The notes below the pieces were generated by a model. It did not search any database and had not been told where the DNA came from. It saw only the letters and a program-made list of their open reading frames with translations. Positions 1 through 64,000 of a stretch of DNA of 64,000 nucleotides are shown here, piece by piece. Origin of the DNA: Medicago truncatula (taxonomy: Eukaryota > Streptophyta > Magnoliopsida > Fabales > Fabaceae). Each line of letters begins with the position of its first letter. Position 1 is the stretch's first letter. Location: contig NC_053044.1 of assembly GCF_003473485.1 (NCBI RefSeq), positions 50,694,091-50,758,090 of the forward strand, written 5' to 3'. A program made the position numbers and the translations under genes.

Positions 1-1790
1 AGTTACGAAATAATTGGGATGTGGCAATGGTGTAAAAATTCAAAATTATAGTAGTTTTAAAAAGGTTAATACATGTTTTCATCATTTAACTTATTTTCAA
101 TCTTATTTTGGTCTTAACGATACGGCAGCAAAATTCAAAGCATGTATTAAGCCGGTCTTAAAAATATGATTTCAAATTTATCTTCTTTTTTTTTTTTATA
201 AGTGATTTCAAATTTATCTTGATATGTCTCGTTATTTTAAAATAAATTAAACTTTGAACTGAAAACGGTAATTTTGTTTACTAAAACAAATTGTATTTTT
301 GTATGAAAAAAATATTGTTTTTTTCTAAATGGTCAAAAGAAAATATTGCTAGATATACAACATTTAAAAGTTGTTAAAAAAAATGTGATATAAAACTCCA
401 AGGATTTGATTTGATTTAATGGTAAACAAAGGACTCTTAAATTTGAAGGTCTTTCTTTAGAAAGTGTTCCTTAAAAAAATATGTGACACCATGGGAAAAG
501 TGACTTTTGCACCATTGATTTAATAATAAAAAAATTGAATGGTTCAGATGTATTACTTGCTATTTTTTGAAAACTTTTTGTTTTTACAAAATCACAAAAA
601 TGCGGACCCCACATGTAAATAGAATATTGTTTATTTGTTTGGGCTGATTGTTTTTATTGAATGGGCATGTTGTTTATGGGCTTATGTCAACTTGAAAATA
701 AGCCTCTTTTAGCGAATAACTTACAAGCTCGTATGTTTAAAAAGGCTCCGTTTGGTAAACGTTATTTCATCACGAATTTTTAATATTGATAAAAAAATTA
801 AAAGTCTTGTTTTAGAAAACAACATTCAGTAGATAATATTGTTGTACAATTTATACACGGAACAAAAGTCAATCGCTAATTAATTAATTAAATTGATTTT
901 CTTACACATCTTCAAAATAATAATAAGAGAATTTATGACACAATAATTTGATGCATAAGTCGCGCTTTGACGTTTAATCCGTATGGACCACGGTCTGTTG
1001 CTAATTTTTTATTAAACATTTAATCCTAAAAATTATTAAAATAAATCAACTAAAACTAAACGAAAAAAATCAAAAAGAAAAACCAAAAAAAATATTAAAA
1101 ATGGTTGTTCCCTAAAGCCTATGTGAAAACTACACTAAAAAAATGGCTTGTTCGCCAAAATAAAAATAAAACAACAACAAAAAAATTTGAAAACAAATGC
1201 CTATTCTCCAAAGCATGTATAGAACAAGGCATTTGCAATCTTTCCAAAAAAAAAAAAACAAGGCATTGCATTGCATTATTAAATATCAACAAGGGGTATA
1301 GTTATCAATAATTTTAGTCTGTGATGCAGAAAAGAAAAAATTCCGTCAAGAATTGAGATACATAAGATGGTGGTGTACAAAGTAATGTTTTCTAAAAGGA
1401 GAGATGCAATTCAAATTTAAATATAATATAGCATTCAATTATGTTTGTTCAAACAAAAAAACCAAACAAAATATGTAGCAACTTGTTGCATTGCCATGTG
1501 TAGGTAAAAAGTGACATTTCCCATGGTAACCTTCACCAACTTCCTTAAAAAAAAACATGATAACAAATTGAATAAAATACAATCTCACATTATAATTTTA
1601 TTTTATTTAGTTAAAAAGAAAAGTTTTATAAATAAAGCTCAGTTAATAGTTGTAAAGACATTGGTATGCAGAAGTTATGGTTCGAATTCAAATCCAAATT
1701 CATCATTTCTCCATATATTTTTTTTGAAAGGATTATTTCTCCAAATTTAAAGTGTGAGAGTTCAGCCTCTAACCTATTTAAAAAAAATAT
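1..1790. other. AT-rich intergenic DNA
   Basis: No gene is supported here. The stretch is very AT-rich with many A and T runs. The two longest open frames (1105-1311 and 1511-1750) are low-complexity, lysine-rich or biased, and match nothing I recognise. Confidence 0.6.
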
Positions 1791-2830
1791 CGCATTTTAA
1801 AAATACCAATTTTAATCTAATCACCACAATAAACAATAAGATCAAAATCCCCAAATTAAACTTGCTAACTAAACGGTAGCAGCTCAATAACCAATTAACC
1901 ATTCATTTTCTTTTGGATCAACTCCCAATTCCTGCCATAGTCTAATTCTCCAAACCACCCTTACAACACACAACAAGACCATATATTTTCCCAACCCCCT
2001 TCACCTAACCTTCCATCTCACCACGTAGTTGCTGATAACAACGCTTTCATGATACTGATTGAACAACACAATACAACTACCACCCATTTTCTCAGCTGCT
2101 GTCAATAGTGATACTGGTTGGTATATTGTAGTACATTTTACTCTCCTTTCCCCGTACCTCTCATAAAAAAAAATTAAGAGACAATGAAGAGAGCACTAGA
2201 GCAGGAATAATTAAGAGAGATGTTAAGAGGTGACAGCAGAAAGGGTACAAATTAAGATAAAGTTGGGTGTTTCAACCATAGAGGCAGAGTCTTGTATTCT
2301 TCATTGCAAAAATAATAGACAATGGATTACTCCCTCCGTCCTAAATTGTATGTCACTTTAGAAAAAATATTTGTCCCAAATTGTATGCCACTTTACAATA
2401 TCAATGAAACATTAATGTTATTTTTCCTATTATATCTTTAACTATTTATTACTCTTTCTTCTTTCAATTCTTTCATTTATCTTTCTCATATCATTTATTA
2501 AGGATAATTTTGTAAAACAATTCATAATATCTCTTTCCCACACAATATTAATTACATTTCTTAATATGTGTGAAATGCCTAAAACGTCATACAATTTAGG
2601 ACGGAGGGAGTAATATCTTTTGCATCCTTTACACTTGACTCAATTATACTTCAACCATACAAATCATAAACAATAAAACAACACTTTAAGTTTCACTAAC
2701 CAATGTAGTATACCCTATCAAAGACAAGACCCCAAAAGCATAGGTTGTATTAACAAGTGACAACTTGAACACAAAGGAACTTGGTCATTAAGATTATCAT
2801 AAAAAATTAGCAGGCAGTGACTGGAATATC
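1790..2830. repeat. Cyclin 3' flank cassette, copy 1
   Basis: This is the sequence downstream of cyclin gene 1. It recurs at 6950-7540 and 8430-9350. Shared words include AATGAAGAGAGCA, GGGTACAAATTAAGATAAAG and CTTGTATTCTTCATTGC in the same order. It shows that the tandem duplication that produced cyclins 1 and 2 included roughly 1 kb of 3' flank. A Stowaway-like MITE (2330-2610) interrupts this copy only. Confidence 0.75.
2330..2610. mobile_element. Stowaway-like MITE with TA target duplication
   Basis: Terminal inverted repeats begin CTCCCTCCGTCC and end GGACGGAGGGAG. The element is about 281 bp and is flanked by TA on both sides (2328-2329 and 2611-2612). CTCCCTCCGT ends are typical of Stowaway MITEs (Tc1/mariner-derived). 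The paralogous flank near 7290-7305 lacks the element and has a single TA at the equivalent place, which is a clean empty site. Confidence 0.9.
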
Positions 2831-2941
2831 ATATAATTATGCTTGAGCTAATTAAGTTGATTGTTAAACCGCATAGCCACCAAAAATATATTTGTCAGTC
2901 ATGAACCACATTCAGTCATTCACTAAGTTATTCACACTGCA

Positions 2942-4548
2942 TCAGTCTTCTTCAAAGTAATAATTTGGTATCTCTGGCGAGCTAGGGAGGTTTGCCACAT
3001 ATTTGAACTGTTCCAGACAATGAGTTCAAGTCAACCAACTTGCATTAATAAGAATTAACTATAACAAATGAAATGTTAAAAGTTAAAACAATCACCTTTT
3101 GTTGCTTGTATTTCTCCCTAACAGCTTTGAAGGATGCTGCCCTTCTTGACAAATACAAGTCATGTAAAATCATAACACATTCTTCCAATTCAGCCGACTT
3201 GTAACCCAGACATTCACATAGGGATGAAGTCTGAAATAGATTCGCAACATTAAGTACCTTGAAATATTATTGTTTTTTAGAATTCAAATAGATTAAAATC
3301 AATAACATCAAATATTTACCCAAGGATGTACTCCAGGCCGGAGAATAAATCTAGCAAGAAAGATAACAGAAGCAGCCACAATTGAAGGCATGAATCTTAT
3401 ACATTCATAGTCCAGCAGGCTTATATCGGCAAGATAATTGCACAGATATTCAAACTGCAAATTGGAAGTCTGAAATTAAAACAAACAAACGACAATTAGA
3501 AAACACAATAACAGGTTTTGACATCACCAGCTAGTAATAAAACAACAATTCAAATTACCTTTTGATTCTCAGAAGCAATCCCAACAAAACTCCTGAAATG
3601 AATCACAGCAAGTGAAAATAAACAGAATTAGTCCAATTAACTTCATTTCAACAAGGCTTTAGATATTCAAATTCACAATAAAAAATGTATTTACTTTAGA
3701 AATGTGATGACATTAGGGTTGCCCATTTCAAAGTTCAGGGTTTTGAGTATGTCAGCTTCCATCTTCAAAACCTATATTAACAACAAACAACATACATGAG
3801 AAACAAAGCAATACAAGAAAAAAAAATGAAATAAAATTATTCAATCAAGAACAAAATTTGATTCAAGACCAGATAAAAGAATACTACATTACCTCGTCAA
3901 GATCATATGTGTTATCAGTGATTTGGCAGAAATCTATGGCCTTTGGTGGGGTGATTTCTTCATACTTCCTGCATATTAAATAGAATTAAAATTTTGATTC
4001 AAAAGCAAACTAACATAACAGCATTTATGAAAATAAAAAAAGAAAAAGTTGTTGAGATCTTACGATGCAATGAGCATGGATGAAACACCAAGCAACTGAA
4101 GCTTAGATCTAATGATAGGTTGGTTAGATAAGAATCTATCAATGTATGAAACAGAGAGATGAAGGGTTTCTGGAAGAAGCGTGTATTCATCTGCAACCTC
4201 AACCAACCAATCAACCAATGTGCCCCTCATGTTTGATGTAATGCCTCTTTGAACATTCTCCATATAACCAAACATTGGTCTTCTCTTTTTCTCCATGGTT
4301 TGAAGATAATCGAATATGTCTGATACATAAGGCTTATCCAAATTGGAATTAAGGAAAGGTAGGGTTGAGATTGATTTGTTGAGATTGGGATTTTTGGGAC
4401 ATTGGAGTTTCTGAGTAGGTTGGTAATCAAAATCAGGAAGATTGAGATCTGGAAATTCACCCAAAACAACCCTCTGTCTTTTGGGAACGATGACATGTGG
4501 AGGTTGTTGATTGGTGTTGGCTCTTTTCTTTGATGCGCGAGTCTCCAT
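2942..4548 (-). CDS. CYCA3: A3-type cyclin, gene 1 (first intron lost)
   Basis: A-type cyclin that should bind and activate a cyclin-dependent kinase; A3 cyclins act around G1/S and S phase. Seven coding exons: 4548-4064, 3968-3893, 3771-3695, 3592-3559, 3469-3320, 3230-3096, 3007-2942, giving 340 residues. All introns are GT-AG and phases match the paralogs. An N-terminal destruction box (RVVLGEF, residues 26-32) has D where the usual box has N. The cyclin-box signature [12 protein letters not shown] lies at residues 107-118, followed by SYIDRFLS and SKYEEITPP. The C-terminal cyclin fold ends FKYVANLPSSPEIPNYYFEED. Unlike the other four copies, the first two exons are fused at 4291/4290 (TME directly followed by KKRRPM), so one intron is missing. 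A TATA-like box lies at about 4641-4650 and E2F-like motifs lie further upstream. The frame is intact throughout. Confidence 0.92.
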
Positions 4549-4640
4549 CTTTCAGAGTGTAGTGAAGTGTTGCTATGAAAGAAAGAGGATGAGAAAGTTA
4601 GGGTTTGTGAATGAGTGAGAATTGGTGAATGGGTTTTCTT

Positions 4641-4792
4641 TTTTATATAACAGAATAGGTAGGAAAATTTGTGTTTCAAAAAAGAAGACCAAAACCAAAA
4701 TGATTCCCATGGCGCCGATAGTAGCTTTTGGCGAATTTTGTTTTTTTGGGTTTTATTGTTCTTTCGTTGAGAGGTTTGAATATGGCGCGCGC
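4641..4792 (-). promoter_or_regulatory. Cyclin 1 promoter: TATA box and E2F-like motifs
   Basis: On the minus strand a TATATAAA-type box covers about 4641-4650, roughly 95 bp upstream of the ATG. GC-rich motifs stand out in AT-rich DNA: GGCGCC at 4711-4716, TTTTGGCG at 4726-4733 and GGCGCGC at 4784-4790. They resemble E2F sites (TTTSSCGC core), as expected for an S-phase cyclin. Function is inferred. Confidence 0.6.
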
Positions 4793-4856
4793 TTCTTTCC
4801 CCCGTCCAATTAAAAATAATTAAACCCCAAAAATATTTATTTATTGATAATTTCTA

Positions 4857-5256
4857 GGCAATTTCTATGGTACAATTGAGTGTACCGGTACACCCATATG
4901 TTAAATCAATAGTTTAATGAATTTTTTTTTTTTTTGAAAAAATATATTTCCTATTAGTTACAATTATAATAAATATATTTTATTTCTCAAAAGTGTCGGC
5001 AAATTAAAATTAAAATTTTTTTAATTTTTAATACCCATAATAGCGAATATTTATTATTTTTTTGGATAAAATGTTAAAAAATTAGAATGATTCTTATAAA
5101 GGATGAAATGACGTTTTTTCTTATAAAATAATATTTTCTAAAATAAAAAAAGTTGATAAATATCTTTTTATTACATAAAAATGATCGATAACTTATTGAT
5201 TTATGAAATAGGTGTACTGGTACACTTTAATTTAAGGGTGTACCATAGAAACTCCC
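4857..5256. mobile_element. Foldback MITE-like element upstream of cyclin 1
   Basis: The left end reads TTTCTATGGTACA and then GTGTACCGGTACACC. The right end is its inverted partner (GGTGTACTGGTACAC, then TGTACCATAGAAA). The interior is AT-rich with no coding capacity. The TIR family is not assigned. Confidence 0.65.
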
Positions 5257-5577
5257 TAATTTCTAAAGTACGTTTCAAAATTTTATATGCACCAGCAAAA
5301 TTTCTAAAGTACATATGGTCTTTAAATTGATAGTAAAATGACTTTTCAAAATTATTTTTAAAAAAAATCATTTTCTCTCTTTTATAAAAAAAAATGTTGA
5401 CAACTTTATTATTATTATTTTTATTACTTAAAATAGTTAAAATTCATTATTTTTTATGATAAATTGTAAAAAAAAAAATTGGTGTGATTCTTATAAATAA
5501 TTAAATGATATTTTTTCTTATGAAATAATATTTTCTAAAATATAAAAGTCGATAAATTAATTGATTTTTTATTACTG

Positions 5578-5615
5578 CATTGTCTATACCAACTGAGCTA
5601 AGCTCACGAGTACTT
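5578..5615 (-). repeat. SINE fragment (tRNA-like box A end)
   Basis: The reverse complement reads GTGAGCTTAGCTCAGTTGG, which is an RNA polymerase III box A of the kind found at the 5' end of legume tRNA-derived SINEs. A related piece lies at 16926-16997. Only the head is present here. Confidence 0.55.
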
Positions 5616-6052
5616 CGGAACCTATGTTGACAAGGACATTAGCACATCTATTTGTGGTAGGATTGGCAAATCTTGATTTTCCAAATCCATCTCCAGAAAT
5701 ATCATATCTTTTGAATAAGTTGGATCCCCGACACTTCTCATGTCCTACACAAGACAGGCAACGAACCACTATTTGAGAATCAACATAAACATCTAGTGCC
5801 TTATAGCTATGATCTCGTGCTAAAAAATAATTTTTGAAAGCAAACTTAAGGTGTTTCATTCATAATAATAGTAGCAGTATCTTTTGAATAAGTTGGATCC
5901 CCGACACTTCTCATGTCCTACACAAGACAGGCAACGAACCACTATTTGAGAATCAACATAAACATCTAGTGGCTTATAGCTATGATCTCGTGCTAAAAAA
6001 TAATTTTTGAAAGCAAACTTAAGGTGTTTCATTCATAATAATAGTAGCAGTA
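5600..6052 (-). pseudogene. Decayed LINE RNase H fragment in a 173-bp tandem duplication
   Basis: The minus-strand frame 5859-5584 contains DVYVDSQIVV and NRCANVLVNIGSE, which resemble the RNase H domain end of plant non-LTR retrotransposons (NRCADxLANxG). A segment is duplicated head to tail with a period of 173 bp (about 5706-5878 and 5879-6051), and the copies are nearly identical. The fragment is non-autonomous. Confidence 0.6.
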
Positions 6053-6949
6053 CAAGAAAGAATTGCATCAAAAGTAACAATATGAAAAAATCGATATGAT
6101 AAATTTTTCAAAACTCATGAGTATTTTAAAAAATACCACTAGAATGGCCAAATTAACGAACAATGTCGACAACTTTACATTATAAAACCACGACAACTTC
6201 TAATAACTAAGTCCCTGCTACATTAACACCAACCAACAGACTTTTGTGAAAGTTCAGTTTCCCTTGTATGATTTCAAAGAGAATCAAATTTGCATTATCC
6301 AACTTTTCTCATCCGGTAGCATTGTATCATCAACAAATTATAAATGAGAAACCCATAAATTGGATTCCGCCCCAACCCCATAGCCGGTAAAAAGGTATGC
6401 CTACACCGATGCATCTAACATGACAACAAAGGCGAGAGAGGGTCGCATTGGCTCAATCCCCTCATTTAGTGAAATATGAAATGGAACTTTCATAAACCAA
6501 AGCAGAGGTTGTTGTTTCAAACATTCAACAATTTACACTATCTGCACAGAAACCCTTTTTTAACATAAGGTTTCCAATTAAGCCACTCAATTCAAAATCA
6601 ACTTTAAACAAAATAAGCTCATCTATCAATTTTTTTAACAGTATCAACCACCTTCTTACGATAACTATATCATCCAAAATTTGTCTACTATTTACAAAGG
6701 TCGAATGAGATTAAATAAACATATAAATACAACTAATGATGGAATCAGTTGAAAATCTGATAACTTATGCGGGCTAACCGCTTTAGGAATCAAAGTCATG
6801 AATGCGCAATTAGATCTTCAATTAACATATTTGTGCAAGAAATTTATCTCTTAAGGTGAATCATAGGTTTGAACCTCGACAACTACATATTTAATGTAAT
6901 GTCCCTACCTACTAATTTAAGTTCATGGGGACTGAAATAAATTTAAAAT
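6053..6949. other. Intergenic, nothing recognised
   Basis: No open frame of note, no clear repeat ends and no RNA gene were seen in this AT-rich stretch. Confidence 0.5.
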
Positions 6950-7540
6950 GCTTATTTTAATTCAATCGCCACAAATTTGATCTCAGTTTGAGATAAAAGA
7001 AGATTAAAATCCCCAATTAAATCGTGGTAATTACCAGCTCCATAACTCCATTCATTTTTTGTCTGGATCAACAACATCCCTTGTAACACATAAGGCCATT
7101 CACCTTCACCCAACCTTCCATCTCACCCCGTACCTCTCAAAAATAAAATTAAAAGAGAATGAAGAGAGCAGGAATAATTAAGAAAGATGCGAAGAGGTGA
7201 CAAAAGAAAGGGTACAAATTAAGATAAAGTTGGGTGTTTTGATCATAGAGGCAAAACCGCAAAATCTTGTATTCTTCATTGCTAAAATAAAAACCAACGG
7301 GGTATATCTTTTGCGTTCTTTACTTTTGATTCAATTATACTTCGACCATATACATATCATAAACAATTAAACAACATTATAAGTTCCACTAACCAATGTA
7401 GTATACCCTATTTTGCAAGTGACCATACATATCAATTTGTTTATCAAGGACAAGACCCCAAAAGCATAGGTTGTATTAACAAGTGCTAACTTAAGCACAA
7501 AGGAACTTGGTCATTAGTAGGCACCAAGTCAACATCAGTA
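6950..7540. repeat. Orphan cyclin 3' flank cassette, copy 2
   Basis: This matches the downstream flank of cyclins 1 and 2, including the shared words AGAGAGCAGGAATAATTAAG and GGTACAAATTAAGATAAAG, but no cyclin exons adjoin it. It is probably the remnant of a further tandem unit whose gene was lost. It also holds the empty site for the MITE at 2330-2610. Confidence 0.7.
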
Positions 7541-8003
7541 ACTACACTAACAAATCCAGCATCAGACAATCAACATCATTCATATTTTATTAGTTCAATC
7601 GAAAATTTCATATTAGTTTTTCCCAAAAAGAAAATGTATTTTGGTTCAATCAAGTTGATCTTATTTTTTCATTTAGTCTTGATTTGTAATCTTTATTTTT
7701 TGTTAATAGTGTTTTTTTTTCTGTTACATTTTTGTTAATAGTGTTTGCTGTGAAGCTCTCTTCTTTTTTTTAATATGAACCAATTTTTTTTTAACAAATC
7801 AAAATAAGATATATTAACATAAACTTGTGCTCACTCTAGCATAAGGCGTGTCAGAGAGAAACGAACAAGTTTACAACAAAAACAACAAAGAAGGTTAAGA
7901 ACACACTCTTAACCTCAAAAAATGTCTTAACCAATTCCAAGACAAGAAAATGGACAATACCACTAATTATGGTAACCGAAACCAAAATACGGATATTTTG
8001 CCT
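7541..8003. other. Intergenic, nothing recognised
   Basis: T-rich DNA without a gene. LINE-derived DNA begins just downstream of it. Confidence 0.45.
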
Positions 8004-8305
8004 TCAACCATCAAAAAAATAACAACTTAACTTTGTCCAACGCTGAGGAATGCCCACTTCTTGATTTTTAAAAAATTTGTCATTTATTTCTTTCCAAATA
8101 ATCCAAATGCACGAAAACCAAATAATCCTCGTGATAGAACAACGCATCCGGGACCTACCTGCTAAGTGACTAACCTGAGTGAAATGATCCAATAGAGTGA
8201 ATGGATCAACTGATGACAATCCAATCCAATGACGCATCATATACCAAATGCGAGTAAAAAAGAAATTGCAAGATAAAAATAGATGACTTGATGATTCCAT
8301 TTCGC
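8004..8305 (-). pseudogene. LINE reverse-transcriptase zinc-binding region, fragment
   Basis: The minus-strand frame reads ESSSHLFLSCNFF near its start and IIWFSCIWIIWKE later. This is the typical zf-RVT region that follows the reverse transcriptase in plant LINEs. Both ends are truncated. It is a relic without its own promoter. Confidence 0.75.
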
Positions 8306-8429
8306 CACAACCTCACAACAACTTAGTAAATGAATTTGAATTTTGAAAAGTTTGGAAAATAAAATTTAACTACAAAAAAAAAATATTACAAAAATATAAT
8401 ATTATTAAGCATCATTTTAAAATTGTCTA

Positions 8430-9350
8430 AAAGATGTACAAATACCATTTTTATGTAAGACACATGGCCATTGGGCTTCACCTAACCGTCCATCTCACCA
8501 GTAACATAATGATCGCCCTATCAAACATTTCAGAAAGGATTTACTATCTGATAACTACATTTTACATTGATGCTGATTCAACAACACAATACATCTACCG
8601 TCCATTTTCACAATTGCTGTCAATAGCAATATTGGTGCTCTACTACATTTTCCTCTCCTTTCCCTATCCTTCTCATAGAAAAATAGAGATGACAGGAGGA
8701 ATAAGATTACTAAAAAATTTAGAGACAATGAAGAGAGCAGGAATACTTAAAGAGAGACCTGGAGAGGTGAAATCGGAAAGAGTTAAAACATTGAGTTAAG
8801 ATAAGTGTGTGTTTGTTATCATGGTAGGTTTTGCAAAATTACAGACTCAAAATGATTATGGCAGAGACCCATTGTATCACCAAACATGCACAAAGATGAG
8901 TGTTTCAACTCTAAAGGAGAACTCTTGTATTCTTCATGCAAAAATTATAACCATGTGCTATAATATATCTCTTACATTGTTTACACTTGATGCAATTATA
9001 TTTCAACCACAGAAATCATAACAATTGAACACTATAACCACTAACTAATGTAGTATAACCGATTTAGTAAGTGACCAAAAATATGAATTTGTTTATCATG
9101 GACAGGACCCCAGAGCATAGGCTGTAAAAGTGACAACTTGAACACAGTGAAATAGGCATAGCCATTAGTAGTACAAGCGGATTATCATCAAAAGTTAACA
9201 AGCAGTCAGCATCAGTGATTGGATTACTATATATACCAAGATCCAGTCCAGCAGCATGTGGCCATCAGTAATTGATTGTCAAAAGCCGCATAACCCCCAA
9301 AATTTGATAATATCACCACCTATCCCACCACAAAAAGTCCTTTATATTCG
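8430..9350. repeat. Cyclin 3' flank cassette, copy 3 (downstream of cyclin 2)
   Basis: Homologous to 1790-2830 and 6950-7540, with shared words such as CATCTCACCA, CAATGAAGAGAGCAGGAATA and CTCTTGTATTCTTCATG. The open frames seen here are not conserved between the three copies, so they are not taken as genes. Confidence 0.7.
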
Positions 9351-11537
9351 TCAGCAATGAACTTCATTCACAAAGTTAATTGTACTACATAACTCTTTTT
9401 CAAAGTAATGATTTGGTATCTCTGGCGATGAAGGCAGGTTTGCCACACATTTTAACTGTTCCAGAAAACGATTTCAAGTCAATGAACTTGCAATAATAAG
9501 AAATAACTATAACAAAAGAATTGTCAAAAGTTAAAACAATCACCTTGTTCTGCTTGTATTTGTCACGAACAGCTTTGAAGGATCCTGCCTTTCTTGACAT
9601 ATACAAATCATGTAAAATGATAACACAATCTTCTAAATTAGCCGATGTGTAACCCAAGCATTCACACAGGGAAGGAGTCTGCAATAGATTCTGAACATTA
9701 GGTACTTTGAAATATTACTCTAGATAATCAAATAAATCAATGTCCATAACAACAAGTATTTACCCAAGGATGTGCTCCAGGCCGGATAATAAATCTGGCA
9801 AGAAATATAACCGATGCAGCCACAACAGAAGGCAAGAACCTTGTACACTCATAGTCCAACAAGCTTAAGTCAGCAAGATAGCTGCACAGGAATTCAAACT
9901 GCAAATTGGAATTCTGCAATTAAAACAAACAAACAATTAGTAAACACAACACAAGCTTTTGACATCATCAACTAATAGTAATAAAACAATATTTCAACTA
10001 ACCTTTCGATTCTCACAAGCAATCCCAATAAACCTCCTGAAAGGGAAACATAACAGTTGCACATAAACATGGTCAGTCCAATTATTTCATTTCAGCAAGG
10101 ATTTATATATTCAACTTTACAGTAATAAATGTCCTTACTTAAGAAATGTTATCACATTAGGGTTGCCCATTTCAAAGTTTAGGGACTTAAGTATGTCAGC
10201 TTCCATTTTTAATACCTACGGTAGCAGGAAGACAACAACATACATGAGAAACAAAGCAACACAGTAAGAAATAAAATGTACAAATTTTGATTCAAGAGCA
10301 ATGACATGAATAGGATATTTACCTCTTCCAGGTCATAGGTGTTATCAGTAATTTGGCAGAAATCCACTGCCTTTGGTGGGGTAATTTCTTCATACTTTCT
10401 GCATATTTAAAAGAGATAAATTTAAATGCTTAAGCAAAATGACATAGCAACAACTAACAACAACCGCCAAGCCTCATCACACTAAGTGGGGTCTGCTACA
10501 TTGATCAAACAATACCAAAATGTTCTATCATCCATCTTATCTCTATCAAATTCATTAATCTCTAAGGGCATGTTTGTATTGGCTTATTTGAGCTTATATG
10601 CTGACATAAATTAATTGAAATTGTTTGAAAGAACTTATGAAAACCACTTATGACATGTTCATAAGTTGTTTTTGGCTTATTTTCATAAGTCCTCCAAGAT
10701 AGCCAATACAAAAATAATTTAATTTCACTTTATATATGTTGCTATTGAAATAGCTTATACATGAGCATTTATCATGATAAGTGCTTGTGTTATAAGCTGC
10801 AAATAAGCTATTTATCCACACAAGGCCTAGATTTTTGTAAAAATACATAACAACATTTGTAAGAATATAAAAACAGTTGTTGAGGGCTTACGATGCAATG
10901 AGCATGGATGAAACACCGAGCAACTGAAGCTTAGATCTGCTGACAGGTTCAATAGATAAGAATCTGTCAATGTATGAAACTGACAGATGAAGTGTCTCGG
11001 GAAGAAGCTTGTATTCATCTGCAACCTCAACTAACCAATCAACCAATGTCCCCCTCATGTTTGATGAAATGCCTCTCTGAACATTCTCAAGATAACCAAC
11101 CATTGGTCTTCTCTTTTTCTGCATCTGATAAACATTCAATAAATAAATTTAAACACCCAGAAATTGTAAATAAAATAACAAATTGATTTGAGTAAAAAGA
11201 ATAACAGTTTATCAAGAAGAGAGATTACCTCCATTGTGCGAAGATAATCAGAGATATCAGATACATAAGGCTGAATAATATGTTGATTGTCACGTTTGGC
11301 ATTGATTTTGGTATGAACCGGCTTATTCAAATTGGAATCAAGGGAAGGAATGGTTGTGGCTGAATTCTTGAGGTTAGGGTTTTTCCTACATTGGAGTTTC
11401 TGAGTAGGTTGATAATCAAAATCAGGAAGATTGAGATCGGAAAATTCACCTAAAACAACTCTCTGTCTTTTGGGAACCATGACTTGTGGTGGTTGTTGAA
11501 TGGTGTTGGCTCTCTTCTTTGAGGCACGAGTCTCCAT
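9351..11537 (-). CDS. CYCA3: A3-type cyclin, gene 2 (extended C-terminus)
   Basis: CDK-binding A3 cyclin. Eight coding exons: 11537-11229, 11124-10892, 10398-10323, 10215-10139, 10036-10003, 9913-9764, 9678-9544, 9455-9351; 372 residues. All introns are GT-AG and phases match gene 1. The N-terminus (METRASKKRAN, then RVVLGEFSD) is nearly the same as gene 1 and includes the destruction-box region. The cyclin-box signature [12 protein letters not shown] and SYIDRFLS are present. Where genes 1 and 3 stop after YFEED or YFVEE, this gene reads on for about 13 more residues to a TGA at 9351-9353, because the ancestral stop is lost. Intron 2 (10399-10891) is about 400 bp longer than in genes 1 and 3 because of inserted repeats. 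The exon 2 acceptor has two AGs six bases apart (CAG ATG CAG), so a two-residue splice variant is possible. Confidence 0.92.
10455..10562. repeat. Repeat inserted in cyclin 2 intron 2 (SINE-like tail)
   Basis: The segment containing CACTAAGTGGGGTCTGCTAC resembles the body of a dispersed plant SINE family. It is absent from the 95-bp equivalent introns of cyclins 1 and 3. The family name is from memory and uncertain. Confidence 0.45.
10563..10829. mobile_element. MITE in cyclin 2 intron 2
   Basis: The left end TAAGGGCATGTTTGTATTGG is inverted relative to the right end (ATCCACACAAGGCCTA). Subterminal GCTTATTT motifs are also in inverted orientation. It is about 267 bp, non-coding, and explains most of the extra intron length compared with cyclins 1 and 3. 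Confidence 0.75.
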
Positions 11538-11640
11538 CTTTCAAGAGTGTAGTGAAGTGTGTTGCTCTGAAAGAAAAGGAGAAAGTGATGAAAATTAGGG
11601 TTTGGGAATGGGTGAGGATTGAAGAATGGGTTTTTTCTCT

Positions 11641-11726
11641 TTTATATAACAAAAAGAAAAGGGGGGGAAATTTGTGTTTTAGAAAACAAGACCAAAACCA
11701 AAATGACTCACATGGAATTGGCGCGC
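11641..11726 (-). promoter_or_regulatory. Cyclin 2 promoter: TATA box and E2F-like site
   Basis: The minus strand has a TATATAAA-type box at about 11640-11647 and TTGGCGCGC (forward orientation) at 11718-11726. Upstream sequence to about 11780 is homologous to the cyclin 1 promoter, so the core promoter was duplicated with the gene. Confidence 0.6.
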
Positions 11727-11779
11727 TACTTTTACCCCCCTTCAATTAAAAATTGAAAATAATTAAACCCCGAAAATTT

Positions 11780-14188
11780 AAAAGGCTTGCGTTGGCTCTA
11801 CCCGCCCGCGATTAGCCTGATGATTAAAATTTTAAATTATTTGGTGTAATTTGCTTTTAAAATACTCTTTTTTAGGCATTTTTTTACGACCATAGCAAAT
11901 GTTTTTAGTCCTTCTTTAGATTTTTTTTTTTTTTTTTAGTGAGTCCTTCTATTCAGAGTAGAAAATGGGTATTAAGAGAAAAGCAAAATATGTAAATTAT
12001 ATACTTATTAGAAATATATTTAACTTTTTAAGTTCATTGAATAATCAATGTATCACGCGCGCGCACACACATATATATATCAGATACATTGGTTATTAAA
12101 TAAGCTAAAAAATTAATTTTTACTTATAAATGTGATCGGAAGATCATCTGCTATTGTTTTTTTTTCTCTTTCAAAGAGGCAAAATGATAATCGGAATGGA
12201 TGTTAAGATTAGTGTCCACAACATTTGGATCTTCAAGCCATATGTTTTTCCAAAATACAAAACTCTTAACAACTCACCCACAAAAGTACCTCATACGGAA
12301 GAGTCTACAACGGTGCCTACAAAACTATGATCTTAAGGGGCCATATTAGACTTGATTTTAAGGGGCGGCATAATAAGCTTTAAAAAAACAGGTCATTTTT
12401 AAGGAAAATTGTTTTACGTAGTTGTTAAAAGGATTTGGTTGACTATCAAGTAAATTACACTTCTCTCTAAAAATACTTAAATTACGTTCTCTTTCACTTT
12501 TACACAAAACATATTAAAAAATATATATATTTCTCTCCTTCAAAAGAAACCTGGATTACTATTAACTATTCTATATTTTTGAAAACTAATCAAGATTATA
12601 ATTGTTCCAATCTGGACTTAAGCCCAAATCAGATTGGGATATTATGTCCAAAATTAAAATTTTATAAATAGAATTATTTTTTTAAGGAAAATTTTATAAA
12701 TAGAATAATTTTCATAATTTACACAAATTAACAATATGATAAAAAAAAGTTTTTGACTATTTTTTTTTAAAAGTGTCTGACTCATTTTGGGATATTATGA
12801 CCAAAATTAAAATTTTATAAATAGAATTTTTTTAAAGGAAAATTTTATAAATAGAATAATTTTCATAATTTACACAAATTAACAGCACGATAAAAACAGT
12901 GTTTGAATTTTTTTTTTTTTAAGTGTTTGACTCATTTGAATGTTGGTGTTTATTGTTAGACCCCACCACCAACCATCGGCACCTTCTGATGTGGATTATT
13001 ACGGGCATTCTCTTCCGCCAATCCTACACGGCTAAACCGCTATGAGATCCTCAATCATCTATAATAATTTGAGTTCTAACACTGTTATTCTTGACTTCAT
13101 GGGTGACTTATTTGAATTTAGAGCCTCGTTTAAATCATCATATGTAGGAGAAAAAATATTTTAAATCTCAAATATTTTTTGCTCCTCAAAACTTATGTCA
13201 GGCAAAAAAGATAAAAAAAAATCACATCCTTTTTTATTGGTAGTGAATTAGAACTAAATCGCTCACATCCTTTAAATACATAACTACATTGCTCACAAAT
13301 GAATCAAACTAGATTTAATATTAATATCAACATCCTTCAAAATAAAATAAAAAGAATGACAAATAAAAGGCCAAGTTTTCCAAAATTTTAAATGGTTTAA
13401 AACAACAATTACAGAATAATAAAATTTGTTCCTTAAAAAAAAAAGAATAATAAAATTTGTTAAAAATGGTCATTTATTCACTGCTATGAAAAACGAACTT
13501 AACAAAGCAAAGAGGGGATTAGACCAGCATGTTTATTATTTTCAAATCAACAGTTTTTTACGATTCACAATATTATTTAGACTAGAGATTTGTTTACATG
13601 ACTAGGAGGAACGTTATCTTTCATAATACATTAGATGAAAGTTAGAAAAATCCATCGACTAGTAAAATGGTCTTGCATTGTCTACAAGTATATTTTCTAC
13701 CATTGAATAACAATGTATTGTGATTTGATTTAATAGTAAGATCTATTAATTGAACACTGGAAATTAGCTTATGCTTGAGGCAAGATATTTATGCACCATA
13801 GAATTGTCCTTTCTAATAATATCAATTTATATGAAAAATAAAATGTAGATGAATACAAGTGTTTCAAAAGTGTGTTATTCTTGATTCATCACTTCAAAAA
13901 TACATTGTATGTTGCAAATGTATGTCTATTCATTTTATATTTCTCTAAAAACTTATCCTAGGACAATAGGATGTATAAAATTTGAAAAACACTAAGGGCC
14001 ATCACAATTTGTAGCACTACCAGACTAGCATCAAAAGAGATAGCCAAACAAAATGAGTAATTAAGTAACCATATGCACAGAGATCCAGGTTCAAGTATCT
14101 AAGCCACCAAACATATTTTGCCTAAGGCTAACTAAGTTGATTGCCAAACACCACTTAACCCCTAAGACAGTATTTCTGATTCAGATTG
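11780..14188. other. Intergenic with local tandem duplication
   Basis: No gene found. A segment beginning GGGATATTATG at about 12636 is repeated at about 12789 (period about 153 bp), with TTTTATAAATAGAATAATTT words in both copies. A short CA/TA-rich stretch lies near 12055-12080. The rest is AT-rich. Confidence 0.55.
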
Positions 14189-15920
14189 TCACTCTTCTAC
14201 AAAGTAATGATTTGGTATTTCTGGAGATGAAGGAAGGTTTGCCACATTCTTGAACTGTTTCAAACAAACACTTCAAGTCAATCAACTTGCAATAATAAGA
14301 ACCAGCTATATATTAACTATAACAAAGAAAGGCTAAAACAATCACCTTGTGTTGCTTGTATTTCTCCCTAACAGCTTTCAATGATGCAGCCCTTCTTACC
14401 AAATACAAATCATGCAAAATCAGAACACATTCCTCCAACTCAGCAGATTTGTAAAACAAGCATTCACTCAAAGATGAGGTCTGCAATAGATTCTCAACAT
14501 TAAATGCATTGAAATACAGAAATTACTTCATTCTTTTACAGAAACTAATCAATTAAAGTACATAACATCAAATATTTACCAAAGGATGTACTCCAGGACA
14601 GATTATGAATCTAGCAAGAAATATAACAGATGCAGCCACCATAGAAGGCAAGAATCTTATACATTCATAGTCTATCAAGCTTAGCTCAGCAAGATAGTTA
14701 CACAGAAATTCCATTTGTAATTTTGAAGTCTGAAAATTGAAAATTCAAAACAACAAATCAGTAAACATAATCTGATATATTAATGAACTGTTCAATAAAC
14801 ATGTATTAATGAACTGTTCGATTTACCTTTAGATCCTCAGTAGCAGGCCCAATATATTCCCTGAAACACAGTAATTGCACATAAACACAATTAATCCAAT
14901 TAACTTCATTTCAATTAGGCTTTAGATATTGAAATTAACAATATTAACAGTCCTTACTTGAGAAAAGTGTTAACATGAGGGTTGCCCATTTCAAAATTCA
15001 ATGACTTAAGAATATCAGCTTCCATCTTAATAACCTACACAAACATCAATTAATCTTATAAACAAAGATCCATGGAACAAAATTAAATCTACAAATTAAA
15101 ACAAGAACAAAATCTGATACAAGATTTTAATCATGAATATGATATTTACCTGTTTCAGCTCATAGGTGTTATCAGTAATCTGGCAGAAATCAACAGCCTT
15201 TGGTGGGGAGATTTCTTCATACTTTCTGCAAATTTAAAAAGTAAAAAAAAAAAAATTGTCAATTCAACAGCAAACTAACACTAAAATTACAAAAACATAA
15301 CACAATTTTTGAGATCTTACGATGCGATGAGCATGGATGAAACACCAAGCAATTGAAGCTTAGATCTGTTGACAGACTCATTGGACAGGAATCTGTCAAT
15401 GTATGAAACAGCAAGATGAAGGGTTTGAGGGAGAAGCTTGTATTCTTCAGCAACCTCAACCAACCAATCAACCAGTATCCCTCTCATATTAGCAGTAACA
15501 CCTCTTTGAACTTTCTCAATATAACCAATCATTGGTCTTCTCTTTTTCTGAACCTGAGAAACAATCAAACCAAAAATTAAAAAAAAACCAAAAATTGTAA
15601 AATCAAATTGAACAAAAAGAATAAAAATTTACCTCCATTGTGCGAAGATAGTTGGAGATATCAGATGCATAAGACTCAAAAATCTCTTCATAATCAGATT
15701 TTGCATTGATTTTGCTGAAATCTGGTTTATCAAAATTGAAACCATAAACCAAACGGACAGCATCAGATTTCTTTGGCCTAAGTTTCTTCTGAGTTTGGGG
15801 TTTGGGAGAAACATTGAGATTTGGTAAATTGGGAAGATCACCCAAAACAACCCTTTGTTTCTTATTGTTAAGAACAATTGGTTCAGCGTTAGCCCTCTTC
15901 TTTGAAGCAGGAGTCTCCAT
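14189..15920 (-). CDS. CYCA3: A3-type cyclin, gene 3
   Basis: CDK-binding A3 cyclin. Eight coding exons: 15920-15633, 15553-15321, 15225-15150, 15034-14958, 14860-14827, 14729-14580, 14480-14346, 14254-14189; 352 residues. All introns are GT-AG. The N-terminus has METPASKKRAN and a full RxxLxxxxN destruction box (RVVLGDLPN). The cyclin box has [18 protein letters not shown] and SYIDRFLS. The N-terminal half has diverged from genes 1 and 2, so this is an older duplicate. One oddity is that the exon 6 end reads HPL, where the other four copies end in PW (TGG to TTG at the splice junction). The C-terminus ends IPNHYFVEE and stops at the ancestral position. Confidence 0.92.
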
Positions 15921-16000
15921 CTCAGCTCAGATTGAAGGAGAGATAAGGGTTTGTGAACTATGATGATGGAAGAGATGAAGAAATGAGAGTGACATGGTGT

Positions 16001-16085
16001 TTATATAGGAATGAGATTTGGTCGGAAATTTTGACAGAAAGAGCGGTTTCAGACAAACTTTTCAGAAAATGAAAATGTTGGCGCT
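16001..16085 (-). promoter_or_regulatory. Cyclin 3 promoter: TATA box and E2F-like site
   Basis: The minus strand reads CTATATAAAC at about 16000-16009, some 85 bp upstream of the ATG. TTGGCGCT (forward) at 16078-16085 resembles an E2F site, as in cyclins 1 and 2. Function is inferred. Confidence 0.5.
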
Positions 16086-16089
16086 ATTG

Positions 16090-16630
16090 AAGTTGTCTTG
16101 AAAATTTTAGGATTTGGATATAATTTTGGTTTGAAAATTTGGGTACTTTTTAATTTTAATGAAATTTTCGTGTTGCCGCGCCGATATTCATTTATTTTTT
16201 GTTACATTGCCGCCTTCAATTTCGCTCTGCTGTTCAAACCCAACTTCAAATAAAAAAGTTAAAAAGATCTTTCCAATTCGACTAATTGAAAGAAAATAAG
16301 GTTAATTAATTAAGTAAATGAAAACGGAATGTGGGCAAAGCTACTAAAAAATAATTTTTCTTTAAATTTTATAAAAAAATTACACATCGATCAAAATTTA
16401 CTTTATGCCTCGCTTACTTTTGAAGATTATTAATTTGGTTCCAGTCTTTATAAATATTCAGAATATTGTTTTAATCTCTACAAAAATAAAATTTCTCATT
16501 TGAGTCCCTTAACAATTTTCTTTAACATTTTTAAAGACCAAAAATGCTGATGAAAAAATTTATAAGACTAAAAATGCTAGTGAAATTTTTTTGCTTTATA
16601 CAAGCCAGAAGAAAAATTTTAAATGTGAAT
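16090..16630. other. Intergenic, nothing recognised
   Basis: AT-rich DNA upstream of cyclin 3 beyond its core promoter. No gene or clear element boundary. Confidence 0.45.
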
Positions 16631-17605
16631 ATATAGTTTTGATATGGTTGACACATATGTATTGACCCAGTGAAAATTGATATGGGAGGCCAAAAGTGCA
16701 AAAGAGGGTAAACTTAGAGGGCTGATTTGTTATTATTTTTTAAAGGGGACTAAAATTGCAAGATTATGATACTTAACGGACCAAAACTGTAATTAACGTG
16801 GGCATACTTAAATTCAATTATGGTAAAATCTAATGAGTTCATATATGATTTACAGCAAAATAGAAAAATGCAAAAAATTAATTAAAGCATAGATATTCAC
16901 TTAGATGGAAGACCTTGTGTCCTCGTGAGCTTAGCTCAGCTGGTATGAACAATATATAATATATGCAAGATTCGAGGTTCGAATTCCGACCGCCACCAAA
17001 AAGATGGAAGACATTGTGCTTCAATCTTCAACTCATCAAATAAAGTTACCTTCATTGAATGTATTTGAGAAAGGTGAAGATTTAGAGTAAGGGATACAAA
17101 ATTGTTTTTTAAAAGATTTATATAAATAAGCCACTTTCGGAATCATGAATAAATTTTAATTAGATTCAAGTGTAAGTAAATATTTTTAGAGTGTTACAAG
17201 TACAAATCGAAAAATGTATCTACGAGCACACCCTCCGACAAAAATGAAACAAAAACTCAACATGAACATCTTACACGACACGAATTTATCGACATTGTTA
17301 ATATATCAATTATAAGACATCAACAGCCGCTACATATATATTAATTTAGTTATTATAATTAAGGCTTAATTACAGTTTTGAGCCCCTAAATATCAAAATC
17401 TAGCTATTTTAGTCCCCTATAAAAAAAAAACAATAACAAATCAGCACTCTAAATTTACCCTCTTTTGCACTTTTGCCCCATATCAATTTTGACTGCGTCA
17501 ATGCACATGTGGCACCTCAATTTAAGTTATGTGTGTGCCAGATATGCATTAACTTGATCAAAATTGATCTGGGGGTCAAAAGTGCAAAAGGAGGCACTGA
17601 ACTGT
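16630..17605. repeat. Inverted repeat pair of a dispersed element
   Basis: About 16660-16800 (AAGTGCAAAAGAGGGTAAAC and GACCAAAACTGTAATTAA words) reappears in inverse orientation at about 17360-17480 (TTAATTACAGTTTTGAG and TTTACCCTCTTTTGCACTTT). The arms probably are the ends of one element or two copies head to head. A further relative lies at 45470-45600. Confidence 0.6.
16926..16997 (+). repeat. tRNA-derived SINE head
   Basis: GTGAGCTTAGCTCAGCTGG (box A) is followed about 40 bases later by GAGGTTCGAATTCCG (box B). Spacing fits an internal Pol III promoter. It does not fold as a clean tRNA gene, so it is called a SINE remnant; compare 5578-5615 on the other strand. Confidence 0.65.
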
Positions 17606-18446
17606 TTGTGTTATTTAAGAAGACCTTATGGAAGGTTGGTGTAATTTTTCCATGATGTTTTTTATTTTGAGTAATTTTCCCATGATAAAATCATCGAAAT
17701 AGTTGTTATAAACTAAAAAGTATGTACAAATATTAAAAATAACAAAGATTTCATTATTGATGAGGAAGTCGTTATGAGTCCCGTGTATGAATTGAATAAT
17801 TATATTATTTATTAACTCATTTATCATTTTTTTTGTGTTTTTTTTATAGTCATATTTCTAAAATATATAATAATTAATAATCAACAACAATAAAAAAAAT
17901 ATTATTTTATAATATGACATGGTGATTTGATTTCTTGTTTCCAAATATGTTGAGACATGCAGGTTTCAGTGTCTCTTGTTTGCCTACATTTTGGTTCTTC
18001 AAACTCGAAAGAGTTTTTATGCTTGCCGATTTATTTAGAGAGTTGCTGACACTTGGATTTTGATATCGTGTTGACGGTTGATCCATTAATTATTCGTCAC
18101 AGATGTTCACTTTTCGTATTTTTCATAACTTGGTTTTGCGTCCGTGATTAGTGATTTTTTTGTAGGATAAATTAGGGTCGATCAATCTTTTGAAAGTTAT
18201 TTTCTCTCTCAACTAAATAAGATCTTTTGTTACAAAAGACACAAAAAGGTAAATATATGTTGAGGTGTTAAAATATTAAGACGGGGAAAAATGTGTTTTT
18301 ACAGGTCATTAGCTTTCATAATTAGAGAAAAAGATAATATATTTTTTTTTTTTTTTGAAAAAAGATAATATATTGTAACTTATTTTTAACTCTTTAGATA
18401 TTTAGAAGTTGAATTATCGAAAAATTTGTATTCATTGAGATTAAGA

Positions 18447-18892
18447 TTAAGGGCTCGTTTGTTTTAGATTTAAAAAAAATAGATTTTTCTTTGTATTTCT
18501 AAAAATGGATTTTTTAGAAATTTACTCAAAAATGGTAGAAGTTATTTCAAACTAATTTAACATAAGTTAAAAATGAAATTTTGGCACTCACTAGCTTAAA
18601 TATTCATTGTTAAAGATTTTACATAGTAAAAATCACATTTTTTTTTCAAAGTGACATCTTTCAAAAATGATTTTTATGAAAAACTATTTGAAATAGCTTG
18701 TTTTAGAGATTTTTTTCAAAATTTTAGGATAATAAAAAAATGATAACAAAATGATGAAATACTTAGAATTATATTTTAAGATAAACTAATCAAACAATTT
18801 TTCATTTGAAACTTTCCTTAAAAAAAATTATAGCAAAAAAATATTGCACTAAAATAATCTATTTTAAAAAAAGTTAAAACAAACGGACAGTA
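18447..18892. mobile_element. MITE-like foldback
   Basis: The left end GGGCTCGTTTGTTTTAGATT is mirrored by the right end TTAAAACAAACGGACAG. The AT-rich interior also folds back on itself. No coding capacity; the family is not assigned. Confidence 0.55.
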
Positions 18893-18965
18893 AGTTTGTT
18901 TGCTGTTTAAAAAAAGATTAAGCAGTGTATTTTATCGAGTGAGTTTGATTTACTTTATGGTTTTT

Positions 18966-19135
18966 TCTAGATTACCTTTGAAGAATGGTGGGTAATTTAC
19001 CCACCAACCAATGAAAATGAGCAATTTGTTGGTGGGGTCAAGATAGTTCATGAATACCACTTAAAAATGTGCTTATGTGGCTAATGTGTATTGGTTGGGG
19101 TAAATTACCCACCATTCTTCCATGGGTACCCTAGT
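18966..19135. mobile_element. Short MITE upstream of cyclin 4
   Basis: Long inverted ends: GAAGAATGGTGGGTAATTTA on the left and TAAATTACCCACCATTCTTC on the right, continuing into CAACCAATG/TATTGGTTGG. Total about 170 bp. It sits about 320 bp upstream of the cyclin 4 start, in its likely promoter region. Confidence 0.8.
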
Positions 19136-19396
19136 TGTCACCTTTATTTATTTTTAAGAGAGAAAAAATAGGGGAGAATGAATGAAAAGACACAAACAGA
19201 GAATAGATGTCTCCGTAACCTTTTACCATGCAAGGTGGACTTAGTTGACAAAGGTTTATTTTCTTTCGTTTATGAGATAGATTTAAAGTTGAAAAATCAA
19301 ATAATTTCGGCTAACACGTATTATTGTTGCATTGCATGAGGGATGTGCATGCGTTTAAACTTCAAATTCAAAACATAAGAGACACAAGTGTGCTAT

Positions 19397-19406
19397 TTAT
19401 ATAAAC
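19397..19406 (+). promoter_or_regulatory. TATA box of cyclin 4
   Basis: TTATATAAAC lies about 50-60 bp upstream of the chosen ATG at 19457. No E2F-like motif as clear as those of genes 1-3 and 5 was seen nearby. Confidence 0.5.
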
Positions 19407-19456
19407 ATTCTTCGTTTTCTCTCTCTATTTGCAAGAACATTAAGAACAGCAAGAAG

Positions 19457-20950
19457 ATGAATACTTCCGCTGCAAAGAGGGAAGAAAACGTAATTTACAC
19501 GTATCTTCGATCAATGGAGGTAACACATTTCTACAACTATCTTTTTCCCTCTTCTTTTTTTAAGATTCTATTTGTTTTTCTTAGTTGGAGGAAAAGAGAA
19601 GACCAATGAAGGATTACATGGAGATACTTCAGAGATACATTACTCCAGAATTGAGAGGAAAATTGGTGGATTGGTTAGTAGAAGTTGCTGAAGAATACAA
19701 GCTTCATAATGATACACTTCATCTTGCTGTATCATACATAGATATATTCCTATCTTCTCACCCTATCAGAAGGATCAACCTTGAATTGTTGGGTGTTTCA
19801 TCCTTCTACATTGCATCGTAAGCCTTCTTCACCATCTTTAAATATTCCATATACCTTTTCTTTATTTTCTTGAACATTAATGTGATTGATTTTTCTTTTA
19901 AATTATAAAGGAAGTATGAAGATATTACCCCACCCCAAGTGCAAGATTTATGCTTTACTACACGTGATAAATTCAACAAGGAAGAGGTAAATTATGATAC
20001 TTTGTTTGTGGAAATTGTGTTCTAGTTGAATTTAAAGAGTTAATTTTGTTCTGTGACTGTGTCATGTTAATCTAGGTTCAAGAGATGGAAAATAAAATAC
20101 TCAAGACCCTAGATTTTGATCTGAGCAACCCTACTGTTATGACTTTTCTAAGGCAAGAAAGTGCCAAATCTGTTTGTTAGTTATTCTGTTTTTGGAAATG
20201 TCATTTATGGGAAGAATATTTTAGTACAACAGACTAATTATGTCTAGTTACTGATGCAGGAAGTTTAACGAAATCGCCTGTGCGAAAAACGATGTGAGCT
20301 TGATTTTTTCATTATTTATCTGTTTGACATTTCAAAAGCGTTGTTAAGTGTTCTAATTGTTGTTTATTTGGTTTGTGTTTCTTCAGGATTCATATTTGCA
20401 GTTTGAGTTCTTGACTAATTATCTTGCTGAGCTAAGTTTATTGGATTATGATTGTTTGAGCTTCTTGCCTTCTTTGGTGGCGGCGTCTGTTGTATTTCTT
20501 GCTAGAATCATTTTTTGGCCTAAATCTCTTCCATGGGCAAGTATTTGATTAAATAGTTAATAACTTGCCTTTTAAGTAAAGTATTAGTATTGCTGAATTG
20601 ACATATATGTTTCAAAGCATTTATTCATGAAGGTTTTATTTTTGATGTGGCAGACAAAAGCCCTGCAAGAATACTCTGAGTATAAACCAGTTGAGTTGAG
20701 AGAATGTGTTCTCGTCTTACATGATTTGCATACATCCGAAAAGGGAGCATCCTTTAAAGCTATTCGAACGAAATACAAGCAGCACGAGGTGAATATTTTT
20801 TTTATACCATTCCTAAGGCTTTATCATGGCAAGTTTAATGACATGATATCTTTTTATATGTAACAGTTCGAATATGTGGCAGACCTGTCTTCGCCTCCTC
20901 GTTTACCAAGTTTTCTGTTTGGAGTGACGGAGTTGGATGTGGTTCCATGA
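19457..20950 (+). CDS. CYCA3: A3-type cyclin, gene 4 (no destruction box)
   Basis: Cyclin with a drastically short N-terminus. Eight coding exons: 19457-19519, 19585-19817, 19911-19986, 20076-20152, 20260-20293, 20387-20536, 20654-20788, 20867-20950; 283 residues. Exon 1 codes only 21 residues and goes from [10 protein letters not shown] straight to IYTYLRSME, so the RVVLG-type destruction box of the other four copies is absent. The cyclin box is [18 protein letters not shown] (usual M replaced by L), and the YIDRFLS motif reads YIDIFLS. Introns 4 and 6 start with GC (AG|GCAAGA at 20153 and GG|GCAAGT at 20537), shared with gene 5. Without removal of intron 6 the protein would end at WASI. The frame is otherwise open. 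It may be a stabilised cyclin, or a gene under relaxed selection. Confidence 0.78.
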
Positions 20951-21429
20951 TTTTGCACAAGAAGCGTGCTACATGGGCTGGTATATGACTTAACTGACAA
21001 GTTATTTCAATGCTGAATTTCAATTTTGTGGTAGTAAGTTATGGTCAAGGCATCTATACTGTTTTTCTTTTGCCTGGTTAGTGAAATGATAATAACCATA
21101 CTTCAAGTTGCAGTTTAAGTTGTAAACTTTCACTTTATAAATAACTAGAATATGGTGTGCTTTTGTGCTGACTTTCATTGCCATGACATTAGTGTGTTTC
21201 ATCCATTAAGGCTGGAATATGGTGTGCTCTAAGCAGTATAGTGAGCTACTTGCTAGCTGCTTTTTTAATGATAATCTAATTTTTGTGCACATTAATTTTT
21301 CCAGTTAAATTTTATCAATTTAAACACTCCAGATAGATCTTTTAGGGTCTGTTTTGGTGATATGATAGCTTAAAGTCATAAAAATTGATACCAACACATC
21401 TACGGCATTTTATTTCAAACTTTCTAGTT
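20951..21429. repeat. 3' flank shared with cyclin 5
   Basis: Words such as TTGCACAAGAAGC, GTATATGACTTAACTGA and AAGTTATTTCAA recur in order downstream of cyclin 5 (28415-28480). It joins the cyclin 4 copy to the MADS fragment that follows and shows that both were duplicated as one block. Confidence 0.75.
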
Positions 21430-22125
21430 TCCCGGAAATCATGTGCATAGAGACCATATTTCATGTTTGAAGTCGACCATGTTTCCCGTGAATCCGTGAT
21501 TAGGGATCAAGATCTTTAATTTGACGGGAAAATCGAGAAAATAGTGTTCAAGTAGTTGTCCTTCTTTTGTGTCTGCAGCCTACAATGCTCCACTCTTTGC
21601 AAATAGTTCAATCATCAATGTACAAGACTCGTTTCATAACATTGGTTCCAAACTACACTGGGGTTAGAACTGTTAATTTCATGACGATCTTCAGTAATTA
21701 TATTTTCAACTAATGTACAATATCAATTTAATTCAAATTATAATAAAACTATCGTTACCTATATTAGGAATATATTCAAGTAAGTACTTTAATGATGGAA
21801 GTGCTCCCAAGGGATATATTGGTGTCTATAGCTTGTCCAAACTGAGCACTTACTTTACTATTGATGTCAGCCTCTGCACCATCCCCCCGGGACTAGTTTG
21901 ACAATCACGTTCACGATCGATGTCTGCAGTGTGCAGAAGGGTTTGAAGTTGGTGCTCCCATATCAACAACAGTAGTAAGTGACCGTTGATCACTGATTGC
22001 AGAAAAAAGAGTGATAAATAATTTGATGCGAATTTATTTCGGACAGATGAACGTAACAGTGCCAATAAAAAGTACCTGAGAAGAGAAGGGTCATAAGCAT
22101 TCACATAGTTCAGAATCATAACAAT
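21430..22125 (-). pseudogene. MIKC* MADS-box gene fragment (last exons)
   Basis: Homologous to 29960-30620, the 3' end of the intact MADS gene, and in the same relation to a cyclin. It covers the end of exon 8 (ILNYVNAYDPSLLR against [14 protein letters not shown]), exon 9 and exon 10. Exon 10 has lost its acceptor (TTTGCAG changed to TTTGCAA near 21600). Homology stops within exon 8 at about 22120; the MADS domain and coiled-coil exons are missing. It is non-functional as a MADS protein. Confidence 0.82.
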
Positions 22126-22295
22126 CTTGAAGGGTACTTTTCATCTAAGCGTCTAAAATTTGTTGGCTAGATACTTGAGTTAGTAGATTTGGTTAGGAAC
22201 ACAAGCATATGATTAATCTGATATCCTAAGAGAATGGTTTCACCAACTTGTCCATTTCAGTTTTCTGTTAGTACTATTTAACATATGATAATATG

Positions 22296-22297
<2 letters not shown>

Positions 22298-22357
<60 letters not shown>
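22298..22357. repeat. (TA)n microsatellite
   Basis: About 30 uninterrupted AT units. Confidence 0.98.
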
Positions 22358-22360
<3 letters not shown>

Positions 22361-25289
22361 GCAGCCCGGTGCACTAAAGCGTCCGCATACGATGGGTTCC
22401 ACCATATATCTTTATTTATATGTGTTCGATGGGAATGAAAACTATCTTAGTTAAAAAACTCCTTGTTGGCGATATTTTTGCCTAACACATTTGAATGAGG
22501 AGAGCAAGGAATGTTAAATTGTGACAAATAAATCTTTGTATACCTATAGAGCTAGAATCCTACTCGCCTAGCAAGCCAATACTTGACATCCATGCATAAA
22601 AAACCAGTAGAAATGTGTCATGTGGCGTTGTATGTCGCCCCCACTTCCTGGGTGACATGGTATCTTGTGGTCCAAGAAAAGCAACGCGTGGAAAGGCTGG
22701 ACAGTTGGAAAATTCGCTAAACATTTTTTTTTTAAGGAAAAAAAATTCGCTAAACATAATCACTTGAAATTCACTAAGCTAAATTTTTTGAGATTACACA
22801 TAAACCTTTCTTCAGCTGCAAGTTACCTCTGTGTCAAGCTCTTACAAACTCAAAGTTTTAAGAGAACACTATCAGTAGACTAATTCCAAACTCTTAAGAG
22901 CTTGTTTCAAGCCATCAAGGCTTTATTCAACTTCTGACTTTTGATCTCCATTCCTTTCTTTTCAAAACCTGAAGGTTGTTTTACAAACAGCTCTTCCTCC
23001 AATGGACCATTAAGGAAATCTGATTTAATATCTAACTAACTTAATTCCACCATTTCTTACTTGCCAAAGAAGCTACCAATCTTATTATCTTAATTCTTGT
23101 AACTGGAGCATAATTTCATTAATATCTAGGCCTAGATTTTGCAAAAAAAAAAAAAAACTTTTGAAAACAAGCTTTATACTTTGCAACTTGGCCATTTGTT
23201 TTCATTGTGGTTTTGAACATCCATTTTACTTCAAAAGCCTTCTTCTTATTAGGCAGATTTTCTAACTAACGTGTATTGTTGTTTTGAATTGAACTCAATT
23301 CATATTTCATTGCTTCTTTCTAGTGGATACTTTGATGTGCTATCATGAGCATATCCAACAAGATTGTGTAAATTAGGCGCTACAAAATTCCAATAAATCA
23401 TAAACGAAAACCAAAAGTGTATACTTTGCAACTATGATCTGACACAGTATAACAGTATAACAAAATGAACATGGCTTAAGCTTGCCCATGAACTAAAACA
23501 AGGGCTACAATTGTTGTGCACAAATCAATAACATACATATTCAATTTTCTAAAATAAAAAACATGCATGTAGAAGATTGAAAGCACAAAGAGGGAATGAA
23601 TCATTGGAGAATCTAAGCAAAGAGAGTAACCTGAGCACAGAAAGATCACATCCATAGAGGTAGATTTGAATGAAAATGGATATAAACATAAATCTAAATG
23701 AACAGAACCTGCATAAATTCACAAATCATAGATAATCCAACTTGAAGATAAGAGTATAAAAAAAAAAAAAGTTACGGAAGTAAGAGAAAACAAAAAGTGG
23801 AGATTCATTTAGATTCGGTTTTATTGTATTTGTATACTTTATTGGGTTTGATACGATTTGGATTTTCGTTTTTATTGGATTTGTCTAAACCGCTTACACC
23901 CCAAACTCTAATATCTTCTACTAAACTTCACTTACTCTAAAGCTAGAATTAATTTGCATTTTTTACTCGTTTAGGAACCATGATGACAATGTCTCATGTA
24001 AGAGGATAATGGTTATTTATTCAATTTTGAATATTAAACAAATTGATATTGTAAATCAATATTTAAAATGATTATTTTCAAAAAAGCACTAATTTATAGA
24101 TGCTTTCTTTGCCCACATATGCTAGAGAATGTTATCCAGAGTCCTGAAACTAATATTTTTTTCCCCAACACTTTAGTATTTAGTAATCATAGAAACAAAT
24201 CATAGAACACGCGATATCATATGTTGCATATTGTTTAATGAATGACATAGAGTCACTACTAGAAAAAGCAAAATTAACGAAGGAAATTGGTGACAGAAAA
24301 AATTAAATTCCTCACAAATTCCTTGGTCGCAAAATTTAGTGACAGAGTTAGATAGAAATTTTACGTTTTCCCTCACTAAATTTAGTTTCTTTAATAGTGA
24401 GTAAAGAATACATCTGGTATCTTAAGCTCCATATCATCTAACATCAACTGCATCATCTGATACCTTAAGCTCACACCATCAGATATATCAAGTACCTATG
24501 TTTAGTTAAGAAATGCAACTATTTGGTCTCATTGTATTGTGCCTCCACGATGTTCATATGTGTCATCTAGAAAGAACACATAAAGAAAACTTCATTAACT
24601 ATTAAGTACATCATTTTATATGGTATGCAAACAAATTTTGAGCGTCGTCTCAAATATGGTATGTGAATTTTGAACGTCAAAACTCAATTTTAAATCACAC
24701 AAAGATTTAATTCATAGATAATACATTATGATGCATCAGGTTTTCTATGTTGCATTATGATGCACCATGCATAACCTCATAGCCTCCTGCTTCCGAATAA
24801 CGATCTTTCTTGTTATGTCTGAAGAAATCTCCCCTTGTTGAGTTTTTCCATGCACGGTCGTTGGAGATTGAGAATTTCGTTAAATTTTTGTTTCATATAA
24901 ACAGTCGTTATTTAGTCTATATAAAATAAAATCACATTTTTAATTTATGTAAATTTTTTGCAAAAGCATTTTTAGTTCTCGTAAAGTATTCCATCAGAAT
25001 TTTTAGTTTCGGTAAAATTATTCGTCGCCTTTTTTGTCCATAAAAATGTCAAAGAAAAATATTATGAAGACTACACAAGAGTTGACTTAAAACTATGAGC
25101 CAAAAGTGATGATGAAAAATTTTTAAATGACTAAAAGTCGAAGAAATTTTTTCGAAAAACTTAAACAAAATATTGATATATTTATTGGACTCAAAAACAT
25201 AATTAATCCATTATTTTAAGATGAAAATATTGCTACCTTAAACTTGCGTATTCAATTTTTTGAAATTTTTAAAAGTTGTTTTTTCAAAG

Positions 25290-25290
<1 letters not shown>

Positions 25291-25328
<38 letters not shown>
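25291..25328. repeat. (TA)n microsatellite
   Basis: About 19 AT units. Confidence 0.97.
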
Positions 25329-25332
<4 letters not shown>

Positions 25333-25713
25333 TTAAAATGCCCTACATGCACTTATTTTTATCAGTCGTGTTATTTAGACATGTGATTTTCAACATTATA
25401 TCTCAATGTAATATATTCCCTCAAAAAAAAAAAAAATCTCAATGTAATATATCATTTTTTTTTTAAGGAATCTCAGTGTAATATATTCAGCGTGATTAAT
25501 GATCTCAAAGAGAAAGAACGACCTGAAAAGATAGAAAAACAAGTTAACACTTGTAAACCATATAAATGCATGTACTCTCTCCGATCTCAATTATAAATAA
25601 TTTTTTATTTTAAATTTATTTAATAAATGATGTATGTGATTATGTATATTTTTACTCAATTAATTTAAAAAATAAATAATTGTTTATAATTAAGAAGTAT
25701 ATATTTGTGTAAA

Positions 25714-26090
25714 TGGTTAATTAAGTAAATGGTCCCCGTAAATATTAAGAATGGTTAATTAAGTAAATGGTCCCCGTAAATATTAAGAATTTTGTTTTTA
25801 ATCCGTATAAAATAAAATTACACCTTTTAGTCTCTATAAAAATTTTCATTGGTATTTTTAGCCTCTATAAAAATTTTCAATCCGTATTTTTAATCTCTAT
25901 AAAAAATATCCATTAACATTTTTGGTCCAAAAAATGCTTAAGGAAAATGTCACATATCCATTAACATTTTTGGTCCCAAAAATGCTTAAAGAAAATGTCA
26001 TAGGAACTAAAAAATATAATTTTATTTTGCAGGGATTAAAAACAAAACTAAGAATATTTATAAAAACTAAAAACTTAATTAACCCTCGTC
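25714..26090. mobile_element. Foldback element with duplicated left end
   Basis: The left end ATGGTTAATTAAGTAAATGG is present twice in tandem with a 38-bp period (about 25714-25789). The right end carries the inverted form (ATTTATAAAAACTAAAAAC, then TTAATTAACC). The interior repeats GTCTCTATAAAAATTTTC and its inverse. It is a MITE or LTR-derived foldback with no coding capacity. Confidence 0.6.
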
Positions 26091-26238
26091 TAAATAAACA
26101 TTTGTATTATACTTTTATTTTGGTTACCCGATAGCATTTATTTATTGTATTGGGACGGGGGAGAGGAAAGAGCGGCAACCAGCCCGCTATATGAAATCGT
26201 AATTAAACTTTAGTTCTGAAACTAAAATATTCAATTAC

Positions 26239-26305
26239 TCCGCCAAATTAAACTTGAAAAACATTTTGGCTCGAAAACAAAATTTAAAAACCCCAATCGC
26301 CAAAA
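26239..26305. promoter_or_regulatory. Cyclin 5 promoter: E2F-like sites
   Basis: TCCGCCAAAT (26239-26248) and TCGCCAAAA (26297-26305) are the reverse forms of TTTGGCGG and TTTTGGCGA. They lie 110-180 bp upstream of the ATG. Paired E2F-like motifs suit an S-phase cyclin; function is inferred. Confidence 0.6.
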
Positions 26306-26417
26306 CAAGATTCGTGGATTAGGAAACTGAATTAAATGATAATTGAGAGATTTAAGGAAGAAGAGTCCTATCATTCCACTCTTCGTTTTCTCTGTTCCAA
26401 AAAAGAACAAGAACAAA

Positions 26418-26678
26418 ATGGTTGAGACTCGCTCTGCAAAGAGGAAAACCAACGAAACCCAAAATCACATGAACAAACGTGTCGTGTTGGGTGAACTTCC
26501 CAATTCAACAACCAATCTCACTGTTCCTCAAACTCTGCCAACTGCGTCCGAGAAGACCAATAGCATTGGTGAAGAATCAACTACCCATGAAAAGTTTGAT
26601 GCTCCTGTTGTTTCCAGTGCTTATAACTATCTTCGATCCATCGAGGTAATCTTATGGGTCTTTACACACTATTTCAAA

Positions 26679-26736
<58 letters not shown>

Positions 26737-28338
26737 AATATTTGATCGAGATTCGATGTTTTTGTACTTAGATGGAGACAAAGAGAAGACCAATGAAGGA
26801 TTACATGGATATAGTTCAGAGAGACATTGATCCAAAAATGAGAGGAATATTGATTGATTGGTTAGTAGAAGTTGTTGAAGAATACAAGCTTCAAAACGAT
26901 ACACTTCATCGCGCTGTTTCATACATAGATAGGTTCCTATCTTATTACCCTATCTGTAGGGTCAAGCTTCAATTGCTGGGTGTTTCATCCATGTACATTG
27001 CATCGTAAGCCTTCTATACCCGCTTTGAATTTTGTGAATGATTTTTCTTTTTATTTTCTTGAACATTATGATTGATTGATTTTATTTTTTTGATCATAAA
27101 AGGAAGTATGAAGATATTAACCCACCCCATGTTGAAGAATTATGCTTTATTACCGATAATACATACAACAGAGATGAGGTAAAGCTATATATGGTTCTAA
27201 CTTCTAATACCGATCTAGTGTGACACAAGTATTATAGGTTTGGGTGCCTTAATAATTTAGTCGGGGATTCAATTCCTTGTTAGTGTGTATGGAAAACATA
27301 TTTTAGGAGAGATCAACTGCTAAAAAGGATCTTAATTATCTCGAGAGATTGGTCTCAACAGTTGTGTACTGTATGGGGATACTTTAGTTTACCAAAAAAA
27401 AAGGATTTAAATTTGTTTTGTGACTGTGTCAATGCTCCCTTATTTTGCTTCTCTTGTTTATTGCTATCAATGCAGGTTTTAGAGATGGAAACTGACATAC
27501 TTAAGACCCTAGATAATGATCTGGGCAGTCCCACTGTTAAGACTTTTTTAAGGCAAGAGATTGCCAAATCTGTTTATTAATTATTTTGTTTTTGAAAATG
27601 TCAATTATGTTAAGAAAATCGAAAAGACAATAGACTAATTATTGTAGTTTCTGTGATACAGGAGGTTTAATGAAATTGTCTGTAAGAAGAAAAACGTGAG
27701 TTTAGTTTTTTAGTTGTTTATCTATGTTTTGGACATTTTGAAAGCGTTGTTAGGTGTTTTGATTGTTGTTTGTTTGTTTTACTTTCCTTCTTTCTTTCAG
27801 GCTTCAAATTTGCAGTTTGAATTTCTAAGTAACTATCTTGCTGAGCTAAGTTTATTGGATTATGCTTGTGTGAGGTTCTTGCCTTCTTTGGTTGCTGCGT
27901 CGATCACATTGCTTGCTAGATTCATTGTTTGGCCCAAAACTTATCCCTGGGCAAGTATTTGATCATATAATTAATGGCTTACTTTATACGTAAAAGTGTT
28001 AGTATTACCAAATTAACATTGATGGTTGGTGGTTCAATGCATTTATGATTAATTTTTTGTATGTGACAGCCATCAGCCCTGCAAGAATACTCTGGGTATA
28101 AACCAGTTGAGTTGAAAGAATGTGTTCTCATCTTACATGATCTGTATATGTCAAGACGGGAAGGGTCATTTGAAGCTACTCGGGAGAAATACAAGCAGTA
28201 CAAGGTGGTTATTTTTTCATCACATTCCTTAAGACTTTACTTTGGCTATTTCAATGACATGGCATCTTTACATTGTAACAGTATAAATACGTGGCTAACC
28301 TGCCTTCGCCTCCTCATTTACCAAGTTATCTGTTTTAA
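26418..28338 (+). CDS. CYCA3: A3-type cyclin, gene 5
   Basis: CDK-binding A3 cyclin. Eight coding exons: 26418-26645, 26772-27004, 27103-27178, 27476-27552, 27662-27695, 27801-27950, 28070-28204, 28282-28338; 329 residues. The N-terminus has MVETRSAKRK and a full destruction box (RVVLGELPN). The cyclin box is MRGILIDWLVEVVEEYKL with SYIDRFLS, then SKYEDINPP. As in gene 4, introns 4 and 6 use GC donors (AG|GCAAGA at 27553 and GG|GCAAGT at 27951). These sit where genes 1-3 have GT, and exon lengths of 77 and 150 nt are kept, which supports the model. Intron 1 holds a long (TA)n tract. The C-terminus (YKYVANLPSPPHLPSYLF) is shorter than in gene 4. It is the better preserved of the two plus-strand copies and lies tail to tail with the MADS gene. 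Confidence 0.9.
26682..26733. repeat. (TA)n microsatellite in cyclin 5 intron 1
   Basis: About 26 TA units, ending about 38 bp before the exon 2 acceptor. Length variation could affect splicing efficiency; this is inference. Confidence 0.97.
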
Positions 28339-29963
28339 TTCGAGTGAGGGAGTTGGATGAAACTTGGTTATTTTTTGAAGTGGTTCAATGATTTTATGGA
28401 GCTTAATATGTTTTGCACAAGAAGCATGCTACTTGCGCAAGGGGTTGGTATATGACTTAACTGAGAAGTTATTTCAAGCTGAGTATATGGGAAGTAGCAG
28501 TCACCTTAACTGGCTATTAACTTATGGTCAAGGAATCTATACTTTTTTTTTTTTTTTTTTTTTTTTTGCATATTTAGGTATTGAAATTTTAGTGGGCAAG
28601 TTGCAGTTTAACTTGTATACTTTCACATTAGATATGACCAGAATGGTTTGTCCTTGTGCTGACCTTGAGTGGCATTGCCATTACATTAGTGTATGCTATT
28701 CACTGAAATATAAATGCTTCTCCTGCCATTCAGCCTGCTCTAAGCATTTTATGTGAGTTAATTGCTGTTGCTTTTTTTATTTAATAATTTGTGTGTACGG
28801 TAACTTTGTTAATCAAATTTTATCAATTTAAACACAAACATATCTGTTACTGTCTTTTTGGGGATATGAACATATATATATGATAAGGTAGCATGGACTC
28901 CTTTGAGCGTAGTCCACTGGTGCACCAAAAGATTAAAATGGTAAAATAAATGTTGTACTTAACGCCAGGCAGTTTTAGGAACATTCTCAAATTTGTGGCC
29001 TTCAACGTGGTTCGGCATGAACCGATGGAGCAGTGAAGTAGAGATGGTTGTAGGGTAAAGAGACCAACTGGTTTATTTGGCTATGACTTTGAGAATTTTG
29101 TGTGCTTGTTGCGTAAGGGTTTTTTCACACAAAGTGTTTGGAGATGTGTGATAAGAGACGACAATCTTTAAAGTTGTATCTTTGTTGGTACTCCTCCAAA
29201 CTCTCAACACTTTGATTTAATTAACTTTTACAAATGAAGTGATTATTTAAAGTAAAATAAATTATTTATTTTGATTTAATTAACTAATTAATTCACACAC
29301 TTTTATGTGTTTTTAGAACGTAACAATGCTATAAACTATTCCCTGAAAGAAAAAAAATGCTATAAAGTAAATATAGATAACATGAAAGACACTTTGAGAG
29401 AAAGAGGGGTAACTATGGAAATAACATGGCCTCTCTCCCTTTCTTCGCACATCAGAGGAGACTCAAAAAGTGGGTGGCATTTTACTATGCTCCAAACGAT
29501 AGAAATAAGCCATCTCTTTGCTTTTTCTCTCTTCAATATCTCTCTCGCAGCAAACTCTCGCCTACCAAACGAACTGTAAGTGTGCTTAACAATGTGCGTA
29601 TATGAAATTTACAAGGCAATTAAACTTGATCTAAATTACAATAGTATTTGCACTGTGATCCACTTACTAATGGGTATGAAAAAATTGATAACACTCAAAC
29701 TACTAATCTATTTAGGTTAAAATTTGCGAGTGCAATCCATGTTTACTTTTTAGGTAATCCAAAAGAGAAAGAAGTTACTTACCCGATCATCTGATTCATC
29801 AAATTCTAGCAAATAGCAACTAAATTCAACCAATTCAATTCTACTACACACATACAAGTCATGAATATCGATACAAACAAATCTAAACCATCTCATTTCA
29901 GCTGCTAGCTGAGAAAATGCAAATGCATTTCCTAGAAAACATGTACATAGACACCACCATATA
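28339..29963. other. Intergenic between cyclin 5 and MADS gene
   Basis: Starts with the 3' flank shared with cyclin 4. A 25-base T run lies at about 28543-28567. The open frames at 28388-28756, 29307-29579 and 29750-29983 are not conserved in the cyclin 4 unit and are not taken as genes. Confidence 0.5.
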
Positions 29964-32225
29964 TCATGTTTGAAGTTGACCATGATTAGTTATTAAGATA
30001 TTTGACGGACTAAATTGAGAAAAATACTGCTCAAACAGATGCCCTTCTCTTGTCTCTGCAACTGCCAGTGGTCCTCTCTCTGCAAATAGTTCAAACATCA
30101 GTGTACAAATTTCATTACAAAACAATGACTCCAAAACTACACTTGGGAACTATTAGTTTTATGACAATCTTATCATCAATATATCAAACTGAAATACCAA
30201 ATAAAAAGTAAATTTTCAGTAATTATTTATTCAACTAATGTGCATTATCAAATCAAGTTACAGCACAACTACAGTTAATTATACTTGGAATTTATTCAAT
30301 TAAGTACCTAATTGATGGAGGTGCTCCCAAGAGGACAAACTGGTGTCCATAACTTGTCCAAACTGAGTACTTAGTGTATTACTAATGTCAGCCTCTGCAG
30401 CATCCCTGGGACTAATTTGACAATTGTGATCGACGTTTGCAGAGTTCAGAAGGGTCGAAGTTGGCGTTACCATATCGACAACAGTACTCAGTGATTGGTG
30501 ATCACTGTATTCAGAAATAAGAGCAATAAACAATTTGATACAAATTCACTTGGAATGTACAATCGAATCAATGGCAATAAAAAGTACCTGAGAGGAGAAG
30601 GGTTGTAAGCATTGGCAAAGTTTAGAATCTGATCATTGGTATCTCCCTGAGAAAACCAGCCTAATGCATTCTCTGTAGTTCCAGCAATAAATCCATCTAC
30701 ATCTACAGTTTTTGTAAGATGTACCTAATCATAATAATTAATTTATAGTTGCAAATTTGCAACCAATAATTAGCTACGATAAAGATATTTCACGTGTATA
30801 GTGTTATCTTGTATGTTATAAAACTTACTTTTCGCAGTTGCACTTGTTTTAGAGTTTCCTGCAGGACTTGTTCACGATATTCCGCCTCACACAATGTGGT
30901 AATCTCTGAAGGATCTCCTTCAAATATCCTACAAATTATAGCATGAAAAAGGGATGAATGTGCTCTTTTCCTTCAGAACATTTCAGAATCTGGTTTTGGT
31001 TTTTAGTTAATTAAATGATAACTTATAAGTAGTAATTAAGCAATGATAAAGGGAGAGAAACCTTAGTCGATTCTCCATCTCTTCCAATTGAGACTTGCAA
31101 ATAAATATTTCTCTTTGAACCTCCTGAAGTTCACATAGATTTATTAATCCAACATATATAACATTATTTGAAGTTCAAAATGTATAATCTGAATGATAAT
31201 ATACAATGCTTAATTATTAACAAATACCTTTAGTTGGAAGTCTGTAATTGTAGGGCTGCAACAACATAATTAAAATGTTTAGAAGACAGAAAGCGTGTAC
31301 GAGCCAATTATTATTAGTAGATTACAATTAAAACCCTATGGTAAATATGAATTAATCAAACTAAAAATGAGCTGTGGAAAATACCTAGGAGCTTGGCATA
31401 TCTGATCAGTTTCAGCTTTCAACTTTCTAAGCACCTTTCGGATGTGCTACAGAGACAATCATAATTTGTAATTTCAAAACAATATTCCCAAGAACATTTG
31501 TAAATTGATGTTCAGTTCAAACTAAAAACATTATACAATGATACAAGGCTAAATGAACTACTCACCTCTTGATTATGCATCCTTCATAGTTGCACGGTAA
31601 CAAAAGTTCAGACAAATCAAAGGTACCACCAACATTAGGATAAAATAAGTATCAGTATGATGTACTGGTATAAGAACATATGGAATTACGAATTTGGATT
31701 TGGATTTGTTGCAGTCAACAATTCACGCAGTCAACACGTCGGTGGTTGTTGGATCAAGATCGGCGTTAAATTGCGCATTGAATGAAATTTAAACTGTTTG
31801 ATCTCGATCAAACAGCCAACGATGTGCTGGCCGTGTGAATGTGTGAAATTGTCGCAACAAATCCAAATCCAGGGAATCACTTACCTTCCACGTTCACTGT
31901 CTGGAAGATTTATATATCGTTCTAGGATTTCTTCAATGCTTCAAAGCATATATTAAAAAGTGAGAATAAGTTCATTTATTTATACATTCAAATCATTTTG
32001 TAAAAAATAAAAATAAAAAACAGAGAATTATGTTCCAAACCTTCTATTGCCAGAGAAGAGAGTGGCTCTCCCAGATGGAGAAAACATGATGAGACCGACA
32101 TCAACATCGCATAGAACAGAAAGTTCATAAGCTTTCTTGATTAAACCATTCCTTCTCTTTGAGAAAGTAACCTGTCTATTTGTTATGTTCTCAATCTTTT
32201 TGATCTGAAGCTTAACTCTCCCCAT
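29964..32225 (-). CDS. MIKC*-type MADS-box transcription factor (AGL66/AGL104-like)
   Basis: DNA-binding regulator of the MIKC* class; Arabidopsis relatives AGL66, AGL67 and AGL104 act as heterodimers in pollen. Ten coding exons: 32225-32041, 31938-31885, 31581-31566 (a 16-nt microexon), 31446-31385, 31255-31228, 31123-31062, 30928-30829, 30724-30588, 30504-30308, 30079-29964; 318 residues. The MADS domain is residues 1-60 ([38 protein letters not shown]). It is followed by [13 protein letters not shown] and a long K-like coiled-coil region with [11 protein letters not shown] and [14 protein letters not shown], split over several small exons as is usual for MIKC*. The C-terminal part has [20 protein letters not shown] and ends [13 protein letters not shown]. 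All introns are GT-AG and the frame is open. If intron 9 is retained, the protein would end early at HQLGT. A broken copy lies behind cyclin 4. Confidence 0.9.
31691..31873. mobile_element. MITE in MADS intron 2, next to the splice donor
   Basis: Inverted ends TTTGGATTTGGATTTGTTGC on the left and GCAACAAATCCAAATCC on the right. It is about 180 bp, with further internal inverted words (GATCTCGATC). Its right end lies only about 10 bases inside the intron from the exon 2 donor (GT at 31884-31883). Confidence 0.8.
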
Positions 32226-34230
32226 CTTTTTTCATTCACTTCATGATGCGAAAAAGTGAGATATATAGGGAAAAAAAGAAGCAACATTAAACACGTAGGT
32301 CTTAAAAATGACTCAATATATATTTATTGATGATTTGATATAGGTTTGGCTAATTCAACCACACGTTACCATGAGTGAAATGCATTAGAAAACTTAGGTG
32401 GCGCCAATAGAAGAAATTAAGGAAGAAATTTTTGTTTGTGTTAGGCATTTATCAAAGGTGACGTGAGTGAAGGCTAAGATGAAAGATATCGATCGATGGC
32501 GGTTTATACAATGCAGATAAAGAATCAAACAACATGTTTAAGAATTAAGATCATTATAAATTCTGCTTTTAGTAATCTTGTGGAGAAAGTTTTTTCTTTT
32601 AAACACAAATTCTTGCATGAATTGGTCGTAAGCATGTTCAACTTTTGAGAAAGCTATGATTTGTAATTGTCATTTAGTATGAACATGCACACGGATCATC
32701 AAGATGAGAACCGTGTGAATTTGTCCCAAAAACAAGGGAATCCGTGTCTGATGTTAAGAGATAACATATCAAACGTTGTTTGTTGTTCTAGTATTTTCAG
32801 CTTGATTTTCATGTCCAAGGGCCAGAACCTTATTTATTACTTGGAGTTATTAAAATTGATTCAAGTGGTTTGATATCTCCTAATAGCTATTTTTCTTTTA
32901 TATCATCTAGCAGCATTAACAATAGACTACACCTAAAGAAATGCAGTTATATTATATGTAATCTCTTACACCGCTTCATATAGTGCTCACCACATTATAA
33001 CTAATTTCCACAAAAACATTATACTAATTAATAGTAATTTTTTTGGCTTATGTACTAAGTAGTAATCACTTCTAGTAAAGTATTCGATTAGTACATTATT
33101 TAGTGTAGGAGGGGAGAGAAAGAGAGGTGACAATTTGAGTGTTATTTTTTGCATTAATAAGTGCCACCTGGATAATATTGTTTTTGTCGTTAGACACGTA
33201 AGAACTTGTAGTTTTAGAAAGTTATATTTGGGGTTGGTATTTACAAATAAATCAAATTCAATGTATATTTCTATAGAAAAATTCAATGTACATTAACAAA
33301 ACACAAAATAAAATCTAAAAAATAATATTTTAATTGTATTTTATATACTTTCAAATTTGTGCATTTATATTCGGGGTTGCTATTTACAAATAAATCAAAT
33401 TCAATGTATATTACTATAGAAAAATTCAATGTACATTAACAAAACACAAAATAAAATCTAAAAAATAATATTTTAATTGTATTTTATATACTTTCAAATT
33501 TGTGCTTCTTAGATTATAGAGGTGATAAATAACCTCCAAATCACGTCAAAAAAATATATTAAAAACCCTTCAAAACGATGCATTATGAGACGTAAGTTGT
33601 TTAGATTCTTTAGGTATGTGACCATGAACTATTTTTTCTGTTAGTGCAATGTTTATTTGATTAAGGTTGAATGATTAACTTTAATTCAATTTACATGTAA
33701 TCAATGACTTTAGAGTTGCCATTTTTTAAATCTAAAGCATGAGTACTTCACACTTTAATATATTCACATGTATACGCTTATATATATTTTACCGTTTTAT
33801 GATATAATTATTAACACGGGTGTTAATTTATTTACAAATTCATTATTTTTGTTTTTAGCTATTTTGAGTTTTTGTTGTATCTACTTGAATGAATATAATT
33901 TATTTTTGTCCAAAAAAATTTATATCAGCTTATAAACTATAACTTTCCTTAAAAAAAAACTATAACTTAGAGGCTCAAAGTTTGTCTTGTCAAATAGAGC
34001 CTAGAATGAAAGTTCAATGTCTAGAAAATTTATTATTGCAAATAACAAACATTTTAATCACGGTGATTTCGTGAATTTCTTTTGGTTTATAACAGTGACA
34101 ATAAGGAGTAGAAGATATCGTATTTGAATTTTGATGGTGGAAACACTATTACCAAACACCTCAAATGAAGTATTATAGTTCTATTTGCTTAGCATGTCAT
34201 ATCAAAGAAGTTTCCACCGTGGCTAATCTT
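32226..34230. other. Intergenic with recent 143-bp tandem duplication
   Basis: MADS upstream region with a TATATAT-type box on the minus strand at about 32259-32267. From 33230 to about 33510 a segment starting GGGGTTGGTATTTACAAATA is repeated once with a period of 143 bp; the copies are almost identical. No gene seen. Confidence 0.6.
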
Positions 34231-35110
34231 TGTCCGGGGGTGTTTGACACAATGTGAATTTTCCTTTTTCAATTGATTTTTTAGCATAAAAAGAGCTAAA
34301 GGTGAGCAAATTCATTATACTAACCTTATCTTAGATTTGTTTTGCACGAGTTTGGGGCAAAAAGTGAGTAAGGACAAGACTAGAATTTATTTTTCTAGAA
34401 ATGTTCCTTGACAGTCAGGAAGGAAGATATGTGATGAGGTTGGTTTCCAAGACACATAAGAGCTTGGAAAATTTCTTGGTGTTCCTCTTATCCATAAAAG
34501 AGTAAAAAAATAGCTCTTTCAGGTTTATACTTGACAAGGTGAAGAAAGGTCGAGCGCTTCTTAGCTACGCTATGCAATCCACTATGGTTCCTATACAAAT
34601 TTGTGATGAGGTTGACATAATATGTATAGATTTTATTTGGGACGATACTGAGCTCGCACACAAAATTCACCCTATCTCTTGGGAGAAAATTTGCACTCCT
34701 AAAAAGTTGGGGGGTTGGGACTCAATACGGTGCAATCTATGAACCAAGTGTCCCTCATGAAAGCGGAATGACAAATATGTAAAAGGAAAGATGATCTTTG
34801 GGTGAGAATTATCCGAGCTAAGTACAAGTGTGGCTCCTCTGTCATTCCGCGGATATCTCAAGACCGTATTGGTTCAGATTTTAGGAGAGGCATGTGTAAG
34901 AATTGGAACCATGTGAATCAAAATCTTCATTGTCGTCTTCATTGTCGCGAGGGGAATGGTCTTAAAGTAAATTTCTGGAACGACAAGTGGCCACCTTCTC
35001 ACATTGATAAATTGAAGGCTTATGTTATTCAACCAAACTCAATGCAAGAGGCAGCCATCTTCCCTCCCTTCCAAATCTCCCAATTTGAGGGAAAGCAAAA
35101 AATGGTCTAA
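34230..35110 (+). pseudogene. LINE reverse transcriptase C-terminal fragment
   Basis: Broken plus-strand frames carry LGKFLGVPLIHKRV, FRFILDKVKKGRALLSYAMQ-like text, CIDFIWDDTELAHKIHPISW and KKLGGWDSIRCNL, then WVRIIRAKYKCGSS and VNFWNDKWPPSHI. These are the thumb/connection part of a plant non-LTR reverse transcriptase. Frameshifts and stops (for example after IRCNL at 34740) show it is dead. The N-terminal half with the catalytic site is not present. Confidence 0.8.
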
Positions 35111-35413
35111 GAGGGATTTCGGTCTCCTCCCCTCTTAAAAATTGAACTCGACAAATATAATTTTAAATATAACAAGGCTAAATAATGCAAAAGAAAACAT
35201 AACAAAAACACCGCATCGCAGATTAAAACCTACCAATTGTAACCAAAAAAAAGATTAAAACCTACCAATCATAACTTGCTCTTTGGCGGAATAGGAGGTT
35301 TTTCCAGAAAAAACGGAAGTCATGAAATAAACCTCAAATAAAAAAAACTAGTTATTGTTGTGATGCATTCGCTTGACATTTACAGACCAAACAACAGGGG
35401 GCTTCTTCTGAGC

Positions 35414-37154
35414 TCATGGGTCCTCATTGTCATGACCATTCTCTTTATCCTCATCTTTGTCTTCATCCTGATCTGCACTCCTTGAGGCTGCCACCAAACT
35501 ACTAGCATGTTGGTTTGCCACAGAGCTAACTTTCTTCACATAGTCAATAAGTCTATACTTCTGCAGCCATTTCATCAACCAGAAACATTCAGTGAAAGAA
35601 ATGATTTAACTGAGATAAATTAAAGCGTAAAGGACTAGAAAATTGCCCGGAGATGGCTCGCCACGTCCTCCCTTGTAATATTTTCAACATTCATCAAACC
35701 AAGAATCTTTTCAGGTACAGCCTCTGCCAGTAAAACAACATTAACATGAGACTCACTCAAGTTCAGTAATGAAACACTTCATGACACGGCGTAAATTTGA
35801 GTGATAATTGAGAAATGAAATTTATACCATGTAGCACCTATCATCATAAGTTTTTTTCAACGTCAGATTGAAAATAAATTAAAAAAACACTTTGATAATG
35901 TAAAATGAGAAATAAAAATCGGTCAAGCTCGAGGAAATTGATAGGATATAAAAATTGTTTGTGTTGCGGACAGAGTGGAGAACATACTGTCAATGCCTAA
36001 CTGATTAACAGCAGCAACAAATTTGTGGTGCAGCTCCACAGACCAAACAGACTGGGACTTCTTCTGAGCTGATAGGTCCTCATTGTCCTTCTTCTTCCGA
36101 ATTACATGCTGCCAAATGGTCTTTAGCTCCTGTAATCTCACAGGTTTCACCAGAAAATCAGAGGCACCATGGAAAACTGCCTTCATCACTAGCTCATTAT
36201 CGCTAGATTCAGACAACACTGAAATAAAACAACAAACGTTCACCAAACAATCATTGATTAATAATTATATGAATAAATGAGAGTGAAAATGAAGAAACAA
36301 AGCAAAGATGAAGAACTGAAGATTACAGAACAGATCCCCCCACTTACTTACGACGACCGGAAGGTCCGTCTCAAGTTCCACAAGTTCAAGCAGCTTAAGT
36401 CCATCCATGTCAGGCAGGTGCACATCAGCGATTACCAGGTCAAACTTGTCTTTGTTTTCTCGCAACATAGTCAATGCCGTTTTTGCTTGACTAGTTGTCG
36501 TTACTGCAATCCCCAACCATACATAAACATCTTAAGAAGAAGCAAAATGTGTATAAATTGTTTCTATATACTATAACAGTGAGTTTGTGAAACTAACTCA
36601 AACATACTATGACTTTGAAGTCTTTGATCCAAAATCACTACTCTTTTCATCAACACAACATCTTTTTGATTTACTAGTTAGATTTGATTGATTCCAAAGT
36701 CCAAATGAATTCAAAGTAAGTTCTTTGTTTGAATTTCTATAATTGCAAATACACATTTATGAACACTATTCAGGTCATATCTAAACAATGTGGGACTAAA
36801 TTAACCACCTCAATCTCAATGCCAAGGCAGCAAATGCCGCAATTAGGCGGCTAGGGACGGACCTATGCAGAATTTCCAACAAACTAAAATCATATCTAAA
36901 TCAATCAAAGAATTACCGTATCTCTCTGCATATACATATCCTTTACTTATCAATTATGATCATCATGCATTATACACATAAATTGGACATAAAGTATGAA
37001 TAAATCAAACAAAAATGGGCAGAAAAAAGAAAAGAAGCAGACCGTGGTATTGACATGATCGGAGACGAGTTTCTAAATCCGAGAGATGAGTGGAATCGCC
37101 GTCGACGGCGAGAACACGCATTCCGATTGGAAACCGGTCACTGGAGTCGTCCAT
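35414..37154 (-). CDS. Short type-B response regulator A (receiver plus GARP/Myb domain)
   Basis: Cytokinin-phosphorelay transcription factor type, truncated after the DNA-binding domain. Five coding exons: 37154-37043, 36503-36348, 36218-35988, 35723-35647, 35560-35414; 240 residues. The receiver (residues 13-124) keeps the phosphoacceptor Asp64 (DLVIADVHLPDMDG) and Lys114 (LVKPV). The acidic pair reads D18-G19 (VLAVDGDSTHL) instead of D-D. One extra Val codon sits before M90 (LPVVVM), compared with LPVIM in copy B. The GARP domain is [40 protein letters not shown] and KYRL. The tail is short and acidic (DQDEDKDEDKENGHDNEDP) and lacks the long glutamine-rich activation region of normal type-B members. 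Intron 4 seems to start with GC (CGG|GCAATT at 35646); if unspliced the protein ends HLRAIF. It may be a gene in decay or an activation-deficient regulator. Confidence 0.78.
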
Positions 37155-37269
37155 AATTCTCTCTTCTCTACTACGCGCAATGAAACAGAGGAAATAAGTA
37201 AAGGTTATTGAGAAATTATATTTGTACAACTATTTTTTTGACAATTTTAGACAATTTTCTCTCTCATAC

Positions 37270-37395
37270 TCACGTTATATTTTTACTCTCTCTCTATTTT
37301 TCTTTCTCCATTGTTTTTGAACAATGAGAACCACCTTATATTTTTACTCTCTCTTCATTTTTCTTTCTCCATTGTTTTTGACCAATGAGAAGAGA
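37270..37395. repeat. 60-bp tandem repeat upstream of regulator A
   Basis: The word TTATATTTTTACTCTCTCT followed by TTTCTTTCTCCATTGTTTTT occurs twice with about a 61-bp period. Pyrimidine-rich; lies about 120-240 bp upstream of the ATG. Confidence 0.75.
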
Positions 37396-40300
37396 GAAAA
37401 AGGAGGTTGTCATAGAAGTTGTTAGCACATGATTGTTCAAATATCATTGCTCAACGTCATTTTGGGAAGACTAATAAAGATGATGAAGTCATTTGTGTGT
37501 TTGACCATCTCAAGTTGGTTCGGATTTAAACTGAACCGGTTGACCCGCATTGTCATTCAAAATTTTATTTTATTTTTTCGAAACATTCATATGTAAAGAG
37601 TAACCACAATAGTCTCAAAATGTAGCAAACAAAATAGTATGTAATTATGCGCTTCATAAGTCAAAGTAGTCTCCGGCAAAAACAAATGATCTTATATCCA
37701 ATCAAGTCATGTTTTCATCTTTCATGCATACTCCCCGTTTTAACCCTTCACGCATATATTCACCACACTTCGACGTTAAAGAAAACATTTTAACGTTATT
37801 ATTTTGACCAACGGAATGCATAATTAGAGACTATTTTGTAATTATGCAACATCGATGGACTATCCTGACTACACATTACATTCAAAGACGAAAATGATTA
37901 TTTGCCCTTTTATTTTTAAACACTCCACCAATAAAAAGGTTGTCCAACGGTATGGTGATTATATAAACAACAATTAGATTGTTAATATCAATTAGACGAA
38001 AAAGTTTGCTTTGAACTCTACAACATTTCTTATTTATTCTTGCGTATGGACTCTTCTTCAAGAATTGCACCAAAGACATCGTCCAAATGAATAGTCTCTC
38101 AGCTGCATTATTGTTGGTAATGTTGATGATGAGGTGATCATACAAAGATGGTTAACTCAGAAGTAGAAGTTCAACACACACTCATTTTCCGCTTTTCTAA
38201 AACGAGAAGTTGTGAGATGAGAAAATTGCATATTCAAGGTGTTATGTGATATGTTTGACGTGGATTCACCCGTTCAAAAAGTGTAGTGTCTTCCTTTTAA
38301 TAATATTTTATTGTGAAATGATTATATCTCGTATAATTTTATTAGAGTATCACATATCTCCTTTGTTGTATTAATCTTCTCATAAATACTTGACAATACT
38401 GTGTTGAGCCTGCCATTGCTAGGTGCAAATTGGCAACAATAATATCATCTATCTCTTTCCATTTTTCGTCAATGATATATGAATTTGTCATTTGTTGTGT
38501 CAAGACAATCATCTTTTCTCAAAACTGCCTTTATCTTAAATTTTCCCATAATTTCTCCATCTTAAATTTCGCTACCTCGGTTTTACACCAAATAATTAGT
38601 TTTCTTCAATCAACTGAATTAAAATAATTAAAATTCAAAGTTCTTTTCTGATGTTCCTTACATGTGAATTATCTAGTTTGAACTCAATTCGATATACTTA
38701 TGTTCATCATCTCACTATTATACAAATCATTAGATTTTACATCTTAAAAATGTATTAATGGCGTTTGGTTATGAGCAAATGCTTGTTTGGTTGCACCAAA
38801 CGTGAGTTCATTGTTATCAAAATCAATTATAGTACAAAAACAAGTGTTTGGCTATATATTCTTAAACGTGATTTCTGAAGCTAGAATTGATTCAAGTTGC
38901 ATGGATAGGCTATTACGTTGACAAGAATTGTTTCTACATCATTTATCGTGGTAAATTATATTTTATTACTTTTTTGTCCCTTAATAACTTTATCAATAAT
39001 TATTTACTAACATATCTCATGACCATGTTGCCGGTGGCGGATCTTGATACCATTTCTCGGGGGTGCCAAATATTTGTGGAATATATATTAAAACGTTTCA
39101 AACATTATACAATGTTGTATACTAGTGTGGTGGTGCAAATGTTTGATTTTATCTTAAAGGATGCCGGTTTGATTCTTGCTAGGAGCTTTTTTGGTATAAA
39201 ATATGAAGAATTCGATGAAAAAAATATAAAAAGAGGGTGCCAAGGGATCAAACCCGTGACAATTAACTTATTTACAGACTTCGTAACCGCTAGAACACCA
39301 TCACATACTGTAAATATTATGCCTAATATGATATTTATATAAATATTGGGGGTGCAGTGGCACCTGGGGGTCTCTAAAGAGATCCGCCCCTGCATGTTGC
39401 TCATTTTTACGTGGTGCACCCAGGCAATCATATGACACTATAAATTATATAGTTATTTTTTTAATGTAAATATATCCCTATTTTTTTATTTAGATAAGTA
39501 ATTAAAAATTATGATAATATTTTTGGTAAAAAATATGCTAATATAACATCCATCTTTCAAAATAATTTTTATATCCCTTTAAAAAAAAATATATATCAAA
39601 TTTTATACAAGTATGTTAAATTTAATAATGCATCATAAATGTAAATGATTAACAAAAATAGAAATTAAAAATATTTTCAAATACAATTGAAATCTATTTT
39701 GATATTAATTATACATCTAAAAGCAATTCTAATTCATATTATCCAAACAACATGAATTGGGGAGGATCAATTTTAATGAATATATTCAAACATAAATCAT
39801 TTTACATTCAACTCAAAAAAAATCCCACTTTTAATCAAAATCTAACTTTTAAAACTAAATTTTATCAAGATCAATTATAGCCGCAGCAAAACTAAACACA
39901 AGTAAACTTTTAATGGTAAGAAGATGGAGATATAATCCGCTCATGTTGAAATTGAAATCAATTAAAGAGAATATACAAATCTCACTAAGTGCATTATCAT
40001 GTTGATATCAATTAAACTTTTAAAAAGTGTGTGAGAAAGGTAAGCACTAACATGGTAACGATACATATGAAAGAAAAGTGCATTATCGAGTTGGATCTCA
40101 CTGGTGGAGGAGTTCGAGGTGCAAAGAAAAGAATACGACATTGATATGTGATAATCAAGGTCTTTTTTTTGAAAGGAAGGTCGTTAATATTTTTTTTTTA
40201 AGGAAGGAAGGTCGTTAATATTGTGTTTGGCATATGCGATTGAAACAAACAGGTCTATAACTATATTGATGTAAATAGTCTATAATTTAGATTAAATTAG

Positions 40301-41200
40301 TTATTCAATGAATAAAAAATTTGTTTTTTGTTTATGATAATGATCAAAAGGCGTATATAATTATTTTTTTTGAATTAGCATTGGGGAAAATCGAACATGA
40401 GACCTTAAGGAGGAGCACACTCCCAGATCCCAAGCAAATACCTTGAGGAGTATATAATTATCTAGTTTGTTGTTTTTTCCTTATTAATGACTAGAGGGAG
40501 TATATAATTTTTTTTTTTTTAATAAACTAGAGGGAGTATATAATTATCTAGTTTGTTGATGAATAGTCAAATAAATTAAACAATACACACTTTTTTTTTT
40601 TGTTACAAACTATACGCAATTTGAGTTCACCCTTTGTATCTCATATTTAATATTTAATTCATGAACAAGTTATGTTGATGAATTGTCAAATAAATTAAAC
40701 TATACACAATTTTTGGTAGAAGCCAGTTTCGAACCAAGAGCTTCAAGGTTGAAACATACACTTTCAACCAAGAAAGATCGTGGGAAACGGGCTATATTAG
40801 ATTTGGAGGGAGCAAAGTACTACACAATTTGAGTTCAACCTTTTTATCTCAAATTTAATTCATGAACAAGTTAAATATTGAATAAAGTCTCAAGCATCTA
40901 ATAAAATGAGTAAATATTAAAACAGAACAAGGTCTTCAAATATTATTTATGGAGAAAACATTTAATTTCCCTCTCAAACCTAGAAGAGCAATCTAATTTG
41001 TGGAAGAAAAATGCAAAATCTTAGAACCTAATGAGGACATGCTCATAGCTAGGAATCACAAAGAAGCCTTGTCATCTGAAGGAAGAATAGCTATCTGTCT
41101 AAAACATTCACTTGAGGGGAAATAATTTGTCTGGATATCCTTGCTGTTTTGCAAGTGATCAAACCATATGGACATTGGCGTTCCCCGAAGTATATTCTGA
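37396..41200. other. Intergenic between the two response regulators
   Basis: No gene is supported. A repeat with short inverted ends (GGTGGCGGATCT at 39032 and AGATCCGCCCCT at 39380) covers about 39030-39393 and contains a 151-codon open frame (38887-39342) of no recognised family. A piece of a dispersed repeat lies at 40376-40452. Sequence at about 40960-41070 recurs at 46728-46830. Confidence 0.5.
39030..39393. mobile_element. Small element with inverted GGCGGATCT ends
   Basis: The left side has GGTGGCGGATCTTGATACC and the right side GTCTCTAAAGAGATCCGCCC. Short terminal inverted repeats and GGGGGTGC words near both ends suggest a non-autonomous element. It lies inside a wider AT-rich MITE-like region (about 38757-39900). 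Confidence 0.45.
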
Positions 41201-42536
41201 TTATCGGGAGTTATGGCCAAACTGCCCGTTCAGACCAGCTGGAGTGTTCAGATTACCAACTATCCCAGCAGGTGAAAAGGATCTGATAGTATTATTGTGA
41301 AAATGTCCAGAACTATCCATTCTTTTCAGAAAGAGTCTATACTTCTGCAGCCATTTCATAAACTGGAAACATTCAGCGAAAAAATTACTTAACTTATATA
41401 AATTAAAGTGTAAAGGACTGGAAAAATGCCTGGAGATGGGTTGCCACGTCTTCCCTTGTAATATTTTCAACATTCATCAAATCAAAAATCTTTTTGGGTA
41501 CAGCCTCTGCCAGTAAAACAACATTAACATTAGACTTAAACTCGAGTTCAGTAATGGAATACTTCATGACTTGACTAAAACATAAACCAGATATTCAAAA
41601 ATAATTTAATAGTTTAAAATGAGAAATAAAATTCGGTAAAGCTCGAGGAAATTGATAGGATATAAAAATAGTTCTAGTGTTGCAGAGAGAGTGAAGAACA
41701 TACTGTCAACTCCTAACTGATTAACAGTTTCAAGAAACTTGCGGTGCAGCTCCACAGACCAAACAAACTGGGACTCCTTATTCCGAATTACATGCTGCCA
41801 AATGTTCCTTAGCTCCTCCAATCTCACAGGTTTCAGCAGAAAATCACGGGCACCGTGGGAAATTGCCTTCATCACCAGCTCCGTTTCACCATGTGCAGAC
41901 AACACTGAAATCAAACAATTTATAACAACAATCATTGATTAATAATTATATAAATAAATGAGAGTGAAAATGAAGAAACAGAACAAAGATGAAGAGCTGA
42001 AAATTATAAAACAGATCCCCCCAACTTACTTATGACAGGAAGATCCATTTCAAGTCCTACAAGTTCCAGCAGCTTGAGTCCATCCATGTCAGGCATGTGA
42101 ACTTCAGCGATTACCAGGTCAAACATGTCTATGTTTTCTTGCAACATAGTCAATGCAGTTATTGCTTCACTAGTTGTGGTTACTGCAATCCCAAGTCAAA
42201 AATAAATAAGATAGATATTATTCAGAACGAGCAAAGTACACTTTGCATGTATATCCAGGACTAGAACAGAGCAATTGTGAAATACTTGAAAAACAAAAAT
42301 TCTAACCATGTAGAAATAGAGAGATTCTGAAATCCAAGCAATAACAGGTACAAAGTATAATAAAATAATTAACCATATCTCTCGGCACATAAATTTGACA
42401 TAAAGTATAAAAAAAGAAGCAGACCGTGGTATTGACATGATCGGAGGAGAGTTTCCAAAAGCAAGAGAGAAGTAGGATCATCGTCAACGGCAAGAACACG
42501 CATTCCGATGGGAAACCGATCACTGAAATCATCCAT
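41201..42536 (-). CDS. Short type-B response regulator B (phosphoacceptor Asp to Glu)
   Basis: Paralog of the regulator at 35414-37154. Five coding exons: 42536-42425, 42182-42030, 41904-41704, 41506-41430, 41344-41201; 228 residues. The acidic pair is intact (AVDDDPT, D18-D19) and so is Lys113 (LLKPV). The phosphoacceptor position 64 is Glu ([14 protein letters not shown], codon GAA). It lacks ten codons between receiver and GARP domain that copy A has. The GARP domain reads [40 protein letters not shown] and [12 protein letters not shown], a canonical match to type-B DNA-binding domains. The protein ends about 40 residues later (NGQFGHNSR) without an activation domain. The intron 4 donor is CAG|GCATTT at 41429, GC rather than GT. 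Glu may mimic phosphorylation, as suggested for pseudo-response regulators. Confidence 0.8.
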
Positions 42537-43560
42537 TATTCTCTCTTCTCTACTATGCACAAACCACTTACTCACAACGTAAACTATGCAACTGAGCAAA
42601 TAAATAAAGATTGTTTTTCGTGGACTATCTACGCATAAAGAATAATGGGAAACTTTCTTTGTAAACACTTTTATTTCTTTTATCTTTGTTGTGGGGTTCA
42701 GGTCGGTCCTTGTTTAAAAAGAATTTGTAGATACATCCTTTAATTTGTTTAATTGATATCACATTTTATATTCATAAAGGCTAACTAAGTTAATTGTATT
42801 GGTAATTTTAAAAAAAAAAGTTAATTGCATTGGTAAAAAAAAAGTTAATTGTAGTACAAGTGACATGTAAGTGAGCATTTCTTTCTTTTTGCTTTACTAG
42901 TTTACATGGATCTCCTAGATCAAAACCACGGTTTCGCTTGAAAAAGAATAACATGATACCAATTAAATTAATTAAAGGACATATTTGCACCATATTTTTT
43001 AATAAGAGACTGATATGAACAAAAAATAAAGATTAGGGACAAAAAGGTGTTTAAGTTTTTTTTTAATACTCTTCCTATTAATGATTTTTTTTTACGAAAA
43101 CAAAACGATAGTCAATGATTCATATTGATAAAGTACATCATTCAAAATCGCGAAAAATATAAAAAATAAATATGTGAACAAACTCACAAGTCACAACATT
43201 CAAATTAATAACATGACAAAATGCTTACAAACAATAATATAATAAAATTAAAGTGATTGCAATATTTTGTCTCTGAATCTGCAACATTAACACCCAAATC
43301 ATTAATTAAATAGCCGATTTTTCAATAAGAATCAGATGACCACCACAACAAAACAAAAATTTGTCACATACAATAGAAGAATTTGCGAATGGTAGTTAAC
43401 CACCGTAGATTGCGAACGACAGTTATTATCATTGGAGGTAAAATGGTAAATTTCGTGTGCCGTGCGAGCAATTTAAAAAGCCTAAAGAGCACAAGCAGTC
43501 ATTGGCCCAAAGAGTACGACCCAATAAGTCAGCGGCGTCACGCAAACCCAATACATATAT
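42537..43560. other. Intergenic, nothing recognised
   Basis: Upstream of regulator B; A/T runs only. Composition becomes more GC-rich from about 43400 towards the telo-box promoter. Confidence 0.45.
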
Positions 43561-43599
43561 AGAAACGAGCACTAGCCTCCACTCCAGTGCTATCCATCT

Positions 43600-43629
43600 A
43601 TAGCAACTTCCCTAAACCCTAACCCTAAC
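43600..43629 (+). promoter_or_regulatory. Telo-box promoter element
   Basis: AAACCCTAACCCTAA at 43614-43628 lies directly before an ATG at 43630. GGCCCAAA and ACCCAATA words lie 70-130 bp upstream and TATATAGAAA lies at about 43556. Telo-boxes of this kind are common just upstream of starts in plant ribosomal-protein and cell-growth genes. It suggests that a true gene start survives here. Confidence 0.65.
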
Positions 43630-43818
43630 ATGAGAAAACCATCTCTGTTAAGACATGATCCGAGTCCAACCTCTCCTCTGCGAAAATCTCCATCTTTGTT
43701 CGATGACACTTTTGAATATGTTTTTCATCATTTGGACAAAGTGCAAGTTTTAACGACGTCTTTAGTGTTAACAAATCTCAAAATGAGAATGCAATCAGAT
43801 AAGTCACTTATGTTCTAA
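43630..43818 (+). CDS. Truncated hypothetical protein at a telo-box promoter
   Basis: An open frame of 62 codons starts right behind the telo-box: MRKPSLLRHDPSPTSPLRKS, then FDDTFEYVFHHLDKVQVL. I do not recognise the family. Its second half is the left arm of a long inverted repeat, and the stop codon lies in the loop region. It may be the first exon of a gene whose body has been lost or replaced by the inverted duplication. Translation is unproven. Confidence 0.4.
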   Translation: MRKPSLLRHDPSPTSPLRKSPSLFDDTFEYVFHHLDKVQVLTTSLVLTNLKMRMQSDKSLMF

Positions 43819-43928
43819 AAGTTTGAGATTTGTCAAGTGACTTATCTGATTGCATTCTCATTTTGAGATTTGTTAACACTAAAGTCGTCGTTCAAACTTG
43901 CATTTCTTCCAAATGATGAAAAACATAT
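43716..43928. repeat. Long near-perfect hairpin (95-nt arms, 24-nt loop)
   Basis: The left arm 43716-43810 is repeated inverted at 43835-43928 with only a handful of mismatches; the loop 43811-43834 is short. A transcript from the telo-box promoter on the plus strand would fold into a stem of about 94 bp. Such inverted duplications can be sources of small RNAs or young MIRNA genes. A third partial copy (TCAGATAAGTCACTTA) lies at 43962-43977. Confidence 0.88.
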
Positions 43929-44384
43929 TTAAACTTTTATCTTATGTCTTATATTGGTTCAGATAAGTCACTTAACCAATAAACGACGATGTTTTTCCTA
44001 TGATACATAAGTTCTAAAAGTTCGATGATCTTTTTTCCTATGATTTTGTGCAAAAGTTATACGCTTCTCCCTTTAGTTTGATCTTTTTTTTTAAAAAACA
44101 TTTGCAGATATGCCAAATAATTAAGCTTAGCTTTAGTAGTAGTTCTCAAATATATTGTTGATTAAATTACATATAACTTGTGCATTTGTTGATTCTGAAT
44201 GAGTTTGAAATTTGAACTTTATGATCAAAATGTCATATATCTTTGCTTTCTTTAGTCACATGCCTTGTACTTGACATCTTATGTGCTGTGCATGTTTGGG
44301 AAATTGTATATTAATTTCACATCTAAGTTATTAGCCATCTTGTGTCTGATCAAGGTTAAGGATTGAGGAATTACTTTAAACTTT

Positions 44385-44760
44385 TGCAGACATCTTAACT
44401 TTGTAGGGAAGGCTCTAATGGAAGATGTCATCTCAATCCTTATGATTGCTTTCCGTTGTCAATTGAGTCAACTTGTAGCTACACGTGTTGACACTTGACT
44501 GGGTGGCATGATCAGACCTGGACCAGATTTCAATCTAGAAAGAGCTTCCGCATGAGGTCTCAGAGAAAGTTAAATTGCTCTGTCGTGACATTCAGCAGCA
44601 TGATGGGGAAAATGATGACACTCATGTAGTGCATGCTGCTTTCTCACTAAAACAGATCACTAGAATACACAAAGCATTGGACTCAGACAAGTGAGTTTGT
44701 TAAACTTGTTTTAAATGAGTTCAACATTACTTTAGACGAAGCTGGTGCACTCCATTAGAC
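44385..44760 (+). pseudogene. NPR3/NPR4-like gene fragment (broken)
   Basis: The plus-strand text reads RHLNFVGKALMEDVISILMI and CQLSQLVATRV, stops at TGA, continues with SEKVKLL-like sequence and RIHKALDSD, shifts frame, and resumes as EFVKLVLNEFNITLDEAGAL. This order fits the region between the BTB domain and the first ankyrin repeats of NPR1-family salicylic-acid receptors, nearest NPR3/NPR4 by memory. At least one stop and one frameshift are present. A MITE at 44776 truncates it. Non-functional. Confidence 0.72.
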
Positions 44761-44775
44761 AATGGCCTACTAACC

Positions 44776-45375
44776 CTAAGAGTGTGTTTGGATGGAGTAA
44801 TTGAGAATGAGAAATTTTGAAGAATTTAAAATTTTAAGTAATTTAAATGATTCATTTAAATTGCTTTCATTCTTAAATATTATTGTTTGGATGGAGAAAT
44901 AAAAACAAATATTGTCATAATTTTTGGACAACTTTTATAAATTTTAATTTTTTTGGGCCAAATTTGAAAAATAAAATTAGGGGTCAATTTGAAAATTTCA
45001 AAAATTTTGAGGGGTCAATTTGCAATTTTTTTTAAATTTATTGGGGTCAAATTGGAAAATTTGAGGGCCAAAATGCAAAATTTTAACAATGAAGAATTTT
45101 GAAATTCTTTAAATTTAACTTGAATAAAATACTTCATAAATTTCCATCATTTTGAAAATTCTTCAAATTATTATTCAAACAATGGAATTCATATCAAAGT
45201 ATTTGAATTCCCTCAAAATATTCCCTCATCCAAACACACTCTAAGGGAAATATTTTGAGGGAATTCAGCTACTTTGAGGTGAATTCTATTGTTTGAATCA
45301 ACCTCAAAATAATTGAATTCCCTCAAAACATTACATTACCTCAAAATATTCTCTCATCCAAACACACTCTAAGGT
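44776..45375. mobile_element. Nested foldback MITEs with GTGTGTTTGGATGGAG ends
   Basis: The left end CTAAGAGTGTGTTTGGATGG at 44777 is matched by inverted ends TCATCCAAACACACTCTAAG at about 45226-45245 and again at 45355-45374. The second half (45241-45375) is itself a foldback with GGGAATTC and GAATTCCC. It looks like one element with an inserted or duplicated relative. Non-coding. Confidence 0.8.
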
Positions 45376-45990
45376 TGTTTATGAAGCACCCCCAATGGTC
45401 GACACGTGGCACCTCACTTAAGGGATGTTACCCTACGTGTGTCACGTCAGCGAAGATTAAGTCAAAAGCGGCCTTGGGGGCCAAAATTGCCAAAGATCCA
45501 ATACATAGGGGGCTGTTTTGTATTTTAATTAGTTAGGGGACCAAAATCGCAACTTTTAAAAAGATAGGGGGTCAAAAGTGCAATTAAACCTTGATTTTAT
45601 TTTACTCTATGAAGAAAAAAATGATCAGCTTTGAAGACTCTCAAATCCAAGTTCAAATCGAGATTTATGATATAAGTAAGTATGCTAATTTAAAAGATGG
45701 ATGTTGGTATCAAATTAAGAAAATAATAGGTTAATGAAATTATTTAAACTATGTGATTTTATCAATCTATTTTCTGACTATTGCATATGTTACAAATATA
45801 ATAGATCGTTGTCTTCAAAATAATATTAAATGGATCATTGTCAATCGTCACTCCGTAATGTTAATATTAATTATATTTTATAATATCTTCCTGTTTTAAT
45901 AATAGATCGTTTACATATTTTCCTATCAACCCAACTATTTGTATATCTAAAATAATTAGAATTGTAATATTTGCATGGTAGGAGGAACAT
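45376..45990. other. Intergenic; dispersed repeat fragment
   Basis: GGGGACCAAAATCGCAACTT and GGGGGTCAAAAGTGCAATTA words at about 45535-45590 belong to the same dispersed family as 16660-16800. No gene. Confidence 0.45.
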
Positions 45991-46600
45991 GTTCTTTGTA
46001 GCTTAATATTATTTAGCTCAATTCTGTTGTGGATGGTTTTGGAAACATGATCCAAGACAAGGTTATTCGCTAAAAAGAGTTTAAAATATGATGATGATCT
46101 TTGATGCTCAGCAAAATCAAGCACCTTTCACAAACATCATCTAGAATAAAGTGGTGTCCCTAAGAGTTTCTATTTTGCGTGGAGATTGATGAATAAAAGA
46201 ATTTCAACAAAGGATAATTTGGTTTGACGTGGAGCTCTTCATCTAGCGTTGTTGTTATGCTCAGGCGGGTGTGGGAAGGAAAAATTAGTTAATTATTTGT
46301 TTTTGAATTATGACCTTTTTGGAAGCGTTTCAGCTTCCATTATGCAGTGGTTGAGGATATCTAGCATGCACCACTCTGACATTGGCATGCATGTTGTTCG
46401 GTTTGGTGGTGCCAATTTTTTTAGGAAGGATATTTGTCTTTATTTTCATATTATTTAGTTGGCTACTGGATCATTTGGAAGGAGCGTAACATGCTGAGAT
46501 TTCAAAACAAAGAGTCATCTATCGCTAAGTTGATCGACATAGTGAAACTTCATTCTTATGATTTTAACATGTTTTTAACAAGCTAAGCAAAACAAACCAA
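45990..46600 (+). pseudogene. LINE zinc-binding (zf-RVT) fragment
   Basis: Broken plus-strand frames show GYSLKR, then FTNIIWNKVVSLRVSIFAWR and LMNKRISTKDNLV, the usual start of the zf-RVT region of plant LINEs (VWKxxxPxKVxxFxWR). Several stops follow. A relic. Confidence 0.72.
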
Positions 46601-49139
46601 ACCACTTATGATTTTATTTTTGGATCAAATGTATTTTCTTACCTCAAAACAAAACTAGACCGCACCGCACCGCACGCACCTAGTTGCTAGACTTGCCAAG
46701 GTTTCAATATCATTCAGTGGAGAACACATGTCATTTCCCTCTCATAGAAGAGCAGTCCAAATTGTGGAAGACAATTGCAAAAGCTAGGAACCGAATAAGG
46801 ACATGCTCATGGCTAGAAACCAAAGAAGGGCCAAGCATAAGAGAATAAGTTTTCAGAACCGGGGAAAGTGTTTTAGAATGGCCCACTTCGTTCCCTTTTT
46901 TCCCTATTAAAACCAAATCCTATGGCTGTGTGTGGATACGACTAGCTTGACCGAACCTCGAAAGGCCAAAATCAACTGTACCAGGATCATGTAGCACCGC
47001 AAGATTGTGTTATGCAACACTTTTTTGGGTTAGACACTCTTATTCCTTAAATGGTGCCTATCTGTCATTGCTTGCTGACACGTGAGTTTCAAACAATCAT
47101 AAAATTATACTCCATACAGTTTGTGTACATACTACATAACAGAGAAGAAAATAACAAAACTAAATTGCTCCATGTAGAATTCTTGAATACTTGTACCAAA
47201 AAAAAGAAAAAAATCTTGAATACCCACAAGAAAAGGTGGGTGACGATATTTCTTAGGCAAAGTCAGTCTAAATATTAAATTCATTTTCTTACATCAACAT
47301 ACTTCTTTCATTTTCATTAGGATAATATTTGTAACATAAGTTAGACTTAAATCTAAAACATAGGATTTGCCAGCTTTGATGGTCTCCACTAAGGGTATAT
47401 GTTTGTCTTCAAATAAAAGTATTAATCATATAGTTTTAACAAAATTACTTTGTGGTTCTATAAATTTGAAAATTTTTTTAAATTGATCTTTTGATTTTTT
47501 TTTTTTTGTATTGATTATTTTCTGGATTGGTCCAACGCCCAGACACACATACAGGTTCAATTATACTAGATTATCTTTAGTCTTGAATCCTCACCTACCA
47601 TTTTATAACACTTCAACGGTTAATAACTGTCATCAGAATCAGGTATTGATGAGTCTTGAACCCCATCACTCCCAACAACTCCTTTTATGCGCCTATAAAA
47701 AGCATCTTTCGTCGTAATACAAGGTACACAACTTTTATCAATTTAATATCTTTTATTCTTTATTATATTCCTAACTTGAGCATCAAAGTGCTTGCAAGTA
47801 CAACCCCTAACATTAATCTCGACAACAACTACTCAATCTCGACCAACTTATCTTGATCATATAAGACCATGTTCCTTATATTTCATTATCTTGTTATGCA
47901 TGCCATTTTAATATTGAAATAAATCACACAAATATATTAGATTCATCCCCTTGATTTCTTCTTTCACTTCTTCATCTTTAAATCTAAATTTCCAAAGACC
48001 AAAATCCTATGACTTGAGAAGATGACTTAATGAGTATAAGTATTTCTTTAAGTCTCAAATATTTTTGCCTCATAGATATCATGTTTGGGAGAAAAATAGA
48101 AGAAGACTTAATGGGTATAAATACTACTTTAAACCTTTTCTTTGTCTATCTGTTTTACATTGTTTTAATGTTAAAATATTTAAATATAATGATATAAAGT
48201 TATTATTGATAAATGACATAAAATTATTTGATTAGTTACATTTAATTTTTTTTTTTAAAAAGCTGTTGTGTTAAAGGGATCGAGTGTTTATTAAATTTCA
48301 TTATTAAAAAAATTATAAATAAATTATGTGTGAATGTATAGCTCTTTTTTGTGTTTATAAAAATTTGTTTCATTTAAAAATTAAACTCATAATATTTTGA
48401 ACATTTCATCATTTGATAAAACTTATTAATCATTTAAATTTAATTATTTTATCAAATATAAAGCCCATTTACCAAGAGTAAATTTTTCAACTCTAATTCC
48501 CCGATTGCTATCCCATCCACCTCTCACAGTCTCACTAACTCTAAGTGCATAATTACAAAGTGTATGAGAAAGGTAAGCACTAGTATGTTGGTGACGATAG
48601 AATAGAAAGAAGAGTGCGTTATTGAGCTGGATATCACCAAAGGTACAAAGAAAATAATGTGACTTGTGACAGGGTAAGCATTAGTATCCCCATCGGATTA
48701 TCACCTTGCCAAATTTTAAAATATAATTTTTTTTCTTTATATTGACAGTGTAACACATGCATTCGTTAAAATCATACCGTTCAAAATATTAAATGTATCA
48801 TCGACAGTGTAATATTTTGTTGCAGTGAATCATATATTTCAGTAGACACTTATAAAGATTAATTCTGAGTCCAACATATTCAATTAAAATTATCTCTTAA
48901 AAAAACTTAAGTGTAACTTTGATTGAATACATATATACAGAATTTTACATGAAAATTATTCTTTTAAAACATGATAAATGTTATATGTCTGTTTTGTTGT
49001 CTAACAATATATTTATATATGATGTATATAAAACCGATAACATGCTTTTTATGTATTTGAGCTTATCAATATAGAAGGAGATTCACAACGTTTAAAATTT
49101 TGATACCCGTTGTCTGAGAGTATTATTAAAAGTTTTTTT
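46601..49139. other. Intergenic; includes repeat of regulator B 3' flank
   Basis: About 46728-46830 resembles 40960-41070 (GAAGAGCA, TTGTGGAAGA and GGACATGCTCAT words in order). The rest is AT-rich, with no supported gene. Confidence 0.45.
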
Positions 49140-49775
49140 TTGTTGGTAAAGTCGTCATTTATAAATGGGATGATGTTTGTTTAGGAAATGAGTTTGGAGG
49201 TTTGAGGTGCGCATGATTGGAGAATTTAATTTGTCATTTTTAGGGAAGGGGGTGTTAGAGGTTGTATGTGGATCATAATAGTTTGCGCTTAAAGGTGTGA
49301 GTGATGAGGTATGGGGCGGAAGGTGGATGTGTTAGGGATTGAGGGTGTTTATGATCAATGTGGCGGAGACAAATAGTTGGAATTTGTGGGGAGGAGGGAT
49401 GGCAGTGGGTGGGTCGTTTGACAATAATTTGGTGCAAGTTGGGAACAATGGGACTAGAACTTTTTTATGGTCGGATAGGTGAATGGATAGAGTGCTTTAT
49501 GTGATAGGTTTAGGCAGTTGTACGAGTTAGCAGAGAATCAGTGGATAACAGTATCAGAGATGTATGCTTTAGCCTGGAAGATTGGGGGAGAAGCTTGGAA
49601 TTATTCCAGAAACATTGAATGTGTGTGTTCATTGGTCGGGGTTTACAAGAAAGTATGAATCATTTATTTTTGGGATGTGATGTGTTTGGGATCATCTGCA
49701 TAATTGAAGCAATGGGTAAGTATTCAATCAGTAATTCCTTCCCATTTGGCGGCAAATTTGAAGTACTTTAGCGCC
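49140..49775 (+). pseudogene. LINE fragment (RT end to zf-RVT), heavily decayed
   Basis: Plus-strand frames with many stops still read FGGLRCA, LYVDHNSLRLKV, RYGAEGGC and LWSDR, typical of LINE text (GGLGVRR, LLxDxxSLWxKVLxARYG, FWxDxW). The end reads YESFIFG-type sequence of the zinc-binding region. Confidence 0.6.
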
Positions 49776-49975
49776 TTAGGCGGGTTCTTAAAAATAATTT
49801 GTTATTACCTACATATAATTTAGCTAGCTTCTCTAAGTGTCATCTCGAAAGAAGAAAATTAACATTGTTTTCAGCAAAAGGCGGAGTCATCGAACAATTT
49901 TTTGAGATAGTTAAATGGTTATCATTTTGTTGTTGGTGATTTAAAGAGAAAAAAAAGATCATAGTTTATCTCTTG

Positions 49976-50145
49976 ATCTTTTTTTAAACGTATCTTTTGA
50001 TCTTAATCATGGACTAATCTTATCATATTTTTGGGATTAGTTCCTTAGCTTTTGATAGGGTTTAGGGTTTTGATCTTAATCATTGGTGAACTAATCTTGC
50101 CATGTATTTGAGATTAGTTTCTTAGCTTTTGATCTTTCTTAACTA
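49976..50145. repeat. Direct repeat of about 75 bp
   Basis: TTTTGATCTTAATCAT, then ACTAATCTT and TTCCTTAGCTTTTGAT, occur twice in order (about 49994-50058 and 50070-50137). No function assigned. Confidence 0.7.
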
Positions 50146-50877
50146 TCGATATTCTATTGTAAATAACTTATGTGTTGTGCGTTGTTCCTTTGCACTTAAG
50201 AGAGAGATATGAACAAAAATTAACAAAGGCATCCAAAGGCACCGAAAACAAAGATACTGCTACCCCTATTAGGACTTAGGAATAACATCTCTTGTGTTTA
50301 ATATATTTTATTTTTGCTTGTTTTGTTAAAAAATTTAAATGTCAAAAAAGATTTCTTACATTGTCTCAAAATGGTGCAACACTTTTAGCAAAAATAAAAA
50401 TAAAAATGGTGCGACACTTTGCAATTTCATGGACAATATATGAAAATCGGCCAATACATGAACAACAAAACCAAAGGTTGTTGAAACATATTTTCGACAA
50501 TTTGTTACAATAATCCAACCACCGACGTCAACCATGTGAAAATGTTGTTCCGATCAATTAACGAAACAAACAAAACAAACCTTAATCGTCACACATCCTT
50601 TTCCATCATTCATCTCAACCCCCTGGTTCTCCCCCAGCAATCTTATTTTTTCCCCCAATCCCCATTAATTAAAATAGTAAAATATTCCTATTTTAATAGT
50701 ATTTTGCTTTTTCAAAAAAGAAACTGAGAAAAAAGAAGAAAAGAGAGAGAAAAAAAGTAGCAGAAAGAAGAAGAGTAACAACAACAACAACTACAACAGA
50801 TCCATATAAATAGGCGCGCATATCTCAGAATTATCAACGAACGGAAGCTCCACCGGAAACCGGCTTAAGTGGTAAAA
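50146..50877. promoter_or_regulatory. NRAMP upstream region and 5' leader
   Basis: An A/G-rich tract (50720-50790) precedes TATAAATAGG at about 50805, a good TATA box about 70 bp before the ATG at 50878. The leader between them is short. No gene lies upstream within 1 kb. Confidence 0.55.
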
Positions 50878-53800
50878 ATGAGTGGTCCATCGAGAGAAGA
50901 GAATTCAAAGGAAGAGGTAAAAGAAGAAGATGAAGGTAACCGGTTACTGGAAGTTAACGTTGAAGGTGAATCTTCATCGGAAGAAGAAGCAGCGTATGAA
51001 TCCGGCGAGAAAATCGTGGTGGTGGATTTCGAATTCGGCACCGTCGACGATTCAACCGTTCCACCTTTTTCATGGAAGAAGCTATGGATGTTCACAGGAC
51101 CAGGATTCTTGATGAGTATAGCATTTTTGGATCCTGGGAATTTGGAAGGTGATCTACAAGCAGGAGCGATTGCAGGGTATTCATTGCTATGGTTGTTGAT
51201 GTGGGCTACTTTGATGGGATTGTTGATTCAATCGCTATCGGCGAGGGTTGGTGTTGCTACTGGACGTCATCTTGCTGAGCTTTGTAAAGAGGAGTATCCG
51301 AATTGGGCGAGATATGTGCTTTGGTTTATGGCTGAACTTGCTTTGATTGGTGCTGATATTCAAGAGGTTATTGGTAGTGCTATTGCTATTCAGATTCTTA
51401 GTCGTGGTGTTTTGCCTCTTTGGGCTGGTGTTCTTATTACTGCTTCTGATTGGTATGCCTATCATCACTCTTTTCATTCAATTATGCATCTTTTAAGGAA
51501 TTGTTTTACTCAATTATGGGATTGAGGTTTTGTTATTACTGAAATTTAAGTTTTTTTTTTTTTTTGGATAAACAGCTTAGTTAAGTGCTTATCAGGTAAG
51601 TGATTATGTATAAGTTATTTTTATCACGGAAGTTAATATAAAGACAAACATTTTCATAAGCTATCATGGAAGAATTTATGTTAGTAGAAAAGTTCAAATA
51701 ATTCAATCTAAACAGGCGATCTAGTGGAGGAGCTTAGACCATTTTTTTCATTTTGGAGTGGTATTGTTGATTTTTCTTACCTTGTTCATAACTAGAATTC
51801 GTAGGGATTCGGTGACTTTGGTGGCGGGAAAGTCACAAAGTCACCGTGACTTTAGTGTATTTTGGTGTATTTCATGAAAGAGAAATGATAGATAATATGA
51901 GAGAGAGCGATAGCCACAGTTGCAACGACTTTCCTGCCTTAAAGGTAGCAAATCCTGACCCGGATTTTCATGAGCTGCAACTTGCAAGGAAAGTTTGGAT
52001 TGATGGAGTTGTTATGAGTAGAGAACTGAAATCGAATTTGTCGGACTAAGTTTCCTGTTAGTACCTGGCTGTTAACTGATTTTAGTTATTAGTCTACAAC
52101 TATAAAAAAGTTTTAACTGGATGAGGCTAATTTGCTTTACATACTTCAAATATTTTTTATGTATCTCGATTCTAGTTTCTATGTAACACATTTCAGTTAA
52201 GTTCAGCCAGTAATTAGATACCTTACTCTTGACTATATTCAAAACTCGAACTTGTATGGTTGCATATGCTTTGACGTTATGTTTTGCTTTGGCATGACAA
52301 CAACATGTTTCCTTAGCTTACTATATTTTTGAACTTGTGAACACCTTTATGTTATCAACAACAAAAGTTCTGAAATTTAATGGTTTGGATTAAATTTCTG
52401 TATGGAAGTTAGTAGTAGAAACATGTATACTTCAATATTTTTGAAGCTTCATTTCTTGATTTCAATTTTCTGACTCTATTGTTATTGTCTTCAGTTTATT
52501 GACTTGGAGCCATCCCACTTTCATGTTTAAACACCTAACTGTGCTTTACTCTCTCTGTTGTCGTGCAGCTTTTTCTTTCTATTTCTTGAAAACTACGGAG
52601 TGAGGAAGTTGGAAGCTGCTTTTGCAGTTCTCATAGCTACCATGGCTCTTTCGTTTGCCTGGATGTTTGGTGACGCACAACCTAGTGGAAAAGAGCTTGT
52701 GAGGGGTAAATTTTGTCTTTATCGTGTAATTGAACCACTTTGTTTTTGGAAAGGTATCTCTCCCTATAATCCACTGGCATAACCTGTGTTTGTTCCTTCT
52801 GGTAGGTATTTTGATTCCAAGACTTAGCTCAAAAACGATTCATCAGGCTGTGGGCGTTGTGGGTTGTGTAATTATGCCTCACAATGTATTTCTACATTCT
52901 GCTTTAGTGCAGTCAAGGAAGATTGATCCCAATAAGAAAGGTCGGGTGCAAGAGGCTCTTAATTACTATAATATTGAGTCCACAGTTGCACTTTCAGTCA
53001 CCTTCATGATCAATCTGTTTGTCACAACAGTTTTTGCTAAGGGTTTTTATGGTACAAAGCAGGCAAATAGCATAGGATTAGTAAATGCAGGGCAATATCT
53101 TGAGGAGAAATATGGAGGAGGACTCTTCCCTATTCTTTATATATGGGGAATTGGGTTACTGGCGGCCGGACAAAGTAGCACTATCACTGGCACATATGCT
53201 GGGCAATTCATAATGGGGGGTTTCCTAAACCTTCGATTAAAGAAATGGTTGAGAGCATTGATCACTCGGAGTTGTGCAATTGTGCCAACTATAATTGTAG
53301 CTATTGTTTATAACAGGTCAGAAGCCTCATTGGATGTTTTGAATGAATGGCTCAATGTGCTTCAGTCCATACAAATTCCCTTTGCATTGATTCCCCTCCT
53401 CACATTAGTCTCCAAAGAGCGTATCATGGGGTCCTTTAAGGTTGGGCCTGTTCTTGAGGTGAGTTGATCATGATGTTTCTTCATTTCCGTAACTGTTAAT
53501 TGTTAGATCTCTGAACTCTAAAGCAACTTATGCCATGGAATAAAGTTTTTTTTTTTTTTTTTTTATCTTGTTAGATTTTTTTACAACTCAATGACTTAGT
53601 GATTAGGAAAGGAAAATAAATTTTTCGTATGTTTTATTTTCTCTGCAGATAGATTAACTAGCAGAATGATTTTAATCTGAAAATCAAATATTAATATTTT
53701 TAAGATGCTTATTGGCGCTTCAATCAACAATCTATGCTTGTTTTCTGGGTGAAATGGAAATAGAACCGTATTAATATTTAAAAGACCGTGTCAGGCTTGA

Positions 53801-55125
53801 TATTTGCTTGTATCTGCTTCTATCCTTGTCTTATTTTACTGAAGTATGGATTTAGTTCTGATACTGATTTTGAATCTGATAATCAAATACAAAGTCACTT
53901 AAGAATAAGATGCCCAATGACTATTCAATCAACAATCCAATGACTTGATCTTTAAGTAAACCGGTTCAGTTTTTAATAAATTACACGTGTGACTTCTCCG
54001 ATCTTAAGTTTTCCTATGTTTTATTAAGTCATATTAATTACCGGAATGATTTTAATCTGATAATCAAATATCAAGTTATTTTAAGATGCATATTCAATAT
54101 TCAATTACAATCTATGCTTGTTTTCTAGGTAAAATGGAAATAGAACCGTAGCAATGTTTTAAAAGACTGCGTCAAGCTTGATATTTGTCTGTATATGCTT
54201 CTATCCTTGTCTTGTTCTACTCAAGTTTAGATGCATTTAGTTCATCTAATACTGATTTTGAGTCCGATAATAAAATACCAAGTCACTTAAGATGCCTAAT
54301 GACTATTCAATCAACATTCTGATGACTTGATCTTTGCGCAAGTCTGTTCAGTTTTTTAATGAATTACATGTTTGACTTCTTCGGTCTTAAGTTTCTATTT
54401 ATATAACTGATGTACACCTATGGTAGAATTGATAAGTAAAATTGATGTAAAATTTTAAACTACCTCAAAGATATGTTTCTTTCGTAGGGTATTTACTATT
54501 TAGCTCAACCATTTTGGTACTGAGCTACACATTTTCTGCAGACTATGTTTTACTAAGTTAAACCATTTACAGCCTAGGGATCCGGTTATGCCATTGTAGT
54601 GTTGTACATGTTTATCACCTTGAAAATGAAGCATGCAATTCCTTAGTTATATAAAATATATGGGTATTATTGATCACTTGTTCATCGAGACTGTTACAAA
54701 CGTAGATACTAATGTATTTGAAAGTCAATGAAAGTGTTAGTTTTCTGACAGTTCCTTCTTTGAATCATGAATATTCGCTGTTATATCAAGTTTAAAAAAA
54801 ATGATGTGCAAATACCAAATTCATTCAGTAAACCGATTCCTTTTGATTAAAATTTTAATTTTTTTTTTTTGTTATAATAATTCTTTATTTATTTATTTTG
54901 TAGAGGGTGGCATGGACGGTTGCTGCACTGATAATAGTAATTAATGGGTATCTCTTGGTAGATTTCTTCCTTTCTGAGGTGAACAGCGTATTGTTTGGTT
55001 TTGTAGCCTGCTCTTGCACAGTTACATACATTGCATTTATTGTATATTTAATTTCACAAAGTGGTGCTCTTCCTTCCGCATTGGTGGATCGACTTCCAAA
55101 GGGATTTTGTTCCTCTGAGAATTAA
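50878..55125 (+). CDS. NRAMP: NRAMP metal transporter, NRAMP3/4-like (vacuolar type)
   Basis: Proton-coupled divalent metal transporter; NRAMP3/4 proteins release iron and manganese from the vacuole. Four coding exons: 50878-51452, 52569-52705, 52806-53458, 54904-55125; 528 residues, near the family length of about 510. All introns are GT-AG. The acidic N-terminus (residues 1-60) holds a dileucine motif EGNRLL (19-24) like the vacuolar sorting signal of NRAMP3. The TM1 metal site DPGN lies at 85-88, the TM6 site [18 protein letters not shown] is intact, and the family transport signature reads [40 protein letters not shown] and [19 protein letters not shown] match the plant NRAMP3/4 branch. 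The start at 50878 follows the acidic pattern; the in-frame GTG at 50869 is not used. The gene looks fully functional. Confidence 0.96.
51560..51720. repeat. Degraded MITE in NRAMP intron 1
   Basis: GGATAAACAGCTTAGTTAAG and TTTTCATAAGCTATCATGG resemble the GCTTAT-rich family of the MITE at 10563-10829. The ends are decayed. Confidence 0.4.
53630..54400. repeat. 380-bp tandem duplication in NRAMP intron 3
   Basis: A segment with GAATGATTTTAATCTGA, CAATCTATGCTTGTTTTCT and GGAAATAGAACCGTA occurs twice in order (GAATGAT at 53664 and 54044, period 380 bp). The copies have diverged, so the event is old. Intron 3 is 1445 bp as a result. Confidence 0.88.
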
Positions 55126-58100
55126 ACCAACACAAGTTACACAACATTAAAAATATGGAAATAGTATGGCAAGCCTCAGCTAGACAATTTTGCTCGACAA
55201 GTTTTACTCATACACCATGAAGGATGCCTTGGAATTTCTCCAACCCTGCAATGGGGATTAAAGGATGTACAAGGTCAGATAGTGGAAAGAACCTAGATTT
55301 AACTGCACTTCTTTTCTCCAATACGGTTATAGAGGTTACCTACAGCGTGTAACAAGACAGGTATATCTTTTTCGTAATAGAAAGTTGTGGAGAGAGCATC
55401 ATTACAACTTGCAGGATAGATTATTTTCCTGCGCACCTTTATTATTTTTCTAACAAGTTGTAAATTGCTCCATCATTCTTGGTTGTAAACAGTTTGTGTT
55501 TAAATATACTCAGACTAACACTCACATATTGCTTTGGTGAAAAGAACACGGAGTATTTTTTTTCCTTGATAAGGCAGACAGCTAAGACAACAGCCATAAG
55601 TTATAGGGAATAGTCAAATAATATGAAGTACATTATTAGTGACTTTCATTTTTCCTGCTTTCTAGTTGGTTATGGTTTTGTTCGGTATATGAGCAATACA
55701 TAGTGATTATATTATATTAGAACTATAATTTTTGTAGTCCAAGTCTACAAGCTGTTTCTGTCAATAATTGAAAACACTGAATAGTCATTAAATTATTGGT
55801 TTTCTGGTTTGACTTGATGTAAGTTGGTTCGATTTTTTATTATTAGATTTAGATCAAGACCACTGATTATCTTAGTCAATGGAGTTGCAAAAGCCTTGTA
55901 AACAGTTGAATTCCAAAAACTAAAGATTCTGGTAACGGATTCCACTTTCTAGAACATGCAAAACCAGTTCCCATGAATTTGCTTCATGCAGGGTTGCGTT
56001 TCTGTAAGTTGCAACAAGCACCGACCTAACTCATAGTAACAACAAACTAACACCTAAAACAACAAAAACTGTGGCAGTTTATAGGTTACATATCTTCTCA
56101 GTTTCAATTCAGAAAATGGGTATAAAGTAAATTTTCAAAAAGAAGAAAATGCCGCCTATTGATTATTATTTTTTTGAATGGCAGATGTTAATAGTTGGTT
56201 GTTAGATTAATTTTTTTCTTCTTCGTCGGTGTTTTAATCGAGAACTTACAACTTCTTATCCCTTAGCTCAAATCAGTTGAGTTACTCAATCTCATGCCTA
56301 GTGATTATTGTCACTAATAATGAAAAGCCAATTGGGGAATTTGATAAAGGTCGGGTGCTTATGGTTTATAACTGTTTTCTAAAACTAGAAATTTATATTA
56401 TTTTTTTATACTATTTTAGGACTAAAAAATTGAGCATGACACGCTGCGTGTTCAACTTTTATTTGTTTCAGACTCCATTACAATGACATGTAAGTGTCCT
56501 GCTATATCATTAAGATTTAAAGGTGAAAAAATAACGTGTTCTTGGTGGCATAACGAGGGAATGGACACGAATGGAGTGGTTTTTGCAGGTTCCGGATGTG
56601 GAATATGTTAATGGATATGAGTGAAAGGTTGAAGATAGCTGAAAAATAAAATAAAAATAGAGTTTGGACATACTATAATAGAAATATAGAGTCAACCGTC
56701 TTATTTGATCTAATGGTAAATAGTAGACTAATCTATGGTGGACAAGTTTAAATATTGGTACCTCTAAAAAAAAAAAAAAGGTTTAATATTGGTACGTAAA
56801 AAAAAAAGTTTAGTATTGCTCCATGCTAAAATTCAGCCTACTGTAAACCCGATATCAACCAACAAAAAGTGGATGGAAAATCGATTGAGCAAGTGAAAGT
56901 AGATAAATAGTGACTATTGAATTACCACACGTTTGTTTGACCCAAGCTACAATTACCAGCTTTGGTAAAATCACAACAATATGTTCTTTGGGACGGGAAA
57001 AGGGTTCTATCACCCTAAATCAAATATGCTAGTAGTTATGTAAGCCATATTTGTTAATGTTATTAGAAGTCGGTTATGATCAACATTACTCGGATAAATA
57101 AATTGCAAAACACTTTATTTTCACTCTTTCTCTAAACTAAATCAAACCTCTACGATAATACTATCATGACTAGAGCGAGTAATTGATGTGTAGTGCGTGT
57201 AAATGTTGTAAATACGGAGATATTCAATTCGAATTCTACTCATTGAAGAAAAATAAACTACAATGATGCACAAATCATAAATACAAAATTAAATCTAAAG
57301 AAACAATTGTTCTAATATTTGCAATACATCAAAGTGAGTAGTATTATTGTTTGATTCACAAATCTAACTACACAAGAAATCAATTAATAGTTTATATACT
57401 TCAGCCTTACACATTAAACCCCTAAAAATTGCTCCATCACTCCAAAATAATCCCTCAAACCGATGCAACAAAGTATAGAAACAAACTTCACCCAAAAATT
57501 TGTTGCACACCTTCAAGAATGATATATTAATTCATACCCAAAGTGATATTAACTTGAAGTTGTATTTTGATGTTTTTGATTAGACCATGTTAACGAAGTT
57601 ATTTACAAGTTTTTATGTTATCTACAATTTAAATAAAAAAAGTTGTTCTTTTTTAATTGTTTGCACTTCATTTTATTAAGACTTGTTTTTAAGACTAAAA
57701 CAGAGCTTTCAAGTTATTTAATGATTGTGGTGACTTTTATGTACTTAGAAAATTTGATGATTAAAATTAGAAAAAGTGAAGTTAAAACTTAAAAGAAAGA
57801 TAGAGACAAAATCAATAAAGGTAAAGAATCAAAGATGGCGCTTGAAGGACAGAAGGAATAAAGCATGAAGGAGTGGAGGAAGAACGTGACTTGCAAGGTT
57901 GAAGAGTAGTAAGAGTTAATCTGCAAAACATTAATTGTTAAACGCGTTAGATCAAATTTTGTTACAAAAAGGAAAACAATGCCTATGCCTAACTTAATGC
58001 CTAAGCACCTATTTTCCAACTCGTTTTGATTAATATTCCTGGATCTTTTTTTTACCTGGTAGAGACACTAAAGTACAGTACATGTACAATGTTGACGGTT

Positions 58101-58487
58101 ATGTGTTGACTTACTACTTACTTGAGTCTGGTAAAAATCAAGCTGGCTGGCCAAACCAACTTTACCTTTGTGCTTTTTACTAGTAATACAAAATCAACTT
58201 TGTTAATAGCAATGAAGCTGGGCATATGCCTGTCTAGGGTCCATTTAGCGTAGTGTGGTCCAAATTTGAAGTTATGGTTCCGACAGATGGTAAACACAAA
58301 AATCAATGTCTGAGCTTTAAGAAATCAAAGCCAATTGGTAGTTTCTTCTTCGTTTCCAGTTTGGCACCCTTTCCTGTCATTTCCTTGACTCTTCCTGGTT
58401 GTCGCCAAAACTACAGCAGGATTTAAACGCAATGCTTTTCGCCAACACAACAAGGGTGGAAAGTTTTGTATAGTCAGCCTAGAGCCT
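55126..58487. other. NRAMP 3' flank and intergenic DNA
   Basis: The first several hundred bases are probably the NRAMP 3' UTR. Beyond that no gene, tRNA or clear element was seen. Open frames of 60-76 codons at 56277, 57789 and 58118 are not supported. Confidence 0.45.
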
Positions 58488-59051
58488 AGAGGTGGAAACA
58501 TGTCATGCCGCTCGACATCAGCCTGCTACCTAATTTATTTAAAGCTCAGTTCGGCCTAACTCGTTTAATAAAAAAGTTTGACTCATATTTATTTAAATAG
58601 GTCAGGCTAAAGTTTACAAAAATACATATTAAGCCCGTCAGGCTCGCCTATTAAACTTTTTATATATAATATAACTTTTATTATTGATATTGTTAAAAAA
58701 AAATTCTTCATAAACTCAAACCTTCATATGATTTGGTTATTTGATAGCAGATATATTGGTGTGATTAGACTTTCGTAAGATTTCGTTGTTTAGTACCAGA
58801 CATAATCGTGTGCTTTAGGTCTTCATAAGTTTTGACATATTTAGTAGTAGATTATTTATAGGAGTTGATAGACATTAGTGTAAAATAGACTTTTAAATAG
58901 GTTTGCAGGTTTCATTAGACCTTTAAAAAGGTCAGACCAGACATTAAAAATGAGTCTATGACGGGTGATAGGCCAGACTCAAGCCTATAATATTTTAAGT
59001 AGATCAGACTTAAATCTTACAAAGTCCGGTCCGATCTATCTCATTTCCACC
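58488..59051. mobile_element. Foldback element with GAGGTGGAAA ends
   Basis: The left end TAGAGGTGGAAACATG and right end CTCATTTCCACCCGG are inverted. Internal words such as TAGGTCAGGCTAAAG and its inverse relatives recur (GGTCAGACC, AGGCCAGACTCAAGCC). About 560 bp, non-coding. Confidence 0.6.
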
Positions 59052-59269
59052 CGGTGCACACAAATAAAAGTAAAACTGTAAAAGAAAAAAGAATGAAATG
59101 ATATAAGTATATTTATAAAATAATTAAATGATACTATATGATTTTATGTATGTGTACCTAAATAATTTTGATTTAGGATTGTGAGCAACTACGTATATTG
59201 GTGGTTTACGTGGAGTGGGTCGAAAATATATTTTTATTATGTTTGTGCGTGTTTGCTGATGTGTTTATT

Positions 59270-61445
59270 ACACTGTGTTTGGTAGAGGTGATTTATGACA
59301 GAGAGAAATAGATGAGAGAGAGAGATACAAGAGAAATGCTACATTCACCGTGTTTGGTTGAGAAGAGAAATAGAGAAGAGAGAGACAAAATAGATGGGTC
59401 CCACCACTTTTAGCTCTCTTCTCTCATATGCGAAGAAAGAGTGATGAAAGTGTTTTTTTTCCTTACTTTTCCATTTTTACCATCGTCACTGTCGATTGTT
59501 TCCTTTCTCATAACTTCATGTTAACAATATTAAATTTACGTACATTTTAGTTGAGAAAATTAAATGCATTTAGCTAATTAAAAATAAAAGATTAGATCAA
59601 ATTATAGAAAAAATGGGAAATTTTTTACGGTAATAAAAAGGGAACATAAAACTTAGTTATGCTTGCTAAACAGGTCTGGAGATTTCAGGTTAACCCTAGT
59701 GCTCTGGTTTCAAAATGCTACTAGGCTAAATATTATCCCAACACTGACATTTTACAGGCTACTATAGGATCTAATCCTAGTTTTGCTTGGAGGAGCATTT
59801 ATAACTCAAAATGGATTATTCAAAAAGGGTCCTGCTGGAGGATTGGTAATGGTCAGAATGTCAATATATGGGCAGATAATTGGATCCTCTCTCACCATAA
59901 TTTTAAAATTATCTCCCACTCTAGAGTCAACTCAGATTTAAGTATGGTTAAAGATCTTATTGATCATGAGAATAAGGAATGGAAAATTGATGTCCTTATT
60001 AACAATTTTTTGGCTATTGATATTCCAGCCATAGAACAGATTTCCATCATTAATACGAATCATAAAGATGAGTTAATGTGGATGTTTGAGCCTAAAGGGG
60101 GTTACACTGTCAAGAGTGGTTACACAGCCATTCAAACCTGGAAATCCAGAACAAATACATCTCCTACAACCAGTTTCAGTGATAATAAACTATGGAAGAA
60201 ACTTTGAAACCTTCATACCATACCTAGACATAAAAATTTATTATGGCGCATCTTGACTAACTCTTTACCTATCAGAAGCGAGTTGGAAAAAAGGGGTGTC
60301 AAATGTTCTCCCCTCTACCCAAGATGTAACATCAAAGTTGAGATCCTAGAACATGTCTTTATGACATGCCAGCACATCTCCAGAACCTGGTTTGGCTCTG
60401 CTTTAAATTTAAAAATCTTGGAGCAACCAATATCTAATTTATCAGATTGGATTGCTCATTCCATCCTTAATCTCAAGGAGGAAGTGAATATTCAAATAGC
60501 GTCCATTTTATACAATATTTGGCAAGCTCGGAATCAAGCTATTTTTGATGAAAAGTTCATACCTGAAGAGACAATCATAACTCGTTCCAGCTGCTGCATC
60601 AGTGAATTTCTCGCTGCCAACAATCCCGATCCAACTCAGATTGATTTGATCCCAAATCTTCCATCTAAACAACAACGCAAGACCCATCATAAATGGATTC
60701 CTCCAGCTCCGAACTACCTTAAAGCCAACAGCGACGCGAATCTCCAAGCTCTAGGATGGTGGGGTTTAGGAGCAGTGGTTCGAAATGATGAAGGTTTAGT
60801 AATGGCATCTGCTTCGTGGAGAATGAAGGGATCTGAAGATGTTATACTAGCCGAAACTTTTGCTCTTTATCGCACTATTGATTTGGCTCTTGATTGTGGT
60901 TTCAGAAGGATAATGTTTGAGGTAGATAACGAACAGTTGGTTCGTCTGATTCATAATGACAATAGTGAAGATAGATCTTATCTAGGAAAGCTTATAATAT
61001 GAAATCCGGTCTCTCCAATCAAAGTTTGACATGTGGTCTCTTAAGCATATAGATAAAATTGTAATGGGCTGGCCCATAAAATGGCTCAGATTGCCCACTC
61101 CGATCCAAACAAAATATGGATGGAGGAGGTGCCTTTTGAGGCCACTAAGGTGTATTTTAGTGATATTTCCAATTAATAATATTCAGTCTTTTATTCCAAA
61201 AAAAAAAAATCATATAAAAATCTTAAAAGATTGTACTTAGTGTAAATATATTAATTTTTAATAAAAGGATATTTTTGTCTTTTTACAAATTAAACACGCT
61301 TCTCTCTCTCATATTTCTCTTCTCTTTGTTTTAAACCAAACAATACCTCAAATCTACTCTATTTCTCATTTATTTTTCTCTTCATATAATCTCTCTCACC
61401 TATTTCTCTCTTTTCACTTTCTTTTCGCACCCAAACACACCCTTA
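59270..61445. mobile_element. Foldback element interrupted by a LINE
   Basis: The left part has GTGTTTGGTAGAGGTGA and AGAGAGAAATAGATGAGAGA, and again GTGTTTGGTTGAGAAGAGAA. The right part (61300-61445) has the inverse: CTCTCACCTATTTCTCTCTT and ACCCAAACACACCCTTA. The LINE tail at 59650-61209 lies between the arms, so it probably inserted into the MITE. Confidence 0.65.
59650..61209 (+). pseudogene. 5'-truncated LINE: zf-RVT and RNase H domain with poly(A)
   Basis: The plus strand reads AKQVWRFQVNPSALV, SFAWRSIYNSKWIIQKGSCW, then the zf-RVT region (GGYTVKSGYTAI, RHKNLLWRILTNSLPIRSEL, EHVFMTC). The RNase H domain follows in the 249-codon frame 60253-61002. Its catalytic acids seem present: D in ANSDAN, E in ILAETFAL and D in EVDNEQ. 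Stops at about 59728 and 60205 and a break after LGKLII kill the frame. A run of A at about 61199-61209 marks the 3' end. The 5' part, with endonuclease and reverse transcriptase, is missing. Confidence 0.82.
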
Positions 61446-62866
61446 GAGTTGATCTCATCTTGTCAAAATGAAAACATTTGTCGAGTAAGAATCATAGAGA
61501 TGCGACTTTACTTATCCATATTTTGAAAGTTAAGTAAACACAATCAAAACACATGAAAATTTTCAAAAGTCAAAGGGACATCAACAAATTAAAATCTTAT
61601 TATTAACAACCAAAATAATTTCTTCCATATATAATCAATGGTAAAGAATTGTTGACGACGTTGGCTCGTATGGACTATAGATGGTCTCTTAAAACATCAA
61701 TTCATAATTATTTTTAGGATCAAAAGAATGAAAAAATTTATGATAGGCACATTAATCCCCTATCAAAATACAATACCAAGAAAAAAGTGACTCTAAAAAT
61801 TTTAAGCAGATTCATGGAGTACAAATTTAAAAAAAAAAATGAAAACAACAGTTGAATAAAGAAAAAAACATAACAAGGAAAACATAAAAACTTCAACACA
61901 AACATAAAAAAACATCATGTTTTCAATTCATGTTATTATTATTTTTGACAGATTTTCAACTCATTATTAGTATAGGTGCACAATTTCACGTTGCATTACC
62001 AAATATTTTTGGGATATGAAAAACTTACATAAAATAAAAGAAGGTTGGTTAATTAAAAAATAATAAAGAGTCTCCTCGTCCTCCCACCCCCTCCTTTCAA
62101 AGGTAACAAAACAAAACCTTTACTTCAACGACGATTTCCGGTGGCGCTTAATTAACTCAATCCAAATTCTTGAATTAATCAGTCTCGATGTTTGTTTTAT
62201 ATGAGTTGACTCTCAAAGACAAAATTTAATATTTAGTTGATAGATGCAGTATGTATATTTAGCGTCTGATACGTCTTAAATAAAATTATCTTTTATATTT
62301 TTTTTAAATAAAATTATGTCGTCAATTAAAATTACATGAGTTTATTTTAAAATTGAAAAAATTACCGTAAAATAATTTGTTTTAAAAAAAAAATCAAACT
62401 AATCCATCGAAATTAACACAAAAAAATTATACACAAGATCTTGAGAAAAGCATACTTCAAAGTTTCAAGTCAAACCGACACCACCAAATCAAACCAAATG
62501 GATTAATTACATCAAATAGTTGATTATCATTTTATGTGTTTTTTTTTTTTTATGAAAATTGTTTCTCATCTGTTGTTGATATAAACTTAGCTAGTTGTTT
62601 ACACAATGCACATCCATTTTTATCTTATATATGCTGAATACAATCAAGAACCATCGATATGTCTTAGTAAAAAAAAAAAAAATGATGACATGGGAACTTA
62701 GATAAAGACATGTTATTTGTATCCATAAGTCATATATCAATATGTAAATATTGAAATTGTTAGGTTAAATATATTTATGGCGTTTTAAATTTGAAACTAA
62801 AGTCTTCCAATTATTTGTGCGAGTTTTATGTGGTATCTGCGAGTATGTTTATGAAAAAATAGAGTA
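61446..62866. other. Intergenic, nothing recognised
   Basis: AT-rich; no gene, RNA or repeat ends that I can support. Confidence 0.45.
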
Positions 62867-63705
62867 TTATTTTTTCCACTCTATAGGATTCTAATGCGCT
62901 CTGTGTTTTTTTAAAAATGTCCTTGAAGTTTTCGGATTTCATAATTCGGAATGGTGTTTTCCTTTGTTATAGGGTGAAAAATGGAGTTATGGATTTTTCC
63001 GGATTTTGTAATCCGGAAACTTAAAAAAATAAGGCGCGTTACATGATGTTTCCGGATTACATAATCCGAAAACCTCCTAAACACCCTTTTTTTAAGGTAA
63101 AATAGTTCGGATTATATAATCCGAACTGTATCAGCACAAATCCTAAACATATTTGTAACATGTATAGCCATTTTAGGACAATATTAATATTCTAACTCTT
63201 ATCCTTTTGTTTTGGGTCATTGTTACATGTTCTTAGTCAAAAATCGAGTTTTCGGGCTACTTGATCGGATTGTTCTGAAACTTTCCCAAAAAAATCAGAA
63301 AAAATTCAAGGATCATGACTCCCATAGAAGGGACTTCTTACGGGACTCTGCCCCTCAAAATCCAAAATTCCATTGTTTAGACCCATTTTTCATTTTTTAA
63401 TTATTCATATTCTCAGAAAAATCTGAAAAAAATTTGCATTAGTTTTATTTGATTTTTAGAATTTTTTGTGGTATTTTTATGATTTTATTTGACAGGTTTT
63501 TAACATTTTTTTGTAGTTTTTAAAAGCAAAACTCAAAACTGTTGAAATATGAGAGATTCCGATGACTGATTATATATAAGAATTGTCCGGATTATAAAAT
63601 TCGAAATAGTAAACATGATTCCAGATTATGAAATCTGGAAACCTCAAGAACATTTTTGAAAAAAACGCAGGGGCGCGAAAGTCCTATAGAGTGGGAAAAG
63701 TAATT
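62867..63705. mobile_element. Large foldback element with serial palindromes
   Basis: Long inverted ends: TTTCCACTCTATAGGA on the left, TCCTATAGAGTGGGAAAA on the right, continuing for about 70 bp through TTTAAAAATGTCCTTGA and its inverse. Inside are at least six TTCCGGATT-N4-AATCCGGAA type palindromes, including a perfect 22-bp one at 63105-63126. No transposase; the open frame at 63212-63400 is not recognised. Confidence 0.8.
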
Positions 63706-64000
63706 CTCAAAAATATATATGTACTATTTGTTAAAGTTTGTTAAAATTTGCAGAGTGACCTCATTGTCTTATCTCTCAACAAACTCAATTTATTTTAGAT
63801 TTTTTTCTTTAATTAATATCATTGGCAATGTACCAAATTATTCTTTACTTAATATTTGAAACGGAAATGATATTGATTATGGCTCACGACACGAAGCCTT
63901 CACGATTTCGCTAGACCTCCCGTGTATTCTTCCCAAGAGGAAATTGTGATTGGTTTGTTTCCTGCTCGGACGATTTTGCGATGCTCCCTTTCAGGATATA
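63706..64000. other. Window end, more GC-rich; possible next gene or element edge
   Basis: From about 63870 the composition changes (CTCACGACACGAAGCC, CCTGCTCGGACG). No complete frame can be assigned before the window ends. Confidence 0.3.

Follow-up and report, generated by a model that had tools for sequence, protein, structure and literature searches.

The window, a 64,000-nucleotide (64-kb) stretch of Medicago truncatula DNA, holds several gene copies and mobile-element traces around the locus described here. Several diverged cyclin gene copies lie within 2000-30000 (Cyclin_N was detected in the one copy scanned); by our reading they are A-type. Minus-strand telo-boxes at 4598, 11374 and 11595 fall within this cyclin-copy region, and a nearly perfect 173-bp tandem duplication (99% matches) occupies 5705-6052. 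Tandem minus-strand copies of a response-regulator gene, 82-89% identical in three blocks, are found at 35550-37180 and 41334-42562; their Response_reg matches score below the curated cut-off, and we read the gene as a type-B ARR. Retroelement-like frames at 59725-61002, which we read as LINE-like, carry zf-RVT and RVT_3 in the second frame and are without a Pfam match in the first.

The locus itself opens with a set of promoter motifs. A single site II motif (TGGGCY) lies on the minus strand at 43504-43509, the sole one within 43300-43640, and is followed on the plus strand by TATATA at 43556-43561, a candidate TATA box, and by a double telo-box, AAACCCTAACCCTAA, at 43614-43628, with an ATG just 3′ of it at 43630. 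The 14-nt telo-box form AACCCTAACCCTAA occurs once in the 64-kb window. From the position of TATATA at 43556, transcription would be expected to start some 25-35 nt further 3′, and because this is the sole TATATA within 43400-43640, the telo-box more likely sits in the probable 5′ UTR of the transcript than in the promoter proper. The motif set is that of a telo-box promoter, with AAACCCTA in the 5′ UTR or near the predicted start and a single site II motif upstream. According to the portion of PMC3022908 available to us, most telo-boxes of translation-machinery genes are at most 50 nt away from the start site, and the site II motifs associated with telo-boxes often number at least two in these genes; the promoter at this locus resembles that layout, but with one site II motif. 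A tRNA under the telo-box promoter was sought with ARAGORN and an Rfam-listed snoRNA at gathering score, and none was found.

The ATG is followed by an inverted repeat with arms of 99 nt each at 43711-43809 (plus strand) and 43835-43933 (minus strand), located by inverted-repeat detection and alignment. The arms are 94% complementary and enclose a 25-nt loop (43810-43834, plus strand) that is largely built of local copies. They align without gaps, with the right arm identical to the left at 93 of 99 positions; all six differences are confined to the outer 49 nt, and the inner 50 stem positions are identical between arms. An earlier note on this DNA had placed a telo-box promoter just before an ATG, which the motif positions given above bear out, and beyond it a 94-bp hairpin (43716-43810 and 43835-43928); that hairpin is real and nearly perfect, and is slightly larger than had been described. 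RNA folding of 43690-43950 yielded -144.9 kcal/mol, compared to a mean of -46.24 kcal/mol for shuffled sequences (SD 4.35; z = -22.68), and none of 200 shuffles was as stable. A longer stretch, 43588-44060, folds into a single long stem with flanking short helices (-181.6 kcal/mol, a value without shuffle control). When the inverted pairs of the 64-kb window were listed with a minimum length of 35 nt and a maximum separation of 1500 bp, the hairpin was the top entry among the best 25 of 37 pairs; the second-ranked pair in this set was longer and poorer (107 nt, 72%), and many of the entries represented one AT-repeat pair. Plant annotation practice expects a MIRNA precursor to fold back within ~300 nt and its arms to form a well-paired duplex, and 43711-43933 has the form of such a precursor, being 223 nt long with well-paired arms. 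A foldback artefact of sequencing is unlikely, because the arms are not identical (6 of 99 positions differ). No third whole copy of an arm was found in the 64-kb window (BLAST, E 1e-3). Exact arm words were absent from viral contigs (37 letters) and prokaryote contigs (28 letters), as expected for plant sequence, and 15-letter arm words had no occurrence in published text (CC-licensed literature only).

A 62-codon open frame on the plus strand (43630-43818) begins at the ATG, spans the whole left arm and reaches its stop within the loop (43816-43818). Its length is weak evidence of a gene, because the two strands of the window together have 2569 ATGs, counting nested ones and those of real genes, and 84 of these start frames of 62 codons or more. 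In 100-bp steps, the GC content ranges from 0.42 to 0.49 across 43400-43699 and from 0.26 to 0.32 across 43700-44199, and the drop near 43700 therefore marks the approximate end of the gene-like stretch. All six differences between the arms are nonsynonymous, one of them creating an in-frame stop in one arm; with 80% of possible changes being nonsynonymous, six of six has a chance of 0.26. The arms show no sign of protein constraint, yet six sites cannot exclude it. The 62-codon frame had no match in PDB and none in Pfam (limit E 10, although HMMER filters drop most matches above ~0.1), and a coding unit here, or an F-box-like protein, was rejected for want of a Pfam match. The open frame is likely to consist of a gene-start relic (the first ~25 codons) continued by non-coding sequence.

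The next coding trace after the hairpin is an NPR1-like exon fragment at ~44390-44758, broken over three frames. Its three pieces, when linked by X, matched NPR1 in PDB (E = 1.7e-5); the middle piece on its own had no NPR1 match in PDB, and the linked pieces had no Pfam match at E 0.01. By eye, the fragment has an intact-looking splice acceptor at its start and is cut off by a downstream MITE-like element (44774-45374), which has ends GAGTGTGTTTGGATG, TAA on both sides and internal copies of the end sequence. The region 45326-45518 resembles Rfam family MIR2619, which comes from Medicago, at 51 bits (below the gathering score of 113); by eye the similarity reflects a dispersed repeat common to both, which would point to a transposon origin of this miRNA family. 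Further downstream, 45400-51000 has 14 open frames of 55 aa or longer on the plus strand; 11 were scanned, and among these only an NRAMP frame at 50869 passed a Pfam cut-off. On content alone, the NPR1-like exon, the telo-boxes and the NRAMP, cyclin and weak response-regulator matches make a plant host most likely, and the MIR2619 resemblance makes a legume likely.

The sequence of the hairpin and its right flank is rich in short copies of its own surroundings. The arm tip TCAGATAAGTCACTTA, whose first copy is at 43795-43810, has an extra forward copy at 43959-43974 (plus strand); the loop word GTTCTAAAAGTT (43812-43823) has a second copy at 44011-44022 (plus strand); and a further loop word, 43822-43833, is the reverse complement of 43771-43782 in the left arm. 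Between the end of the first tip copy and the end of the second (43811-43974; 164 bp), 137 bp are copied from within ~300 bp as successive blocks of 12 (forward), 12 (inverted), 99 (inverted, 93/99) and 16 nt (forward), two of which overlap by 2; the other 27 bp are left unexplained by such copies, and 25 of them form one block at 43934-43958. Local direct repeats were enriched, with 5 at the locus compared to a mean of 0.85 in 319 control windows of equal length. Five or more were found in 9 of these 319 windows, of which one overlaps the locus, seven coincide with tandem arrays or with the MITE-like element downstream, and one (from 40401) falls on neither; a direct repeat of at least 16 nt was held by 35 of the 319. 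The copy mosaic of 43811-43974 fits serial template switching. Our tentative best explanation, which we put forward as the leading one at somewhat short of even confidence, is that the relic 5′ end of a telo-box gene of housekeeping type contains or adjoins a local inverted duplication of fairly recent date. Template switching during replication, with more than one switch, would have copied local sequence into the hairpin, and the later exons of the gene against which the duplication would have fallen were not found here; the ancestral order of events at the locus is a guess. At a substitution rate of 1e-8 per site and year, uncalibrated here, the 6 differences in 99 positions would mean an age of about 3 million years. 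The confinement of all six to the outer 49 nt has P = 0.012, although the true chance is higher than this because the boundary was chosen after viewing the data. As to why the inner 50 bp are identical, the candidates are conversion, a second switch, selection and chance.

Alternatively, and as a real if less favored possibility, the first exon of the telo-box gene may have received a non-autonomous transposon of foldback or MITE-like type, corresponding to 43707-44019 (or 43711-43933). Two plus-strand copies of the 9-bp word GTTCGATGA, at 43698-43706 and 44020-44028, bracket the structure as a direct repeat and could be a target-site duplication, of a length known from Mutator-like elements; any siRNAs would then belong to transposon silencing. 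The repeat has 4 G/C, and a shared 9-mer containing four or more G/C letters turned up at 10 of 423 control positions, although shared words of length 9 or above, whatever their composition, turned up at 83 of 400. The fall in GC content occurs at the same place (in 100-bp steps), joining the sequence at the repeat keeps the frame open over the 63 codons examined, and ~840 bp separate the right arm from the start of the downstream MITE-like element. However, the repeat is 4 bp from the left arm and 86 bp from the right arm, the ends of the bracketed stretch match poorly by eye, and there is no second copy in the 64-kb window. In a MITE, inverted repeats form the termini and the target-site duplication abuts them, which is not the arrangement here. 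For an insertion bounded precisely by the two arms, which was also considered, no convincing target-site duplication could be seen by eye.

An inverted duplication of a real gene start, with the telo-box promoter of the parent gene retained and MIRNA or siRNAs directed in trans against the parent family, appears unlikely. The promoter motifs and ATG beside the hairpin, and the open frame that spans the left arm, would agree with such an origin, and there are precedents: in the sections of PMC1790633 available to us, 16 Arabidopsis foldbacks (by the authors' count >30% of 48 non-conserved families) share an origin with genes, and computational evidence is given that MIR163 formed together with the promoter of its donor. 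Against it stand the absence of any sign of protein constraint in arms whose differences are nonsynonymous throughout (0.26 by chance), and the absence of any parent gene of the arms from the 64-kb window (BLAST, E 1e-3). Potential targets in trans were sought as ungapped 21-mer matches in the rest of the window, and the best of them (10 matches, without a chance control) have 4 mismatches. The earlier note's proposal that the arms derive from the open frame is therefore unproven, since the arms carry no sign of protein constraint (six of six changes nonsynonymous, one a stop) and the frame is without Pfam or PDB match. Its broader reading, of a new siRNA or MIRNA locus, holds as far as the layout is concerned, a promoter followed by an inverted duplication being consistent with the cases described in that part of PMC1790633; an origin from a coding gene start is unsupported. 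Rfam miRNA matches on the stem also speak against this origin, and against a known miRNA, all of them scoring below gathering (best 63.2 bits versus 101). These matches seem to be driven by pairing, because the stem attracts matches from several unrelated families, in some cases on both strands. No curated Rfam miRNA family matched anywhere in the window at gathering score, which is not required of a new family. Finally, an untranscribed and functionless relic is improbable. In its favor, the surroundings are debris (the frame-broken NPR1-like exon and the MITE-like element) and no gene body was recognized downstream; against it, the promoter motifs have an intact appearance and the stem is free of mismatches over its inner 50 bp.

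Under the local template-switch duplication that we prefer, the locus may have small-RNA potential. If the telo-box promoter still fires, the transcript would fold into a stem of ~99 bp, and by analogy with known pathways this stem would be diced mainly by DCL4, DCL2 and DCL3 into 21-, 22- and 24-nt siRNAs, a proto-MIRNA state. Such siRNAs would act mostly on their own locus, because no other complementary gene is known. In the excerpts of PMC10004981 and PMC1790633 at hand, long near-perfect hairpins are processed in this manner, by DCL4, DCL2 and DCL3 into siRNAs of these three sizes, until mutations turn them into DCL1 substrates, and the latter source describes DCL1 as acting poorly on perfectly paired dsRNA. 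A bolder version, in which a telo-box-driven template-switch stem is a newborn small-RNA gene at the siRNA-to-miRNA stage, its inner 50 bp kept identical as the source of a functional small RNA that acts on the gene family to which the promoter belongs, strikes us as very doubtful. New MIRNA and siRNA loci of plants are known to arise from inverted duplications beside live promoters; if the hairpin is transcribed, the first steps in the life of such a locus (dicer use and target choice) would be traceable at one plant locus, together with its mutational origin in template switching.

The hairpin is an already known kind of structure, an inverted duplication beside promoter motifs. It shares with plant MITEs and foldback transposons that it is short, AT-rich, able to fold back and bracketed by a direct repeat, and differs from them in that its arms lie off the ends of the bracketed stretch and in being single-copy in 64 kb. 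Compared to young MIRNA foldbacks, its stem is nearly perfect, and no parent gene of its arms was found within the 64 kb. A long, well-paired foldback with promoter motifs close upstream, as a local inverted duplication would be expected to give, is likewise a feature of MIR822 and MIR839, described as young and DCL4-processed in the available text of PMC10004981, and of MIR161 and MIR163, which arose by inverted duplication according to the part of PMC1790633 consulted. With regard to mutational origin, the portion of PMC8794818 available reports patterns consistent with template switching at human microRNA and at rRNA stems, and describes MIR633 of monkeys and apes as a hairpin born by a template switch, with a later inversion of the loop in baboons. 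MIR633 and the present hairpin both combine a reverse-complement copy beside its source with further local rearrangement of the loop; the hairpin described here differs in belonging to a plant locus and in needing several switches.
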